DNA from: Dehalobacter restrictus DSM 9455
GTDB lineage: Bacteria; Bacillota; Desulfitobacteriia; Desulfitobacteriales; Syntrophobotulaceae
NCBI RefSeq assembly: GCF_000512895.1
Contig: NZ_CP007033.1
Span: 1,165,001 to 1,229,000, forward strand
Length of the DNA stretch: 64,000 nt
Direction: 5' to 3'
The notes below the pieces were generated by a model, which was not told where the DNA came from, ran no database searches, and saw only the letters and a list, made by a program, of their open reading frames with translations. Positions 1-64,000 of the stretch are shown piece by piece (the stretch's first letter is position 1; the number at the start of each line of letters is the position of its first letter). The position numbers were made by a program, and so were the translations under genes.

Positions 1-1626
<1,626 letters not shown>

Positions 1627-1781
1627 TTAGATTCCTAGATTGATGATTGAATGCATGAAGCTGATTTGTTGTGCAGTTTTGAGAGAACGAGCTAGAAGCA
1701 CGGGAAAGATTAAAGAAGGAATCGGTAAGCCGATTCCAACTAGATCGAACCTTGAGCTTCAAACCTCGAGCCTCGAAAAGA

Positions 1782-1888
<107 letters not shown>

Positions 1889-1890
1889 TT

Positions 1891-1925
1891 AAGAACAGAG
1901 CATCTATTTTGGTGCTCTGTTTCTT
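1891..1925 (+). terminator. rRNA operon terminator 1
   Basis: AAGAAACAGAGCA-like left arm and TGCTCTGTTTCTT right arm form a long stem directly after 5S, rich in A on the left and T on the right as in an intrinsic terminator. Confidence 0.8.
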
Positions 1926-1945
1926 ATTTGCAAAGGGTGTTCAAT

Positions 1946-2008
1946 TAGGAAGTTTGAGTATCCTTCTGGGGCACGATACTGCAAGAAGATAAGACGTTGC
2001 GACGGTAA
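1946..2008 (+). pseudogene. Decayed copy of the 3' half of 5S rRNA
   Basis: This stretch follows 5S positions 1828-1888 in order: GGAAGTT, then CTGGGGC, then ACGATACTGCAAG, then an A/G-rich loop, then GACGTTGC and GGTAA. It lacks the 5' half and the CCGAACAC core, so it cannot form a 5S molecule. Like the intact gene it is followed at once by its own terminator. It looks like the 3' end of a lost second 5S copy or of a recombined rRNA operon. Confidence 0.75.
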
Positions 2009-2011
2009 ACT

Positions 2012-2040
2012 AGAGACTACATCGTAGGATGTAGTCTCTT
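2012..2040 (+). terminator. rRNA operon terminator 2
   Basis: AGAGACTACAT / ATGTAGTCTCT, 11-bp perfect stem with a 7-nt loop, ending in TT, placed right after the 5S remnant. Confidence 0.8.
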
Positions 2041-2057
2041 CATAATTAATTCAAAAC

Positions 2058-2095
2058 ATTACTTCAAAAAAAGTAATATTTACATTATAATGTAA
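2058..2095. promoter_or_regulatory. Two adjacent palindromes upstream of the chemoreceptor gene
   Basis: 2058-2077 is an inverted repeat (ATTACTT, 6-nt gap, AAGTAAT). 2080-2095 is a perfect 16-bp palindrome, TTACATTATAATGTAA, which contains a TATAAT-like -10 element. Together they look like an operator over a promoter for the gene starting at 2212. The regulator is unknown. The AT-rich leader 2096-2211 carries no other gene. Confidence 0.4.
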
Positions 2096-2211
2096 TTGAT
2101 AGAAAATATAACTATCGCCTGCTCATTGAGATTGTTGCGAAATAACAATAAACGCAGCAAGATTTTCTAGTTTTGGCGACAAAGATTTTTGCTTAAGAGG
2201 AGCGCAGATTA

Positions 2212-3501
2212 ATGAAAAAATCAAAGAACCATCAATTTAGCATTAGAAAGAAGATTTCCTTATTTGTTATTATTCTGGCAATTGTTACTTATTCTACAAG
2301 TGCATTTTTTATCTATTTTGTTCAACCCAATTTTGTTCCGAATATTAATGAGGTTATATTTACGATTGCGACTTTAGTACTAGGGGTTTTCTGGTCGGGT
2401 TTACTTTCCTTCTTTATGGCAAGTTTTATCATTAAACCTTTGCAGAAGTTAGAAAAAGCTGCAAATCAGGCATCTGAAGGGGATATCGGTTGTGATGTTG
2501 AAGTATCAAACACTGATGATGAGATTCGTTCATTAGGAATAGCTTTTAACAATATGCTTTATAATCTTAGGGAAATTGTCCAGAGTATTGAAACAAATTG
2601 TGCGAAGACCAATGAGAATATGTTTGAAATTTTAAAAGCGTCATCGGCTGCTTCTCACCAAGCCGACTCTATTGTACATACCATCACAGAAATATCTGCA
2701 GGTGCAGAAACTTCCTCGATTGCGATTCAATCAACTGCAGAATCAGTTGAAAAGGTCACTCTTATTGCCAAAGAAGTACAAAATTATGCCAAGTCTTCTG
2801 AAAAAGTCTCGGCAGAAATGTTAATGGAACTAACAGAAAGTAAAGAAGTAATTCGTTCTTTAGTTGAGGGAATTAATAATCTAGCCAAAGGAAACCAGCA
2901 ATCACTTGAAATTGTTAAAAGTCTCGAAGATAATGCTAAGAAAGTTGGTCAGATCATCCAGTTAGTAGGAGACATTGGGGAACAAACAAATTTACTTGCA
3001 TTGAATGCTTCCATTGAAGCTGCTCGAGCAGGACAACATGGCAGAGGATTTGCGGTCGTTGCCGAAGAGGTACGAAAATTAGCCGATGAAAGCGCAAATG
3101 CCGTTCAAGGAATTTCAAGTCTTATTGAGAATATCCAGGCTGAAGTGTTAAATGTTGTGAATCAAATTACAATACAAGTTCAAAATGCAGATATGGAAGC
3201 GCATAAAGGATCCAGGACGAATGAAGTAATAGAAAAAATGACAAAAACAATTCTTGAAGTGGCACGTAGCGTTGAACAAATATCAAAACTTGTCGATCAT
3301 CAAATGGAGGGCATTGACAAAAGCGCACATCAGTCTCGCGAAGTAGCCCAGATTGCAGAAAAAACTTCAGAAAGTGCAATGGAACTTGCTATTGCTACAA
3401 AGCAACAAGCGGAAATCGTCGATCAGGTTGAAACCCTTGTAGATAATTTAAGAATACAGTCAGAAATTTTGACAACTGCAATTACCCGCTTTCGCAAATA
3501 A
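2212..3501 (+). CDS. Methyl-accepting chemotaxis protein without large sensor domain
   Basis: Chemoreceptor of 429 residues. Two membrane segments (about residues 12-36 and 45-70) are separated by only about ten residues, so there is almost no extracytoplasmic ligand domain. A HAMP linker follows (about 70-122), then a long helical signalling region with the conserved MCP hairpin tip ([18 protein letters not shown], about residues 258-275), where CheA/CheW bind. The start follows AGAGGAG by a good spacing. It stands alone, with no che gene beside it. It may sense membrane state, a cytoplasmic cue or a partner protein; the ligand cannot be told from sequence. The family call is firm. Confidence 0.93.
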
Positions 3502-3546
3502 TTGGTAGGTTCTACTAAATTTATAGAGAAATACTCTGTTCCAACT

Positions 3547-3576
3547 AATCATAGGCGTACATGTACGCCTATGATT
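3547..3576. terminator. 30-bp perfect palindrome between convergent genes
   Basis: AATCATAGGCGTACA followed by its exact reverse complement, with no loop, then an AT-rich tail. It lies between the stop of the chemoreceptor (+) and the stop of the lipoprotein gene (-), so a bidirectional terminator is the simplest reading. A loopless 15+15 palindrome is unusual for one. Confidence 0.6.
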
Positions 3577-3616
3577 ATATTATCGTGAGCTTGTTGTTTG
3601 AAGAAAACGAGAAGTC

Positions 3617-4381
3617 CTATTGTATAAGTACGACTTTACCGGAATCAATAAAGTAAAGTTCGGAAATACCATCGATATAACTGATATCCGCTTTGGCTTT
3701 GACACTGTCGGTTTCCGCAGGCTGAGTACCTTGCTGTCCTTTATACGAAGGATCGTAGAAAAAGATTTTAAACTTGCGAAGATTGCTGTTTGAAAGCTGA
3801 TCCCGCTGTTCTCTAATAATACCGGTCAGAACATTTTCATCAATAGAAGGTGGCTGGATATATAAGACCTGAGAGTTCGTTTCAGACTGCGTATACAGGA
3901 TAGTGTAAGTAAGCTTTGCAGAAGAGTTTACTGTAAAGTCCCCGTCAATCGTAAAATCTGCACGATTTGCATTGGCCATGGCCAATGATGTCAAGCTGGT
4001 ACTGGATCTCGGTAATAAGCTTTTTATTAAAAGGGTATCTGTACCTTGAATTTTGTTGCCGCTGTCCCGGTACGTAACATACACTTTTCCGGAGAATATA
4101 TACTCTGAAGAGTTGGAAACAGATATGTTCACTTTTCTTTGATTTTTAGAATTTAAGTACTGAAAGTCTGCAGATGCTGAGATATCTTTGAGATTAGCTG
4201 ATAATATCAGCTGCTGGCTGTTTTCATTATTGGGCGTTGATGGCTGAGTTTTTGAAGATAAGCTGGAACTACTGGCCACTGCTGAAGAATCAGTCTGTTG
4301 AGCAGTTGTTGTCGGCGCGTTTTTAGAACAACCAGATAATAAAAGTAGGAAAAGGCAGGCTAAAATTATCGTATTTTTCAT
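3617..4381 (-). CDS. Putative lipoprotein, unknown function
   Basis: Predicted secreted lipoprotein of 254 residues. The start at 4381 is chosen because AAGGAG lies six bases upstream; the frame stays open seven codons further. The N-terminus has a lysine, a hydrophobic stretch and the lipobox LLSGC, so the mature protein should be anchored by an N-terminal lipid-modified cysteine. A Ser/Thr/Gln-rich linker (about 20-60) leads to a beta-rich middle region that loosely resembles FxLYD-type immunoglobulin-like domains (about 65-170). The C-terminus (DGISELYFIDSGKVVLIQ) is not recognised. It is a single gene converging on the chemoreceptor. No function is assigned. Confidence 0.8.
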   Translation of the reverse strand: MKNTIILACLFLLLLSGCSKNAPTTTAQQTDSSAVASSSSLSSKTQPSTPNNENSQQLILSANLKDISASADFQYLNSKNQRKVNISVSNSSEYIFSGKVYVTYRDSGNKIQGTDTLLIKSLLPRSSTSLTSLAMANANRADFTIDGDFTVNSSAKLTYTILYTQSETNSQVLYIQPPSIDENVLTGIIREQRDQLSNSNLRKFKIFFYDPSYKGQQGTQPAETDSVKAKADISYIDGISELYFIDSGKVVLIQ

Positions 4382-4486
4382 TGAGAGCTCCTTTAGTACC
4401 AAGAATTGCTTTTATTAATTCTATTATATAGTAAAATTGATTTTGGAGCGAAATAACAAGTGAATAAATTGTAATTGCATATAGTT

Positions 4487-4514
4487 AGGACAGAGCATTA
4501 CGCTGCTCTGTCCT
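4487..4514 (-). terminator. Terminator of the Tad pilus operon
   Basis: AGGACAGAGCA and TGCTCTGTCCT-like arms make a stem of about ten bp with a 6-nt loop, downstream of the last minus-strand pilus-operon gene. The T run on the minus strand is weak, so the direction is uncertain. Confidence 0.55.
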
Positions 4515-4658
4515 TTTGCGGCAAGGCAAGTGAAACTGGAAAAGCTCTGAATACGAGCTATCATTAATAACACTAATAACACTTTTGCAGACACTTATTT
4601 CTTTTGATAAAGCGATATATTCCTAAAGACAATAAGACAAGAGAGAAATACGAGAGAA

Positions 4659-5009
4659 TTAAAACTGCATTTCAAGCTTGTCACCTTCCATGCTTCCAGT
4701 GGAATCTGCCCAGTTATGTGGGAACTCTAACACAAAAGCGGCATTCTTGATGCATGGGGAGACCTTTTTCGGAGAGAGATCATCAATGATTTTGACAATT
4801 TTCAGATCCTTGCTGACAAACCAGACAGAGAGGGGATAGCGCATCCCGATCATGTGGACCTGGTTGCAGGGATTAATCAACATACCATGAAAATCATCCA
4901 ATTGCCTGGTTCCCAGCAGACCTCTCAGTCTGGTGAAAAAGGTGTCAGCCACTAGAACCGTCCCAAGATTCTTTTGTGTTCTTTGGTTGATAACAGTTAA
5001 CTCTTTCAT
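4659..5009 (-). CDS. DUF192 family protein
   Basis: Protein of 116 residues matching the DUF192 pattern: an N-terminal RLRGLLG motif, then the GMLINPCNQVHMIGMRYPLSVWFV core, then a K-x-I-x-D-L-x-P-K stretch ending in LEFPHN. DUF192 proteins are small beta-barrel domains of unknown biochemical role, often exported or next to surface-structure genes. It is the last gene of the Tad operon, a location seen for DUF192 genes in other Firmicutes. No signal peptide is visible here. A GAGGA site lies upstream of the ATG. Confidence 0.85.
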   Translation of the reverse strand: MKELTVINQRTQKNLGTVLVADTFFTRLRGLLGTRQLDDFHGMLINPCNQVHMIGMRYPLSVWFVSKDLKIVKIIDDLSPKKVSPCIKNAAFVLEFPHNWADSTGSMEGDKLEMQF

Positions 5010-5083
5010 TAGTCGATTTCCTCGTTTTTCTTAGAGAGAATCTTAGATTATTCTTTGAATATTCTTCGTCCACAGACAAAAAA

Positions 5084-6024
5084 TTATTTACCCAAAATAT
5101 CCATGATATTAATGATTGCCGGGCCAAGTATCACGATGAAAAGGCTTGGAAAAACAAAGAAAACAAGTGGAACCATCATCTTTACGGGGGCTTTTTGCGC
5201 AGCTTCTTGTATGCGTTGTTTTCTTCTCAGACGGATTTGTGCCGACTGATTCCTGAGGACATTTCCCATAGAGATACCGAGCTGGTCAGCTTGAACCAAT
5301 GAGGCAATTACATTGCTTAAATCTTCTACGTCATTTTTTTTGGCCATGTCTCTCAAAGCTTCCCGGCGTGGTTTGCCGATTTTGATTTCCTGCAGAACCA
5401 GGTTGAACTCTTCAGCAAGAATGCCTTTTTGTTTTCTACGACTTTCATCATCGCTGCATCAAAGCCAAGTCCGGCTTCGACACTGACCATAACGAGATCT
5501 AGGATGTCAGGAAGCGTACGAAGAATCTCACTTTTACGTTGTTTGATCTTTGATTTAAGCCAGAAATTGGGAGCAATATTTCCAATAACAAAACAAAATA
5601 ATGGAAATTCAATTTTTGTTAGGATTGGAAAGCTTAATATAAAGCTTAAAGCAGCAGCTGCTATTGCAAAGCATAGGCCAAGGATGAACCTAAGCGCTTT
5701 CCATTCAGCTGACGACCACCCTTTTAATCCGGCTGCAATTAATTCCTGGTCGTTCTGGTCCGTTTCTTTGTTATTCTTTGAGAAGACAGTAATTAATCTG
5801 CGAAAAAAACTGCTCTCGGATTTTTCTTGCTTGTTTTTATCTTGCTTGCTTTTGTCTTTTTTGGATTTTTCTTTTTGATTTTCTTCATTTTCTGTTGGCA
5901 CTGAAGATCTTCCAAGGGAACGCATAATCCTGCTCTGGGAAAGAGAAGGCTGTTTCCTGGACAGAATCGCCAGAACTAAGAAGAAAATAAGGCAAAAACC
6001 ACTGAAAATCAAGATTGACTCCAT
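5084..6024 (-). pseudogene. tadC: tadC, Tad pilus inner-membrane platform protein (frameshifted)
   Basis: Second type II secretion F-domain platform protein of the Tad pilus. The N-terminal frame (6024 down to about 5430) has a membrane anchor, a highly charged Lys/Ser linker (about residues 45-70), two membrane segments and the start of the F domain (DILDLVMVSVEAGLGFDAAM). At about 5426-5436 the frame is lost. The next frame (to 5084) continues the same domain with the conserved VEDLSN and SLVQADQLG motifs and the final membrane segment. The minus strand reads GAAAACAAAAAGGC here. Either one A is missing, or a -1 slip on AAA AAG is needed, which gives ..KKGILAEEF.. . A sequencing error, a true pseudogene and programmed slippage all remain possible. 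Confidence 0.85.
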
Positions 6025-6035
6025 GACAATCTCCC

Positions 6036-6983
6036 CTAGAATTTAATATTAACAATCTTTCTGATGGCGATAAAACCGATGATTTCCAGAACAGCGCCAC
6101 AGCATAATAACATAATTCCGAGTGGATCCTGGAACAGCGGCATCATAAATGAAGGCTGCATCATCGTGATAACCAGGCCAATTAAGATAGGCAAAGCACC
6201 AATAATATATCCCGACAATCTGCCTTGAGCAGTAAGTGTTTTGATCTCGCCTTGAATCTGTAAACGTTCCTGAATCGTATCGTGAATATTGATTAAAATT
6301 TCGGCTAGATTACCACCAATTTGCCGTTGAATCAGGATGGCAGTTACCATTAATTCCAGGTCTTTGCTTTCAACCCGCTGCGAGAGATTTAACAAAGCAT
6401 TTTCGGTAGATTCCCCATAGGCCATTTCTTTCAGGGTGATTTTGATTTCGGAGGAGAGCGGATCTGGCATTTCTTGGGCTGCCATTTCCATGGCTTGAAA
6501 TAAACTAAAACCGGCTTTTAAGGAATTAGCAAGGGTCAGAAGTATATCCGGCAGCTGGTTATTGAATTTTTTTATTTTTTTATTTTTAGCACTGCTGATA
6601 TATAGCTTGGGAAAGATCAAACTTAACAGTGGCAGAACAATAAAAACAGCACTCAAAGGCAGGAGAATTAAGGCGATAAGGAAAGTAAGAATGAACAAGA
6701 AAATTTGCATTACGATGAATTCTCTGCCAGTTAACCCAATGTCACCGCTGTAAAGATCTTTATCAAGTTGTTTGCCCCATTTCCGAGGTGTATATTTGGA
6801 CAGGGAAGTCAGATACTCTTTCCAGGAAGCAGCCTTTTTGGCTTTAACCGGGGTATCTTCTTTTTCTGCCACCAGTCGCTTAACTTTATCTTCAACGCTT
6901 TCATTTTTTGGTTTCAGGGCCATGATCAGTGAGTATATTAGGATAAATCCCATAATCGAGGCCACGACGATGACCTTTGTCAT
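6036..6983 (-). CDS. tadB: TadB, Tad pilus inner-membrane platform protein
   Basis: Type II secretion F-domain protein of 315 residues, the first of the two platform subunits that sit in the membrane beneath the growing Flp pilus and dock with the TadA ATPase. The start at 6983 is chosen because GGAGG lies seven bases upstream. Visible parts are an N-terminal membrane segment, a pair of membrane segments in the middle (about 95-140), the F domain with LPDILLTLANSLKAGFSLFQAM, and a C-terminal pair of membrane helices. It lies between tadA and tadC with short gaps, as in other tad operons. Confidence 0.92.
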   Translation of the reverse strand: MTKVIVVASIMGFILIYSLIMALKPKNESVEDKVKRLVAEKEDTPVKAKKAASWKEYLTSLSKYTPRKWGKQLDKDLYSGDIGLTGREFIVMQIFLFILTFLIALILLPLSAVFIVLPLLSLIFPKLYISSAKNKKIKKFNNQLPDILLTLANSLKAGFSLFQAMEMAAQEMPDPLSSEIKITLKEMAYGESTENALLNLSQRVESKDLELMVTAILIQRQIGGNLAEILINIHDTIQERLQIQGEIKTLTAQGRLSGYIIGALPILIGLVITMMQPSFMMPLFQDPLGIMLLCCGAVLEIIGFIAIRKIVNIKF

Positions 6984-7014
6984 ATAAATACCTCCGACGG
7001 CCATAGATGGCTAA

Positions 7015-8385
7015 TCAACTAACAAAAATATTGTCCGGCAGGATTTGGCCCGTGGCAGCCAGCGTATCCATAAAGCGGGGGCGGACACCGGTAGCCTTAA
7101 AGCCACCGAGGACGTGGACATTGGAATCAACACCTTTTTGTTCAAATTTGTAGATATCCTGGGTGACAATGGTGTCTCCTTCCATACCAAGGACCTCAGT
7201 GATATGAGTAATTTTCCGGGTGCCGTCCCTGAGCCGGCTTTGCTGAACAACTAAGTCAATCGCACTGGAAATTTGCTCACGGATGGCCCGGATCGGCAAA
7301 TCCATGCCTGCCATTAAAACCATGGTTTCGAGACGGGAGAGCATGTCCCTCGGGGTGTTAGCATGACCTGTGGTCAGGGAACCATCGTGTCCAGTATTCA
7401 TGGCCTGCAACATATCCAAGGCTTCTCCGCCGCGGACTTCACCGACGATGATCCGGTCAGGCCTCATACGCAGCGTGTTTCTGACCAAGTCACGAATGGT
7501 GATGGCACCTTTTCCTTCTATGTTTGGCGGCCGGGTTTCAAGCGTTACCAAGTGGCTTTGATCAAGCTGCAGTTCAGCAGCATCTTCAATGGTAATGATC
7601 CGCTCGTGGTCCGGAATAAAGGAAGATAGGACGTTTAAGGTTGTGGTCTTACCTGACCCGGTACCGCCGGAAACGACAATATTCAGTCTGGCCTTGACGC
7701 AGGCTTCCAAGACAAGTGCCATATCTCTGGTCATTGTGCCAAAATTAATCAGATCTTCGACACGATAGGGGTCACGTGAAAATTTTCGGATCGTGATGGT
7801 GGGCCCTTTAAGCGCCAAAGGCGGGATAATTGCATTTACCCTGGAACCATCCGGCAGACGGGCATCTACCATTGGCTGACTTTCATCAATTCTTCGGCCA
7901 ATCGGCGCGACAATTTTTTCAATAATATGCTGAACATGCTGGTCATCATTAAAAGTTACATTGGATAGTTCGACAATCCCATGACGTTCTACGTAGACCT
8001 GACTTGGTCCGTTGACCATAATCTCTGAAATACTGTCGTCATTTAATAGCGGGGAAATGGGGCCAAAACCAAGGATCTCATCTACCACTTCCTGAACGAT
8101 TCTTTGCCTTTCATTCCGGGGCAGAAGGGCACCGTTGGCTTCAACATACTGGTCTATGACTTTTTGAACGATCGGCTCGACTTCTTGAGGATCAACATCA
8201 TTGAGTTGAATATTTTTGATGGTTTCCTTATGGATAATGCTTTTGAGCTCCCTCCAGGGATCAACGGGCTGAGAGGAAGGAGAAGAGGTAAAGGCTTGTC
8301 TGATTTCAATCAGGCTTTGTTTCTCTGATCCGGTTCTTTCGCGTTCTTTACCTCTTTCCTGTTCTAAACGGCTAAGGAGCGACAT
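7015..8385 (-). CDS. tadA: TadA/CpaF, Tad pilus assembly ATPase
   Basis: Secretion ATPase of the VirB11/PilB superfamily that powers Flp pilus extension from the cytoplasmic face. Motifs seen are Walker A ([13 protein letters not shown]), an Asp-box-like segment ([11 protein letters not shown]), Walker B ([18 protein letters not shown]) and the His box ([12 protein letters not shown]). The N-terminal region has the family's [14 protein letters not shown] segment. The ATG at 8385 is preferred over an in-frame TTG at 8400, because GGAGG sits at the right distance for the ATG and overlaps the TTG. Only four bases separate it from the cpaE stop, so the two are probably translationally coupled. 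Confidence 0.96.
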
Positions 8386-8389
8386 GCGA

Positions 8390-9610
8390 TCAACCTCCAA
8401 ATCTTAAAAAGGAAAGACGGCTGGTTTCTTTGCTGTCCTGACCTTTTTTAGTAATTTCCGAATTAACACCTAGCGTACTCACCATTTTTTTAATTTCCAG
8501 AGCGGGAGCCGAACGGGCTAAAGCCTCAACAAACGGTACACCTTTATTAAGCACAGATGTGAGCTGCTCTTCATAAGGAATAAGATAGGTTACATTGAGG
8601 CCGAGACTGCTTTCAATATCCTTCATGCTGATACCGATTTTCTTTTCAAATTTATTTAGAATTAACTTGATTTTTGGGGAATACTCAAGCGTGTGCATGA
8701 TTTCCAGCGCCAGCTTGGTATTTTTGATTGACGGAATGTCCATGCCGGCCACAACCCAGATCTCGTCTGCGGCCTCTAAGCCGGCAAGGCTGATATCATC
8801 AAAACGGCTGGTATTGTCAAGAATTACAAAATCATAATGGGGTTTAATTTCTTCCAGGATTTGCTCAATATGTTCTGTGGTTACTTTTTCTGCATATTCA
8901 GGGCGATTCGTAGCCGCCAGGATTTCCAGTCCGGAAGAATGGCTAAGGGTATGAAGCCGGATATCTTCTTCTTTGATCGAACCGGCCTGGACCAGATCGG
9001 TAATGGTTCTTTTCGGAACAAGATTTAAGAAGGAGGCGATGTCCCCAAATTGCAGGCTCAAGTCTAATAAAAGGACTTTGGATGACTTCGCCAATTCAAC
9101 ACCGAGGTTCACAGCGGTCGTCGTTTTGCCTACCCCTCCCTTGGCGCTGAAAATACTGATTACTTTTGCTGCAGTGTCGGATGTTTTTACAGCGGAATCG
9201 GGGGACAGAGGGGAATTGATCATTTCTCTTTTGCGGCTTTCCTTGTGATACACGTTCAGGATTGTACTGGTAAGTTCTTTGCCGGTAAACGGTTTGACGA
9301 TATAAGATTTGGCTCCGGCCATCATGGCTTTGGTCATATGGTCGGGGTCGTTTTCAACGGACATCATAATAATGGAGGTATTTGGAATGCGGAAAGAAAG
9401 CAGTTCTGTTGTTTTTATCCCGTCAATGTCGGGCATGCTGATATCCATTAAAATAATTTCCGGTTTCAACAATTCTGCCAGACGGATTGCTTCAGAACCG
9501 CAGCCTGCTTCGCCGATGACTTCAAAGCCGGAATCAAGAGCAAGGATCCGGCGAATGTTTTCGCGGGTATTTCTGATATCATCAACAATGAGAATCCGTA
9601 TACCTTGCAT
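8390..9610 (-). CDS. cpaE: TadZ/CpaE: receiver domain fused to MinD/ParA-like ATPase
   Basis: Localisation and assembly factor of the Tad pilus, 406 residues. Residues 1-120 form a response-regulator receiver domain with acidic D10/D11, the phospho-acceptor-like D56 (LMDISMP) and K106 (VKPF), so phosphorylation looks possible, unlike many TadZ proteins with degenerate receivers. Residues 148-390 form a MinD/ParA-type ATPase with the deviant Walker A KGGVGKTTT (157-165). The domain order matches the TadZ family. The likely role is placing the pilus machine at its site in the cell. It could also receive a signal from a histidine kinase, but none is nearby. Confidence 0.93.
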   Translation of the reverse strand: MQGIRILIVDDIRNTRENIRRILALDSGFEVIGEAGCGSEAIRLAELLKPEIILMDISMPDIDGIKTTELLSFRIPNTSIIMMSVENDPDHMTKAMMAGAKSYIVKPFTGKELTSTILNVYHKESRKREMINSPLSPDSAVKTSDTAAKVISIFSAKGGVGKTTTAVNLGVELAKSSKVLLLDLSLQFGDIASFLNLVPKRTITDLVQAGSIKEEDIRLHTLSHSSGLEILAATNRPEYAEKVTTEHIEQILEEIKPHYDFVILDNTSRFDDISLAGLEAADEIWVVAGMDIPSIKNTKLALEIMHTLEYSPKIKLILNKFEKKIGISMKDIESSLGLNVTYLIPYEEQLTSVLNKGVPFVEALARSAPALEIKKMVSTLGVNSEITKKGQDSKETSRLSFLRFGG

Positions 9611-9626
9611 GCGCTATACCTCCTTT

Positions 9627-10373
9627 TTATTTATAATGACTGAAATAATCGGCGTTTGTATAGACATTAGGATCAATGGGTGCTTCGGTGTAAGTTTCTT
9701 TATTGGCGGGGTTTCTCAGCAGTAAGCGGATGGAACCTTTTTCACTGCCCAGTGTTACGGCCATAGACTGGGAAACACTCATAGCAAGGACATAAGAGCC
9801 AGGATTTTCGGCAGTTTCTCCTTCTTTGAGAATGGTATCACCCGTGTTTAAGACCAAAACATCCTGGGCAGCTAAAGAAGTAATTGTTCTTTGATTTCCC
9901 TGGCTATCCTTAATATCCATGGTAATCAGGATATCCACATGGTCACCGGGCTTTACCTTATAGCTGACACTGCCCACCAGATCGACAGGAATAGCAACGG
10001 CTCTTTTACCTGAAGGAACAGTCAGTGAAAAGCTGTCGGCTGAGGCACCTGAACTGCTGCCGGTTTGGTACGGATCTCCAAGCATAGGACTCAGCAGTAC
10101 ATCACCCTGACTGACGTCAACCAGGAGTACCCGGCCTGTCAATTCTTTCACGGTAGAGGCCCCCCCCTGAGGATAGGCTGAAAGCGGAACTTGTTTGATT
10201 TGGAGCTGATCAGCCTTTAGGATACTTCGGGAGGAAATATCCGCTGCTGCAACAACCAGTGGTTTTAAGTCTTGGCTTGATGCTCCCGAACCATAGTTTA
10301 GGTAGAAAAAGACAGCCAAGCTAAAAATCAGTCCTGAGATAATCGCCATAAAAACATAGAATTTTCTTTTCAC
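9627..10373 (-). CDS. cpaB: CpaB/RcpC, Flp pilus assembly protein
   Basis: Protein of 248 residues with one N-terminal membrane segment (about 7-27) and an SAF domain (about 38-105: VVAAADISSRSILKADQL, then GRVLLVDVSQGDVLL), followed by the CpaB/RcpC C-terminal region (VGSVSYKVKPGDHVDIL). In Gram-negative systems this protein gates or stabilises the outer-membrane pore. In a Firmicute without such a pore it probably works in the cell wall around the pilus. It lies between tadG and cpaE in operon order. Confidence 0.92.
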   Translation of the reverse strand: MKRKFYVFMAIISGLIFSLAVFFYLNYGSGASSQDLKPLVVAAADISSRSILKADQLQIKQVPLSAYPQGGASTVKELTGRVLLVDVSQGDVLLSPMLGDPYQTGSSSGASADSFSLTVPSGKRAVAIPVDLVGSVSYKVKPGDHVDILITMDIKDSQGNQRTITSLAAQDVLVLNTGDTILKEGETAENPGSYVLAMSVSQSMAVTLGSEKGSIRLLLRNPANKETYTEAPIDPNVYTNADYFSHYK

Positions 10374-10383
10374 TAGTCATCCC

Positions 10384-11328
10384 TCAATTCATTAGCAGTT
10401 TTATAGAATATAAACCGTAATCCTGTACGGGGTTATTTCCGTCATCAATAATTGAACTTGTTTCTTTGCCGAGTGTGGAACAGGTCTTTAAAAAACGCCC
10501 CGTGATAAAACAGTCATTGCCATTTCGGGTCACATTTTCAATAAAAAAGGCTGCAAATCCAAGAATCTTGACTTCCTGGATGGATTCACCTGATCGAGTG
10601 AGGACTTCTACGATAGGGATAAAGACAATCTCGGGAGCATTGCTGTCATGATCAGTAAAAGTATTCCCAGGGACACGCGTATCGGAAGCAAGCCGGGTAT
10701 CAAGACCTTTTCGTGTCGGACCGCTCATATTACCGGTTTCTATCTGCAGGGTCTGGCCGACAGATAGCGGGGTATTATTTCCGTAGGCGAGTGCATCTTC
10801 GTAGGTGCTGGCACCTGATCCATCCAACCTGACAGGACCATACCAGCCGGTTTCACCTTCCGGAGGGGCATTTTTCAGTGTATATTCCTGGCCATAGACA
10901 AAGTCCTGTATCGTAACACTTAAAGGAGCGGCTCCGGCGATACTGCGGACAGGGTAAACACCTGCCTTGGAACGTGCACTGACTTTTCCTTTGGTAATAC
11001 CCAGTGCTTTGGCCAAAAACATGGAATGTTCTTCAGAAGCAGATACCTCAATTTCCCGGTTATGATTGGATATCGAAATTGAGGGAAGGGAGACATCATT
11101 ATTGGCAGCATATTCTGCAGCAGTTAGATAAGCGTCCTGCGGACTATCCGGTAATTTTTGAGCGCCTGCTAACGCTGCTGCATCTACCGCATTCTGTAAC
11201 CTTGCTTTTTCCACATAGAGAACGGCCATATCTGTACATAGGGCACCAAAGCCCAGAAGAACAACTAAAAGTACTGCCGTAAGAACGGCAATACTGCCTT
11301 TTTCATTTTTGAAGGGATGATTCTTCAT
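10384..11328 (-). CDS. tadG: TadG-like pseudopilin protein with vWA-less extracellular domain
   Basis: 314 residues. An N-terminal Tad-like segment (KGSIAVLTAVLLVVLLGFGA, about 10-29) forms the membrane helix. It is followed by the conserved DMAVLYVEKARLQNAVDAAALAGA motif of the TadG/DUF2134 family. The remaining ~230 residues form an extracytoplasmic region with no vWA MIDAS motif (DxSxS) visible. It follows tadE with an 11-nt gap and is thought to be a minor component of Tad pilus assembly or adhesion. Confidence 0.88.
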   Translation of the reverse strand: MKNHPFKNEKGSIAVLTAVLLVVLLGFGALCTDMAVLYVEKARLQNAVDAAALAGAQKLPDSPQDAYLTAAEYAANNDVSLPSISISNHNREIEVSASEEHSMFLAKALGITKGKVSARSKAGVYPVRSIAGAAPLSVTIQDFVYGQEYTLKNAPPEGETGWYGPVRLDGSGASTYEDALAYGNNTPLSVGQTLQIETGNMSGPTRKGLDTRLASDTRVPGNTFTDHDSNAPEIVFIPIVEVLTRSGESIQEVKILGFAAFFIENVTRNGNDCFITGRFLKTCSTLGKETSSIIDDGNNPVQDYGLYSIKLLMN

Positions 11329-11339
11329 AGCAAATACTC

Positions 11340-11735
11340 CTATTCAATGCGCATGGACAGGCTCGCATGGATCACAACCGGATCCGGAAGAATATGATTT
11401 AATACCGGAGTCGTAAGAGATACAGGATAAGAGGCAGATACCGTAACATTTGAGCCGGAATGTCTGCTGGACTCAATTGGGGTGATCTGAATGGTCAGCA
11501 GGTTGCGGTCTAACAAGGGGGCGGAATCAGCCACTGAAGCCTGGATAGCGCTATCCAATCCGCTTAAGCTGGCTGTCCGGGCACCGCTTCGGACAGCGTT
11601 ATTGAGAGTCACGTAGGAATAGCCGAGCCGCCCAAACTCAACCACGCCAAAGACAAGGAGCAGAAAGATGGGCAGGACCAGCGCAAATTCGACAAGAGAC
11701 TGGCCATTGGAGGATTTTATTAATTTTTTTAGCAT
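11340..11735 (-). CDS. tadE: TadE-like minor pseudopilin
   Basis: 131 residues. The N-terminus NGQSLVEFALVLPIFLLLVF has the Glu and hydrophobic helix of TadE pseudopilins, cleaved by a prepilin peptidase in characterised systems. A short beta-rich extracellular part follows. GGGAGG lies upstream of the ATG. It is the first gene after the terminator that separates the pilin gene from the machinery. No prepilin peptidase gene (tadV/cpaA) is present in the window. Confidence 0.92.
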   Translation of the reverse strand: MLKKLIKSSNGQSLVEFALVLPIFLLLVFGVVEFGRLGYSYVTLNNAVRSGARTASLSGLDSAIQASVADSAPLLDRNLLTIQITPIESSRHSGSNVTVSASYPVSLTTPVLNHILPDPVVIHASLSMRIE

Positions 11736-11871
11736 TTTTCAATACCCTCCCAATGCAGATTCTAATAAACGTTCGCCCCATCAACCCAAATATCACTGAG
11801 CAGATATGGGAAAATTAACAATTCAAAGACTGTTTGAATACCTGATAAGAGAGGTAACCTTTCTTAGTTTA

Positions 11872-11908
11872 AGAAAGCCCTACTGTTCTCTGACAGTAGA
11901 GCTTTCTC
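11872..11908 (-). terminator. Intra-operon terminator after flp
   Basis: On the minus strand AGAAAGCTCTACTGT pairs with ACAGTAGGGCTTTCT (15-bp stem, one mismatch), followed by TTAAA. It sits between flp and tadE. Partial termination here would give far more pilin mRNA than machinery mRNA, as expected from pilus stoichiometry. Confidence 0.75.
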
Positions 11909-11923
11909 TGAGAACCCAAAAGA

Positions 11924-12109
11924 TTATGATGCTGGTTTGAGAGCAGTGCCAATTGAATCCAAAATACTATCCAAGTTTGTACCGATAACGGTGACCGCGC
12001 CAATTACAACAATTGCAATTAAAGCGATAATAAGACCGTACTCTGTAAGTGCCTGACCCTTTTCATCTTTCTGGAATCTTTGAAGGAATTGAACAAGGTA
12101 TAACATCAT
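11924..12109 (-). CDS. flp: Flp major pilin
   Basis: Pre-pilin of 61 residues starting MMLYLVQF. A 34-codon upstream extension of the frame is rejected because AGGGAGAG is well spaced before the ATG at 12109. The leader is short and basic. The type IVb cleavage site fits G18 | QALTEY, with the conserved Glu-Tyr pair (E23, Y24), followed by a continuous hydrophobic helix (LIIALIAIVVIGAVTVIG). This should be the structural subunit of the Tad pilus encoded downstream. It leads the operon. Confidence 0.93.
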   Translation of the reverse strand: MMLYLVQFLQRFQKDEKGQALTEYGLIIALIAIVVIGAVTVIGTNLDSILDSIGTALKPAS

Positions 12110-12455
12110 GATAATCTCTCCCTTTAATAATATATTTTCGTTTTTTAGTGTTCTGGTTTGTATTACAAATTTACAACAGTTTGACAATTGAAACAATTCA
12201 CCGTAAGTCACGATGTGATAGGACTAAAGACTTATTAATATCCTGTGCTTTTTAAGAATCTTATCAAATAAGGGTTGATTGTCCTGAGAATTTCTTGTTT
12301 TTGGGTGATAAATACTTTACATTATATATACCATCATATAACCATCATATATAGGTAAAAATGATATCGAGGACTCAACAAGGAATTATTCAAAGGCCTT
12401 ATATGTTGAATAATTAAAGGAATTAGCTTAGAATTGTGGAAATATTACTGTTGTA
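12110..12455. promoter_or_regulatory. Divergent intergenic region between flp and ftsK
   Basis: 346 bp, very AT-rich around 12310-12365 (TATATA, ATCATATA repeats). It must hold the flp promoter (minus) and the ftsK promoter (plus). No clear operator or RNA element is seen. Confidence 0.4.
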
Positions 12456-14873
12456 ATGAAAAGCTGGGGGTTTGGAACGTTGGCGACGAAGACGACAAAA
12501 AAGAACCGACGGGGGTCACGTAAAAAAAGACAGTCCGTTCATGATACGATTCGAAATGAGATTATTGGAATCCTGGTGATGGGCTTGGCCTGTCTGGGAT
12601 TCGTCATGCTCTATTCCAACAGTAAGGGTGCTATTGTCACGCTGATGATTAAAGCACTCAGGATTGCGGCAGGCGATGGCAGTGTCGGGATTTTTATCAT
12701 CCTCGGAGTTATCGGGATCAGCCTGATGAGCAACAACCGGAGAAGTATGAAATCCAGGATAATCGGTGCGGTTTTATTATGGCTCGTAGCGGAAGGATTC
12801 CTGCATCTCGGGTCATCTGCTGCGTATGATACTGCAGGGCTGCTTGAGCTTGGCAAAGCAGGATTAGGAGGTGGCCTTCTTGGCGCGGTGATCAGTATCA
12901 TGCTGGTCATGCTGGTCGGCGTGACAGGTGGTTATGTGATTCTGGCAGTGCTGGCCTTGATCGGCGCCATCCTGGTAATGAACCGCTCTCTGGTCGGGAC
13001 GATCAAAGACCTGTTGTCCCTCACAGCAAGTTTCGCACAGATGGTCGATCGTCACATCAGGGATTTTCTGCAAGTACTGGCGGACGGACGCCAAGAAAGA
13101 CAGAAGCGCAAAGAGGATGACCGGAACAGCATGTTTGCCGCAGCAAAGAAAGGTGAGCCTGTAAAGTCCCCAACCCCGGGTGATTATTTCGATTCAAAGC
13201 AGAGTAGCCCGGTGATCGAAATTTTTGGGGAAGAACGGAATCGAGGAGAAGAACGGAATAAAAAAAACAAGCAGGTTCCGCAGTCGGAAACGGATCATTA
13301 CCTGATTAACACAAGGATGGACGATTCAGCCGAAAGAAGGACTGGAAATTTAGGGGATTCAGCAGGAGGCATGGAGACTGCAGCGGCACCGCCGGGCAAG
13401 CTTACCGGGACGCCTATTTCCAGACAGACCGAGAAGAACGAACATTACAGGCTGCCACCTTTGAATCTTGTCCATAAATCAATGAAAAAAGGCCAAAAAA
13501 GCGGCAAGGACATTGCCGATAATGTCCGTCTGCTGGAAGATACGCTGGCCAGTTTCGGGGTCAGGGTCAAAGTCACAAGAGTCACACAGGGGCCGACGAT
13601 TACCCGCTATGAGGTTCAGCCTGCACCTGGTGTCAAAGTCAGTAAAATTACCAGCCTCTCAGATGATATTGCACTGAGCCTGGCAGCCTCCGATGTGCGG
13701 ATGGAAGCGCCGATCCCGGGAAAGTCTGCAGTTGGGATAGAGGTCCCGAATAAGGAGATTGCCATTGTTCATTTCCGGGAAGTGCTGGAAACGGAAGATT
13801 TTCAGGACTCACCAAGCAAGCTTAGTTTGGCGCTCGGCAAAGATATCACTGGCACGCCAATTATCGGCGATCTGACGAGAATGCCACACCTACTGATTGC
13901 CGGAGCGACCGGAGCAGGAAAATCGGTTTGCATCAATACGATTATCGGAAGTATCGTTTATAAAGCAAAACCGGATGAAGTAAAACTGTTGCTGATTGAT
14001 CCCAAAGTTGTTGAACTGGCCAATTACAATGGAATTCCGCATCTGATCTCTCCTGTGGTAACAGAGCCACAGAGAGCCGCCGGAGCTTTGAAGTGGATTG
14101 TTACCGAAATGGAGACAAGATATGAACTTTTTGCAGCTTCCGGAGTTCGCGATATCGTCAGATATAATTTCCTGGTTAGTGAAAAAAAGGATACTGAATC
14201 GAAGCCGCTGCCGTATGTTGTCGTCATCATCGACGAGTTAGCCGATTTGATGATGGTTGCTCCGGGAGAGGTTGAAGAGTCTATCTGCCGGCTGGCCCAG
14301 ATGGCCAGGGCAGCAGGTATTCATCTGATTGTTGCGACGCAGAGACCCTCGGTTGATGTCATCACCGGTCTGATCAAAGCCAATATTCCTTCCAGAATCG
14401 CTTTTGCGGTTTCTTCCCAGATCGATTCCAGAACTATTTTGGATATGGGCGGTGCAGAAAAACTGCTCGGCCGCGGGGACATGCTCTATCATCCAATCGG
14501 GATCAGCAAGCCGATTCGGGTCCAGGGTTGTTTCCTGTCAGACAAGGAAGTCAAAAATATTGTGGATTATCTGCTGGAACAGGCCAAGCCGGAGTATTTT
14601 GAAATTCCGGAGGTGAGCTTGAGTTCCGGAAATTCTGAGGAGCCGGAAGATGAACTTTTCTACAAGGCTGCAAATATCTTTATGGAGAGCAATACGGCAT
14701 CCGTGTCCTTGCTTCAGCGCAGACTAAAGATTGGCTATTCCAGGGCGGCTAGAATCGTTGATATGCTTGAGGAAAAAGGGGTCGTCGGCCAGCATGAAGG
14801 CTCGAAACCCAGGGAAGTTTTGATGACCAAAGGCCAATTTGAACAAAAATTCGGGAAAAACTTAAATTCTTAG
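12456..14873 (+). CDS. ftsK: FtsK/SpoIIIE DNA translocase
   Basis: 805-residue septal DNA pump that moves the chromosome through the division or sporulation septum. A basic N-terminus is followed by about four membrane segments (about 30-185), then a variable charged linker (about 200-330). The FtsK motor core has Walker A ([15 protein letters not shown]) and Walker B ([12 protein letters not shown]). The C-terminal gamma winged helix ([15 protein letters not shown] to the end) reads polar DNA motifs. The ATG start has a poor ribosome site; a TTG at 12480 behind GGGGG is an alternative. It is the first gene of a long plus-strand block. Confidence 0.95.
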
Positions 14874-14960
14874 CCATGATTACCAAATATTTGCGCTTTT
14901 TGGTTAATTTCAGGAAGGATTAGTTAAAATACTGTAGAATAAAAAAGATTGGGGAAGATT

Positions 14961-16004
14961 ATGCTGCGTGAAATTTCCATCGATGAATGTTCTGAGCTAT
15001 CAGATGCATTATATATAGATGTGAGGTCAAAAAACGAATTTGAGGAAGGAACGATTCCCGGAGCGGTAAACATACCAATCTTCAATAATGAAGAGAGAGC
15101 CGTCATTGGAACGATATATACCAAAGAGTCTCCCCAAAAAGCCAGAGATATCGGATTAGAGATTGTCAGCCGAAAACTGCCGGATTTATATAAGCAAGTT
15201 GAAGAAGCTGCCGGGAAAAGACCGATTCTGCTCTTTTGCTGGCGCGGAGGAATGAGAAGCAAGTCTTTGGCTGCAGTACTCGACCTGATGGGGTTGCCGG
15301 TATTTCGGCTGATTGGCGGATACAAGGCCTATAGGCATTCGATTGTTTCCTTTTTTGAGACTGGATTTCATCATCAGGTTGTCGTCCTGAAAGGGAATAC
15401 CGGAACCGGAAAAACAGAGTTGCTGAAAAAACTCAAGGGAGAGGGTTATCCGGTCATTGATCTTGAGGGGCTATCCAATAATCGCGGTTCAGTTTTTGGC
15501 TGCATTGGTCTTGGTGCTCAGCCTACTCAAAAAACGTTTGAATCTTTGCTTTACGAGGAAATTCATCGCTATAATCAAGATCTGTATTTGGTGATGGAAT
15601 GCGAAAGCCGGCGCATCGGCAAAATCACACTCCCTGACGCAGTTTTTAAGGCCATGCAGCAGGGAACTTCCGTTCTTGTTTATGATTCGCTGGACAACAG
15701 AGCCAAACGGTTGATGCTCGAGTATACGGATAACCCGGGAATAACTGAAGAACTTAAAACGGCTCTGGACAGACTGACGAAAAGACTGGGACGAAAGAAG
15801 ATTGATCAGCTTTATGATTCTCTGCAGAAACAGGCTTACGAAGACTTTGCCCGGTATCTTATTATGGAATACTATGACCAGCTGTATGGTTATCCCAATC
15901 AGGAATCTGAAGACTATGCCTTATGTATTTCTCAGGAATCTATGTTATTATCACTGGAAATACTGAAACAATTTTTGAATGACCGGTTTGCTTATGGTAA
16001 TTGA
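14961..16004 (+). CDS. mnmH: tRNA 2-selenouridine/geranyl-2-thiouridine synthase
   Basis: SelU/MnmH exchanges the sulfur of 2-thiouridine at the tRNA wobble position for selenium, using selenophosphate and a geranylated intermediate. The N-terminal rhodanese domain (residues ~5-130) has the active-site loop CWRGGMRSKS. The C-terminal P-loop domain has GNTGTGKTELL (about 147-157). The ATG at 14961 is preferred over an in-frame TTG at 14949, because GGGGAAG fits it. Length (347) matches the family. Its presence implies a selenophosphate synthetase (SelD) elsewhere in the genome. Confidence 0.93.
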   Translation: MLREISIDECSELSDALYIDVRSKNEFEEGTIPGAVNIPIFNNEERAVIGTIYTKESPQKARDIGLEIVSRKLPDLYKQVEEAAGKRPILLFCWRGGMRSKSLAAVLDLMGLPVFRLIGGYKAYRHSIVSFFETGFHHQVVVLKGNTGTGKTELLKKLKGEGYPVIDLEGLSNNRGSVFGCIGLGAQPTQKTFESLLYEEIHRYNQDLYLVMECESRRIGKITLPDAVFKAMQQGTSVLVYDSLDNRAKRLMLEYTDNPGITEELKTALDRLTKRLGRKKIDQLYDSLQKQAYEDFARYLIMEYYDQLYGYPNQESEDYALCISQESMLLSLEILKQFLNDRFAYGN

Positions 16005-16036
16005 TTTAAATTAAATATTAATAGGGTGGTGTAGAA

Positions 16037-16834
16037 ATGGCTGGTGAAGGGGCCGTTCTTAAGAAGGCCAGAGAAGAAAAAGGTTTAAGTTATCAGGAGG
16101 TTGAAGACAGCATTAAGATTAGAGTGCGGTATCTGGAAGCTCTGGAGAATGAGAACTATGGCGTGCTACCCGGAACCACCTATACCAGAGGCTTTTTACG
16201 GACGTATGCTAAACATCTTGGCATTAATCCGCAGGAGATTATAGATAGCTATAATGCTTCTTTGGTCAAAGAAGTTGAGCCTGACATTGAGCCACGCTTA
16301 AGTCCGATTCCAAGCAATCAGGTATGGTTCAGACCTGTCGTCCTTGCAGGAATGGCCATCCTGGCTGTGATCATTGTCGGCGGGATTATCTTTGTGTCAA
16401 ACTTGGGCAACAAATCCGGTACTTTTCATTATACACCCACCCCTTTGCCGGCTGCACCGAAGGCGAGCGATCAAAATACTGCCGATTCCGGTACGGGGCA
16501 GAATACGAATACTGCCGGGCAGGAACAAAATGCCGGGCAGCCGTCTCAGCAGCCTGAACAATATGAGGGCATTGTCGCCGAGCTTACGTTTACTGCTGAT
16601 TGCTGGGTCGTGGTCAATGTGGACGGCAAGCAGGCTTTGAGCGGGACGATCCCTTCAGGAACAATACAAACGCTGCAGGCTGACAAGCAAATTGAATTTG
16701 TATCGATCGGCAACGCCGGCGGACTGTCACTCAAAGTGAACGGACATAACGTCCCGCCGCTCGGGAAGACCGGTGATGTCCTTCGAAGCTACATCATTGA
16801 TGAGAATAAAGTGAAAGAGCTTGCAGGAAGTTAG
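16037..16834 (+). CDS. rodZ: RodZ-like cytoskeletal helix-turn-helix membrane protein
   Basis: 265 residues with the RodZ layout. A Cro/C1-type helix-turn-helix (about 5-70: LKKAREEKGLSYQEVEDSIK) is followed by a single membrane segment (about 98-120), a Pro/Gln/Asn-rich linker and a C-terminal beta domain (DUF4115-like, about 175-262). RodZ links MreB filaments to the cell-wall synthesis machinery and helps set rod shape. In Firmicutes the gene (ymfM in Bacillus) lies near pgsA, cinA and recA, as here. A GGGTGG site precedes the ATG. Confidence 0.9.
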   Translation: MAGEGAVLKKAREEKGLSYQEVEDSIKIRVRYLEALENENYGVLPGTTYTRGFLRTYAKHLGINPQEIIDSYNASLVKEVEPDIEPRLSPIPSNQVWFRPVVLAGMAILAVIIVGGIIFVSNLGNKSGTFHYTPTPLPAAPKASDQNTADSGTGQNTNTAGQEQNAGQPSQQPEQYEGIVAELTFTADCWVVVNVDGKQALSGTIPSGTIQTLQADKQIEFVSIGNAGGLSLKVNGHNVPPLGKTGDVLRSYIIDENKVKELAGS

Positions 16835-16865
16835 TTTTACACCAAGCTGATAAGATAAGATTGTT

Positions 16866-16899
16866 AAGAGGGTATACCGGAAGACCAGGATACCCTCTT
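16866..16899 (+). terminator. Terminator after rodZ
   Basis: AAGAGGGTAT / ATACCCTCTT, 10-bp perfect stem with a 14-nt loop. Only a short T-rich tail follows. Confidence 0.7.
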
Positions 16900-17063
16900 C
16901 CTATGTTTGCGAATCACGTCAAATCGATTTAGAATAAATACGGCTGCAAAGATTAGAATCCAATAGATTAAATGAAGGACAAAAGAATATTTGAATAATC
17001 AGTTTGATATTAGATAACTGCATGGCAGTAAGCTAATGCTGATATAGTTAGGAGCAAAATCAA

Positions 17064-19235
17064 GTGCCTGTAAATTATCTGCCAGTGAACAGAGAAGATA
17101 TGGAATGCCGGGGATGGGACCAGGTGGACTTCGCCCTGGTCAGCGGGGATGCCTATGTCGATCATCCCAGTTTCGGTCCGGCTATCATTTCCAGGGTCCT
17201 TGAAGACGCAGGATACAAGGTTGGAATTATTCCTCAGCCGGACTGGAAAAAGACAGAAGATTTTCAGAGACTTGGGCGTCCCCGGCTCGGATTTTTGGTG
17301 TCAGCAGGCAATATGGATTCTATGGTCAATCATTATTCAGTCAATAAAAAAATACGCGAAAAAGACTCCTATTCACCCGGCTGCAAAATGGGTTTACGGC
17401 CGGACCGGGCGACGATTGTCTATTGCAATAAAATCCGGGAAGCCTATAAGAACGTTCCGATCATCATTGGCGGTGTAGAAGCCAGTTTGCGGAGATTTGC
17501 CCATTATGACTATTGGAGCGATACCGTCAGAAAATCAATTCTGATTGACAGCAGTGCGGACTTGTTGGTCTATGGCATGGCGGAAAAGCAGATTGTGGAG
17601 ATTGCCGCGTATCTGAATGACGGTTTGGAAGTGAAATATATCCGCCATATCCCCGGAACCTGCTATATGGCGGATTCTCTGGAAGAGGTAAGCAACGGCT
17701 ATATTGAGATACCTTCCTTCAAAAAGACGGCAGAAGACAAAACAAAGTATGCGGAAGCTTTCAAGATCCAATATCAGGAGCAGGACCCGGTCAGAGGGAA
17801 AACCATCGTCCAGCAGCACGGCATAAAATATCTGGTGCAGAATAAACCGGAGATGCCTTTGTCTCAGGCGGAGCTGGATAAAGTCTATGGTCTTTCCTAT
17901 CTAAAAAACGCACATCCAATGTATGATAGAGACGGGGGAATACCCGCGCTGGAGGAAGTTAAATTCAGTATTGTCAGCTCCCGGGGATGTTTTGGAAGCT
18001 GTGCTTTCTGCTCGCTGACCTTTCATCAGGGCAGAATCGTTCAGAGCAGGAGCGAGGAATCGATCTTACACGAAGCTGTGGGAATCACCAATTTGGAAGA
18101 CTTCAAAGGATATATTCATGACGTTGGCGGACCGACAGCAAACTTTCGTCAGCCAGCCTGTCTTAAGCAATTGAAAACTGGCGCATGTAAGGAAAAACAA
18201 TGCCTGCATCCCTCGCCATGCAAAAGCCTGCATATCGACCATCAGGAATACCTCGGGATTTTACGGAAACTCAGAAAACTGCCTAAAGTCAAGAAAGTAT
18301 TTGTGCGCTCGGGGATTCGCTATGACTATATCATGGCGGATAAAAGCGAGCATTTTCTTAAAGAATTGCTCGAACACCATGTCAGCGGTCAACTAAAGGT
18401 AGCTCCGGAGCATATCTCACCTAAGGTCCTGCACGATATGCGTAAACCGGCCGGGAAAACCTTTGAACAGTTTAGGGAAAAATTCTTTAAAATTAACGAG
18501 CGTCTTGGCAAGAAGCAGTTTATTGTTCCTTACTTTATGTCCAGCCACCCAGGGAGTACGCTGGAAGCAGCCGTTGAACTGGCCGAATACTTGCGGGACA
18601 TTCATTATCAGCCGGAACAGGTCCAGGACTTTTATCCGACTCCGGGAACGCTGTCTACGGCAATGTTTTATACAGGGCTCGATCCGCTGACTATGCAGAA
18701 GGTTTATGTTCCAAAAAGCAAAACGGAAAAAGCAATGCAGAGAGCGTTGCTGCAATTCAGAGAACCAAAAAAATATGCACTGGTCCACGCTGCCCTTGTT
18801 GAAGCAGATAGGACGGATTTGATAGGGTTCGGTCCCAAATGTCTGATCAGGCCCAAAGGCAAAACCGCCTATTCCGATCAGAACAAGGAACAAGATTCCG
18901 GTTATAACCAAAATAAACAGAAAAATATTGTTAAAGGCAAGCTCAATAAAGAGCAAGTAAATAAAGACCTTTTATCTAAGGCACGAATAAATAAGGAACA
19001 TAAAAAAAAGATTACAGAGGACAGCAGAAAATCTCGGCGAACCGTAAAAAACGAAAAGATGGAAAAAGAAAGACAACAAAGAAGCCTGGGGAATAAGAAA
19101 AGAAATCTCAAAGAAAATCAAAAAGAAAAGCACCAGGGAAGTCGCACAGAGGCGTCAGGCAAGGTGACAGGGAAAGTCAAAAGGATGTCTCCGGGGAAGC
19201 CATCAGGGAAGGTAAAGAGAAAGCATTCGTTTTGA
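17064..19235 (+). CDS. ygiQ: YgiQ-family radical SAM protein with lysine-rich tail
   Basis: Large radical SAM protein (723 residues) of the YgiQ/UPF0313 family, whose reaction is not established. The N-terminal ~290 residues form the family domain. The cluster motif is CFGSCAFCS (C-x3-C-x2-C, about residue 310), followed by the SAM-binding barrel with VAPEHIS. A Cys-rich insert ([12 protein letters not shown]) lies in the middle. The GTG start is chosen because GGAG lies nine bases upstream. The last ~110 residues are low-complexity and very rich in Lys, Asn and Gln, probably disordered and possibly nucleic-acid-binding. Confidence 0.9.
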
Positions 19236-19295
19236 CAGCAGGTCGGAACCTGATATATACTAAAGTGATAAAAAACGATTTCAGAGGGTTGGAAA

Positions 19296-20621
19296 TTGAA
19301 GAAAAAAGTTGCAGTGATTAACCTTGGGTGCCCGAAGAACCAGGTTGACAGTGAAGTAATAACCGGCATGCTGGCGAAAGGCTTCGAGATAACAGCCGAA
19401 CCGTCTGAAGCCGATATGATTGTTGTAAATACCTGCGGTTTTATTGAAGATGCCAAAGCAGAATCGATTGACACCCTTTGTGAAATGATCAATTTGAAAA
19501 ATAGCGGTGCTCAGAAGAAGGTCTATGCTGTGGGATGTCTGGCTCAGCGTTATGGTGAAGAGCTGTTTAAAGAACTTCCTGAGCTTGATGGTGTGCTCGG
19601 GGACGGGGATCTGGATAAAATCCCCGAGGTCCTGGAAAGCTCCGGCAGCGAGAGAGTATACAGGAAAAAAGAAAAGCAGGACTATCTTTATGACAATGAG
19701 ATGCCGAGGGTCCGTTTCAGCCCTTCTTTTTTTGCCTATGTCAAAATAGCCGAAGGCTGTGATAACCGCTGCAGCTATTGTGTCATTCCGCAGATCAAAG
19801 GCAGCTACCGCAGCAGGACAATGGAGTCAATCGTACAAGAAGTAAGGAAGCTCGCCGGCGAGGGTGTGAAGGAAATTGCGCTGGTAGCCCAGGATACAAC
19901 CCGTTACGGCATTGACCTGTATCACGCTTACCGGCTGCCGGATCTTCTGGGGGAACTAGTAGAAATAGACGGTATACAATGGATTCGGCTGATGTATTGT
20001 TACCCGGAGGCAGTATCTGATGAACTGATTGACCTGATTGCGACGGAACCCAAGATATGCAATTATATCGATTTGCCCCTTCAGCATGCCGATAACGCCA
20101 TACTTTCAAAAATGAACCGCAGAAATACAGCCGAAGAAGCAGAAACGCTGATCGGAAAGCTCCGTGAGGCTGTACCGGGTATCTTTATTCGTTCAACGTT
20201 CATTACCGGATTCCCTGGGGAAACCGAAGAACAGTTCGAGCATTTACTGTTATTTGTTAATAAAATGAAATTAGACCGCATTGGGGTTTTTGCTTATTCT
20301 CAGGAGGAAAATACACCTGCTGCGAACATGGCGAGCCAGGTGCCGCCTGAGATCCGGGAAGCCCGCAAAAATGCTGTTATGGCAACCCAAACGGAAATTG
20401 CAGATCAGATCCAGCAGCAAAGGGTCGGGCAAATCATCCGGGTCATTCTCGAAGAACAGACTGCCCCCGATGAATGGGTCGGACGGAGCGCGGGGGATGC
20501 CCCGGAGATTGACGGTCAGATTTACCTCAAGGTTCAGAAGAAACATTTGGCTGGTGAAATCATACAGATCAGAATTACAGAAGCGGACAGCTATGATATG
20601 GGAGGGGAGGAGCTCGAGTGA
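19296..20621 (+). CDS. rimO: Ribosomal protein S12 methylthiotransferase RimO
   Basis: Radical SAM enzyme that adds a methylthio group to the conserved Asp of ribosomal protein S12. Three Cys of the N-terminal UPF0004 domain are seen (GCPKNQVDSE, NTCGF, GCLAQ). The radical SAM motif is CDNRCSYC (about 150-157), followed by the RSRTMESI stretch. The C-terminal TRAM domain binds the substrate. TTG at 19296 is used as the start, behind GAGGG. The stop overlaps the pgsA start by four bases (GTGA), so the two are translationally coupled. Confidence 0.95.
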   Translation: MKKKVAVINLGCPKNQVDSEVITGMLAKGFEITAEPSEADMIVVNTCGFIEDAKAESIDTLCEMINLKNSGAQKKVYAVGCLAQRYGEELFKELPELDGVLGDGDLDKIPEVLESSGSERVYRKKEKQDYLYDNEMPRVRFSPSFFAYVKIAEGCDNRCSYCVIPQIKGSYRSRTMESIVQEVRKLAGEGVKEIALVAQDTTRYGIDLYHAYRLPDLLGELVEIDGIQWIRLMYCYPEAVSDELIDLIATEPKICNYIDLPLQHADNAILSKMNRRNTAEEAETLIGKLREAVPGIFIRSTFITGFPGETEEQFEHLLLFVNKMKLDRIGVFAYSQEENTPAANMASQVPPEIREARKNAVMATQTEIADQIQQQRVGQIIRVILEEQTAPDEWVGRSAGDAPEIDGQIYLKVQKKHLAGEIIQIRITEADSYDMGGEELE

Positions 20622-21181
20622 ATCTGCCTAACACGCTGACTCTGATTCGAATTGCCATGATACCTTTGTTTATGGCCTTTTTATTGGTAAAAATGCCTGA
20701 CGGTACTGCTTATTTTCCTTATCAGGACTTTGTAGCCGCGGGGATATTTAGCCTGGCGTCTGCGACAGACGGTTTGGACGGTTATTTCGCACGCAAGCTG
20801 AAACAAGTGACCAATCTCGGTAAATTTCTGGATCCGCTTGCCGACAAGCTTCTGGTTTCAGCCGCGCTGATTGCCCTGGTCGAGTTAAACCTCGTTTCAG
20901 CCTGGATTGTCTGGATTATCCTGGCCCGGGAGTTTGCAGTCACAGGGTTAAGAGCGATTGCTGCCGCCGAAGGCGTAGTGATCAGTGCCAGCAAGCTTGG
21001 AAAACTGAAGACGGTCACTCAGATCATTGCCATAGCACTGTTGATTCTGAGAGATTGGCCATTATCAACCCTTAACATACATATTGCCCAGCCTATGATC
21101 TATCTTGCGCTGATCATGACCATCATCTCCGGCGTGGATTATATCATGAAATCAAAACAGCTGTTTGTGCGTTCCAAATAA
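20618..21181 (+). CDS. pgsA: CDP-diacylglycerol-glycerol-3-phosphate 3-phosphatidyltransferase
   Basis: Membrane enzyme (187 residues) that makes phosphatidylglycerol phosphate, the committed step to anionic lipids. The full CDP-alcohol phosphotransferase signature is present: D-GL-DG-YF-AR, then G-x3-D-x3-D (DGLDGYFAR ... GKFLDPLAD). Several hydrophobic helices follow. It starts with GTG inside the rimO stop. The rimO-pgsA-cinA-recA order is common in Firmicutes. Confidence 0.96.
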   Translation: MNLPNTLTLIRIAMIPLFMAFLLVKMPDGTAYFPYQDFVAAGIFSLASATDGLDGYFARKLKQVTNLGKFLDPLADKLLVSAALIALVELNLVSAWIVWIILAREFAVTGLRAIAAAEGVVISASKLGKLKTVTQIIAIALLILRDWPLSTLNIHIAQPMIYLALIMTIISGVDYIMKSKQLFVRSK

Positions 21182-21286
21182 AAAGAGTAGTTCTAACTGT
21201 TCCGGTTTTGAATTTACCTGTTTAGTTGCCGGCGTAACAGCTAAGGGTGTCAACGGCTGCGATGATCTAGTTAAGTATCTAGGGTT

Positions 21287-21395
21287 GGTCTGGGTGTCAC
21301 AATTCCGCTTACGGCAGATAGCGCCCTCCCTGGCGCTAACAGCCGCGCTCCGCATCCATGCTCCGCTTGACGCTGGAACTTGTGGCACCCAGACC
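21287..21395. repeat. Structured intergenic element with long terminal inverted arms
   Basis: The ends GGTCTGGGTGTCACAA and TTGTGGCACCCAGACC are reverse complements with one mismatch (arms about 20 bp, 21287-21306 and 21375-21395). The GC-rich interior of about 68 nt holds a second hairpin, TAGCGCC-6 nt-GGCGCTA. The base composition differs from the AT-rich flanks. It could be a miniature mobile element, a REP-type repeat or a structured RNA. The surrounding 21182-21510 has no gene. Confidence 0.6.
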
Positions 21396-21510
21396 TAATA
21401 TGGGGTAATCAGGCTTGAATGAAATTATTTGAGCCATGAATTGAGAGGTAACAAAGTTCGGGGATAAGATTCTCCCGCGGTGAGATAATGACTGAGGGAG
21501 TGTGAAAAAA

Positions 21511-22755
21511 ATGAAGGCCGAAATTATTTCCACGGGAACAGAATTACTGCTCGGAAAAACGCTGAATACGAGTGCCCATTATCTTACAGGACAACTTTCG
21601 GATCTCGGGATAGAAGTCCTCTACCATACGACGGTAGGAGACAACAAAGAACGGCTGACCGAAACACTAAAGAATGCGCTGCAGCGTTCCGGACTTGTGC
21701 TTGTCAGCGGAGGGCTTGGACCAACGGTAGATGACCTATCCAAAGAAATTGCTGCTGAAGTCTTAGGCCTGAAAATGAGCTATGATCCTGAAAGCATGCA
21801 GTCGCTGACGCAGTTTTATATCAATGACCGGATGCCACCAAGTACGGAAAAACAGGCTTATTTTCCGGAAGGTTCGATCCTGCTGCCGAACGATAAAGGA
21901 ACTGCACAGGGGGCCCTTATCTGCAAAAATGACCAGTTTTGCGCGATCCTTCCCGGACCTCCTTCCGAAATGGAGGTTATGTTCCAAAAATATTTGCTGC
22001 CCAAACTGGAGCAGATCATCCTTCAGGATTCCGGACGGATGCAGGTGCGTATTCTAAAAATATTTGGACTCGGGGAACCGGAACTGGAACGGGAACTAAC
22101 CGTTCTGATGCAGCGTAAATCCCCGTCTCTCACTTTGCTGGACAGGCATACCTACATGGATGTCAGGCTTACGGTCCGAAGCGGGGATGTCAGTCAGGCT
22201 GTCCGGCTCCTGGATCAGACGGAAGCAGAGATCCGCAGCAGGCTTGGGGACGGGGTATTCGGAAGCGGTACGGATACCCAGGCCGGTATAGTTGGAAAAC
22301 TGCTTCTGAAAAACAACCTGACGCTGGCAACAGCTGAATCCTGTACCGGCGGTCTTCTGGGCGGAAGAATCACCGCCGAAGCCGGAAGCTCGGCGTATTA
22401 TCTTGGCGGCGTTGTGAGTTATGCGAATTCAGCCAAAGAGACTTTGCTCGGGGTGAAAAGCAGCAGTCTGCTGCAGGAAGGTGCGGTCAGTGAACTTGTA
22501 GCCGGGGAAATGGCTGAAGGGACGAGGAAGGCCCTCGGCGCAGATCTTGGGATTGCGACGACCGGAGTTGCGGGACCCGGAGGCGGAACTGCGGACAAAC
22601 CCGTCGGTCTGGTCTATATCGCCCTGGCTCATCCGGAAGGTATCGAGATCACTAAAAACCAGTTTGTCGGGAGCAGGGAATCCGTCAGAAATATGATCGT
22701 AGAAACTGCCTTGAATATGCTGCGGCTGTATTTGCTTAGGAAATGTAAGCAGTAG
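21511..22755 (+). CDS. cinA: CinA: nicotinamide-nucleotide amidase / ADP-ribose pyrophosphatase-type competence-damage protein
   Basis: 414 residues. The N-terminal MoCF/COG1058 domain (about 1-170) begins MKAEIISTGTELLLGK and has SGGLGPTVDD. The C-terminal CinA/PncC domain (about 255-410) has ATAESCTGGLLGGRIT and TGVAGPGGGTADKPVG, typical of enzymes that deamidate nicotinamide mononucleotide back into NAD synthesis. The ATG at 21511 is preferred over GTG at 21502, because GAGGGAG is ten bases before the ATG and touches the GTG. It precedes recA, a classical competence-linked order. Confidence 0.95.
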   Translation: MKAEIISTGTELLLGKTLNTSAHYLTGQLSDLGIEVLYHTTVGDNKERLTETLKNALQRSGLVLVSGGLGPTVDDLSKEIAAEVLGLKMSYDPESMQSLTQFYINDRMPPSTEKQAYFPEGSILLPNDKGTAQGALICKNDQFCAILPGPPSEMEVMFQKYLLPKLEQIILQDSGRMQVRILKIFGLGEPELERELTVLMQRKSPSLTLLDRHTYMDVRLTVRSGDVSQAVRLLDQTEAEIRSRLGDGVFGSGTDTQAGIVGKLLLKNNLTLATAESCTGGLLGGRITAEAGSSAYYLGGVVSYANSAKETLLGVKSSSLLQEGAVSELVAGEMAEGTRKALGADLGIATTGVAGPGGGTADKPVGLVYIALAHPEGIEITKNQFVGSRESVRNMIVETALNMLRLYLLRKCKQ

Positions 22756-22812
22756 ATGCTTGCCAAACGAGACAAGACTAACCGCTATGTAAAAATTTTA
22801 CTTTTAAACGGA

Positions 22813-22862
22813 TTGACAATAGACAGTCAGAAAAAGTATAATAGAAACCGAACATATGTTTT
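22813..22862 (+). promoter_or_regulatory. recA promoter with LexA (SOS) box
   Basis: TTGACA (22813-22818), an 18-nt spacer and TATAAT (22837-22842) form a near-consensus sigma-A promoter. CGAACATATGTTTT (22849-22862) matches the Firmicute LexA consensus CGAACRNRYGTTYG with one mismatch at the last base. It covers the expected transcription start, so LexA bound there would block recA transcription. Confidence 0.85.
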
Positions 22863-22888
22863 GTATAATCAAGAGGAGGCACGAAAAA

Positions 22889-23929
22889 ATGGCTACTCCA
22901 GATAAACTAAAAGCATTGGATATTGCGCTGAGCCAAATTGAAAAGCAGTTTGGCAAGGGAGCGATTATGAAACTCGGCGAAGCTTCGGACAGAATGGCTG
23001 TTGAGACGATTTCAACAGGTTCATTGGCACTGGATTTGGCTTTAGGCGTTGGCGGAGTTCCCAGAGGCCGGGTAATAGAGGTATATGGACCGGAGTCTTC
23101 GGGGAAAACCACCGTAACGCTGCATATTATTGCTGAAGCACAAAAAACAGGCGGCGTTGCAGCTTTTATTGATGCAGAGCATGCCCTTGACCCAGTATAT
23201 GCCCGTGCGCTGGGTGTGAATGTCGACGATCTGCTGGTTTCTCAGCCCGACACCGGCGAGCAGGCGCTGGAAATCTGTGAAGCCCTTGTTCGCAGCGGCG
23301 CGGTTGATGTCATTGTTATTGACTCGGTGGCGGCACTCGTGCCACGGGCTGAAATCGAAGGGGAGATGGGCGATTCCCATATGGGGCTGCATGCCCGTCT
23401 GATGTCCCAGGCGTTGCGCAAACTTACCGGGTGCATCAGTAAAAGCCATACCTGTGTCATCTTTATTAATCAGATCAGGGAGAAAGTCGGCGTGATGTTC
23501 GGCAACCCGGAGACGACGACCGGGGGACGAGCGCTGAAATTTTATGCTTCAGTCCGGCTGGAAGTCAAAAAGCAGGATGTCATCAAGCAGGGGCAGGAAA
23601 TCATCGGCAACCGGACCCGCGTAAAGGTCGTCAAAAACAAGGTTGCACCGCCGTTTAACTTTGCTGATTTCGACCTGGTTTATGGCGAAGGGATATCCAG
23701 GGAAGGCAGTATTGTCGATATGGGATCGGAAACAGGTGTCCTTATGAAATCGGGCGCCTGGTATTCCTACAATGGCGAAAGGCTTGGACAGGGAAGAGAG
23801 AATGTCAAGGACTTTCTGCGTCAGCATCCAGATATTGCTGCAGAGATTGAGAGCAAAGTGCGCAATCTGGTTCTGGTCTCGAAAGACAAGACCAAGGGCG
23901 CTCAGGACGACAGCATGAATGATGAGTAG
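22889..23929 (+). CDS. recA: Recombinase RecA
   Basis: 346-residue RecA, the strand-exchange and SOS co-protease protein. Walker A is GPESSGKTT, Walker B is [17 protein letters not shown]-like, and the DNA-binding loop has the [13 protein letters not shown] signature. The start at 22889 follows AGGAGG; an upstream in-frame ATG at 22856 lies inside the operator and is rejected. The 3' end overlaps recX by 11 bases. Confidence 0.99.
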
Positions 23930-24449
23930 AAAGCAGGCCTCATCGAAAAAAAGTGTGCTAGGTGCTGCGCTGGATTTCTTGAGCCGCAGGCGGCTGTCTG
24001 CCAGCCAGCTTGCCGGCAGACTGGAGGCTAAAGGCTATTCCGCAGAGGAAAATGCTGAAGCTCTCCGAAAGCTAGAAGAATGGAAATATATTGATGACCG
24101 GCAATATGCCTTGTCTTATATTAAAAGTAAGGAAACAAGGTTTTCCCGGACCAGAATATGTATTGAACTGCAAAAAGCTGGTCTGGACGATCGGATGATC
24201 TCTTGCGTCATGGATGAATACTTTCCCGAGCAGCAGGAGGTTGAAAACTGCCTGCTGCTTGGCCGTAAAATGTTTGAGCAGGAGTATAGGAAATACCAGA
24301 AAAAATCCCTAAACGATCAAAACAGAAGTATCCCTCCAAAAGAGTTATACTTAAGGAAAAAGGTCGGGGACAAGCTTTTAGCGAAGGGCTATCAATTGGA
24401 TATAGTCAAAAAAGTACTTGGAGAGATTATTATTTTCGATAATCTGTAA
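23919..24449 (+). CDS. recX: RecX regulatory protein
   Basis: 176-residue helical-repeat protein that caps RecA filaments and limits their growth. Motifs typical of RecX are seen: [19 protein letters not shown], then [17 protein letters not shown]. It starts inside the end of recA at paired ATGs (23919/23922), so its level should follow recA and the SOS response. Confidence 0.92.
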
Positions 24450-24581
24450 GTATTTAGTATACTTTGTTATCCCACCAACTTGACATTATTTGCACATTTC
24501 ATTAAACTAATATTAAATGGATCTGTTTCTAGTAAATTTTTAACCTTTCAAGGTTTTCTCTTATATTAAACTGAACATCTC

Positions 24582-24672
24582 AGCTGCACCGGGTATCGGT
24601 GTAGCTATATTTAAGGGAAAAATAATCGAACGAGGGTTATAGATTTTACGGAACTGGTCTGACCAGTTTTTT
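24582..24672 (+). terminator. Two hairpins ahead of rny
   Basis: 24582-24605 (AGCT-CACC / GGTG-AGCT, one bulge) and 24652-24672 (AACTGGT-3 nt-ACCAGTT plus T6) lie in the recX-rny gap. The second is a good intrinsic terminator for the recA operon. The first has no T run. Confidence 0.7.
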
Positions 24673-24719
24673 GTTATTTTTACGAAATATTTAATACTAT
24701 AATTAAAGGAGGTGAAGCT

Positions 24720-26267
24720 TTGGAAATATCAGGCTTAATTGCAGTTGTTATTGTACTCGCCGGATTGGCGATTGGCAGTCTGATCGGCTGGTTCATACGC
24801 AAATCATCTGCGGAAAAAATGATTGGATCTGCTGAAATAGAAGCAAAAAGGCTTTTAAAGAATGCTGAGGCAGAAGCTGAAGCCAAAAAAAGGGAAAAAA
24901 TCGTTGCAGCTAAAGAAGAGGTTATGCAGCTTCGCAATGATATTGAAAAAGAGACCAGAGAAAGACGTAGCGAGATCCAACGTATGGAAAGACGCAATCT
25001 TCAGAAGGAAGAAACCCTTGAAAGAAAAACCGAAGCTCTGGAACGTAAGGAAGAAAATTTACATCGCAGAGAATCAGACGTTGAAAAACAAAAACTTGAT
25101 TTAAATGAACTCCTGGCTAAACAGGTAGCTGAGCTGGAGAGGCTTTCCGGTCTGACTCCTGAAGAAGCCAAACAATTGCTGCTAAAAAGTGTCGAGGAAG
25201 AAGTACGTTACGAATCGGCAATCATGATTAAGGAATATGAGACCCGGACAAAAGAAGAAGCTGAAAAACGCGCTAAAGATATTATTTCTTTGGCTATACA
25301 TCGTTGTGCGGCAGACCATGTCGTTGAAAGCACAGTTTCAGTGGTTGCCCTGCCGAACGATGAAATGAAAGGCCGTATCATTGGCCGAGAGGGCCGGAAT
25401 ATCAGAGCTCTTGAGACTTTAACGGGCATTGATTTGATTATTGACGATACGCCTGAGGCCGTTATTCTGTCAGGATTTGATCCGATCAGAAGAGAAGTTG
25501 CCAGAGTCGCTCTGGAAAAACTGATTTTGGACGGACGTATTCATCCGGCCAGAATTGAAGAGATGGTTGAAAAGGCGCAGAAGGAAGTTGACCAGAAAAT
25601 CAGGGAAGAAGGGGAACAGGCAACCTTCGAAACCGGGGTTCACGGTATACATCCAGAACTGATTAGACTGCTTGGCCGGCTGCGTTTCAGAACCAGTTAC
25701 GGACAAAATGTTTTGAGACACTCTATCGAGGTATCCCATCTGGCCGGGTTAATGGCTTCCGAACTTGGTGTTGATGTCCAGACCGCAAAACGCGCCGGAC
25801 TTTTGCATGACATCGGCAAAGCCGTTGACCATGATACCGAAGGCACGCATGTCGAGATTGGCGTTGATCTCTGCAAAAAGTACAAGGAATCATGGGATAT
25901 CATTCACGCGATTGAGGCCCATCACGGCGACACTGAACCCAAGACAATTGTCGCAGTACTTGTTGCCGCTGCAGATGCGGTATCAGCTGCCAGACCTGGT
26001 GCCAGACGCGAAACTTTGGAATCCTACATTAAAAGGCTTCAGAAGCTTGAGGAAATTGCCGAGACATTTGAAGGCGTTGAAAAATCCTACGCGATTCAGG
26101 CCGGCAGAGAGATTCGCATTATTGTGAATCCGGAGAAGATTGATGATGCACTTGCACCAAGGTTCGCGCATGATATTGCAAAGAGAATTGAAGAAGAACT
26201 GGAATACCCCGGACAGATCAAGGTTGTCGTAATGCGGGAGACCCGCGCAGTAGATTACGCGAAGTAA
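24720..26267 (+). CDS. rny: Ribonuclease Y
   Basis: Membrane-anchored endoribonuclease (515 residues) that starts bulk mRNA decay in many Firmicutes. An N-terminal membrane helix (about 4-24) is followed by a long charged coiled coil (about 30-190), a KH domain with [15 protein letters not shown] (about 219-233) and an HD domain with [11 protein letters not shown] (catalytic His-Asp pair). The TTG start is set by AAGGAGGTG directly upstream. It precedes ymdB and spoVS as in related genomes. Confidence 0.97.
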
Positions 26268-26345
26268 TCTGTCGCAACGTCGGTGCCACAGAGATACCAT
26301 GCGTATAAGATGATGATGATGTTAAGATTTTGATACGTTACGTAT

Positions 26346-26374
26346 AACAAAGCAGGTGTTAGGCCTGCTTTGTT
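26346..26374 (+). terminator. Terminator after rny
   Basis: AACAAAGCAGG / CCTGCTTTGTT, 11-bp perfect stem with a 7-nt loop and a short T tail. Confidence 0.8.
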
Positions 26375-26378
26375 TATG

Positions 26379-26420
26379 TATCAGAAAGTTAAGTACTCTC
26401 TGAACCAGCCAAATTTTCTT
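26379..26420. repeat. Dispersed TATCAGAAAG hairpin repeat, copy 1 (shortened)
   Basis: TATCAGAAAGT, then TACTCTCTGA, then ACCAGCCAAATTTTCTTT. It aligns with copy 3 at 38060 at both ends but lacks the central CTAAGTGCA-CTAAGGC block, as if it were a deletion derivative. Confidence 0.6.
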
Positions 26421-26553
26421 TATATTGGTATGTTGGGACAAAATAGGTTATAATTGCTAGGGCACACCGGGAAGGACTTCGCGTCTCCTTGAAGAATTAC
26501 TATATGTTTTGGAGAAAGCTCTACTATTTCACATTCGGGAAAGGATTATCAAG

Positions 26554-27066
26554 ATGGCCGCTTCAGAAGTCATAACTGCTGAATCAAATTATCTGAATTA
26601 CAGTACGGGATTACTTGTTTCTATTTTGCTGTGCTATCCGGAAGTTGTAACGATCAGCTGCAATCAGGAGCAGCAGACCATGATACTTAAATTCCTGGTC
26701 GTCAAGGAGTGCGGCTTTGAAGCGCTTCAGAATAAACTTCGGCAGGCCTTGGAATTGTTTCATCAGATTGAAGGTCGGAAAATTCAGCTTTTAAGTATTG
26801 AAAAATTTGAACAGGAACTGAACCTGATTGTGATCAGCAGAGATTTAAGCAGTATTACCCACACCGAAATCAACCTCATAGTAGAAATCATGAAAAGCGA
26901 GCTTGGCGCTAAGCTGATTACTGATGAATGCAGCCTGCCTGAAGAAGAGATCATACTGCAGGAAGAAATCATTAATCATATGATGGCAGCTGTACGTTCT
27001 AACGGAACAGAAAAAAACATTACAGCGGTACGGGAAGACGGCAGAGTACTTGTTTTCAATGGTTGA
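26554..27066 (+). CDS. Conserved-looking hypothetical protein between rny and ymdB
   Basis: Protein of 170 residues that I do not recognise. The start at 26554 is chosen because AAAGGA lies eight bases upstream; the frame stays open 15 codons further to a TTG. The sequence alternates short hydrophobic strands and acidic helices (two alpha/beta-like units), with no signal peptide, membrane segment or Cys motif. Its place between rny and ymdB, with 33 bases to ymdB, suggests joint expression with that gene. No function is proposed. Confidence 0.75.
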   Translation: MAASEVITAESNYLNYSTGLLVSILLCYPEVVTISCNQEQQTMILKFLVVKECGFEALQNKLRQALELFHQIEGRKIQLLSIEKFEQELNLIVISRDLSSITHTEINLIVEIMKSELGAKLITDECSLPEEEIILQEEIINHMMAAVRSNGTEKNITAVREDGRVLVFNG

Positions 27067-27099
27067 ACCAAGGGGTTAGTGCAAGTAAAGGAGTACCTT

Positions 27100-27870
27100 A
27101 TGCAGATTCTTTTTATCGGTGATATCGTCGGCAGACCGGGAAGAGAAGCGGTGGCTGCTTTTCTTCCCGAACTCCAGAAAGAGCATAAACTTGATCTGGT
27201 GATTGCCAATGCTGAAAATGCCTCAGGCGGGCGGGGACTTACCAAAGAAGTCGCCTATGAGTTATATGATTACGGAATCCACTTTTTGACGATGGGCAAC
27301 CATGTCTGGGACCAAAAGGAAATTATAAAGTTTATTGATGATGAAACCAAGCTGATCCGGCCTGCCAATTACCCGAAAGGGGCACCGGGAAAAGGCTATG
27401 GTTTTGTTATTCGCAACGGAATAAAGACGGGGATTATCAATTTATCAGGCAGAATCTTCCTGCCTCCGTTGGAAAACCCTTTTACGATGGTCAATCAAAT
27501 TATCAATATGATGGCTGTGGAGACCCCGGTGATCATTGTCGATTTTCATGCCGAGGCGACCTCGGAAAAAGTTGCGCTTGGCTGGTTTCTTAACGGCAAA
27601 GTAAGTGCAGTTCTTGGTACACATACCCATATCCAGACTGCGGATGCCAGGGTACTGGACCAGGGCACGGCATATATTACAGATGTTGGAATGACCGGCC
27701 CGCGTGATTCGGTCTTGGGAGTCAAAAAAGAGATCATTATTAATAATTTTCTGACGCAGATGCCGGCGAGATTTGAAGTGGCCGACGGGGTGAACCAGCT
27801 GAATGCTGTGGTGCTTCAAATAGATGAAAAAACCGGCAAAACACAGCGTATTATTCCTATCCAAAAATAG
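27100..27870 (+). CDS. ymdB: YmdB-family metallophosphoesterase
   Basis: 256-residue calcineurin-like phosphoesterase. In Bacillus the relative hydrolyses 2',3'-cyclic nucleotides and affects biofilm and motility decisions. Metal-site motifs are seen: FIGDIVGRPGR at the N-terminus, IANAENASGG, GNHVWD (Asn-His), and GTHTHIQTAD near the end. The start at 27100 follows AAAGGAG, so the seven upstream codons are excluded. It is adjacent to rny, as in Bacillus. Confidence 0.93.
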   Translation: MQILFIGDIVGRPGREAVAAFLPELQKEHKLDLVIANAENASGGRGLTKEVAYELYDYGIHFLTMGNHVWDQKEIIKFIDDETKLIRPANYPKGAPGKGYGFVIRNGIKTGIINLSGRIFLPPLENPFTMVNQIINMMAVETPVIIVDFHAEATSEKVALGWFLNGKVSAVLGTHTHIQTADARVLDQGTAYITDVGMTGPRDSVLGVKKEIIINNFLTQMPARFEVADGVNQLNAVVLQIDEKTGKTQRIIPIQK

Positions 27871-27872
27871 AC

Positions 27873-27903
27873 ATCCTGCACCAAATAAGGTGCAGGATTT
27901 TTC
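27873..27903 (+). terminator. Terminator after ymdB
   Basis: ATCCTGCACC / GGTGCAGGAT, 10-bp perfect stem, 6-nt loop, then TTTTT. Confidence 0.9.
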
Positions 27904-27936
27904 ACACAGAAAATACCAAATCAGACATTTCTAAAA

Positions 27937-27965
27937 AGAGGATTTTTTTACTATTACGCGAATAG
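27937..27965 (+). promoter_or_regulatory. Candidate sigma-H promoter of spoVS
   Basis: AGAGGATTT (27937-27945) fits the sigma-H -35 consensus RNAGGAWWW. After 11 bases, CGCGAATAG carries the GAAT core of the -10 but misses the first purine. spoVS is sigma-H-dependent in Bacillus subtilis, which supports the reading. The match is partial. Confidence 0.35.
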
Positions 27966-28022
27966 TATATAGCATCAAAGTGGAAATACATGTAAAAAGG
28001 ATCGATTGGGAGGTATTAGATA

Positions 28023-28283
28023 ATGGATGTGTTAAAAGTCTCAGCAAAATCAAGTCCTAATTCAGTAGCTGGAGCGTTAGCAGGAGTACTTAGGGAAAAA
28101 GGCGGAGCTGAATTGCAGGCAATTGGCGCAGGCGCATTAAACCAGGCAGTAAAGGCAGTTGCTATTGCCAGAGGTTTCGTTGCTCCGAGTGGTCTTGACC
28201 TGGTTTGTATTCCGGCTTTCACCGATATCCTGATTGAAGGAGAAGAGAGGACTGCGATCAAACTGATTGTCGAACCCAGATAA
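28023..28283 (+). CDS. spoVS: Stage V sporulation protein S
   Basis: 86 residues, an almost full-length match to SpoVS, one of the most conserved small sporulation-associated proteins. It has an Alba-like fold and is thought to bind nucleic acid. Visible family features are MDVLKVSAKSSPNSVAGALA and AIGAGALNQAVKAVAIARG. It is a single-gene unit with its own promoter candidate and terminator. It is also found in non-sporulating relatives, so it does not prove sporulation. Confidence 0.97.
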   Translation: MDVLKVSAKSSPNSVAGALAGVLREKGGAELQAIGAGALNQAVKAVAIARGFVAPSGLDLVCIPAFTDILIEGEERTAIKLIVEPR

Positions 28284-28297
28284 ACCCAATGATTCTA

Positions 28298-28327
28298 AAC
28301 CTGCCTGCTTGGGGGCGGGTTTTTTTA
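28298..28327 (+). terminator. Terminator after spoVS
   Basis: AACCTGCC / GGCGGGTT stem with one G-U pair, followed by seven T. Confidence 0.88.
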
Positions 28328-28330
28328 ATA

Positions 28331-28390
28331 TATCAGAAAGTATTTGTACTTTCTGATTTAGCTAAGTGCAACTAAGGCAGTCGCTAAAGG
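28331..28390. repeat. Dispersed TATCAGAAAG hairpin repeat, copy 2
   Basis: TATCAGAAAGTA, 5 nt, TACTTTCTGAT (hairpin), then CTAAGTGCAACTAAGGCAGTC. Nearly the same string recurs at 38060-38120. It lies between spoVS and the dipeptidase gene. Confidence 0.75.
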
Positions 28391-28467
28391 ATTGGTATCA
28401 GTCAAGCTTTCCAAATAAGTAGCCTTCTGCCCGATTATCCTTTAGAATACAAATAAAGGAGCAAAAT

Positions 28468-29427
28468 TTGACCATGAAAAATATATGGATTGCCGACGGT
28501 CATTGCGACAGCATTGGAGATTATGCTGCCGGAAAAAGAAATTTGAAAGAAACAGCAAAATTTGGACACTGGGATTTGACTAGGGCAAAACAGGCCAATC
28601 TCGGTCTGCAGTTTCTGGCTGCCTATATTGAAAGTGAATACAAACCGTTTCAGGCGGCCTGGAGGGGACTGGAATTACTCGAAGCCGCACTTAGGTTCAT
28701 TGATCATAATTCCAGTGAGGTATTTTTAGTAAGAACCCAAGAAGACGCAGCCCAGTTAGGCCGGACCAATAAGCTGGGCCTGCTTATCAATATTGAGGGC
28801 GGAGAAATTCTTGGCGAAAACATTTTTATGCTTGATCTGATTTTCAGGCTCGGAGTCAGAAGCATTGGCCTTACCTGGAATGAAAGGAATGCGATCGGCA
28901 ACGGCGTCGGGGAAAGCGAAGGAAGCGGCGGTTTATCTAGTTTTGGCTTTCAGGTAATCGAAAGAATGAATCAGCTTGGGATGGTAATCGACGTCTCCCA
29001 CCTAAATGAGGCAGGTTTTTGGGATGTGCTGCGGCATTCTGAACGTCCGGTCATCGCTTCCCATTCCTGTGCCAAAGCGTTATGCGGCCATCGCCGGAAC
29101 TTGACTGACCACCAGCTGCGTGCGCTAGGAGACAAGAAAGGTCTGGTTGGGGTCAATTTCTGTGAGGATTTCCTGAGTGATACCGGAAAAGCAACTATAG
29201 ATGATGTTGTCCGGCACATTTGCCACATCGCAGAAGTAGCGGGAGTCGATGCCGTTGGCTTCGGATCGGATTTTGACGGAATTGAGACGACGCCGGAAGG
29301 GCTGGAAAATGTCGGTACATTCCCGTATCTAGTGGAAAAATTGTCTCAGTGTGGTTTTAATCAGAACGAAATAGCCAGAATATGTTATGGGAATTATGTC
29401 AGGTTTTTGAGCGATGTCTTAATGTGA
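28468..29427 (+). CDS. Membrane-dipeptidase family zinc peptidase (M19)
   Basis: 319-residue metal-dependent dipeptidase of the renal dipeptidase family. Metal ligands and signature segments are seen: DGHCDS near the N-terminus, LINIEGGE (bridging Glu), IDVSHLNE, IASHSCAKAL, HRRNL and GFGSDFDGIE near the C-terminus. No signal peptide is evident, so it is probably cytoplasmic, acting on dipeptides or on D-residue-containing or cyclic dipeptides. TTG at 28468 fits AAAGGAG better than ATG at 28474, so the start could be either. The next gene starts 23 bases downstream. Confidence 0.92.
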   Translation: MTMKNIWIADGHCDSIGDYAAGKRNLKETAKFGHWDLTRAKQANLGLQFLAAYIESEYKPFQAAWRGLELLEAALRFIDHNSSEVFLVRTQEDAAQLGRTNKLGLLINIEGGEILGENIFMLDLIFRLGVRSIGLTWNERNAIGNGVGESEGSGGLSSFGFQVIERMNQLGMVIDVSHLNEAGFWDVLRHSERPVIASHSCAKALCGHRRNLTDHQLRALGDKKGLVGVNFCEDFLSDTGKATIDDVVRHICHIAEVAGVDAVGFGSDFDGIETTPEGLENVGTFPYLVEKLSQCGFNQNEIARICYGNYVRFLSDVLM

Positions 29428-29450
29428 AAATTCTTAGAGGTAAACATATC

Positions 29451-30293
29451 ATGAAATACCAGACAAGATTTGAGGCCGACCTGCATTGTCATACGACTGC
29501 TTCAGACGGGATCCTTACACCGGAAGAAGTCGTTAAGTCTGCGGCAGAAGTCGGATTGAAAGCTTTGGCCATCACGGACCATGATAGCATCAATGGCTGG
29601 GCGGAGGCAGAACAGGCTGCAGCTGAGACGGGGATCTGTCTGGTTAAAGGCATAGAGATCAACACCGACTGGGTGGGCAAGGAAGTCCATATCCTCGGGT
29701 ATGAGTTACAAGAGGGCAATGAGGTTCTTCATACCAGGTTGCAGGAACTGCGGGAAAAAAGAGTGCAAAGAATAAGAAAGATCCTTCAGAAGCTGGAACA
29801 GCTCGGAATCACCCTGACCTTTGAGGAAGTAAGTCAGTTTGTCAATGGGGATTCTGTCGGCCGGCCCCATGTGGCTCAGGCCATGATCAGGCATGGGGAT
29901 GCCGCCAATCTGAAAGACGCTTTCGAGAGATTTTTAAAGATAGGAAGGCCGGCTTACGTTCCCAGGTATAAGCTTGACCCTGTGGAAGCTATTGCAATTA
30001 TAAGAGAAGCCGGAGGCGTAGCCGTGCTTGCGCATCCGGGCAGCCAATGTACGGAACCCGAGATTGCCGCATGGGTCGACTCCGGGCTGCAGGGGATTGA
30101 AGTCTATCATCCCGACCACGGTGTGGAGGAACGAAATTACTTTAAAGCATTGGCAGAAAGAAAGAGCCTTCTGATTACAGGCGGATCTGATTTTCATGGT
30201 CATGCGATTAAGCCTGGCATAAAATTAGGCTCTTGGGGAGTTGGTATGGAGGCCATTCAACAAATTGAGCAGCTGAGGAGGAAGATGACATGA
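29451..30293 (+). CDS. PHP-domain phosphoesterase (nucleoside 3',5'-bisphosphate phosphatase type)
   Basis: 280 residues. PHP motifs are in order: DLHCHTTASDG (metal His pair), ITDHDS, a Glu in GIEINTDW, then AHPG and GGSDFHG near the end. This layout matches TrpH/YciV-type enzymes that remove phosphate from 3',5'-bisphosphonucleotides or oligoribonucleotides. ATG at 29451 has AGAGG upstream; the longer frame overlapping the peptidase gene is rejected. The stop overlaps the aminotransferase start (ATGA), suggesting one operon. Confidence 0.88.
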   Translation: MKYQTRFEADLHCHTTASDGILTPEEVVKSAAEVGLKALAITDHDSINGWAEAEQAAAETGICLVKGIEINTDWVGKEVHILGYELQEGNEVLHTRLQELREKRVQRIRKILQKLEQLGITLTFEEVSQFVNGDSVGRPHVAQAMIRHGDAANLKDAFERFLKIGRPAYVPRYKLDPVEAIAIIREAGGVAVLAHPGSQCTEPEIAAWVDSGLQGIEVYHPDHGVEERNYFKALAERKSLLITGGSDFHGHAIKPGIKLGSWGVGMEAIQQIEQLRRKMT

Positions 30294-31459
30294 AGCTCGC
30301 AGTAAGAATGGGAAGTCTGCAAACATCCATTTTTTCACAATTGGCGTCGTTGAAAGAAGAGCTTAAACGTGAAGGCAAAGCGCTCGTTGATCTAAGTGTA
30401 GGAAGCCCTGATTTGCCTCCGTCTCTGGAGATCAGAAAAATAATTAGTGAGCAGAGCCTCGATGAAAAGGCGTATGGGTATACACTGACCAGAGGAATTC
30501 CGGAGTTCCGGGAAGCTTGCTCATTATGGTATAAAAGAAGATTTAACGTCGATATTGATCCTGCGACGGAAGTGCTTCCGGTCATGGGCTCCCAGGACGG
30601 TCTAACGCATATTTTCTGGGCGTTTATTGATAAAGGCGACGCTGCTTTCATCCCTGATCCTGGTTATCCGATTTATTCAGACGGATTGGCGCTGGTCGAA
30701 GGTGAAAAGGTTGTACTGCCGTTATTGGAAACGAACGATTTTCTGCCGGACCTCAATCGGATCCCCCCCCAGACCGCTGACCGGGCTAAACTGATGGTCC
30801 TTAACTATCCTAATAATCCAACCGCTGCTGTTGCACAGGAGACTTTCTTTAATGAAGTCGTCAGGTTTGCCTCCAAACATGAAATTGTGGTTTGTCATGA
30901 TGCTGCCTATACAGAACTGGCTTTTGACGGCTACAGGCCATCAAGCTTTCTACAGGCCAAAGGAGCAAAGGACGTAGGGGTAGAGTTTCATTCCCTTTCC
31001 AAGTCGTATAATATGGCCGGAGTGAGACTTGGCTTTGTGGTAGGCAATAAAGAAGTCATCAGAGCACTGGAAACTATCAAATCCAATATTGACTATGGGA
31101 GTTTTCAGCCTGTATTGAAGGCCGGAGTTGCTGTCTTAAGCGGCGGTGATCAGACCATCCTCGCCAATCAGCAGACTTATAAAAACAGAAGGGATATCTG
31201 GGTCGACGGATGTGCCAGAGCCGGCTGGAAGATGAACAGGCCCAAAGGATCCATGTTCGTCTGGGCCCCGGTGCCCACGAAGCAGGATTCGTTATCCTTT
31301 GCGTTTGAATTGGCCAGCGAGGCTGGCGTTCTTGTCGTGCCGGGCATTGCCTTTGGCCGGTATGGCGAGGGATATGTCAGGGTTGGGCTGGTTCAGGATG
31401 AGACGAAGCTTCAGGAAGCGGTTCAGCGGGTTGGAACTTTTTTAGCCGGGAAGGATTAA
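30290..31459 (+). CDS. Class I/II PLP-dependent aminotransferase
   Basis: 389-residue fold-type I aminotransferase. Visible motifs are VGSPDLPPS, YGYTLTRGIPEFREA, the PNNPT loop, the PLP-lysine segment HSLSKSYNMAG and the C-terminal Arg of YVRVGLV. It is closest in style to the LL-diaminopimelate, alanine or aspartate aminotransferase group; the amino acid cannot be fixed by eye. It is coupled by ATGA overlap to the PHP gene. If it acts on glyoxylate or pyruvate it could link to the malate cluster downstream, but this is speculation. Confidence 0.9.
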   Translation: MKLAVRMGSLQTSIFSQLASLKEELKREGKALVDLSVGSPDLPPSLEIRKIISEQSLDEKAYGYTLTRGIPEFREACSLWYKRRFNVDIDPATEVLPVMGSQDGLTHIFWAFIDKGDAAFIPDPGYPIYSDGLALVEGEKVVLPLLETNDFLPDLNRIPPQTADRAKLMVLNYPNNPTAAVAQETFFNEVVRFASKHEIVVCHDAAYTELAFDGYRPSSFLQAKGAKDVGVEFHSLSKSYNMAGVRLGFVVGNKEVIRALETIKSNIDYGSFQPVLKAGVAVLSGGDQTILANQQTYKNRRDIWVDGCARAGWKMNRPKGSMFVWAPVPTKQDSLSFAFELASEAGVLVVPGIAFGRYGEGYVRVGLVQDETKLQEAVQRVGTFLAGKD

Positions 31460-31522
31460 AAACAATCTGAAGCGTATAGAATAGCTGTATAAGAATATAA
31501 TTCTGTTCCGGGAGATGAAAGT

Positions 31523-31777
31523 TTGAGCACGAATGAGGAAACCGTCCTGTTGACTCATAGAATTATGGAACTGGAAAAACAGCTTGATAATCTGCGTTTA
31601 AGCAGGAGAGTCCTCATGGACCTGCTTGAGCAGATTGAAAAGGAAAATAAGATCCTTACGCAAAAGCTTGATCAAAAAAGCAGACATCTTCAGAAATACA
31701 AAAAGATAAACCAGCATAAATCGGTTTATTCGCAGGATTTTGAATTATATGAATTTAAGGATTATTTGAAAGAATAA
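31523..31777 (+). CDS. Small coiled-coil protein, unknown
   Basis: 84 residues, nearly all predicted coiled coil (leucine/isoleucine heptads from about 8 to 62), with a basic stretch and a final aromatic/acidic tail (YSQDFELYEFKDYLKE). TTG start behind GGGAG. No membrane segment, so it is not a typical FtsB/FtsL protein. Probably a real gene because of its ribosome site and composition. Function unknown. Confidence 0.6.
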   Translation: MSTNEETVLLTHRIMELEKQLDNLRLSRRVLMDLLEQIEKENKILTQKLDQKSRHLQKYKKINQHKSVYSQDFELYEFKDYLKE

Positions 31778-31909
31778 GCAGTATAAAGTCTTTGCTCGGG
31801 TTAGTCTCCGTAATGGATGGCCACTTTCGGTAAGTTGCATCTGTAGTTTGTGAAAGCTTGTTTTAATCGTACAAGTTGCTTTGGAATTGCTGTACAGGTA
31901 ACTTGGAAA

Positions 31910-32425
31910 CTAGTGCCTGTTATCAGCCGAGTGAAGGATTTCTTCCATAGAATTTTGTGGGGTATGGTGGTTATGGATTAAGCGCTGGATTTCGGGAGAG
32001 AGTCCTGCCCGGGCAGCCAGTCGTTTCCCCCAAGCAGGATGCTGTGTGTAAATCACCAGCGTCTTGCCGAAAACTGATTTGCTTTGGCGAATGATGTTTT
32101 TGATCCGCTCCGGTAAATAATCAAAGACAACAATAAATATTCTCTGCCACAGAAGCAGATGGATCACTGATTTTCCGCAGTCATGGAGAAGCGCACCACT
32201 TAATAGGTTATGGTAAACTTCTTTTCCATAACCATTTTCAATAAGACTGCTCTGTTCCTGGATATCCCGAGCGACATCGAGTGCATGCCTTTGCTCTGTA
32301 AGGGTCTGCTTCAGAAACAGCTGTCTTTCCCGCTCCGACAGTACGGCATTTAGCCAGGAGTATTCATTCTCATTTACAACCGGGTGCAGCGCACTGCGTA
32401 ATTGTTTGATCCGATAGAACATCAT
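31910..32425 (-). CDS. HD-domain phosphohydrolase-like protein
   Basis: 171 residues with HD-domain metal motifs: RHALDVAR (first His), LLHDCGKS (His-Asp), H in YTQHPAWGKRLA, and LIHNHHTP followed by a late Asp in LHSADN. This fits the compact HDc/HDIG-like hydrolases acting on nucleotides or phosphoesters. The gene stands alone on the minus strand. The substrate is not predictable. Confidence 0.82.
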   Translation of the reverse strand: MMFYRIKQLRSALHPVVNENEYSWLNAVLSERERQLFLKQTLTEQRHALDVARDIQEQSSLIENGYGKEVYHNLLSGALLHDCGKSVIHLLLWQRIFIVVFDYLPERIKNIIRQSKSVFGKTLVIYTQHPAWGKRLAARAGLSPEIQRLIHNHHTPQNSMEEILHSADNRH

Positions 32426-32642
32426 TCAGTTCCTTTTTATTTTGACTTTAATCTCATTCTTATTCTATTATACCCTTACGATTTATAATTTCTAGTGTCT
32501 TAATAAGCTTAGGCATAATCATGGATCGTCCTAGATAGCTTTCTTTATTAAGTAAATTCTATTGTTATCATTTGTACATTAGGTTATGCTATTTTGTATT
32601 ACATTACACATTTTGCAGAGGAAGTCACACCGGGGGGATACG

Positions 32643-33296
32643 ATGCGCCATAAATTTGAAGCCCAGCTTCAGGAGCTGAAGAAAAAAATAGTAGAGATGA
32701 GCGTGTTAGTTGAGAAGGCGCTAGAACAGGCCATGGAAAGCTTGAAGAACAGGGATATGGCTCTGGCGGAAAAGGTCATCCGTGATGACGGCCAGATCAA
32801 TGATTCTGAGCAGGATATCGAGCTGCTCTGTACCCACCTTGTTGCAACCCAGCAGCCGTTTGCCTCGGATCTCCGCAATATTGTTGCAAGCTATAAAATC
32901 ATTTCCTCTCTGGAAAGAATGGGCGATCTCTCTGTCGATATTGCCAAAGTATCCTTGCGGATCGGACCAGATCCACTGATCAAGCCGTTGATTGACATGC
33001 CGAAAATGGCTGAGATAGCAGTCCAAATGATGCGTACGGCCGTCCAGGCTTTTATCTGTGAAGATGTTGAACTTGCACGGTCTCTGGCTGAGACCGACCA
33101 CAAAGTGGATCATTACTATAAACTGATTTTTAACGAACTGAATGAGATGATGGCGAAAGACTCGGCAATATCAGGCCAGGCGGTCTACCTGCTTCTAGCG
33201 ACCCGCTATATCGAAAGAATCGGCGATTACTGTACAAATATCGGGGAAGAAGTTATTTATATGCAATTAGGCGTTAGGGAAAATTTAAACAAATAG
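32643..33296 (+). CDS. phoU: PhoU-like phosphate signalling regulator
   Basis: 217 residues, two PhoU three-helix repeats with the metal-binding pattern E/D-x-x-x-D (RDDGQINDSEQDIE in repeat 1; AETDHKVDHYYKLI in repeat 2) and the RYIERIGDYCTNIGE ending. PhoU damps Pho signalling and gates the Pst phosphate importer. ATG at 32643 has a GGGGGG site five bases ahead; the 19-codon upstream extension is rejected. No pst genes are adjacent, so the partner transporter must be elsewhere. Confidence 0.94.
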   Translation: MRHKFEAQLQELKKKIVEMSVLVEKALEQAMESLKNRDMALAEKVIRDDGQINDSEQDIELLCTHLVATQQPFASDLRNIVASYKIISSLERMGDLSVDIAKVSLRIGPDPLIKPLIDMPKMAEIAVQMMRTAVQAFICEDVELARSLAETDHKVDHYYKLIFNELNEMMAKDSAISGQAVYLLLATRYIERIGDYCTNIGEEVIYMQLGVRENLNK

Positions 33297-33345
33297 ACAG
33301 AAATATACATGGAATTCTATATTCTATTTTGACCATCTGCTAAAG

Positions 33346-33375
33346 AACCCGGGCGTTGCCGGGTTAATTTTTTTT
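33346..33375 (+). terminator. Terminator after phoU
   Basis: AACCCGG / CCGGGTT stem with a 6-nt GC-rich loop, followed by AATTTTTTTT. Confidence 0.88.
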
Positions 33376-33464
33376 ATAATTTTATGATTGGAAAGATACC
33401 TTGTCATTTCCTGCCTTTATCAAGCGTAATAATAAAAAAACAGCTTGTAAAGGGAGGATTTGAC

Positions 33465-34688
33465 TTGAACATAAAATGGAAGGAATTATGGGATGCTAAT
33501 CCGGACATTTTCAGTGTATCCGGATGGGAAGAATGTCCAGAAGAAGTCAGGAAAGGTTGGCATCTGCCTTCCCAATTTGATTATTTCAGTGCCGGGGATA
33601 TCAGCTTCAGAGTTGGAATCATCGCTGCGCAGGGAGTCTACCGGGAGGAAGACTTTCTTTTGGGCGGGATTCTGTGGGGAAGGCATCTAGGAAATGGCAG
33701 CAGGACTTTGATTTATTATGTGGCAAAAGAATTTTCTCCTGTATTTTTAGGTGCGGTTTCTCAAATAGGAGGCATGCTGTTTGCCAGGACGGTATTTTGG
33801 CGGGAAAAATTAACCCCAAATTTATATGTCCTGGCAGAAAAAGATTACGATAAAGGCTTTTTTCGGTTGGATACAGGAGAGTTGCACCCCGGTTGGGAAC
33901 ACTGGCAAAGAGAATTAAATCCGGTGGCCTGGAATCACCTGACGGTGATCAACCGCTATTTTCAAAGCCTGGCCAAGAGAAGAGTCCGGGCAGTATCCGA
34001 AAAGAATAAAATCACCTATTGCTGGGGAAATATTCAAATTGCCGAGTTTAAAAAGAAAGGGAACAAGTTTGAACTGTCTACTAAAGTAAAATGGACCAGG
34101 AATAAAAATATTGCTTCCAAATTTCTAAAGTTGGGGTGGGTCGATTTCTCCGGAAATCTTAATGATGAATTTTGCAGAGCCATTAATGGGATACTGGAAC
34201 TGCTGGAGAATATGGAGATCAATGGCAGCCTTGATTCCAGGGAATTATTAGATCTTAAGATCATCTATGACAGGGAATTTATCCCCCAATATTTTGGAAA
34301 GTACCTGGAGGTTCCCTGGTATCCAAAAGACTTCAGTGATTTGATTGAAAGCCGGCAACTGTATTTTTTCCAACGGGATCAATCTATTAGGATGATTAAA
34401 CCTGTTTTGGAGAAACCATCGCTAAAAGTTGTACAAACGTTGCTGGCATTTTCAGCTTTTGAAAACTATACGAAGCATCACCAAGGTTTCCCGGGATATC
34501 CGCAACTGGAGTGGAACCACAAAATATTCCTTTTTTGCGAAGCCGATTACATGGAAGAATTGCGTCTGTGCCAATCCTGGCTGAAGCAGCCCGACAACTA
34601 TCCATTGATCATTATGCCCAAAGAATGGCGGACGGAGGGCTTTAAAGGAGTAAAAGATAACTTCATTGCATTCGGCATCGATGCATAG
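33465..34688 (+). CDS. Hypothetical protein, 407 residues
   Basis: I do not recognise this protein. TTG at 33465 is chosen as the start because GGGAGG lies seven bases upstream; the frame stays open to 33384. It is soluble-looking, rich in Trp, Phe and Tyr, with no signal peptide, Walker motif, Cys cluster or HTH that I can see. Repeated W/F-rich segments (GWEECPEEVRKGWH, HPGWEHWQRELNPVAW) and a final alpha/beta-like portion suggest several domains. It ends 48 bases before thpR and may be cotranscribed. Codon use looks like its neighbours. Confidence 0.75.
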   Translation: MNIKWKELWDANPDIFSVSGWEECPEEVRKGWHLPSQFDYFSAGDISFRVGIIAAQGVYREEDFLLGGILWGRHLGNGSRTLIYYVAKEFSPVFLGAVSQIGGMLFARTVFWREKLTPNLYVLAEKDYDKGFFRLDTGELHPGWEHWQRELNPVAWNHLTVINRYFQSLAKRRVRAVSEKNKITYCWGNIQIAEFKKKGNKFELSTKVKWTRNKNIASKFLKLGWVDFSGNLNDEFCRAINGILELLENMEINGSLDSRELLDLKIIYDREFIPQYFGKYLEVPWYPKDFSDLIESRQLYFFQRDQSIRMIKPVLEKPSLKVVQTLLAFSAFENYTKHHQGFPGYPQLEWNHKIFLFCEADYMEELRLCQSWLKQPDNYPLIIMPKEWRTEGFKGVKDNFIAFGIDA

Positions 34689-34736
34689 TAAGATTGTGGT
34701 AAGGAAAAAATGCCACATACGATGGAGCCGTGCTGC

Positions 34737-35276
34737 ATGCGATTATTTATCAGCCTGAATTTTAGTGAACACAGTCTTGACCAATTCGAAAAATGGCAGG
34801 ATGAACTTAAGGTTAAAGGTCTCCGCGGCTATTGGCGCAGACGTGATAACTTGCACCTGACGCTGCGTTTTTTAGAAGAAGTGGAAGAAAAGGATCTTGA
34901 TGCTTTGCAACAGACCCTGACGGGTGTTTCGGGACGTATCGGTGAATTTGCGGTTGCTTTTGATTCCCTTGGTGTCTTCCCGAATATCATACAGCCTCGG
35001 ATACTATGGGCCGGGATAAGAAAAGAACCGAAGCTGATTCAGCTGCAAAAGCAGATCCAGCACGCGACGAGCCAATTTGGAGCACCGCCTGATACCAGGC
35101 CTTTTAAACCTCATCTTACTTTAGCGAGCGGCGGCATCAAGGGTATCGACCAAAATATCCTAAATTGGGGCAGTACGCTTGATCTTAAAGAGACTGCCGT
35201 CCATTATGCTTTAATGCAAAGCAAAGTGGAGAAAGGCATTCGGCAATACCTGACAGTTGCCCGGTACCGGATCTGA
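34737..35276 (+). CDS. thpR: RNA 2',3'-cyclic phosphodiesterase (ThpR/LigT)
   Basis: 2H phosphoesterase of about 179 residues that opens 2',3'-cyclic phosphate ends on RNA. Both catalytic H-x-T motifs are present: NLHLTLRFL and KPHLTLA. The core begins MRLFISLNF, the usual family start, so ATG 34737 (GGAG nine bases ahead) is used. ATG 34710 behind AAGGA would add nine residues and cannot be excluded. Confidence 0.93.
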   Translation: MRLFISLNFSEHSLDQFEKWQDELKVKGLRGYWRRRDNLHLTLRFLEEVEEKDLDALQQTLTGVSGRIGEFAVAFDSLGVFPNIIQPRILWAGIRKEPKLIQLQKQIQHATSQFGAPPDTRPFKPHLTLASGGIKGIDQNILNWGSTLDLKETAVHYALMQSKVEKGIRQYLTVARYRI

Positions 35277-35322
35277 TCATTCCATCATTTGTCGGGAAAC
35301 ATGGACAGATAAAGGAGAAAAG

Positions 35323-35781
35323 ATGGTAACCTATAGACATGCAAAGCTAAGCGATGTGGAAGATATTATTAGCCTGATCAATTATTATGCAGAACAGGGA
35401 CTCATGCTGCCCAGAACCCGAAGTGCGCTGTATGAAGGAATCAGGGAGGTCATTGTAGCGGTAGAGGATGACCGGATCGTCGGAACCGGCGCTTTACATA
35501 TTACCTGGGACGATCTCGCTGAGATCAGGGCACTGGCGGTTGAGGAAAGCTACAGAGGGAAGGGGTTAGGCCGCAAGATTGTTGAGCTACTTTTGGAAGA
35601 GGCCAAGGAGCTCCATTGCCCCAAGGTATTTACCCTGACGTATCAGGTAGATTTCTTCAAACATATGGGATTCGAAATCACCGAAAAGGATTCAATGCCC
35701 CATAAGGTCTGGAAAGAATGCATCAATTGTGTTAAGTTTCCTAATTGTGATGAAAATGCCTTGATTCTTTACTTAAAATAG
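35323..35781 (+). CDS. argA: GNAT acetyltransferase, short N-acetylglutamate synthase (ArgA) type
   Basis: 152-residue GNAT enzyme. The acetyl-CoA loop is EESYRGKGLGRKIVE (Q/R-x-x-G-x-G/A form). The stretch LPRTRSALYEGIREVIVA and the Cys-rich ending CINCVKFPNCDE are characteristic of the stand-alone short ArgA proteins that make N-acetylglutamate for arginine synthesis in some Clostridia. ATG at 35323 follows AAAGGAGA. It could instead acetylate another amine; the symbol is tentative. It lies nine bases before rnhA. Confidence 0.8.
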   Translation: MVTYRHAKLSDVEDIISLINYYAEQGLMLPRTRSALYEGIREVIVAVEDDRIVGTGALHITWDDLAEIRALAVEESYRGKGLGRKIVELLLEEAKELHCPKVFTLTYQVDFFKHMGFEITEKDSMPHKVWKECINCVKFPNCDENALILYLK

Positions 35782-35789
35782 GGGGTTCA

Positions 35790-36236
35790 ATGACTGTAAA
35801 AAGTGTAAAAATTTATACGGACGGAGCCTGTTCAGGCAATCCCGGGCCGGGAGGTTGGGCGGCAATCCTGAAGTATGGTGAACATGAAAGAGAGATCAGC
35901 GGCTTTGAGGGCAATACAACCAATCAGCGCATGGAGCTGACAGCGGCAGTCCAAGGACTTGCTGCCCTGAAAGAAAGCTGCAGTGTCCAGGTCCACAGTG
36001 ACAGTGCCTATTTAATTAATGCATTTGAACAAAACTGGCTTTCTCGCTGGCAAAAGAATGGCTGGCAGAGTTCGCAAAAGAAACCGGTTGAGAACCGTGA
36101 TCTCTGGGTATCGCTTGTGGAACTCACGGCAAAGCATGACGTTGTCTGGGTTAAAGTCAAAGGTCATTCCGGACATCCCGAGAACGAACGATGTGACGAA
36201 CTTGCCCGCAAAGCGATTGCCGAAGCTTTGGCCTAA
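35790..36236 (+). CDS. rnhA: Ribonuclease HI
   Basis: 148-residue RNase HI that cuts RNA in RNA-DNA hybrids. The four acidic catalytic residues are readable: D in IYTDGACSGNPGPGGW, E in NQRMELTA, D in VHSDSAYLI, and D in ENERCDELA. The basic handle (LSRWQKNGWQ) for hybrid binding is present, as in the E. coli type. ATG follows GGGGG. Confidence 0.97.
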   Translation: MTVKSVKIYTDGACSGNPGPGGWAAILKYGEHEREISGFEGNTTNQRMELTAAVQGLAALKESCSVQVHSDSAYLINAFEQNWLSRWQKNGWQSSQKKPVENRDLWVSLVELTAKHDVVWVKVKGHSGHPENERCDELARKAIAEALA

Positions 36237-36378
36237 ATCAAGTTCTAAAAGATTGGTTTTTCCCTAATAAATCATGCAATTCGGCTTATTTAGTCTTGTT
36301 TTTGCAAATAATTTCGTTATAATAATTCATAAGGCAAGTTAATAGCGATACATAAGATTACTTTAATAATGAACAAAA

Positions 36379-36413
36379 ATTAAAGGAATAACCATATATT
36401 CCTTTAATTTTTT
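36379..36413 (+). terminator. Terminator after rnhA
   Basis: ATTAAAGGAAT / ATTCCTTTAAT, 11-bp perfect stem followed by six T. It separates the housekeeping block from the malate cluster. Confidence 0.9.
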
Positions 36414-36475
36414 GAGTTTTCTTTCAGTATATACAAGGTACTAGAATCAATATGACGATATGGAAGGGATTATGG

Positions 36476-37750
36476 ATGGCAAAATTTCTAGAGTATCAAG
36501 GTAAGGAATGGCTTGCCAAGGCGGGAATACCCGTACCGAAGGGCAGGTCGGCATCTTCTCCGGAAGAAGCACAGCAAGCGGCAGAATGGATTGGCAAGTC
36601 CGTAGCTGTCAAAGGTCAGGTCCAGGCAGGAGGACGAGGAAAAGCCGGGATTGTAAAACTGGTCGAAACTCCGTCCGAAGCTTCGGCGGCAGCTGCTGAA
36701 ATACTGGTAAAGACAGTCAAAGGACTCCCTGTCAGACAGGTTTTAATTGAGGAGAAACTGGCGATCAAAAAAGAATACTATTGTTCATTTGTCATTAACA
36801 ATGCGAGAGACGCCCGCTGCCCGATGCTGATGTTCAGCTCAGAAGGCGGCATGGATATTGAAAGTGTTCCTGAAGAACTTATTTTTAAGATGAATATTGA
36901 CCCTATTTTTGGTCTGCAGATTTACGATGCGATCGATTTTTGTGTCCGAGCTGGCATTCCAAATAAAGAATTGAGTAAGTTTGCTTCTTTCCTGACGAAG
37001 CTGTCCCAAGTCTACAAAAAGTATGACTGCCAGACACTGGAGATCAATCCGTTTGTCATGACGGAGGATGGAAGCCTGATTTGCGCAGACTGCAAAATGG
37101 AGATTGATAACAGTTCTGTGGGCCGACATCCGGAATTCGGCATTAAAATTGCCCGCGATTTGCCTGGTGAAGTCACCGAACTCGATATGATCGGCTGGAG
37201 CATTGAAGAAACAGATGCCCGTGGAACCGGCTTTCTGATGAATATGGGTTATGACGAAGTAAGCCCCGGCTATATTGGCTATCATCCGATCGGCGGCGGT
37301 TCGGCGATGATGGGACTTGATGCGCTGAATCAGGTAGGACTCAAACCTGCCAACTATGCCGACACGAGCGGCAATCCTGTTGGATCCAAAATCTATCGCG
37401 TTGCCAAGAGCGTACTGTCGCAGCCCAATATTGACGGTTATCTTCTTGGTGGTTTTATGATGGCGAATCAGGAGCAATGGCACCATGCCAATGCGATTGT
37501 CAAAGTACTGTGGGAAGAGCTTCCGAAGAAGCCCGGCCTGCCTTGCGTTCTGTTACTCTGCGGCAACCGCGAGGATGAATCCATGGAGATTCTGCGCAAG
37601 GGTCTGGCAGAGCTTATGACTTCGGACGGAATTGGCAAAAGAATTGAAATATACGGAAAAGAGCATGTCACGGATACGAAGTTTATCGGTCAAAGACTTC
37701 TGGCTCTGGCCAAAGAATACAGAGCGGAAAAAGATGCTCAGGGAAAGTAG
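36476..37750 (+). CDS. ADP-forming acyl-CoA synthetase beta subunit (SucC/MtkA-like)
   Basis: 424-residue ATP-grasp protein resembling succinyl-CoA synthetase beta and malate-CoA ligase MtkA. The N-terminal ATP-grasp region has VKGQVQAGGRGKAGIVKL. Metal-binding Glu/Asn lie in QTLEINPFV, and the C-terminal flavodoxin-like half has GGGSAMMGLDAL and PANYADTSGNPVG. ATG at 36476 follows GGAAGGG; an upstream ATG at 36452 is rejected. The alpha subunit is encoded at 38156, after a small Fe-S-type gene. The neighbouring malyl-CoA-lyase-like gene makes malate (or citramalate) a more likely substrate than succinate. This substrate call is inference. Confidence 0.85.
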   Translation: MAKFLEYQGKEWLAKAGIPVPKGRSASSPEEAQQAAEWIGKSVAVKGQVQAGGRGKAGIVKLVETPSEASAAAAEILVKTVKGLPVRQVLIEEKLAIKKEYYCSFVINNARDARCPMLMFSSEGGMDIESVPEELIFKMNIDPIFGLQIYDAIDFCVRAGIPNKELSKFASFLTKLSQVYKKYDCQTLEINPFVMTEDGSLICADCKMEIDNSSVGRHPEFGIKIARDLPGEVTELDMIGWSIEETDARGTGFLMNMGYDEVSPGYIGYHPIGGGSAMMGLDALNQVGLKPANYADTSGNPVGSKIYRVAKSVLSQPNIDGYLLGGFMMANQEQWHHANAIVKVLWEELPKKPGLPCVLLLCGNREDESMEILRKGLAELMTSDGIGKRIEIYGKEHVTDTKFIGQRLLALAKEYRAEKDAQGK

Positions 37751-37759
37751 GAAAATGCC

Positions 37760-38050
37760 ATGCTGGAAATCAAAGAAAAAAGTATTACCATAGGCATCGA
37801 TACCAACAAGTGTGACACATGTGAAACCAAAGCGTGCGCAGCAGCTTGTAAAAAATATGCCAGAGGGTTACTTCAAATTGTTGACGGGAAACCATCCGTC
37901 GAGCATCTGAGCGCAGAGGAAGTTCTCCGGCTTGGAACAGAATGTCTGGCTTGTGAGATCGCCTGCAAGTTCGAAGGGAATAAGGCTTTGACCATCAATA
38001 TTCCGATTGCGGGTCTTGATGTCTATCTAACCAAACGCGGTTTACAATAG
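37760..38050 (+). CDS. Small cysteine-rich ferredoxin-like protein
   Basis: 96 residues with two Cys groups: CDTCETKACAAAC (C-x2-C-x4-C-x3-C) and CLACEIAC (C-x2-C-x3-C). This suggests one or two Fe-S clusters in an unusual ferredoxin-like arrangement that does not match the classic C-x2-C-x2-C-x3-C-P pattern. The gene starts nine bases after the beta-subunit stop and precedes the alpha subunit, so it is very probably translated with them. Possible jobs are an electron carrier, a regulatory or structural subunit of the synthetase, or a redox sensor. None is proven. Confidence 0.75.
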   Translation: MLEIKEKSITIGIDTNKCDTCETKACAAACKKYARGLLQIVDGKPSVEHLSAEEVLRLGTECLACEIACKFEGNKALTINIPIAGLDVYLTKRGLQ

Positions 38051-38059
38051 TTCATTTGC

Positions 38060-38130
38060 ATATCAGAAAGTATAAATTACTTTCTGATATATCTAAGTGC
38101 AGCTAAGGCTGTCACCAGCCAATTTTCTTT
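38060..38130. repeat. Dispersed TATCAGAAAG hairpin repeat, copy 3
   Basis: TATCAGAAAGTA, 5 nt, TTACTTTCTGATA, then CTAAGTGCAGCTAAGGCTGTC, then ACCAGCCAATTTTCTTTT. It sits inside the operon between the Fe-S gene and the alpha-subunit gene, so it would be transcribed as a hairpin. Confidence 0.75.
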
Positions 38131-38155
38131 TACAAAATTAAAATGAGGGATAAGA

Positions 38156-39052
38156 ATGGGTATTTTAATCAGTGACCGGTCTAAAGTCATTATCCAGGGA
38201 ATTACCGGCCGTGAAGGATCTGTAAGAACCAAATACATGAAAGAATATGGCACCAAAGTCATCGGCGGAACCAGCCCAGGGAAAAAAGGGGACGAGGTTC
38301 ATGGCATCCCCGTCTATAATACGGTTAAGGAAATTGCCAAAGAACACGATGAAATTGACTTTAGCGTCATCTTTGTGCCGGGCAGTGTTCTGAAAACCGC
38401 TGTTTTTGAAGCTGCCGACGCGGGTGTCAAAAATGTTATTCCGTGCGTTGAAGGAACACCCATCCATGATATTATGGAAATGGTCGCTTATTGCAAGTTG
38501 AGAGGAACCCGCTTAATCGGCCCCGGATCCATTGGCATTCTGACACCGGGAGAAGCAGTTGTTGGCTGGCTTGGTGGCAATGTCGAGTGGGCTAACAAGT
38601 TCTTTAAGAAAGGTAATATCGGTGTCTTTTCGCGCAGTGGCGGACAATCAGGGACCATTCCTTGGGTATTAAGAGAAGGTGGTTTCGGCGTAAGTACGGT
38701 TGTGCATACCGGAACCGAGCCTATACTTGGAACATCTATGGCTGATTTGCTGCCCTTATTCGAAGCAGATCCTGAAACAAAAGGTGTAGCCGTCTATGCT
38801 GAGATCGGCAGCTCTCAGGAAGAGGAATGTGCCGATGTTATTGCGGAAGGCAAATTCACAAAACCTTTCGTAATCTACGTAGCCGGAGCCTGGGCTCCCG
38901 AAGGCCAACGTTTTTCCCATGCTTCCAATATTGTCGAACGCGGCCGCGGGTCAGCGAAGAGTAAAATTGAAGCTGTCCTTAAAGCGGGCGGTTTTATCGC
39001 TGAAACGCCAATAGATATCCCCATTATTTTGAAGGATAAAATTAAGGAATAA
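38156..39052 (+). CDS. ADP-forming acyl-CoA synthetase alpha subunit (SucD/MtkB-like)
   Basis: 298 residues with a CoA-binding Rossmann domain (VIIQGITGREGSVRTKYM) and a ligase domain. The phosphorylated active-site His is expected in RFSHASNIVERGRGSAKS, close to the GHAGAI-type site of SucD but with Ser-Ala changes around the His. It pairs with the beta subunit at 36476 to make an acyl-CoA from a dicarboxylate, CoA and ATP. GAGGG precedes the ATG. Confidence 0.87.
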   Translation: MGILISDRSKVIIQGITGREGSVRTKYMKEYGTKVIGGTSPGKKGDEVHGIPVYNTVKEIAKEHDEIDFSVIFVPGSVLKTAVFEAADAGVKNVIPCVEGTPIHDIMEMVAYCKLRGTRLIGPGSIGILTPGEAVVGWLGGNVEWANKFFKKGNIGVFSRSGGQSGTIPWVLREGGFGVSTVVHTGTEPILGTSMADLLPLFEADPETKGVAVYAEIGSSQEEECADVIAEGKFTKPFVIYVAGAWAPEGQRFSHASNIVERGRGSAKSKIEAVLKAGGFIAETPIDIPIILKDKIKE

Positions 39053-39180
39053 TGATTGATTCTTGGTATCGTCCGGTCAGACGAAAATTCCCTCAGTGAT
39101 TTAATGCATTTTAGAGTTGACAAAGTACTTAGCATTGTTACCCAAAAATCTTAAAGGTAAAAATAGGAGGCATATTCAAA

Positions 39181-40062
39181 ATGGCTGTTATGAGATCGAT
39201 TCTTTATGTACCGGGAAATAACCCGAAGATGGTTGAGAAAGCGCCAAGCTTTCCTGCTGATATCATCACGCTGGATCTGGAAGATTCCGTACCGCCGGCA
39301 GAAAAGGAAAATGCACGCAAAATTATTGCCGAGAATCTGAAATACGCCGGTTCCAATGGTTCCCAGGTTTATGTCAGAATTAACAACTGGGAAACAGAAT
39401 TAACCAACGATGACCTTGAGGCTGTCGTTTGGGAAGGTCTTCATGGCGTAACGCTTGCCAAGACTGGACATCCAGATGATGTCAAGCGTCTGGACTGGAA
39501 GCTCGAAGAGCTGGAGCGCCGACGTGGTCTGGAAGTGGGTTCCGTCAAAATTTCTATGCTACTGGAAACAGCAAAAGGAATCATGAATGCATATGAGTGC
39601 TGTATGGCCAGCAAACGTAACGTGAATGCTATTTTTGGCGCTGTAGATTATTGCCGCGACATGCGGATTAAACTAACCTCTGAAGCGAATGAGCAGCTGT
39701 GGGGACGCGCCAAAGTCGGTGTTGCCTGCCGTGCAGCCGGTATCGTAGCAATTGACGCACCGTTTGTTGCTTACCAGGATATTCCCGCTTTCGAGAAGAA
39801 CGTTGCCGATGGCAAACAGATGGGCTATGAAGGTCGTATGATTATTCATCCGGGCCAGGTCGAACCGTCCAACCGTCTGTATGCTCCGGACCCGGCCGAT
39901 GTAGAATGGGCTAACGGCGTTGTCAAAGTGTTTGAAGAAGAGGGTATTGCCAAAGGAAAAGCAGCCGTATCCTACAACGGAAAAATGGTGGATACTCCCG
40001 TATACCTGAATGCCAAAGATATTCTGGCTGCTCAGGCTGAGATTGAAGCGAAAGAAGCTTGA
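39181..40062 (+). CDS. CitE/malyl-CoA lyase-like aldolase
   Basis: 293-residue HpcH/HpaI-CitE superfamily lyase that cleaves or forms beta-hydroxyacyl-CoA thioesters. Signature residues are RSILYVPGNNPKM (Arg), LDLEDSVPPAEK (Mg-binding Glu/Asp), MLLETAKGIMNA (Glu) and FGAVDYCRDM (Asp). With the adjacent CoA ligase the likely reaction is malyl-CoA to acetyl-CoA plus glyoxylate; citramalyl-CoA lyase or malyl-CoA thioesterase are alternatives. It stands alone, without the CitD/CitF subunits of citrate lyase, which argues against that enzyme. A strong AGGAGG lies upstream. Confidence 0.85.
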   Translation: MAVMRSILYVPGNNPKMVEKAPSFPADIITLDLEDSVPPAEKENARKIIAENLKYAGSNGSQVYVRINNWETELTNDDLEAVVWEGLHGVTLAKTGHPDDVKRLDWKLEELERRRGLEVGSVKISMLLETAKGIMNAYECCMASKRNVNAIFGAVDYCRDMRIKLTSEANEQLWGRAKVGVACRAAGIVAIDAPFVAYQDIPAFEKNVADGKQMGYEGRMIIHPGQVEPSNRLYAPDPADVEWANGVVKVFEEEGIAKGKAAVSYNGKMVDTPVYLNAKDILAAQAEIEAKEA

Positions 40063-40099
40063 GCTAAGGTTGCTCTAAAGTTTTATATGACTCGCGTGA

Positions 40100-40141
40100 C
40101 ACAATGTCTGGCTGCCCCTGTAGGGGCGGCCAGACATTGTG
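40100..40141. terminator. Near-perfect 19-bp-stem hairpin after the lyase gene
   Basis: CACAATGTCTGGCTGCCCC and GGGGCGGCCAGACATTGTG pair with one mismatch around a 4-nt loop. There is no T run, so it may act as an RNA 3'-end stabiliser or a factor-dependent terminator, or be a mobile palindrome, rather than a simple intrinsic terminator. Confidence 0.6.
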
Positions 40142-40297
40142 AGCTATTTAATCCGCTTCAAATCAATATAACGTATTGATCCCAACATCCGAGGACAATT
40201 TCACCGATTCTGATACTTACTTTCAAAAACAAAATGGTTGATTTTTTGTTTTCATTCATGAGATAATTTAACGAAACGCCTTTATAATTTGTTTACA

Positions 40298-40333
40298 TAA
40301 GTAATGTGTCAAATAACGACAATGTATTACTTA
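40298..40333. promoter_or_regulatory. Inverted repeat upstream of the malic enzyme gene
   Basis: TAAGTAAT (40298-40305) and ATTACTTA (40326-40333) are exact inverted copies 20 bases apart, about 75 bases before the malic enzyme start. A dimeric or looped operator is possible. The region 40142-40408 holds no gene. Confidence 0.35.
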
Positions 40334-40408
40334 AAAAAGCATACTGAATAAAAAAGACTTAAGCCAAAAATAAAACGAAAAAAACCACAAAGTGAGAGGA
40401 AGATGTGA

Positions 40409-41665
40409 ATGTCCCGGATTAAAAACCTGCGTGAAGAGGCTTTGGCGTTTCACGCTGTAAGGCCTGGTAAACTTGAAGTAAAAGTAACGGTTCCTGCCAA
40501 TGACAGGGACGATTTGACGCTGGCCTATTCCCCCGGAGTGGCTGATCCTGTGAAAGAAATTGCAAAAGATTTAGCGAATCTCGATGTTTACACCAACCAT
40601 GCCAACTATGTCTGTATCGTTTCCGATGGAACAGCCATTCTCGGGCTTGGCAACCTCGGTCCAGCAGCGGCTATGCCTGTCATGGAAGGAAAAGCCCTTC
40701 TGTTTAAAGCCTTTGCCGACGTTGACGCCTTCCCGATTTGTGTAAATACAAATGATATTGATAAAATTGTTGAGCTTGTCGAGTTAATGGCCCCGACTTT
40801 TGGCGGTGTTAACCTTGAGGACATCAAAGCTCCCGAATGTTTTGAAATTGAAGGAAAGTTAAAAGCCCGTAATATTTTCAAAGGACCGATCTTCCATGAT
40901 GATCAGCATGGAACGGCTGTTGTTACCTTGGCGGGTCTTTTTAATGCGCTGAAAGTCGTCGGCAAGCGTATAGATAAAATCAAAGTCGTAACGAACGGCG
41001 CCGGAGCCGCCGGGATTGCAATCATCAAGCTGATGATGAGTATGGGACTGAAAAACGTCATTATGTGCGATACCAAAGGTGCGATCTATAAAGGACGCCC
41101 TGAAGGTATGAATAAATATAAGGACGAAATCGCTGAAAAGACAAATTATGAAATGTGCACAGGCAGCCTCAGAGACGCGATCAAGGGTGCGGACGTCTTT
41201 ATCGGCGTATCAGCTCCAGATTCTATTGACGAAGAGATGATTAAATCCATGGCCAAAGATCCGATCGTCTTTGCTCAGGCCAATCCGATTCCAGAAATCT
41301 GGCCGATTGAAAGAGCCATCAATGCCGGCGCTGCTGTCATCTCGACCGGACGTTCCGACGTTATCAATCAGATCAACAACGTTCTGGCTTTCCCGGGCAT
41401 GTTTCGCGGTGCGATTGATGTCCGCGCAACCGATATCAACGATGCAATGAAAATTGCTGCCGCTCAAGCAATTGCCAACTGCGTTAAACCGGAAGAATTG
41501 TGTGCCGACTACATCATCCCAAGTGCTTTTAATCCTGAAGTTGCCGCTGCTGTCGCTGCTGCAACAGCCAAAGCTGCAATGGAATCCGGTATTGCCAGGA
41601 ATCCGATTGATCCTGCCTTAGTGGCAGAAAATCTGAAGAAGAGACTGGCGAACCAGTATAAATAA
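40409..41665 (+). CDS. Malic enzyme (oxidative decarboxylating malate dehydrogenase)
   Basis: 418-residue bacterial short malic enzyme that converts malate to pyruvate and CO2 with reduction of NAD(P). Conserved segments are LTLAYSPGVADPVKEI, the metal-site LEDIKAPECFEIE, FHDDQHGTA, and the dinucleotide fold VVTNGAGAAGIAIIKL. The cofactor (NAD or NADP) cannot be set by eye. GAGAGGAAG lies upstream. It sits 346 bases after the lyase and probably has its own promoter. With the CoA ligase and lyase it gives two fates for malate. Confidence 0.94.
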   Translation: MSRIKNLREEALAFHAVRPGKLEVKVTVPANDRDDLTLAYSPGVADPVKEIAKDLANLDVYTNHANYVCIVSDGTAILGLGNLGPAAAMPVMEGKALLFKAFADVDAFPICVNTNDIDKIVELVELMAPTFGGVNLEDIKAPECFEIEGKLKARNIFKGPIFHDDQHGTAVVTLAGLFNALKVVGKRIDKIKVVTNGAGAAGIAIIKLMMSMGLKNVIMCDTKGAIYKGRPEGMNKYKDEIAEKTNYEMCTGSLRDAIKGADVFIGVSAPDSIDEEMIKSMAKDPIVFAQANPIPEIWPIERAINAGAAVISTGRSDVINQINNVLAFPGMFRGAIDVRATDINDAMKIAAAQAIANCVKPEELCADYIIPSAFNPEVAAAVAAATAKAAMESGIARNPIDPALVAENLKKRLANQYK

Positions 41666-42021
41666 GATTGCGGTTTGACGCTTACACCGCATGATATGTT
41701 GTCAAGCCTCTCGGCGTTAATCTTCGATATCAAATAATTTCTGGATTTGAAGAGGCTCTATCATAACTTGAGCGGTGCAGCCATGCACAGATCACAGCTC
41801 TCCCGTTCCCGCAGCTAAAAAACTCTGCAACAACAGATAAAATTCTATATGGATGTTATATCGGGGAATTTGCATAGTCCTTCTTGTATGCTTCTGATTC
41901 CTTACAATTTATTCATAGGCAGAGAGATCTATTATGTTTCTGTCCATATCCTTTAGCCGTAAGGCTTGATGCTGATACCGAATACATAATTGGAAAATTT
42001 ATTATATGTATGCGCATACTC
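41666..42021. other. Intergenic region, no gene seen
   Basis: 356 bp between the convergent malic enzyme and PucR-type genes. I see no open frame with a ribosome site and no strong terminator hairpin. Confidence 0.5.
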
Positions 42022-43578
42022 TTAGTTTTTATTTGTTAATATCAAACAAGTTATATATAAAATCAAGAATTGTTCTTCATTTATCTCTCTTAAATCAGTT
42101 TCCAAAATATCTTCGATTCTGTTAATTCTATACATCAATGTATTTCTGTGAATGTATAGATTTTTAGCAGTTTGTGAAATGTTGCATCCACTTAAAAGAT
42201 AGCTTCGTAAGGTTGTTAAGAGCATGTCGCCATTTTTTTTATCATAGGCAGAAATTTTGAGGATTTGCTGATTGCATAAACTTTTTAACCCAGTAGATTC
42301 ATTCAGTGAACTAATGATGTGTTTACTATAACATTCTTCAAAAAAACAATATCTTTTATGGGAAAAAGGCGCTCCTTCTTTTAATGCGGCTTTACTTTGT
42401 TTATAAGCATATTTTATACTCATAAAGTCGTAAAATTCCATGCTTATACCAGCGTTTACGTTCATTTCTGATAATAGTTTTTCAAATTCCTTAAAATCAG
42501 CTTCTCCTTCGCCTTCATAAACTAATTTATTTTCTTTTGTTTTTACGATTACAACAATTCCGTTTTCATATCTAAATAAAATACAGTTTTTAAAAATTAC
42601 TTTCAGACGAAACATAATAAAGTAAAGTTCCTGATGAGACTTGGAAAGATCTTGTCCGCTTACATAAAAAAGCTTGAATGTATCATTCATTTTCCAACCT
42701 TGCTTCTTTAAGTAATACTCCACGATGCCCTCTTCAACAGAATACCCACTTAGTATTCGATCAATAAAATAAGGGATATCTCTATCGGGGATAGTAGTTT
42801 CTACGATATTTTCAAAATATATCCCCATCATCTTCGCAAAATAGGTAACAATTGAGCACTCTCCTTTTGTAAAATCACAATTTATGTCAGTTGCCCCTAA
42901 AAATCCATTCAGATGGTTTTGACTAAAAACAGGACCTAACAACCAGCAATTGTCTTGAAATTCTTTAGGAGGGCGAATAAGAAAACTGGAATCAGATCCT
43001 TCCAGTTTTTCATAAAACATGTTTCTATAAGTATCGGGAAAAATATCTACAGGAGCATATCCCTTCGTAAAGGCGGTTTTCCATATACTTCCTTCAATTG
43101 TTTTAGAATTCAAGACTCCACCTTGACCAATAAATTTAAATGAAATATCGAAAAGCGCAATCGGATTGGATAAAGGCTCTGCCCCTTTATCAAGGATGAT
43201 CTGGAGAGATTTGCGCTGTAAAATATATTCCATCATAGTTTCTCCCCAACAATTATACTTGTCAAAAATGTCCTGGATTTGTTGAAAAACGAGCTCTGAA
43301 TTAATATTTCCGTCTATGATAATTGCCTGATAACCGTAAGCCAGTATGGTACTTTTATCAATCTTACCTAATACAACAATGTTAAGTTTTTTTGGATTAA
43401 CATCTAGAGACGGGATTTCTTCAGGAAACAACAGATATAAATAATCCGTGGTGATGTTCTTTTGATCCAGAGGTAAACGTCGAACTCCGCATAAATTTAA
43501 CGGGAATTCATCATCTGCGATTATTTGAGGATGATACCGTTTTAATTCATCATAAAGAATAAAAATATTGATTTTCAT
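42022..43578 (-). CDS. PucR/CdaR-type transcriptional regulator
   Basis: 518 residues. The C-terminal 60 residues carry the PucR-type helix-turn-helix (LLSGCNISQTAKNLYIHRNTLMYRINRIEDIL), which defines the family. The N-terminal ~150 residues look like the purine-catabolism-regulator sensor module, and the middle contains a GGDEF-like CdaR linker domain. Such proteins activate catabolic or uptake genes in response to a small molecule. The gene reads away from the LysR and LigM-like genes, across a 546-bp region, and is a candidate regulator of that island. Confidence 0.88.
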   Translation of the reverse strand: MKINIFILYDELKRYHPQIIADDEFPLNLCGVRRLPLDQKNITTDYLYLLFPEEIPSLDVNPKKLNIVVLGKIDKSTILAYGYQAIIIDGNINSELVFQQIQDIFDKYNCWGETMMEYILQRKSLQIILDKGAEPLSNPIALFDISFKFIGQGGVLNSKTIEGSIWKTAFTKGYAPVDIFPDTYRNMFYEKLEGSDSSFLIRPPKEFQDNCWLLGPVFSQNHLNGFLGATDINCDFTKGECSIVTYFAKMMGIYFENIVETTIPDRDIPYFIDRILSGYSVEEGIVEYYLKKQGWKMNDTFKLFYVSGQDLSKSHQELYFIMFRLKVIFKNCILFRYENGIVVIVKTKENKLVYEGEGEADFKEFEKLLSEMNVNAGISMEFYDFMSIKYAYKQSKAALKEGAPFSHKRYCFFEECYSKHIISSLNESTGLKSLCNQQILKISAYDKKNGDMLLTTLRSYLLSGCNISQTAKNLYIHRNTLMYRINRIEDILETDLREINEEQFLILYITCLILTNKN

Positions 43579-43802
43579 AATCTTATCCTACCGTTCAACA
43601 TTCTGGTAAATTTTATCTGCCTTTTCAAGCCCAATTATTTCCAGCTCGCTTAACTGGCTTTCATATAAATCCTCCCTAACTAAATAAAAATAACAAGAAG
43701 CAGTATTATTCATTGATTTCTTTTGGCTCCTAGTGACTTTCAATTAGCCTTATTACTCAAAATGTTAATTCTTGTTTTAACTCCTTTATTGTGCTAAAGT
43801 AT

Positions 43803-43825
43803 ATGCATTCTAACAAAGAATGCAT
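43803..43825. promoter_or_regulatory. Hyphenated palindrome in the pucR-lysR intergenic region
   Basis: ATGCATTCT, 5 nt, AGAATGCAT: 9-bp perfect arms. Its position between two divergent regulators, about 225 bp upstream of the PucR-type gene start and 320 bp before lysR, suggests an operator. Confidence 0.4.
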
Positions 43826-43839
43826 CATAATGGAAATAA

Positions 43840-44064
43840 TCGTTTTATCGTTGGTTATGCAAAAATTTTATAAAAGACAAGTATAAAACTGTTAAGCGCT
43901 CTCCGCATAATATCCAATTATTACTCAGTACTGGTAAACCGTGGTATGTACTGGACGTTCATGCAGACGGCATGAGCCCGACACGCCGATTTTACTCCAC
44001 AAATTCTGAAAGGAGGCTAGTACATGATAATTGCAAGAAAAATTATAGCGTTGTATTATGGTAA
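43840..44064 (+). pseudogene. Possible remnant of an unidentified coding sequence
   Basis: Open frame of 74 codons with no start codon near its 5' end and a protein-like composition (GKPWYVLDVHADGMSPTRRF, about residues 33-52). GC content rises locally against AT-rich flanks. I do not recognise the family. It could be the C-terminal scrap of a deleted gene, or chance. Confidence 0.3.
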
Positions 44065-44077
44065 ATTTGGCATTTAA
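44024..44077 (+). CDS. 17-residue ORF with ideal ribosome site, leader-peptide-like
   Basis: AAAGGAGG, a 7-nt spacer, then ATG opens a frame encoding MIIARKIIALYYGKFGI, ending 47 bases before the lysR ATG. The peptide is basic and hydrophobic. It may be a leader peptide for the downstream regulator, or a leftover start of a deleted gene. Confidence 0.35.
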   Translation: MIIARKIIALYYGKFGI

Positions 44078-44124
44078 GCATACATCAGTATAATGAGAAC
44101 GAATAAAAATTGTGAGGTGATATT

Positions 44125-45002
44125 TTGAAGATTAGCTATATGCATGAATTTATCGCACTGGCTGAAAATCTGAACTATTCACACACCGCAGAGGAATTAT
44201 TCATATCACAACCAGCACTAAGCAGGCACATAACTGCGATTGAAACAGATATAGGGATTCAGCTACTTAAACGAACAAAACATAGCGTTGAGCTTACTCC
44301 AATGGGTATGATTGTAGTTAGTGAATTTAAAAAATTATTGAACAATATGAAAATTTACTTACTAAGGCTACGCTATTATCTTCCGGTTTTACAGGTAAAC
44401 TCAAGGTAGGGATGTTATACTACGCCAGTGATGAATATATAACTCCAATAATGAGATTTTTCAAAGAAAAATATCCTAATATTGAACTTTTAATATCATC
44501 CTATCAGCCAATGCAACTTATACAAGATTTATTAAATGATAAAATAGACGTTGGTCTTACTCTTCATGAGTACTTTCCACATGCTGACCGCCTAATTTTT
44601 CATGATATCCGCAGCGAAAAATTAGCTGTGATAGTTTCTGACAAACATCCCTTTTTCTCAAAGGAATCTGTTGACGTAGCTGATCTTGATGAACAACTAT
44701 TTATTTTCTTAGGTGACCAAGAGTGGCACAGATTTTGTGTTGAAAGATTATTAACAAACCACGGCATAGGCTTAAAGCATTTCACATTTACTGATCAGAT
44801 CGACACCGTTTCATTTACTATTAAAGAGACAAATGGAATATTTGTGGTACCTCACCATTTAAAAAGTATGTCCATCAGTAATACAGCATTCCTTGAAATA
44901 AACGATAGTGAATTCTTTATCGATATGGCACTTGCCTATAAGGTAACTAACAATAATGCTGCAATACCATTATTCATTAATAATGTAAATAAAATTTTCT
45001 AA
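44125..45002 (+). pseudogene. LysR-family transcriptional regulator (frameshifted)
   Basis: The first frame (44125-44409) is a normal LysR helix-turn-helix (FIALAENLNYSHTAEELF, SQPALSRHI). The second (44412-45002) is the substrate-binding domain, starting VGMLYYASDEY and continuing to a natural end. The lost junction is near 44350-44360: adding one A at ATGAAAATT gives ..NMKNLLTKATLLSSGFTGKLKVG.., the expected linker. As written the regulator is cut before its effector domain. It precedes the LigM-like genes on the same strand and was probably their regulator. Confidence 0.85.
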
Positions 45003-45069
45003 CTATTAAATCAACTTTCACAAGTGGGAAAGTAACGGTATTAATTTATAAAAGTCTAAGAAACAAAGG

Positions 45070-45121
45070 CCTATGATTGACAATCAGATAACGAGATGTC
45101 AAACATAGGGATTTTTTTTTG
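45070..45121 (+). terminator. Terminator after the LysR gene
   Basis: CCTATGATTGACA and TGTCAAACATAGG form a 13-bp stem (one mismatch) with a 14-nt loop, then a run of nine to ten T. The rest of 45003-45316 is AT-rich leader for the next gene. Confidence 0.85.
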
Positions 45122-45316
45122 AATTTCAAAATTTTTTTTTAACATTTTATTACAGGTTATTCAATATTCAATATATGCATAACCGGAAATAAAGAATAGT
45201 ATTTCCATTATTAATACGCATCACCTACAATAAAACTAAATCCGGATTTATAAATCGATTTCACTTTTTCATAAGAAAAAATACTAAGCTATGCCGTAAA
45301 AAGGAGGATCAATAAT

Positions 45317-46690
45317 ATGATAAAAGAAGACAGTGCAAATATGATAGAAAAGAGTTTTGATCACCACCCACTAATTCCTTATGATCCATCTGTCATGATC
45401 TACATCTCTGCAGGTGATGTCGTTCTGCCATATGAATACACCAACTGGATGGATGAGGTCGAGTCATGGAAAGATGGAGCTTATATCTCACACTCTCTTA
45501 ATCCACAGCCTACATGGCGTATCAAAGGCCCTGATGCGATCAAATACCTCTCTAGTGTGCTTGTTAACAACTTTGAAAAATTCCCCGTAGGCACGGCCAA
45601 ACATGCCATCATGTGCAACGAAAAAGGTTTGAACATGGGTGATGGTGTGATGCTACGACTCGATGAAGATGAATTTCTCTTTTATGAAATGGGAGCACTA
45701 TATATCGCCCACGTTTTCGAACAGGGCAACTGGAATGCGGTGGGTGAAGACCTGACCGGTACAAAGTTTATGTATCAAATTGCCGGCCCTCGCTCACTTG
45801 AGATCATCGAGGCGGCAGCCGGTAAAGACCTCCACGATATTCGCTTCTTGCACCACCGTAAAAGCAGTATAGCTGGGGTTGAAGTAAACGTCATACGAGT
45901 GGGTATGGCCGGTTCGCTAGCCTACGAGTTACATGGCGATGCTCAGTATGGCCGTGTTGTTTACAATCGTGTACTGGAAGCGGGGAAACCACTAGGGCTG
46001 AAGCGTATTGGTTTTCGCTCATATCTCATGAATCACACTGAGGACGGATTTCCACAGTTTGTTATACATTTTACTCACCCCTGGATAGTAGAGGATGAAA
46101 ACTTCGTTGCCAAGCTCAAGAAGCGTGGCGACGTAATTAGGTGTAACACTGCCTGTAGAGGGAGCATGGGGCCTGATATCCGGCTTCGCTTCTGTAACCC
46201 TGTCGAGCTTGGATGGGCCAACCGTATCAGCTTTAATCATGACTTTGTCGGCCGTGCGGCACTCGAAAAAGAAGTCGCAAATCCCCGCCGCAAGATGGTC
46301 ACGTTGGTTTGGAATGCAGAGGACATTCTTGATATCTATGCCTCCAAATTTAAGCCCGGCGAACCGTATGCCAACATTAACACTCCAATTCATAATCTCT
46401 ATGACGGCAATGGGATGACCTTATTTGCCGATCAGGTACTTAAGAATGGAAAACTGATCGGAATAAGCTCAGGGCGGTTATACAGCTACCATTTCCGACA
46501 GATGCTATCTCTCTGCACGATCGATGTGGAACACAGTGACATTGGCAACGAAGTAATCGTTCTATGGGGAGATCCTGGTACTAAACAGAAGGAAATACGA
46601 GCAACGGTATCTCGCTTCCCTTATTTTAATGAGAATCGTAATGAAAACATCGACGTAAACACAATCCCGAGATTGGCGAAGTACAAATAG
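45317..46690 (+). CDS. GcvT-fold methyltransferase resembling LigM O-demethylase, paralogue 1
   Basis: 457-residue protein of the aminomethyltransferase (GcvT) fold. It matches, from memory, landmarks of the tetrahydrofolate-dependent vanillate/3-O-methylgallate O-demethylase LigM: a RVGMAGSLAYELHG segment, NPVELGWANRISFNHDFVGR, VTLVWNAEDILDIYASKF, then YSYHFRQMLSLCTID and VIVLWGD. Length fits LigM (~470), not GcvT (~365). The expected role is moving a methyl group from a small substrate to tetrahydrofolate. The substrate is unknown, and an aromatic methoxyl group is only one option. AAAGGAGG precedes the ATG. Codon use is richer in rare-looking codons than the core genes. Confidence 0.8.
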   Translation: MIKEDSANMIEKSFDHHPLIPYDPSVMIYISAGDVVLPYEYTNWMDEVESWKDGAYISHSLNPQPTWRIKGPDAIKYLSSVLVNNFEKFPVGTAKHAIMCNEKGLNMGDGVMLRLDEDEFLFYEMGALYIAHVFEQGNWNAVGEDLTGTKFMYQIAGPRSLEIIEAAAGKDLHDIRFLHHRKSSIAGVEVNVIRVGMAGSLAYELHGDAQYGRVVYNRVLEAGKPLGLKRIGFRSYLMNHTEDGFPQFVIHFTHPWIVEDENFVAKLKKRGDVIRCNTACRGSMGPDIRLRFCNPVELGWANRISFNHDFVGRAALEKEVANPRRKMVTLVWNAEDILDIYASKFKPGEPYANINTPIHNLYDGNGMTLFADQVLKNGKLIGISSGRLYSYHFRQMLSLCTIDVEHSDIGNEVIVLWGDPGTKQKEIRATVSRFPYFNENRNENIDVNTIPRLAKYK

Positions 46691-46958
46691 ATAAACCTAC
46701 AATTAGCTGATCTTGGGGCGATAAGATTGCACCACCATCATACCGCCAGAAATCTTCAGGTGGTATGACGGTGGCTAACTTATTATTTTGGCGAATCCAA
46801 TCATAGTACTCCTTGCCGTTCCGTAAGAGCGTAATTATCGCAGGAATCAGTAGTATCTGTGTTAATGAAATTTTCTGAGCTCTTATTGTACAATAGTGCT
46901 GAAATTTCTTGGTTATTATTCTCCATTTATTTACGATGAAATGGAGAGTCTCTATCAT
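46691..46958 (-). pseudogene. Possible gene fragment between the two LigM-like genes
   Basis: A minus-strand open frame covers most of this 357-bp gap and runs on into the 3' end of the upstream gene. It encodes segments that look protein-like (KEYYDWIRQNNKLATVIPPE, DFWRYDGGAILSPQDQ). No good ribosome site is seen. It may be a remnant of an unrelated gene or chance. The right part of the gap, to 47047, is the AT-rich leader of the next gene. Confidence 0.3.
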
Positions 46959-47047
46959 TATAATCTACATAAGCAAGTATTTAAAACGATGCTGTGATTG
47001 CAAAGTTAATTTGCTAAAAAAATTAAAATTAAAGGGAGGAATACAAA

Positions 47048-48496
47048 ATGTACGAAAACTACAAAAATCAGCATCCCATCGATACCACCGCACTTGATGC
47101 AGAGCACGATGTCAGTTATAGCAGTGGACCGTTTGCACTATCTACACCCGGAGGCGGCCTTTATAAGATGGGAGTATTTCCATATCTCATGCCTGTCTGG
47201 CATACGGATTGGAGGGATGAAGCATTATCCTGGCACTTGACGTGTTCATTGCACGCAGGTTTGAATCCTTCAGTGGTAACGATCCTTCGAGGCCCGGAAG
47301 CGAAAAAGTTCATGAGCGAAAACTTTGTCAATAATGTGGAGGATTTCCCCATCGGTATTATAAAGCATGGAATTTTGTGCCTCGAGAACGGGCTTATCGC
47401 GACACATGGCGTTATTATGCGTACCGGCGAGGAAGAATATGAGTTATGGTGGCACGCTCCGTACCTCAACTATCTATTCGGCCTTAAGGATTACAATGCA
47501 GAACTGATAGATATGACAATGAAAGTCTTTATTTTACAGCTTCAGGGCCCAAACTGCCTGTCAATTCTTGAGGAAGCTACCGGCGAAGATTTGAAGGACA
47601 TTGACTATCGCCATTACCGCAATAGTACGATTAATGGTCATAAAGTACGTATTCTCCGTTTTGGCATGGCGGGTACACTTTCCTATGAGGTTCATGGGGA
47701 GGCCCAATACTCTAAAGAAATCCAAAAGAAATTAATCGAGATCGGCAACCCTTATGGTATTCGACAACTTGGATTCTCCAACTATTTATTGAATCATAGC
47801 GAAGGCGGAAACTTCCAAGCCAATCTCAGCTTCATGTCTGCTTTGTTCCTGGATGAAGGGTTCCAGAAGTGGTCTAAGCAGGGCTCAGACGAAGGAGAAG
47901 GAGAAGGAGAAGGAGAAGGAGAACTCAACTATTCTTCATTCGGCTTTGACTTTAAAGGCAGCGCCGGCGGCGATCCCATGAAAGTGGTGTTCAATCCAAT
48001 CGAATGTGGACTTGGCAAGTGTATTAACTGGAACCATGATTTCCGCGGGAAAGCAGCTTTACTGGAATACAAAAAAAATCAGAAGCGTGACATTGTGACG
48101 CTTGAATGGAACGCCGAGGATATCATCGATGTTTATGCTTCAAACTTCCGACCGGGTGAAGAGAACTACAGCCCGATGGATTTCCCTGGACCTGAATCAA
48201 TGCTCAACGGCTCTGCCAATTGGGTATTATCGACAGACTACGTTTACAATAAAGACGGAAAAGAAATCGGGCTTTCAACAAGCCGTACGCAGAGTCATTA
48301 CTATCGGACAGTAATTTCAATGGCACTGCTTGATCTGGAGTATCGGGATTTTGGCACAGAGGTTTATGTACTCTGGGGCGAGGTTGGATCACGGCAGAAG
48401 AAAATACGCGCTAAAGTTTCATACTACCCGTACAACCGGGACAATAAGGACCGCACGGGGGATCAGGTCGATGTAAGAAGCCTTTCATCACGTTAA
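47048..48496 (+). CDS. GcvT-fold methyltransferase resembling LigM O-demethylase, paralogue 2
   Basis: 482 residues, clearly homologous to the protein at 45317: LRFGMAGTLSYEVHGEAQYS, NPIECGLGKCINWNHDFRGK, VTLEWNAEDIIDVYASNFRPG and YVLWGEVG are shared positions. It has an extra N-terminal ~25 residues and an acidic insert (residues ~282-291, five Gly-Glu pairs) between the folate-binding core and the C-terminal domain. AGGGAGG precedes the ATG. Tandem paralogues could form a heteromer or act on different methyl donors. Confidence 0.8.
   Translation: MYENYKNQHPIDTTALDAEHDVSYSSGPFALSTPGGGLYKMGVFPYLMPVWHTDWRDEALSWHLTCSLHAGLNPSVVTILRGPEAKKFMSENFVNNVEDFPIGIIKHGILCLENGLIATHGVIMRTGEEEYELWWHAPYLNYLFGLKDYNAELIDMTMKVFILQLQGPNCLSILEEATGEDLKDIDYRHYRNSTINGHKVRILRFGMAGTLSYEVHGEAQYSKEIQKKLIEIGNPYGIRQLGFSNYLLNHSEGGNFQANLSFMSALFLDEGFQKWSKQGSDEGEGEGEGEGELNYSSFGFDFKGSAGGDPMKVVFNPIECGLGKCINWNHDFRGKAALLEYKKNQKRDIVTLEWNAEDIIDVYASNFRPGEENYSPMDFPGPESMLNGSANWVLSTDYVYNKDGKEIGLSTSRTQSHYYRTVISMALLDLEYRDFGTEVYVLWGEVGSRQKKIRAKVSYYPYNRDNKDRTGDQVDVRSLSSR
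47891..47920 (+). repeat. Hexanucleotide tandem repeat (GAAGGA)x5 inside a gene
   Basis: Five exact GAAGGA units encode alternating Glu-Gly pairs in the second LigM-like protein. Changes in unit number would stay in frame and vary the acidic linker by two residues per unit. Confidence 0.9.
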
Positions 48497-48870
48497 ACAG
48501 AAGCTAAAGTTCTTCGGAGATCCAGAAATACGTCAGATGGGAGAGAGCAACGGATGCAAAATATCCATATAACAATGTCGGGTGTAGTAAGGATGTTGAT
48601 TTAAATAATATTCCAAGATCCTAAAAGCAAAGCAAACTTTCTGTAACCTATACATTTGAATAGATATTAATATCAGTCTTTGTATAACTAATGCTCTCGA
48701 AGTCCGATGTCAAATTCAGGGGAGCTGGAAACGGTCAAAGGTAGGATTGAAATTTTTGAGTCTAAGAGCAAACTAATTATCCAGCTCCTCTATGCATCAA
48801 TAATTATCACTCTAAATAGGAAGAAATACTATGGCATCTATATTCATCTAACTTGCCATAAATTGTCTAA

Positions 48871-48927
48871 AAGCCCGTTGTTCATGCGGGCTTGCTCTTT
48901 TAAGCAGGAATTTTTCCTGCTTTTTTT
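48871..48927 (+). terminator. Double hairpin terminator
   Basis: AAGCCCG-8 nt-GCGGGCTT (48871-48892), then AAGCAGGAA-TTT-TTCCTGCTT plus T5 (48903-48927). The second is a strong intrinsic terminator about 400 bases after the second LigM-like gene. Nothing else recognisable lies in 48497-48870; a short open frame there has no ribosome site. Confidence 0.8.
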
Positions 48928-48966
48928 AGCGGCGTTTTATGGTCATGATATAATTGGCGATTATAC

Positions 48967-49010
48967 ATAAGTCAAAACAATTGAATACATATTCAATTGT
49001 TTTGACTTAT
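48967..49010. repeat. 44-nt perfect inverted repeat
   Basis: ATAAGTCAAAACAATTGAAT, ACAT loop, and the exact reverse complement. 20-bp arms without mismatch, no T run. It lies 84 bases before the DUF3102 start, so it may be an operator, a cruciform site or an old insertion footprint. Confidence 0.85.
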
Positions 49011-49093
49011 AAAAGTTAAGCATTACGAAATTTCACCGGGAAAGTTTTGATACCATATGATACAGAATATATACAACCGAAAGGAATGTAAAA

Positions 49094-50014
49094 ATGGAGA
49101 GCACGCCAACTGAAAGAACGCCGGCTGTCGTCGCCGGGGAAATCGCTGCCATCAAAGCACAAACAAGAAAGATATTGCTTGTCAGCGCGGTTGAAGTCGG
49201 ACGGCGCTTGATGGAAGCCAAGGAAATGATCCCTTATGGGGAATTTTGCAAATGGCTGGAGGAAGCCGTTGATTACTCAGAGCGTGTAGCATATAAACTG
49301 ATGCGCATCGCCGAAGAGTATGGACCGGGGCTGTCCGTACTATCCGAAGCCGATGTGAGTAATGTGCCTTTTGCCAGACTTGGTTACAGCCAGGCATTCG
49401 CCCTTTTGGGGATCCCCGCGGAGGAACGGGCGGAGTTTATCGCGCAGCTAGATATTGAGCATATGTCGGTGAGCGCACTGCAGCAGGTGATCAAGGACAG
49501 GAACGAGGCTCTTGAAGAGAAAACAGCGCTGGCCAAAAAACTGAAGATCCATCAAGACAAAGTTTCCGGCTTAGCTGAGGAGCGCGATCAGGCGAAAAAA
49601 GAGGCGGAGGCTAAAGAACAGGCATTATGGAGTGAGCAGAGCAGGGTAACGCAGCTGCAGCGGGAGCTGACAGTGCTTCAGAACGACAGTGTGGCCGCCC
49701 GGCGTATGAAAGAGATCGAACGGGAGCGCGATATAGCCAAGATCAACCATGCCATGGCACAGGCCGACGCCCGCTACGATCTAATCGTCAAAGGATTCGA
49801 CGACCTGTTCAGCACGATCAGGGAGATGGCTGGAGCAGATCCTAATGCTTACAAGCTGTTTGTTAATCAAACAAGTGAGTTTATCGCAAAGACGGCGCGT
49901 AAGTTAAAACGTATCAAAAAAAATGACACAAACGGCACCGACAGAACAGGCGGTTCCCGAGGCTCCTGCTCCCGAAACACCATGATTTTAAGGAAGAACC
50001 TCCCAGCCGGCTAA
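49094..50014 (+). CDS. DUF3102 family protein
   Basis: 306 residues. The N-terminal ~130 match DUF3102 (IAAIKAQTRKILLVSAVEVGRRLMEAKE then GEFCKWLEEAVDYSERVAYKLMRIAEEYG), a helical domain common on Firmicute chromosomes and mobile elements. A long charged coiled coil follows (about 140-225), then a basic, low-complexity end. The function is unknown; the domain resembles DNA-binding or phage-associated proteins. The stop lies inside the terminator hairpin. AAAGGAA is upstream. Confidence 0.82.
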   Translation: MESTPTERTPAVVAGEIAAIKAQTRKILLVSAVEVGRRLMEAKEMIPYGEFCKWLEEAVDYSERVAYKLMRIAEEYGPGLSVLSEADVSNVPFARLGYSQAFALLGIPAEERAEFIAQLDIEHMSVSALQQVIKDRNEALEEKTALAKKLKIHQDKVSGLAEERDQAKKEAEAKEQALWSEQSRVTQLQRELTVLQNDSVAARRMKEIERERDIAKINHAMAQADARYDLIVKGFDDLFSTIREMAGADPNAYKLFVNQTSEFIAKTARKLKRIKKNDTNGTDRTGGSRGSCSRNTMILRKNLPAG

Positions 50015-50032
50015 GTCGGCGGAGGTTCTTCC
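49992..50032. terminator. Bidirectional terminator
   Basis: GGAAGAACCTCC and GGAGGTTCTTCC (12-bp arms) with an inner GCCG/CGGC stem. It lies between the convergent DUF3102 and DUF2922 genes and overlaps the DUF3102 stop. Confidence 0.8.
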
Positions 50033-50066
50033 AACGGGGCTTCCCCCAGGTTGCTGCGGTTATCGC

Positions 50067-50306
50067 TTACGCTTCCGGAGGATCGTAAAGATCATCCGTT
50101 TCCGTATTGATAACTTTAATATCCCGTTTAGCGGCCAAAGCGCCGCTCGCAGTGATGAATACGTCCTTCGTGATGAGTATATCCATCACGGCTTCAGCCT
50201 CAGCCTTCGTCAAGCCTGTTTTCGGATTGGTCAGGGTGATTGCGAATGTCTTGCCCCCGCTGGTTAAGAACGTTAAGCGCACGACTTTATTTGTGGTAAC
50301 CGCCAT
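50067..50306 (-). CDS. DUF2922 family small protein
   Basis: 79 residues matching DUF2922 (VVRLTFLTSGGKTFAITLTNPKTGLTKAEAEAVMD ending). DUF2922 and DUF1659 genes often lie together in Firmicutes. Their function is unknown. It is 38 bases downstream of the DUF1659 gene, so they form a two-gene operon. Confidence 0.85.
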   Translation of the reverse strand: MAVTTNKVVRLTFLTSGGKTFAITLTNPKTGLTKAEAEAVMDILITKDVFITASGALAAKRDIKVINTETDDLYDPPEA

Positions 50307-50344
50307 TGCGTCTCACCTCCTTGTCTATCCGCTTTGGCTGCCGG

Positions 50345-50569
50345 TTATTCATCCGCCAGCTCCGAATTGCTGCTCAAGACCACTTCCAATACCTGATCCT
50401 GCACTAGGCTGAATAAGGCTGTTGCCACGTCATAGGCATCTTGGATCGTGGCATCGGCTCTTACGCCGCTGAAACTTTTCTTTCTGGTCACCGGGTCACC
50501 GGCAGGCGTTACCCCGGACTCGCATGTTACGACCAGCGTAGAAGTTAATGGTGTAGCAGTAACCGCCAT
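50345..50569 (-). CDS. DUF1659 family small protein
   Basis: 74 residues: TATPLTSTLVVTCESGV, KKSFSGVRADATIQDAYDVA and a short hydrophobic middle fit DUF1659. The third in-frame ATG (50569) is chosen, nine bases after AAAGGAG; the two earlier ATGs touch that site. It is the first gene of the pair with DUF2922. Function unknown. Confidence 0.82.
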   Translation of the reverse strand: MAVTATPLTSTLVVTCESGVTPAGDPVTRKKSFSGVRADATIQDAYDVATALFSLVQDQVLEVVLSSNSELADE

Positions 50570-50578
50570 CTCCATCAT

Positions 50579-51238
50579 CTCCTTTCCGGTTTATATGACA
50601 GGCCGGCTTGTCCAGCTTATCGGTTTATTTTATGCCGGTGTTTGTCCGATGGTGACAGCCGGATTATGTCATAAGCGGTTTACCGGAAACAGCAGGAGCA
50701 GGGCATATCTTATTGGCCACTTTACCTTAGGCGGTATATTTACGGTTCTTTTCTTATGCTAAAGTGTATGCAATTACAACAAATGCGCATATCTCAGGTT
50801 ATTTGTCAATAGTAAGATGCCCTTTCCGTTTCGACAAACTTAGAAACAATATGAAACTATTTGACCAAGGAATTCAAAGCAATACAGAGAATATCTTTAA
50901 CGTTAGCGTAAAGCCTTTTTCTGAATGACGTATGGCAATGCGTTGTCATGGCTGGCGACCAGATCGCCTGGAACAGAAAAAAGGCCCAAGTCAGGACAGG
51001 AAGATTGAAAGGAGGTATGTCAGGCGGTCAGGAAGTGCTTAAGCGGCCGGGAGTCATCGATAGCAGCAAACGAGCAATTTCTTGCAGGAGTGGTATTTGG
51101 CTGAATACTGCTGGTCGTAAGAGCCTGAGTGTCGGGCAGTCAATCTTCAGAATTGGTTTGGTTAGGAAAAATTCAAAATTAAAAAAGTCTGCCTGAGGTT
51201 AATCCGGTCGGAAATGGCAGACTCAACAAAAGGAGCCC
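50579..51238. other. Intergenic region left of the insertion sequence
   Basis: 660 bp. An open frame starting at 50595 (+) would encode a 55-residue two-helix peptide but has no ribosome site. A frame at 50948 (+) is not protein-like. A hairpin AGTCTGCC / GGCAGACT spans 51186-51222. AAAAGGAGCC at 51229-51238 is the left half of a terminator interrupted by the insertion sequence. Confidence 0.5.
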
Positions 51239-51284
51239 TAAAACGGCGAGGCCACTGAAAAAGTGGTACCTGAACCTCAAAAGC

Positions 51285-51330
51285 AAAAGAGCTGGAATTA
51301 CGAAGAAAGAAGTAATTCCAGCTCTTTTTT
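51285..51330 (+). terminator. Terminator at the left end of the insertion sequence
   Basis: AAAAGAGCTGGAATTAC / GTAATTCCAGCTCTTTT, a 17-bp perfect stem. It lies inside the element before the transposase and should block read-through from outside promoters, a common self-limiting design. A second hairpin terminator with TTTTTT lies at 52882-52927 near the right end. Confidence 0.85.
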
Positions 51331-51372
51331 GATACAATTAAATAGAGAAAAAACTTCAGCGCAGGTAATCAT

Positions 51373-52842
51373 ATGATAAAGAAACAAACAAGCCTGGCCT
51401 TAAGTCCCTATATGGGCATATACGATTTGATCATACCCAAAGATAATTTATTGCGACAGATGAACGAATTAGTGGATTTTAATTTTATCTACGACGAGTT
51501 GGTTAATGTCTATTGTCAAAATAATGGACGAGGTGCAATAGATCCAGTTCGGATGTTCAAATACCTTTTACTAAAAAGCATTTTCGACATATCAGATGTT
51601 GATGTGGTGGAGCGATCAAAATACGATATGTCATTTAAATATTTTCTTGATATGACACCGGAAGAAGAAGTCATTGACCCCAGTTCACTGACCAAGTTCA
51701 GAAAGCTACGGCTCAAAGATACAAACCTGCTGGATCTATTGATCCAAAAAACAGTTGGAATCGCTTTGGAAAAAGGTATTATAAAAAGCAAAGCCATCAT
51801 AGTAGATTCTACCCATACCCAGGCAAGATACAATCAAAAATCACCTCGGGAGCATTTAATAGAATGTTCTAAGAGGCTACGCAAAGCCGTCTATGCCATA
51901 GATGATAAGATGAAAGAGCAATTCCCGGCAAAAGTTAATAATGGCTTACTGGAAGATGAACTAGCGTATTGCCAAAAACTAATAACGGTCATTGAAAACG
52001 CAGAACACATTTCCGGTTACCCTGCTGTAAGAGAAAAACTAAATATGCTAAAAGAAGTGGTTGAGGATGACCATGAACAATTAGCCTTAATGTCAAAGGA
52101 TGCCGATGCCAAAATGGGTCATAAAACAGCGGATACAGCCTTTTTCGGATATAAAACTCATCTAGCCATGACGGAAGAACGGATCATAACTGCCGCAGTT
52201 GTTACATCAGGAGAAAAACATGACGGGAAACAACTTCAGGCCCTGGTAGAAAAAAGTGAACAAGCAGGAATTGAAGTTACAGATATCATTGGTGATGCAG
52301 CCTATTCCGAAAAAGATAACATCGTATATACGAAAGAAAATAACATCAATCTGGTTTCTAAGCTGAGTAAAACAGTGACACATCAACAATCGAACCGAAT
52401 AAATCCCAATATATTTGAATTTAATAAAGATTGTCAGATGTATGTTTGTCAGGCTGGACATATGAGCTTTAAAAAGACAAGCACCCGGCCTAAAAAACAT
52501 GCTAAAGACGGTACAGGAACGGTAGAATCCTACTTATTCGACGTGGAAAAATGCAAAATCTGCCCCTATAAAGCAGGCTGCTATAAAGACGGGGCAAAAA
52601 CCAAAACATATTCTGTAACGATAAAACACCACACGCATGAAGAACAGGCCATATTTCAGGATAGCGAATATTTCAAAGAAAAGTCAAAGGAACGTTACAA
52701 AATTGAGGCAAAAAACAGCGAGCTAAAACATAGACATGGGTATGGTGTTGCATCTGCTTCAGGCATATTTGGTATGCAGCTACAAGCGGCGACCACAATA
52801 TTTGCTGTTAATTTAAAAAGAATTATAACTTTAATGGGTTAA
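51373..52842 (+). CDS. tnp: IS1182-family transposase
   Basis: 489 residues. The N-terminal DUF772-like domain (PVRMFKYLLLKSIFDISDVDVVERSKYDMSF-type region) precedes a DDE catalytic core with first Asp in IIVDSTHTQARYN, second in DIIGDAAYSEKDN and a late Glu in the KIEAKNSELKHRHG region. A Cys pair group (CKICPYKAGCYK) resembles the zinc-like knot of this family. The frame is uninterrupted. It is the only gene in the element. Confidence 0.93.
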   Translation: MIKKQTSLALSPYMGIYDLIIPKDNLLRQMNELVDFNFIYDELVNVYCQNNGRGAIDPVRMFKYLLLKSIFDISDVDVVERSKYDMSFKYFLDMTPEEEVIDPSSLTKFRKLRLKDTNLLDLLIQKTVGIALEKGIIKSKAIIVDSTHTQARYNQKSPREHLIECSKRLRKAVYAIDDKMKEQFPAKVNNGLLEDELAYCQKLITVIENAEHISGYPAVREKLNMLKEVVEDDHEQLALMSKDADAKMGHKTADTAFFGYKTHLAMTEERIITAAVVTSGEKHDGKQLQALVEKSEQAGIEVTDIIGDAAYSEKDNIVYTKENNINLVSKLSKTVTHQQSNRINPNIFEFNKDCQMYVCQAGHMSFKKTSTRPKKHAKDGTGTVESYLFDVEKCKICPYKAGCYKDGAKTKTYSVTIKHHTHEEQAIFQDSEYFKEKSKERYKIEAKNSELKHRHGYGVASASGIFGMQLQAATTIFAVNLKRIITLMG

Positions 52843-53014
52843 AAAGAGAGTGATAAACTAAGCCATTACATATAAGAATTGAAAAACCAGGAGAATGAGT
52901 CAATATATCTCATCTTCTGGTTTTTTGGTTGTGTGGTTTAAGCGAAAAACAAAGTGTTTTTCAGTGGCCTCTAAAACGGCTCCTCTTTTTGATGGCTACA
53001 GAGGGCAAGGCAGC

Positions 53015-55279
53015 TTAATTTAACTCTTGGATCGAAGCCTCATCTCTGTCCAGTTTCTTGATGCAGATGCTGAAGCGTTCTCTTAACGACTGGTCTGTTA
53101 CGGCTTCCCGCATCTGGCGCAGTAAATCGATGGTTCGCCTTAAGACCGCGATAATGTCTCCTTCATCGAGGGTGCAGAGCTGCTGAAGCTCGATTAATGT
53201 GGCGCCTTTGCTCCAATGATACGCAAGGACGGCCGCCTTGGATTCAAAGCGCACAGCGTCAGGCCCGCAGATGCTCTGAATATAATTCAGGATTTCCCTG
53301 ACAGGCTTAAAATCAATCTGGTCAAACTTTTGGAAATACTCATTACGTTTGCTTTCATAATCAATACAGGAAATCAGCGCAGTCAGCTGGTCATCATCCA
53401 GCTGTTCGATGATTCCTGAGTAAATCAACTCGGTTACCAGGATTTCCTGCACATAAATATATCTGGCGAGCTCCCCCCGCGGCAAAAGCTTGTCATTTCC
53501 GATATAGCCTATTTGCTGCAGTAGGGCTTTTTTTCTTTCAAATTCGGAATTAAATGTGTTGTAATCCGGCATTGAGAACAATTGATTCTTGAGGTCCGTG
53601 ATTTCTTTTTCGAGGTTCATCCACTTTCCGGCGAAGGATTTACAGCTGTCGTTTTGTTTTCTGGTACATTTCTGGGGAACAGTCTTAAGGATCTTCTCCC
53701 ATTTCATGATTTTTCGGTGCATCTGACGCCCGAAAATCTTATTGCGGCGTCGCGGGTCCAATTTATCATAGGCTTTATGAAGCCTGTCCAATTCTTTCTT
53801 TTTCGGGTAGTAATTCAGCGGACACCGATAGGTCCCGACATGCTCACAAAGGTTCTCTTTGGCTTGGGCTGATTGCTCGGACAGAAGACGAATCTCTTCT
53901 TCCGTTTTTTGTGCGGTCAAGATATAGGAATGAGCAGCAAAACTTTTTTTGAAATAGGTTTCGATTTGCTCCGGCGATAATGTTGCCAGGAGATTCAAAA
54001 CTGTATTATAGGAAAGCCGAAACTGACTGGTCAGAGGTTCTAACTTGGCAATATCAAATTTTACCGGCGGTTCTTTTTCAAAGTAATTCAAATCAACAAT
54101 CGCAAAGGAATAACCGATCTCGTCAATGCCGCGTCGGCCGGCCCTGCCGGACATCTGAAAAAATTCGTGGTTTGCCAGAGCCCTGAAACTGCGTCCGTCG
54201 TATTTGTTTAGGGAATCAAAGCAGACGGCCTTGACAGGATAGTTGATCCCGACACTGAAGGTCTCGGTACAGTACAGAACTGAGATCATCTTGGCCAGGA
54301 AAAGATCCTCTACGACGGATTTCTGCAAAGGCAGCAGCCCGGCATGGTGATAGGCAATACCTTTCCGGCAGACCCTGAATAACTTGCGCGTGGAAGAGGA
54401 CCAAGTATCTTCAGCACCAAAATGCTCCAAAAAAATGTTTTTCACTTCTTTGCTTTGTTCCGACGACAGATAGTTTTTGATATTGGCCAGTTCATGCGCT
54501 TTATCGGCGCATTGCTTTCTGCTGAATACAAAATAGAGGGTAGGAAGATATTGTTTATCAACAGTTTTGATCAGGTCAAGATGTGACGTCGGTTTAAACA
54601 GCGGGGAATTATCGGTTCTGTCCGTGGATTTAAGCTTCTGATAATAGAACCTGATCAGGTCATCATAGCCGATGATGCCGGTGTCCTGACAAAAATAATA
54701 ATATTCCAGAGGAACGATCCTTTGCTGTTCCTCGATCAACACAACGGTGTCTTTGCGGATGGCCTCGATCCAGCCCTTCAGTTCCACGGCATTGGCAATT
54801 GTGGCACTTAAGCCCAGAATCTTAATATTTGGCGGAGCGAGAATGATGGATTCTTCCCAGACTGTACCTCTGTCCTCATCATTAAGCCAGTGAATCTCAT
54901 CAAAGATGATATAGGAAACGTGCTCCAGTTCCGGGTCATTGGTGATGACCTGGTTGCGGAAGATCTCTGTCGTCATGATCAGCAGCGGAGCGCCAGGATT
55001 GATCACAACATCCCCGGTCATGATCCCGACGGTCTCGCTGCCAAATTGGTGGGAAAAATCTTTGAATTTCTGGTTGCTTAACGCTTTTATCGGTGCTGTA
55101 TAAATAATCCGTTTGCTTTCCCGAATTGATTTTTCGACCAGATAATCTGCTACCATTGTTTTTCCTGTCCCGGTAGGGGCTGAGACAATGACGGAATGCC
55201 CGTGATTGATTGCTTCAATCGCATCCATTTGGAATTGGTCGAGTTTTAGTCCCTGATACTCGGAAATCACGCTGATCAC
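53015..55279 (-). CDS. Ski2-like DExH-box helicase
   Basis: 754-residue superfamily 2 helicase. Motifs in order: Q-like N-terminus, I (SAPTGTGKTMVADYL), Ia (YTAPIKALSNQK), II (IIFDEIHWLND, a DEIH box), III (GLSATIAN) and VI (FQMSGRAGRRGIDEIG). The C-terminal ~250 residues, with CPLNYYPKKKELDRLH and CTRKQNDSC, are helical. The overall look is Ski2/Mtr4/Dob1-like, RNA-helicase types more usual in eukaryotes, archaea and actinobacteria than in Firmicutes. It may unwind structured RNA for decay. The RNase Y gene is not adjacent. Its original terminator has been split by the insertion sequence. Confidence 0.9.
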   Translation of the reverse strand: MISVISEYQGLKLDQFQMDAIEAINHGHSVIVSAPTGTGKTMVADYLVEKSIRESKRIIYTAPIKALSNQKFKDFSHQFGSETVGIMTGDVVINPGAPLLIMTTEIFRNQVITNDPELEHVSYIIFDEIHWLNDEDRGTVWEESIILAPPNIKILGLSATIANAVELKGWIEAIRKDTVVLIEEQQRIVPLEYYYFCQDTGIIGYDDLIRFYYQKLKSTDRTDNSPLFKPTSHLDLIKTVDKQYLPTLYFVFSRKQCADKAHELANIKNYLSSEQSKEVKNIFLEHFGAEDTWSSSTRKLFRVCRKGIAYHHAGLLPLQKSVVEDLFLAKMISVLYCTETFSVGINYPVKAVCFDSLNKYDGRSFRALANHEFFQMSGRAGRRGIDEIGYSFAIVDLNYFEKEPPVKFDIAKLEPLTSQFRLSYNTVLNLLATLSPEQIETYFKKSFAAHSYILTAQKTEEEIRLLSEQSAQAKENLCEHVGTYRCPLNYYPKKKELDRLHKAYDKLDPRRRNKIFGRQMHRKIMKWEKILKTVPQKCTRKQNDSCKSFAGKWMNLEKEITDLKNQLFSMPDYNTFNSEFERKKALLQQIGYIGNDKLLPRGELARYIYVQEILVTELIYSGIIEQLDDDQLTALISCIDYESKRNEYFQKFDQIDFKPVREILNYIQSICGPDAVRFESKAAVLAYHWSKGATLIELQQLCTLDEGDIIAVLRRTIDLLRQMREAVTDQSLRERFSICIKKLDRDEASIQELN

Positions 55280-55346
55280 CTGCTTTTATTTTGAAGTCGC
55301 AATCATTGTAACAGAGTAAATAGCGATAATCAAATCCAGGATTGGA

Positions 55347-55383
55347 AAAAGTAAAGACGCCTCATATCATTTGAAGCGCCTTT
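55347..55383 (-). terminator. Terminator after comFB
   Basis: On the minus strand AAAGGCGCTTCA pairs with TGAGGCGTCTTT (12 bp, two G-U pairs), followed by ACTTTTT. Confidence 0.7.
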
Positions 55384-55409
55384 GCAACTGTCATTAATCC
55401 CATGCGGGT

Positions 55410-55697
55410 TTATTCTTCTTTCTGGTCAAGCGGATGGGACGGGAAAGCAGCAACTATCTGGGCAGCACCAACGACTTCTGCCAAAACTCGGGCTTTGTCC
55501 GGAAACATTTGTGATTCAAAGTGTGTCATGACTTCGCCTTTTAAGGAAACATAATATCTTGGAGGGAAGCGGTTCAGTACAAAAGCCATTATGTCGGCCT
55601 GACACCGTTCGCATTTGCAAGGGATATTGGCGACGGGCAGATAATCTTCCAGTGTTTTCTTCACGATGACTTCACTAAAATTTTTTAGTTCATACAT
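55410..55697 (-). CDS. ComFB family protein
   Basis: 95 residues matching late competence protein ComFB: an N-terminal helix (KNFSEVIVKKTLEDYL), the Cys group CKCERCQADIMAFVLNRFPP and a YYVS segment. The four Cys/His-type ligands suggest a zinc site. Some ComFB-domain proteins bind cyclic di-nucleotides, and the Bacillus protein's role in DNA uptake is unclear. No comFA or comFC is adjacent. GGGAGG lies upstream. Confidence 0.85.
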   Translation of the reverse strand: MYELKNFSEVIVKKTLEDYLPVANIPCKCERCQADIMAFVLNRFPPRYYVSLKGEVMTHFESQMFPDKARVLAEVVGAAQIVAAFPSHPLDQKEE

Positions 55698-55825
55698 TAG
55701 TCTTATCCTCCCTGGGAAAAAATGCTTACCCTATTTTAACATATCGCGCCAAAGGGTAAAAGAACCCAGCGGGATTTCGAAAAAGTTTTTCAGGTATTGA
55801 AACATCTTCAAACGTTCTTTGGATA

Positions 55826-56575
55826 TCAAGTTCCCAGCAAGTGAAACAGTTTTGTCTTCAAAGGCAATATCCCGGAAGAAAAAATCAGTTCCGGATCACG
55901 CGGCCGGGGAAACGGAACGTCGATGATCTCGACAACTTCTGCCGGGTATTTGCTGAGTACAAAAATTTTATCCGACAGCAGAATTGCTTCTTCAATATCA
56001 TGGGTAATAAAGAGCACGGTATGCTTCGTTTCAATCCAGATTGACAGCAGCCAAAGCTGCATTTCTCTGCGGGTCAGGGCATCAAGCGCCCCGAAAGGCT
56101 CATCCAAAAGCAGCGTGGGCTGTCCGAATAGGATGGTTCGGAGCAGGGCGCCACGCTGTTTCATGCCGCCGGAAAGCTGATGAGGATAGTAATCGGCAAA
56201 ATCGAGCAGCCCGAAATGTTCCAGACCCTTGATGGCCTCGACTGAAGAGATTTTTTTATCCTGGCGTCTGAGATCGCAGCCCAGCGTTACATTTTCCCGA
56301 AGAGTCCGCCACGGAAGAAGCAGGTCTTTTTGAAACATGTAGCCGACATGTCCTGGCATTCCGGTGATTTCTTGGTCATCGAGAAGGATTTGCCCCTGGT
56401 CGGGCTTTTCAATACCGGCGATAAGATTGCACAGCGTACTCTTGCCGGAACCGGAAGGCCCGATCAGGGAGACGAAAGAACCGCTCTCGATGGTCAGATT
56501 CAAATCCCGGAAAATCTCCATGGATTGACCGTTTTCGATATAGGTTTTCGAAAGGTTTTTTAAGGCAAGTGTCAA
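55826..56575 (-). CDS. thiZ: ABC transporter ATPase, thiamine-precursor uptake (ThiZ-like)
   Basis: 249-residue ABC ATPase of the nitrate/sulfonate/HMP-precursor group. Walker A is GPSGSGKSTL, the signature LSGGMKQRGALLRT, Walker B TLLLDEPFGALD, and the switch His is in VLFITHDIEEA. It is the last gene of a TPP-riboswitch operon (binding protein, permease, ATPase), so thiamine precursor import is the probable job; the ATPase alone would not show the substrate. Confidence 0.88.
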   Translation of the reverse strand: MTLALKNLSKTYIENGQSMEIFRDLNLTIESGSFVSLIGPSGSGKSTLCNLIAGIEKPDQGQILLDDQEITGMPGHVGYMFQKDLLLPWRTLRENVTLGCDLRRQDKKISSVEAIKGLEHFGLLDFADYYPHQLSGGMKQRGALLRTILFGQPTLLLDEPFGALDALTRREMQLWLLSIWIETKHTVLFITHDIEEAILLSDKIFVLSKYPAEVVEIIDVPFPRPRDPELIFSSGILPLKTKLFHLLGT

Positions 56576-56590
56576 GGCGTCTGACCTCCG

Positions 56591-57604
56591 TTATCTGGTC
56601 GGAAGAAAATCATTGGTAAAAGCTTTGGATGAATCCATCATTTTGGTGACGAGCTTATTGTCATAGAGCCACTTGCTGTAGTTTTCCCAGACAGTTGCTT
56701 TCTGGACACCCCATTGTTTCGCATCGGCTTTGTACTGCGGGCTCAGCCAGGCCTGACTGCGTTTGATCATTTCCGGATCGGATTCAGGAGCGTATTTGAT
56801 CAAGATTTCAGCTGATTCTTCCGGATTCCCAATTGCATATTCGTAGCCGGCACCGATTGCCTGCATCATTTTGCGGACAGTATCGGGGTTACTCTGAATC
56901 ATTTCCTCGTTCGAGACAATGACCGGTGTGTAATAATCGAGGGCAGGGTCGATATCTTTCAGCCAGATCATATTAAGTTCCTGTCCTCTGATTTCAGCCT
57001 GGATACCTGTCCAACCATAGAAAATCCAGGTCAGATCAATATTGCTATTCAAAGAGGCCAACTGATCGGTTTCCCCGATATTGACCATGTTGATTTTGCT
57101 GAAGTCGGCATTTTCTTTTTGCATCAGCGCTGTAAGGATCGCGGTTTCCGAAGGCAACCCCCAGCCGCCGTATGTTTTTCCTTCAAAATCCTTGGCTGTC
57201 AGGATATTCTTGCTTCTCAGCGAGACAAAACCAGAGGTGTTGTGTTGAATGATAGTTGCCAGAGAGACAAGTGGCAAGTCACTGAGGCGGGCAGATGTAA
57301 CCTGTTCCTGTGCACTGATACCAAAATCTACCTTTCCGGTTGCAACAAGCTGCTCGAGTGTTCCTTGGCTCGATGGGTTGACAATGTTGACTTCGAGTCC
57401 CTGGTCTTTGAAATAGCCTTTATCCTGAGCAACAAATAGCCCGGTATGATTCGTATTCGGTGTCCAGTCCAGCATAAGCGTTAGTTTAACCGGCTGGTTA
57501 TTCTGGACGGAGTTCTGTTCAGCCTGTTTGCTGCAACCCGAAAGAGTCACAGTGAGAATCAGAAGGAGCACAATAAACGTAACCAATATCTTTTTCGTTT
57601 TCAT
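56591..57604 (-). CDS. thiY: ABC substrate-binding lipoprotein (ThiY/NMT1-like)
   Basis: 337 residues. Signal peptide with lipobox (TVTLSGCSKQ), then an NMT1/THI5-like binding fold: LMLDWTPNTNHTGLFVAQDKGYF is the typical start of proteins that bind pyrimidine precursors such as formyl-aminopyrimidine. It would capture a thiamine pyrimidine precursor outside the cell for the ThiX/ThiZ transporter. It lies 85 bases after the permease gene and 16 before the ATPase gene. Confidence 0.9.
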   Translation of the reverse strand: MKTKKILVTFIVLLLILTVTLSGCSKQAEQNSVQNNQPVKLTLMLDWTPNTNHTGLFVAQDKGYFKDQGLEVNIVNPSSQGTLEQLVATGKVDFGISAQEQVTSARLSDLPLVSLATIIQHNTSGFVSLRSKNILTAKDFEGKTYGGWGLPSETAILTALMQKENADFSKINMVNIGETDQLASLNSNIDLTWIFYGWTGIQAEIRGQELNMIWLKDIDPALDYYTPVIVSNEEMIQSNPDTVRKMMQAIGAGYEYAIGNPEESAEILIKYAPESDPEMIKRSQAWLSPQYKADAKQWGVQKATVWENYSKWLYDNKLVTKMMDSSKAFTNDFLPTR

Positions 57605-57688
57605 TTCTATACCTCACTTGTATTTTTTGGGGGGCGAAGGAACGTATCTTTTCTCCTTGTTTACGGGGACGAAAGATACGTCCCTGGG

Positions 57689-58486
57689 TCAGCTTGTCCG
57701 TCTGTATCGGGAATACCAGGGAAGCAGTAGCCTGGTCAGAATAATAATGATTGCATAATAAAAGAAGCTGAGAGCAGTGATTGCAATGATTGCTGCAAAT
57801 ACTCTGTCGGTAAGGAAATTATTCGAAGAACGCAGCAGATAGACACCGAGCCCTTGGCTTGCTCCAAGCCATTCACTGATGACAGCCGTCATGACACTGT
57901 AGGCAGCAGCAATTTTCAAGCCTGAAAACAGTGCCGGCATAGCGTGAGGCCAACGGATTAGGGAGAATACCTGCCATTTGGATGCGCCCATGCTTTGCAG
58001 CAGATGCAGAAGATCTAAATCGCTTAATTCAAGGCCTTCAAGCAAACTGATCGCGATCGGAAAAAAACAGACCAGAACGACAATCAAGATTTTAGGCAGT
58101 ACCCCATACCCCAGCCAGAGCAACAGCAGCGGTGCGACCGCTATCAAGGGGATCGTCTGGGAAATGATCAGAAATGGGTAAAACACCCGCCGAGACAGCG
58201 GAAACAGCGTCATTAGTGTGCTGACCGTCATGCCCAGAGCAACAGCGAGCCCTAAGCCCAACGTCGTCTCAATGATCGTTGCTTTGGTATGGCCCCAGAT
58301 CACGTCCTTCGTATTCCAGAGAGCTTTCCCGATCTGAGAAGGAGAGGGAAGAAGCCAGCGGGGGATGCTGAAGTAATTTACCGTAAGCTGCCAGACTGCC
58401 AGCAGCACAACCAAAAAGAAAAGGGCAGGGGCATACCTCAGCAGTACAGCCGGTGGTCGGAATCTCCGGCTATTGTTTTTCAGCAA
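57689..58486 (-). CDS. thiX: ABC transporter permease (ThiX-like)
   Basis: 265 residues with about six membrane helices and the ABC permease loop (QSMGASKWQVFSLIRWPHAMP, the EAA-type motif). TTG at 58486 is chosen as the start because AAGGGA lies six bases upstream; an in-frame ATG at 58528 lacks a ribosome site and lies inside the preceding gene. The start overlaps the end of the thiamine-binding gene region by a short gap, giving tight coupling. Confidence 0.86.
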   Translation of the reverse strand: MLKNNSRRFRPPAVLLRYAPALFFLVVLLAVWQLTVNYFSIPRWLLPSPSQIGKALWNTKDVIWGHTKATIIETTLGLGLAVALGMTVSTLMTLFPLSRRVFYPFLIISQTIPLIAVAPLLLLWLGYGVLPKILIVVLVCFFPIAISLLEGLELSDLDLLHLLQSMGASKWQVFSLIRWPHAMPALFSGLKIAAAYSVMTAVISEWLGASQGLGVYLLRSSNNFLTDRVFAAIIAITALSFFYYAIIIILTRLLLPWYSRYRRTS

Positions 58487-58502
58487 TGGGAATCCCTTCT
58501 TT

Positions 58503-58790
58503 TCAGCGGTACTTGGCAATTTTCTCATTGATCGTGGAACCCTGGGGTACATAGTCAATTTTTACATTGGTCATTACCCTGGAAGCCCCGGCTTTGATAC
58601 AAGCCTCCATAGCATCTTTGATGACCTGCCAGATTTCATCAGGCTCTCCTTCAAGTGCTGTTTCCATCGGACCGACTTCGTAGGGAAGGCCGCTTTGGGC
58701 GACAACTTTGATTGCTTCATCAACAACCGGATAGATTCTGGATTCCTCAACTTTTGGAATGACCTGAAAGGCCATTGTTATCTTCGCCAA
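58503..58790 (-). CDS. Thiamine-binding protein family (MTH1187/YkoF-like)
   Basis: 95 residues of the thiamine-binding (former DUF77) family: a short ferredoxin-like beta/alpha domain with FQVIPKVEESRIYPVVDEAI, GLPYEVGPMETALEGEPDEI and VMTNVKIDY. Such cytoplasmic proteins bind thiamine or its pyrimidine half and are found with precursor transporters, as YkoF with YkoEDC. TTG 58790 fits AAGGAG (nine bases) better than the GTG at 58808. It is the first gene of the TPP-riboswitch operon. Confidence 0.85.
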   Translation of the reverse strand: MAKITMAFQVIPKVEESRIYPVVDEAIKVVAQSGLPYEVGPMETALEGEPDEIWQVIKDAMEACIKAGASRVMTNVKIDYVPQGSTINEKIAKYR

Positions 58791-58877
58791 AATACATTTC
58801 TCCTTCACGTATTTTATAGATTACTGTCCGTGACTTTGTAAATAATAAGACACTGCTTATCAACCATGACCGACAAA

Positions 58878-58905
58878 CAAAAAACGCTGCAAAGGCAGCG
58901 CAGTT
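58878..58905 (-). terminator. Riboswitch-controlled terminator
   Basis: On the minus strand CGCTGC-CTTT-GCAGCG is followed by six T, about 20 bases after the riboswitch aptamer and before the first gene. Ligand binding to the aptamer would be expected to favour this hairpin. Confidence 0.88.
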
Positions 58906-58922
58906 ATTAAAGTTTTTTATTA

Positions 58923-59003
58923 TTACTACGCTGGCATTACCCAGATCAGTTTTAAGGGTCGGATACGTGATATCCCTCTCAGCCAGCATCCCCAGCTCCC
59001 CAT
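58923..59003 (-). promoter_or_regulatory. TPP (thiamine pyrophosphate) riboswitch
   Basis: The minus strand carries the THI-box core: GGGGAGC near 59000, GCTGAGAGG, then GACCCTT, then CTGATCTGGGTAATGCCAGC, then GTAG. These are the conserved P2-P5 elements of the TPP aptamer. It governs the transporter operon 58790-55826, presumably switching it off when TPP is plentiful. Confidence 0.96.
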
Positions 59004-59198
59004 ACTATTAAATTAGTTTTATCCTACCATAGTTGAAAATCATTAGCAATAGTGTTTTAGATTACTGTTTGCTTTTCATCAGATCATTTGCTTCTCAGGT
59101 GAGATATTCTAGATAGTTCTTAAATTGGACAATTTGGGCTAATTATCATATGATAGTACTGACCATATACTGGGCAAGATGGTACAAGGAGAGAGAAA

Positions 59199-59918
59199 AT
59201 GGATTTTGCAGGCAAAGATAAATCAGAATACGTCAAGGAAACGTTTAACGCGATTGCCGGGAAATATGATCTAATGAATTCCCTGATGAGTATGGGGATG
59301 GATAACGCCTGGCGGGCCAAAGCAGTCAGGATTGTCGAGGCTAAACCCGGAATGAAGATGATTGACCTGTGCTGCGGAACCGGCAAGCTTACCAGAGAAA
59401 TTGCCGTCGCCGTCGGGGATTCCGGCAGAGTCACCGGAGTCGATTTTTCAGAGGAAATGCTGGTTGTGGGCCGGAAAAATATTGAAAATGACCGTTACAA
59501 AGCGAGTATTGAGCTTTTGCAGGGCAATGCGATGAGCTTGCCTTTTACCGACAACAGTTTTGACGGAGCGACCGTTGGCTGGGGGCTCAGGAATCTTCCT
59601 GATCTGCGCCGCGGAATCCGGGAAATGATCCGTGTTGTCAAACCTGGTTCGATGGTTGTATCTCTGGATATGGGAAAACCGACTATACCGGTTTTCAAAC
59701 AGTTTTACTGGCTGTATTTTGAGAAGATCGTCCCGTGGCTGGGAAAAATCCACGGCGGAAAACAAAAAGAATACACGTATCTTTATGATTCAGCCTGTGA
59801 GTTTGAATCTCAGCGTCAGCTCACCCTGATCTTTGCTGAATGCGGACTTCAGGATACGGGATATAAAAATCTTGTCGGCGGTGTTGTGGCGATCGTGTAT
59901 GGCCGAAAACCAAAATGA
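59199..59918 (+). CDS. menG: Demethylmenaquinone methyltransferase (MenG/UbiE)
   Basis: 239-residue SAM-dependent methyltransferase, the last step of menaquinone synthesis. Family motifs are YDLMNSLMSMGMDNAWR, the SAM loop IDLCCGTGKLT, and the UbiE signature GWGLRNLPDLRRGIREM. CAAGGAGA precedes the ATG. Its presence implies menaquinone-based respiration, consistent with an organohalide- or fumarate-respiring anaerobe. Confidence 0.96.
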   Translation: MDFAGKDKSEYVKETFNAIAGKYDLMNSLMSMGMDNAWRAKAVRIVEAKPGMKMIDLCCGTGKLTREIAVAVGDSGRVTGVDFSEEMLVVGRKNIENDRYKASIELLQGNAMSLPFTDNSFDGATVGWGLRNLPDLRRGIREMIRVVKPGSMVVSLDMGKPTIPVFKQFYWLYFEKIVPWLGKIHGGKQKEYTYLYDSACEFESQRQLTLIFAECGLQDTGYKNLVGGVVAIVYGRKPK

Positions 59919-59984
59919 ATCAAACAAATAGAATAAAAATAAGGAATTCAATTATAAACAACAATAATAGCAGTAAATAACGTA

Positions 59985-60026
59985 ATAAAATTATCCCCGG
60001 GTCAACCGAGGATAATTTTATTTTTA
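59985..60026 (+). terminator. Terminator after menG
   Basis: AATAAAATTATCC / GGATAATTTTATT, 13-bp stem with an inner CGG/CCG pair, then TTT. Confidence 0.85.
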
Positions 60027-60158
60027 CAGCAAAAGATAGTATAGATAATCATTTTTCTTTAATTAAAATCAACGTTTTACAAAGGGATTATTTACTGACA
60101 TAATTCATTGGTTTCAGTGAAAAACTAGTGGAAATATTAAAACGGAGGTGTTTTTTAT

Positions 60159-60581
60159 ATGCGGGTCATGGATATTATGTCAACAGATGTAAGCTGGGTG
60201 GACCCAGCAGCCAAAGTTACGGATATCGCTAAAATTATGAGAGATAAAGATATTGGTGCTGTTCCGGTCGTTCAGGCCGGCAAAGTATTGGGAATTATTA
60301 CAGACCGGGATATTGTTCTGAGGGTCATCGCTTCGAACAAGGATGTCAACCAGATGACGGCCGAGCAGTGCATGACGGTAGATCCAATCTGTATCGATGG
60401 CACGCAGGATATCGATACTGTTGCTGAAACCATGGCTGAATACCAGGTAAAACGTCTTCCTGTGCTGAACAAGGGGCAAATTATTGGGGTCATTGCGTTA
60501 GGTGACCTCGCGATTGAAAATATTCATATCAATGAGGCTGGAGAGGCTTTAAACGGGATATCGCGAGGCATCAGCCATTAA
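60159..60581 (+). CDS. CBS-domain protein
   Basis: 140 residues, two CBS repeats (about 8-60 and 75-125: DIAKIMRDKDIGAVPVV, GIITDRDIVLRVIA; then TVAETMAEYQVKRLPVL, GVIALGDLAI). Such stand-alone pairs bind adenine nucleotides and act as energy sensors. CGGAGG lies upstream. It is a single gene, so the target is unknown. Confidence 0.92.
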   Translation: MRVMDIMSTDVSWVDPAAKVTDIAKIMRDKDIGAVPVVQAGKVLGIITDRDIVLRVIASNKDVNQMTAEQCMTVDPICIDGTQDIDTVAETMAEYQVKRLPVLNKGQIIGVIALGDLAIENIHINEAGEALNGISRGISH

Positions 60582-60610
60582 TGCCAGATAGGAAAGATAC
60601 TTCAATCATA

Positions 60611-60643
60611 AATGGGATATGCTTTACAATGGCATATCCCATT
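60611..60643. terminator. Hairpin ahead of a small ORF
   Basis: AATGGGATATGC / GCATATCCCATT, 12-bp perfect stem, 9-nt loop. It may terminate the CBS gene, or be a leader structure just before the GGAGG site of the next small frame. Confidence 0.6.
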
Positions 60644-60663
60644 ACATATTTTATGGAGGTTTT

Positions 60664-60759
60664 ATGAGTGAAAACAAAATATCATTTTTAAGCGGCTCTT
60701 TTTTATGGTTTGGTGCTGCAATTTTCTCAGGCAGTTACGATGTGGTGGAAATTCAATAA
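60664..60759 (+). pseudogene. 31-codon frame, possible N-terminal remnant of a permease
   Basis: GGAGG, 4 nt, ATG opens MSENKISFLSGSFLWFGAA then leaves a hydrophobic start for unrelated residues and stops. The opening resembles the start of cytosine/purine/thiamine-type permeases (FLWFGAA). The break after ~20 residues suggests a deletion junction. The assignment is weak. The rest of 60582-60976 holds no gene. Confidence 0.35.
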
Positions 60760-60976
60760 ATAGATACTGTCAGACAAAATCCAAAAGTATGAATTGAGAT
60801 ACATGTACCATAAAAGATTGTGTAATGTTACAGCTAAAGCAGTTCTAAAGATGCAATCAATGATCCGGATATATTTGAACATAAAATTTCTAAAAATCAT
60901 TTCATACTAAATTTAAAAAAATGTATATTTGGTATAGTTGCTTGTATACACAAATTTTTATGGAGGATGATCTGAA

Positions 60977-61615
60977 GTGGTGGATTTGAAAGTCCTGACT
61001 CAAGCGATGTCCGATTTGGACGAAGACGTGCTAAACAAGGCCATTGATGAAGTACTAAGTAAAGACGACAATGCCGCAGAAGCTCAAGAAGTTGTTAAAG
61101 CTTGTCAGCAAGGTATGACACTCGTAGGTGAACGCTATGATTCGGGCGAGTACTTTATTGGAGATTTGGTCTTCGCCGGGGAAGTGTTGCAAAGTGTAAT
61201 GGACAAGCTCAAACCGGCTTTAAGTGCAGGTTCCTCAGCAAAAGGCGGAAAGATTGTTTTAGCTACAGTCTTTGGAGATATTCATGACATAGGCAAAAAT
61301 ATTTTCAGATCCGTGGCTGAAGCCGCGAGTTTTGAGGTGATCGACCTGGGGATCAATGTTCCGGTTAACCAGATCGTGGACAAGGTAAAAGAGGTTAACC
61401 CTGATATTATAGGATTAAGCGGCGTACTGACTTTGGCGCTGGATAGTAAGAAAGAAACAGTTAATGCGCTTAATGAAGCAGGCCTTAGAAATTCAGTTAA
61501 GGTGATTATCGGCGGAGTACCCGTTAATGAGAATGTATGTAAAAGTATAGGTGCCGATGCCTTTTCGACAAACGCAGCTGAAGGTGTAAAAATATGCCAG
61601 AGATGGGTGGGTTGA
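60977..61615 (+). CDS. Corrinoid protein of a methyltransferase system (MtaC/MtvC-like)
   Basis: 212 residues. A helical N-terminal cap (about 1-85) is followed by a B12-binding Rossmann domain with the lower-ligand motif GDIHDIGKN (D-x-H-x-x-G, His ligand to cobalt) and GLSGVLTLALDS, plus VIIGGVPVN. Such proteins carry a methyl group from a substrate-specific methyltransferase to a second enzyme. GTG start behind GGAGG. Its normal partners are missing or broken: only a tail of a UroD-type methyltransferase follows, so the protein may be orphaned. Confidence 0.92.
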   Translation: MVDLKVLTQAMSDLDEDVLNKAIDEVLSKDDNAAEAQEVVKACQQGMTLVGERYDSGEYFIGDLVFAGEVLQSVMDKLKPALSAGSSAKGGKIVLATVFGDIHDIGKNIFRSVAEAASFEVIDLGINVPVNQIVDKVKEVNPDIIGLSGVLTLALDSKKETVNALNEAGLRNSVKVIIGGVPVNENVCKSIGADAFSTNAAEGVKICQRWVG

Positions 61616-61630
61616 TCAATAAGTGAAGCT

Positions 61631-61816
61631 ATGAACCTCTATCAAGAGCGGACCAAGGAAGAATGTATTGCCAAAGCGAAAGAATTAATCGATGGTATGG
61701 CAGGCGGAGGATACATTTTTGGCACCGATAAGGAGCTTCTTGCACCAGCGGATGGCAAGGCGGAAAACATCATCGCCGTAAATGAATTTGTCATGGAGTA
61801 TGGTATTTATAAATAG
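61631..61816 (+). pseudogene. C-terminal remnant of a UroD-type corrinoid methyltransferase
   Basis: The 61 codons (ERTKEECIAKAKELIDGMAG then GGYIFGTDKELLAPADGKAE then ENIIAVNEFVMEYGIY) look like the last ~60 residues of a uroporphyrinogen-decarboxylase-like methyltransferase (MtaA/MtvB style). The first ~280 residues are absent. The frame is continuous with the corrinoid gene across its stop, as if a large in-frame deletion joined them. Confidence 0.75.
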
Positions 61817-61829
61817 GAGGTGTTTCACG

Positions 61830-61948
61830 ATGGAAGAACAATTGTTGATTTCTTGGAGTGATATCGTTAAAGAGCTCCGGAACTCGCAGACAAGGACCCC
61901 GCGATGGGAATGAATTGGGATATTGGACAGGAAATGAGTTTTGCCTAG
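61830..61948 (+). pseudogene. Frameshifted short remnant after the methyltransferase tail
   Basis: AGGAGG, 8 nt, ATG opens a 27-codon frame (MEEQLLISWSDIVKEL), and the second frame continues ELADKDPAMGMNWDIGQEMS to a stop at 61946-61948. The junction is near 61880. It looks like a third gene of the corrinoid operon that has decayed. The family is not recognised. Confidence 0.45.
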
Positions 61949-62047
61949 CCTATGTAACTTTCCTGGCACTCTTTTAAACAAATATCCGTACTGCCGGAAG
62001 TAGTTTACCAGTGCCTACTGGCAGGGAAAAATATAGAAGCAACTATC

Positions 62048-62073
62048 AGCCAGGAGAAAATCCTGGCTTTTTT
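62048..62073 (+). terminator. Terminator of the corrinoid operon remnant
   Basis: AGCCAGGA-GAAAA-TCCTGGCT with TTTTTT. Confidence 0.9.
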
Positions 62074-62199
62074 GTGTTCGGTTATAGTGTGAAAAAGTCA
62101 AATATAAGAAGGGTTAAAGGATATAAGTTGAAATCTATGTTATATTTAGAATATAGGTACTGGCTAAAACTATAATTAAGTTAATGGTGGGGACGAAAA

Positions 62200-62826
62200 G
62201 TGGAAGCATTTAAAACAATCGAGAGAGAGACAGAGGCCGAACAAGTCGTTGAAAAATCAAGGTTTATCGCTTTGGTTAAATATATCGAAGGCACGGCCGA
62301 AGCCGAAAAAAATATGAAGGAAATCCGGGAAGTCCTTCCTAATGCCCGTCATTATGTATACGCTTACCGTATTCACGAAGGCAGGATTGAGAAAGCCTCG
62401 GATGACGGCGAACCGCAGGGTACAGGGGGAAGACCGGTCATGGAACTGCTCCAGCACCGGCAGCTCTGGAACATCCAGATCATTGTTGTGCGTTATTTTG
62501 GCGGTATCCTGCTTGGTACCGGTGGACTTACAAGAGCCTATGGCGGGACAGCCCGCCTTGCATTGGAGAACACAGCGATTGTCCAGCTCGTTCCGCACCG
62601 GATCTATGTACTCCGGATTCCGTACTCCTGGTTTGAACAGATCCGGTACGGCCTGAAGCAAAAGGGCATGGAAAGCGGTAATGAAAAGTTTAGTGAAGAA
62701 ATTGATCTTGAAGTATACATCCGGGATGGAGATCAGGATACCTTTACTGGCTGGCTGCATGAATTCACCAACGGGCAGGTTTCCTGGAAGGATGCTGGGG
62801 CTGTATTAAAGTCGGTTAGCGTATAG
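62200..62826 (+). CDS. YigZ/IMPACT family protein
   Basis: 208 residues, UPF0029/IMPACT family. The N-terminal domain has the typical RHYVYAYRI, DDGEPQGTGGRPVME and VVRYFGGILLGTGGLTRAYG segments; the C-terminal ~65 residues match the DUF1949 domain. Bacterial members resemble ribosome- or translation-associated proteins, but the biochemical role is not settled. GTG start with GGTGGGGA upstream. A T9 terminator follows at about 62831-62857. Confidence 0.9.
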   Translation: MEAFKTIERETEAEQVVEKSRFIALVKYIEGTAEAEKNMKEIREVLPNARHYVYAYRIHEGRIEKASDDGEPQGTGGRPVMELLQHRQLWNIQIIVVRYFGGILLGTGGLTRAYGGTARLALENTAIVQLVPHRIYVLRIPYSWFEQIRYGLKQKGMESGNEKFSEEIDLEVYIRDGDQDTFTGWLHEFTNGQVSWKDAGAVLKSVSV

Positions 62827-63123
62827 AAAATAAGACCCTCAGGGGCCTTTTTTTTTACGCAAAATATGTAGGTACTGGGAACGCATGGATTAATCTACTG
62901 GTACTATTGGGAAACAAAAATAGTCCGAAAGTATCAATTTCTTGTAAAAGACATCATTTCGACAAATTTCCTCTTGAGGGTCTGAGTTTTTATAGATAGA
63001 ATCCATATAAAACCAAATGTAAAATGATTGTAAACTAAACGTAAATATATTGTAAAAAATAGACAAGGCTTAACTAGTTGCATATGGCAGCGGCTGATTA
63101 TATTAATGCTGGGCGGTAAAAAT

Positions 63124-63623
63124 ATGAAAATCAGAGAATTTATTAGTTTAAGAAAAATACGGGAATGCAAAAAAGGTCAGGCTATGGTGGAATTTGCACT
63201 GGTTTTGCCTATCTTACTACTATTTTTTGGTTTTATTTTGGATGCCGGACGAATTGTCGATGCACAAGTATTGGTACAGAGTGCAGCAAATGAGGGAATC
63301 CGGCAAGTTACCAGCAAGACAAATATCAAAGAACAAGTAAAAAATTCCATTAGTGATTATACAGACAGATTGGATTTTGATCAGTTAACCGTTGAGGCCA
63401 AAGCTGGAGAGACAAAACGAAGGAATTATACGTATCATGCGAACAAGGGATCTCAATTTCAAGAATTACCAAGCTATTATACATATTTTAACGCGACAGT
63501 AACCTTGGAATATGATGTACCGGTGCTCATGCCGCAGTCAAAATTGTTTTTGGTGATGAATTTAGGGTATTGTCAACATTTACTTCGCAGGTGTTTTTAG
63601 AGGGGTACCCTGAGGATGGTTAG
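63124..63623 (+). pseudogene. TadE-like pseudopilin of a second Tad locus (frameshift near the end)
   Basis: The N-terminus KKGQAMVEFALVLPILLLFFGFI has the TadE Glu and hydrophobic helix. As written the frame stops at 63600 with a poor C-terminus (NLGYCQHLLRRCF). Adding one T at about 63560-63566 continues it as FRVLSTFTSQVFLEGYPEDG to a stop at 63621-63623, a more normal ending. ATG 63124 is preferred over 63106. No flp gene lies upstream in the window (62858-63105 is AT-rich, with a leader). Confidence 0.75.
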
Positions 63624-63666
63624 AGATATCGAACGGATACGTTTGAAGGGAAGGGTGTTCAATTTG

Positions 63667-64000
63667 ATGCGCATGCTAAAAAATGAAAATGGACAGGCAC
63701 TTGTTGAATTTGCCCTGGTACTTCCTTTATTTCTAACGTTAACGTTTGCTGTGATAGATTTAGGGTGGATGATGAATAAGTATCTTACTTTTGATTACGC
63801 TTATCGCAATGCGTCTTGGACAATGGGTATAAGCTATGATAGTGATTATTCCCAAACTATCAGTGGAGAATCTGCCAAAAAAGCAATAAAAGAGGCAATG
63901 GAAAAGACATCGTCGCTGGTTGATGAGGAAGATCTGTCTGTGAGTGATGCCAAGTTAAAATGTTGGACTGAAAAGAAAGACTACTACACGCCCAAAAGTG
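63667..64000 (+). CDS. TadE/TadG-like pseudopilin, 3' end outside window
   Basis: Partial gene. NGQALVEFALVLPLFLTLTF is again a Tad-like cleavage site and helix, followed by VIDLGWMMNKYLTFDYAYRNASWTM, the usual TadE-type start of the mature protein. GAAGGG lies upstream; an in-frame TTG at 63664 and an ATG at 63616 are alternatives. It overlaps or closely follows the TadE-like gene, so a second Tad cluster begins here. Confidence 0.8.
   Translation, partial: MRMLKNENGQALVEFALVLPLFLTLTFAVIDLGWMMNKYLTFDYAYRNASWTMGISYDSDYSQTISGESAKKAIKEAMEKTSSLVDEEDLSVSDAKLKCWTEKKDYYTPKS

Follow-up and report, generated by a model that had tools for sequence, protein, structure and literature searches.

The stretch of DNA analysed, further referred to as the window, covers 64,000 nucleotides of the Dehalobacter restrictus genome, which is a single contig of 2,943,336 bases. 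It contains two genes, ORF1 and ORF2, located on the same strand and separated by 357 bp (Table 1). Both frames are open, are directly preceded by ribosome-binding sites (aaaggagg for ORF1 and aaagggagg for ORF2) and match the Pfam domain GCV_T (7e-33 and 1e-25, respectively), so the two GcvT-fold genes reported in the earlier note are real. The same holds for its description of the neighbouring regulators: the LysR-type gene is broken by a frameshift, and a PucR-type gene is encoded nearby. Within ORF2 there is a perfect tandem repeat of the hexanucleotide GAAGGA (5.5 copies) encoding the loop EGEGEGEGEGE. The loop is modelled with low confidence, and a change in the number of repeat copies would keep the frame.

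Table 1. Features of the locus (positions in the window)
Feature	Position	Strand	Remarks
Strain-specific island	41668..50810	.	~9 kb; holds ORF1, ORF2 and the PucR and LysR genes; flanks ~430 bp apart in genome G005
PucR-type regulator (HTH_30)	42022..43578	-	belongs to the family of regulators found next to related genes
LysR-type regulator	44125..45002	+	frameshifted; HTH half 44125-44409, effector half 44412-45002
ORF1	45317..46690	+	457 aa; predicted GcvT-fold tetrahydrofolate-dependent C1 transferase, apparently of a SesA-type clade
ORF2	47048..48496	+	482 aa; divergent paralogue of ORF1
GAAGGA repeat	47891-47923		within ORF2
Transposase-like ORF	51373-52842		IS1182-like by eye
Corrinoid protein	60977-61615		MtbC/MtgC-like

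Island and host genome

The flanks of the island lie ~0.8 kb apart in genome G006. Genomes G003 and G004 have other DNA (~12 kb and ~3 kb, respectively) at this site and lack ORF1 and ORF2. The G+C content equals 46% in ORF1 and ORF2 and 32–33% in the PucR and LysR genes, hence the island is a mosaic. The transposase-like ORF is flanked by two blocks that are almost contiguous in G003–G005. The MtbC/MtgC-like corrinoid protein is encoded alone, ~12 kb from ORF1/ORF2; none of its neighbours in the window is a methyltransferase gene.

For reductive dehalogenases, the genome gives 22 strong matches above the cut-off of TIGR02486, mostly grouped in two clusters; matches to PF13486 are weak. MetF (MTHFR) is encoded four times, including copies at 1.01 and 0.86 Mb. 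Only three GCV_T proteins were found in the whole genome, namely ORF1, ORF2 and a third paralogue at 2.11 Mb (ORF3), with neither GcvP nor a canonical GcvT. ORF3 is 85% identical to a protein from Candidatus Formimonas warabiya. We rejected the reading of ORF3 as one more copy of this enzyme, since it belongs to a third clade, and the catalytic-type Tyr and the Asp are replaced by V and E, respectively. In the locus containing ORF3 (L010, 5126–12152, corresponding to G000:C1 ~2.106–2.113 Mb) we observed an apparent same-strand run of ORF3, two MFS transporters, a corrinoid protein, MetF and an FMN reductase.

Placement among GcvT-fold proteins and active-site residues

The GCV_T domain, the three-domain fold and a folate-binding Glu (E204 in ORF1, E214 in ORF2) place both proteins among GcvT-fold tetrahydrofolate C1 transferases. 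Their top NCBIfam models are LigM and DesA (211 and 205 bits for ORF1, 165 and 155 bits for ORF2), far above GcvT and DmdA. Nevertheless, both proteins fall below the curated cut-offs of these models (580 bits for LigM, 800 for DesA), while proteins passing the LigM cut-off in the searched genomes score 620–922 bits; the DmdA model yields 41 and 43 bits against a cut-off of 410. LigM is also the nearest solved structure in PDB by sequence (E-values 2e-47 for ORF1 and ~7e-31 for ORF2). The AlphaFold models, which are confident (pLDDT 94 for ORF1 and 85 for ORF2), superimpose on LigM over 388–395 residues at 2.2–2.8 Å with ~32% (ORF1) and 26% (ORF2) identity, and on GcvT over ~350 residues at ~2 Å with 20–24% identity (for ORF1, Z ~42 over 351 residues, 20%).

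Phylogenetic trees were built for 125 rows and then, more carefully, for 68 rows. ORF1 and ORF2 fall in one clade (support 100 in the 125-row tree and 99/100 in the 68-row tree), and LigM proteins form a separate one (98 and 96/92, respectively). GcvT is separated from ORF1/ORF2 with support 100/100 in the 68-row tree. Forcing ORF1/ORF2 together with LigM was rejected (AU p 3e-16). By these sequence comparisons, the ORF1/ORF2 clade, which has been little studied, is beside the LigM clade, not within it. Thus, orthology to LigM was ruled out by the model scores, the loss of substrate residues described below and the AU test. Identity with GcvT was ruled out as well, because the genome lacks a glycine cleavage system, and ORF1/ORF2 form a separate clade; the tree proposed in the earlier note as a check sets both proteins outside GcvT, with the folate/catalytic-type residues E204 and Y236 kept.

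The identity between ORF1 and ORF2 is 37%. The closest relatives of ORF1 are proteins of genomes G034 and G460 (54% identity), and that of ORF2 comes from a Coriobacteriales MAG (L058, 42%). Forcing ORF1 and ORF2 as sisters was rejected more weakly (AU p 0.013), ORF2 being a long branch. A recent tandem duplication was therefore discarded with this reservation, and the pair, called tandem paralogues in the earlier note, are not close tandem duplicates.

The putative active site of ORF1 comprises K95, H96, D109, R114, R194, E204, Y236 and H240. ORF2 has the same set, with H at the position of D109, and its Glu and Tyr are E214 and Y246. The equivalents of LigM R205, E215 and Y247 are retained in both proteins; that of D106 is retained in ORF1 and replaced by H in ORF2. 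In contrast, LigM Q57, H60, M61, R122 and W256 (residues taken from the PDB chain) are replaced by S, P, Q, M and F in ORF1 and by G, P, S, H and N in ORF2. We take the latter five to be substrate residues, and E215 and Y247 to be of the folate/catalytic type. Two His of the clade (H96 and H240 in ORF1) stand where LigM has Q93 and T251. H240 and E204 are found in all 58 clade rows tallied, Y236 in 57 of them.

A different known enzyme has a similar set of residues, namely the sesamin-cleaving demethylenase SesA; activity of this type gives 5,10-methylene-tetrahydrofolate. For SesA, PMC5547118 reports R81, H82, R100, R179, H225, D95, E189 and Y221. Seven of these eight are in register in ORF1 (K for R81), with spacing within one residue, and six in ORF2 (K for R81, H for D95), with exact spacing. 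All eight match in identity, and in number from the first Met, in an Arthrobacter protein of the same clade (L028), to which ORF1 and ORF2 are only ~40% identical. Since the signature of this protein matches the published pattern, SesA appears to belong to the ORF1/ORF2 clade. The K in place of R81, as well as the H of ORF2 where SesA D95 and LigM D106 stand, count against the likeness to SesA.

Of the earlier suggestion that these are LigM-like enzymes in an anaerobe, several parts stand: the GcvT fold, a sequence nearer to LigM/DesA than to GcvT, the retained equivalents of E215 and Y247, and an obligately anaerobic host. Membership in the LigM clade does not, given the AU test, the lost substrate residues and the active-site pattern of SesA.

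Relatives and their gene neighbourhoods

Relatives were found in Acetobacterium, Blautia, Fusibacter, Sporosalibacterium, Coriobacteriia, Candidatus Formimonas, Actinomycetota, Xanthomonas and haloarchaea, far outside the aerobic sphingomonads to which the earlier note had confined such genes. Their distribution is scattered: within the class, 6 of 83 genomes carry such a gene, and within the phylum, 5 of the 398 genomes sampled do. Judging by the lineages recovered, the clade is frequently met among anaerobes and gut bacteria. The search in other Firmicutes suggested earlier thus yielded related genes, e.g. in Acetobacterium, Blautia and Fusibacter; the same ORF1/ORF2 pair was not recovered among the loci read.

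Of 43 loci assigned to anaerobic lineages by lineage name, 28 have a PucR-type gene of one family within 2.5 kb, versus none of the 34 other loci; in 23 loci it lies within 400 bp. As the sequences share ancestry, the Fisher test for this contrast is only indicative. LysR genes adjoin related genes at five loci (L016, L034, L074, L079 and L083). Within 2.5 kb at the 34 other loci, PurU is present in 12 and FolD in 7, and no MetF was seen near the members at these loci, among those read. In G460, PurU is located 61 bp 3' of the near relative of ORF1. Neighbouring PurU or FolD without MetF fits methylene-folate as the product. Genes for NmrA-type reductases neighbour members of the clade at several loci, and genes for a DMSO-reductase-type molybdoenzyme and an FeS subunit lie directly 5' of the nearest relative of ORF2; these neighbours fit aromatic or catechol metabolism.

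The cobalamin independence proposed earlier is plausible for the reaction itself. However, corrinoid methyltransferase genes are located near the related loci in G034 and Acetobacterium, so in these hosts the enzyme would operate in parallel with the corrinoid pathway.

Proposed reaction and comparison with known systems

We consider it probable that ORF1 and ORF2 encode two enzymes of a SesA-type clade, each with its own specificity, which use tetrahydrofolate without a corrinoid to strip a one-carbon unit (methylene or methyl) from plant-type aromatic dioxoles or ethers. Each protein would bind a methoxylated or methylenedioxy aromatic compound, the probable substrate class, beside folate, holding tetrahydrofolate through two conserved residues, a Glu (E204/E214) and a Tyr (Y236/Y246). 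The His/Arg set (H96, R114, R194 and H240 in ORF1) would protonate the leaving phenolate. The aromatic product would presumably be a free phenol or catechol, and the folate product methylene- or methyl-tetrahydrofolate, if the reaction runs in this direction, and the C1 unit would enter the folate pool. The PucR-type regulator, and formerly also LysR, may switch the genes on with the substrate. Further observations also count against this proposal. No transporter, PurU, FolD or aromatic-pathway gene adjoins ORF1/ORF2 in the window, and D. restrictus is reported to be an organohalide-respiring specialist (PMC4751268).

Aryl O-demethylation in the LigM sense, in which a phenyl methyl ether other than a vanillate-type carboxylate would donate its methyl group to form 5-methyl-tetrahydrofolate, seems to us unlikely. 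LigM and DesA are the top-scoring characterised models, the equivalents of Y247 and E215 are retained, and the apparent operon of ORF3 with MetF and a corrinoid protein in the same genome is what methyl-folate production would predict. However, ORF3 is of a different clade, the five LigM residues from Q57 to W256 are lost in ORF1/ORF2, the grouping with LigM is rejected, and in aerobes related genes adjoin PurU/FolD, not MetF.

A non-aromatic methyl or aminomethyl donor (methylamine, an N-methyl amino acid or a sulfonium compound), as used by DmdA or by the GcvT-fold domains of enzymes acting on sarcosine, dimethylglycine and TMAO, is improbable. The fold is shared with these families (VIA Z 32–42), and there are weak matches to the TmaoDeMthMsil and SoxA models, but these models give at most 93 bits for ORF1, and DmdA 41, versus 211 for LigM, and ORF1/ORF2 lack the oxidase or dehydrogenase domain of the sarcosine and dimethylglycine enzymes.

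The heteromer suggested in the earlier note, with ORF2 as a helper subunit having a degenerate site, is very improbable: the genes are adjacent on one strand and ORF2 has H at a conserved acidic position, but this H also occurs in members standing alone, ORF1-type and ORF2-type genes stand together at no other locus among those read, and paired genes elsewhere are drawn from varying subclades, so that a fixed heteromer is unlikely given the lack of both a recent duplication and a conserved pairing. Pairs mixing subclades seem to fit differing substrates better. As far as can be judged from sequence, each ORF most likely encodes an enzyme acting by itself, with tetrahydrofolate as the acceptor of a methyl or methylene group taken from an aryl ether or dioxole.

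Characterised anaerobic O-demethylases are mostly, if not all, cobalamin-dependent (PMC12915777, 2026), and the organohalide-respiring host needs added cobalamin (PMC4751268). We found no description of an anaerobic SesA- or LigM-like enzyme or of a PucR-linked branch in the literature searched, which consisted mainly of sources other than subscription journals. The chemistry itself is known from aerobes. Tentatively, anaerobes from Bacillota and Coriobacteriia may perform a PucR-controlled, corrinoid-independent opening of methylenedioxy rings or aryl demethylation onto tetrahydrofolate, for which the literature searched yielded no characterised anaerobic enzyme and which could be a C1 source in Dehalobacter. 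If so, a single-protein, folate-only clade in acetogens, gut Lachnospiraceae, Coriobacteriia and an organohalide respirer would constitute a second anaerobic route, and its members would be candidates for opening the methylenedioxy rings of lignans and alkaloids in the gut.

Compared with known systems, the T-protein of glycine cleavage (GcvT) shares the fold, but ORF1/ORF2 are outside its clade, in a genome without GcvP. The corrinoid O-demethylases of acetogens (MT-I, corrinoid protein, MT-II and activating enzyme) would likewise supply C1-folate from aryl ethers in anaerobes; these are multi-protein, cobalamin-dependent systems, and none of their genes adjoins ORF1/ORF2. The O-demethylases LigM, acting on vanillate and 3-O-methylgallate, and DesA, acting on syringate (NF047885, NF047633; PDB 5X1I-5X1N, 5TL4), share the fold, the length, E215, Y247 and R205 with both proteins and D106 with ORF1, but differ in clade, in the five replaced residues and in having Q93/T251 for H96/H240. 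SesA (no. 22; PMC5547118), compared by its published residues, differs from ORF1/ORF2, which have an anaerobic host and a PucR regulator; like them, it is GcvT-type and tetrahydrofolate-dependent, and its probable Arthrobacter orthologue falls in the ORF1/ORF2 clade.
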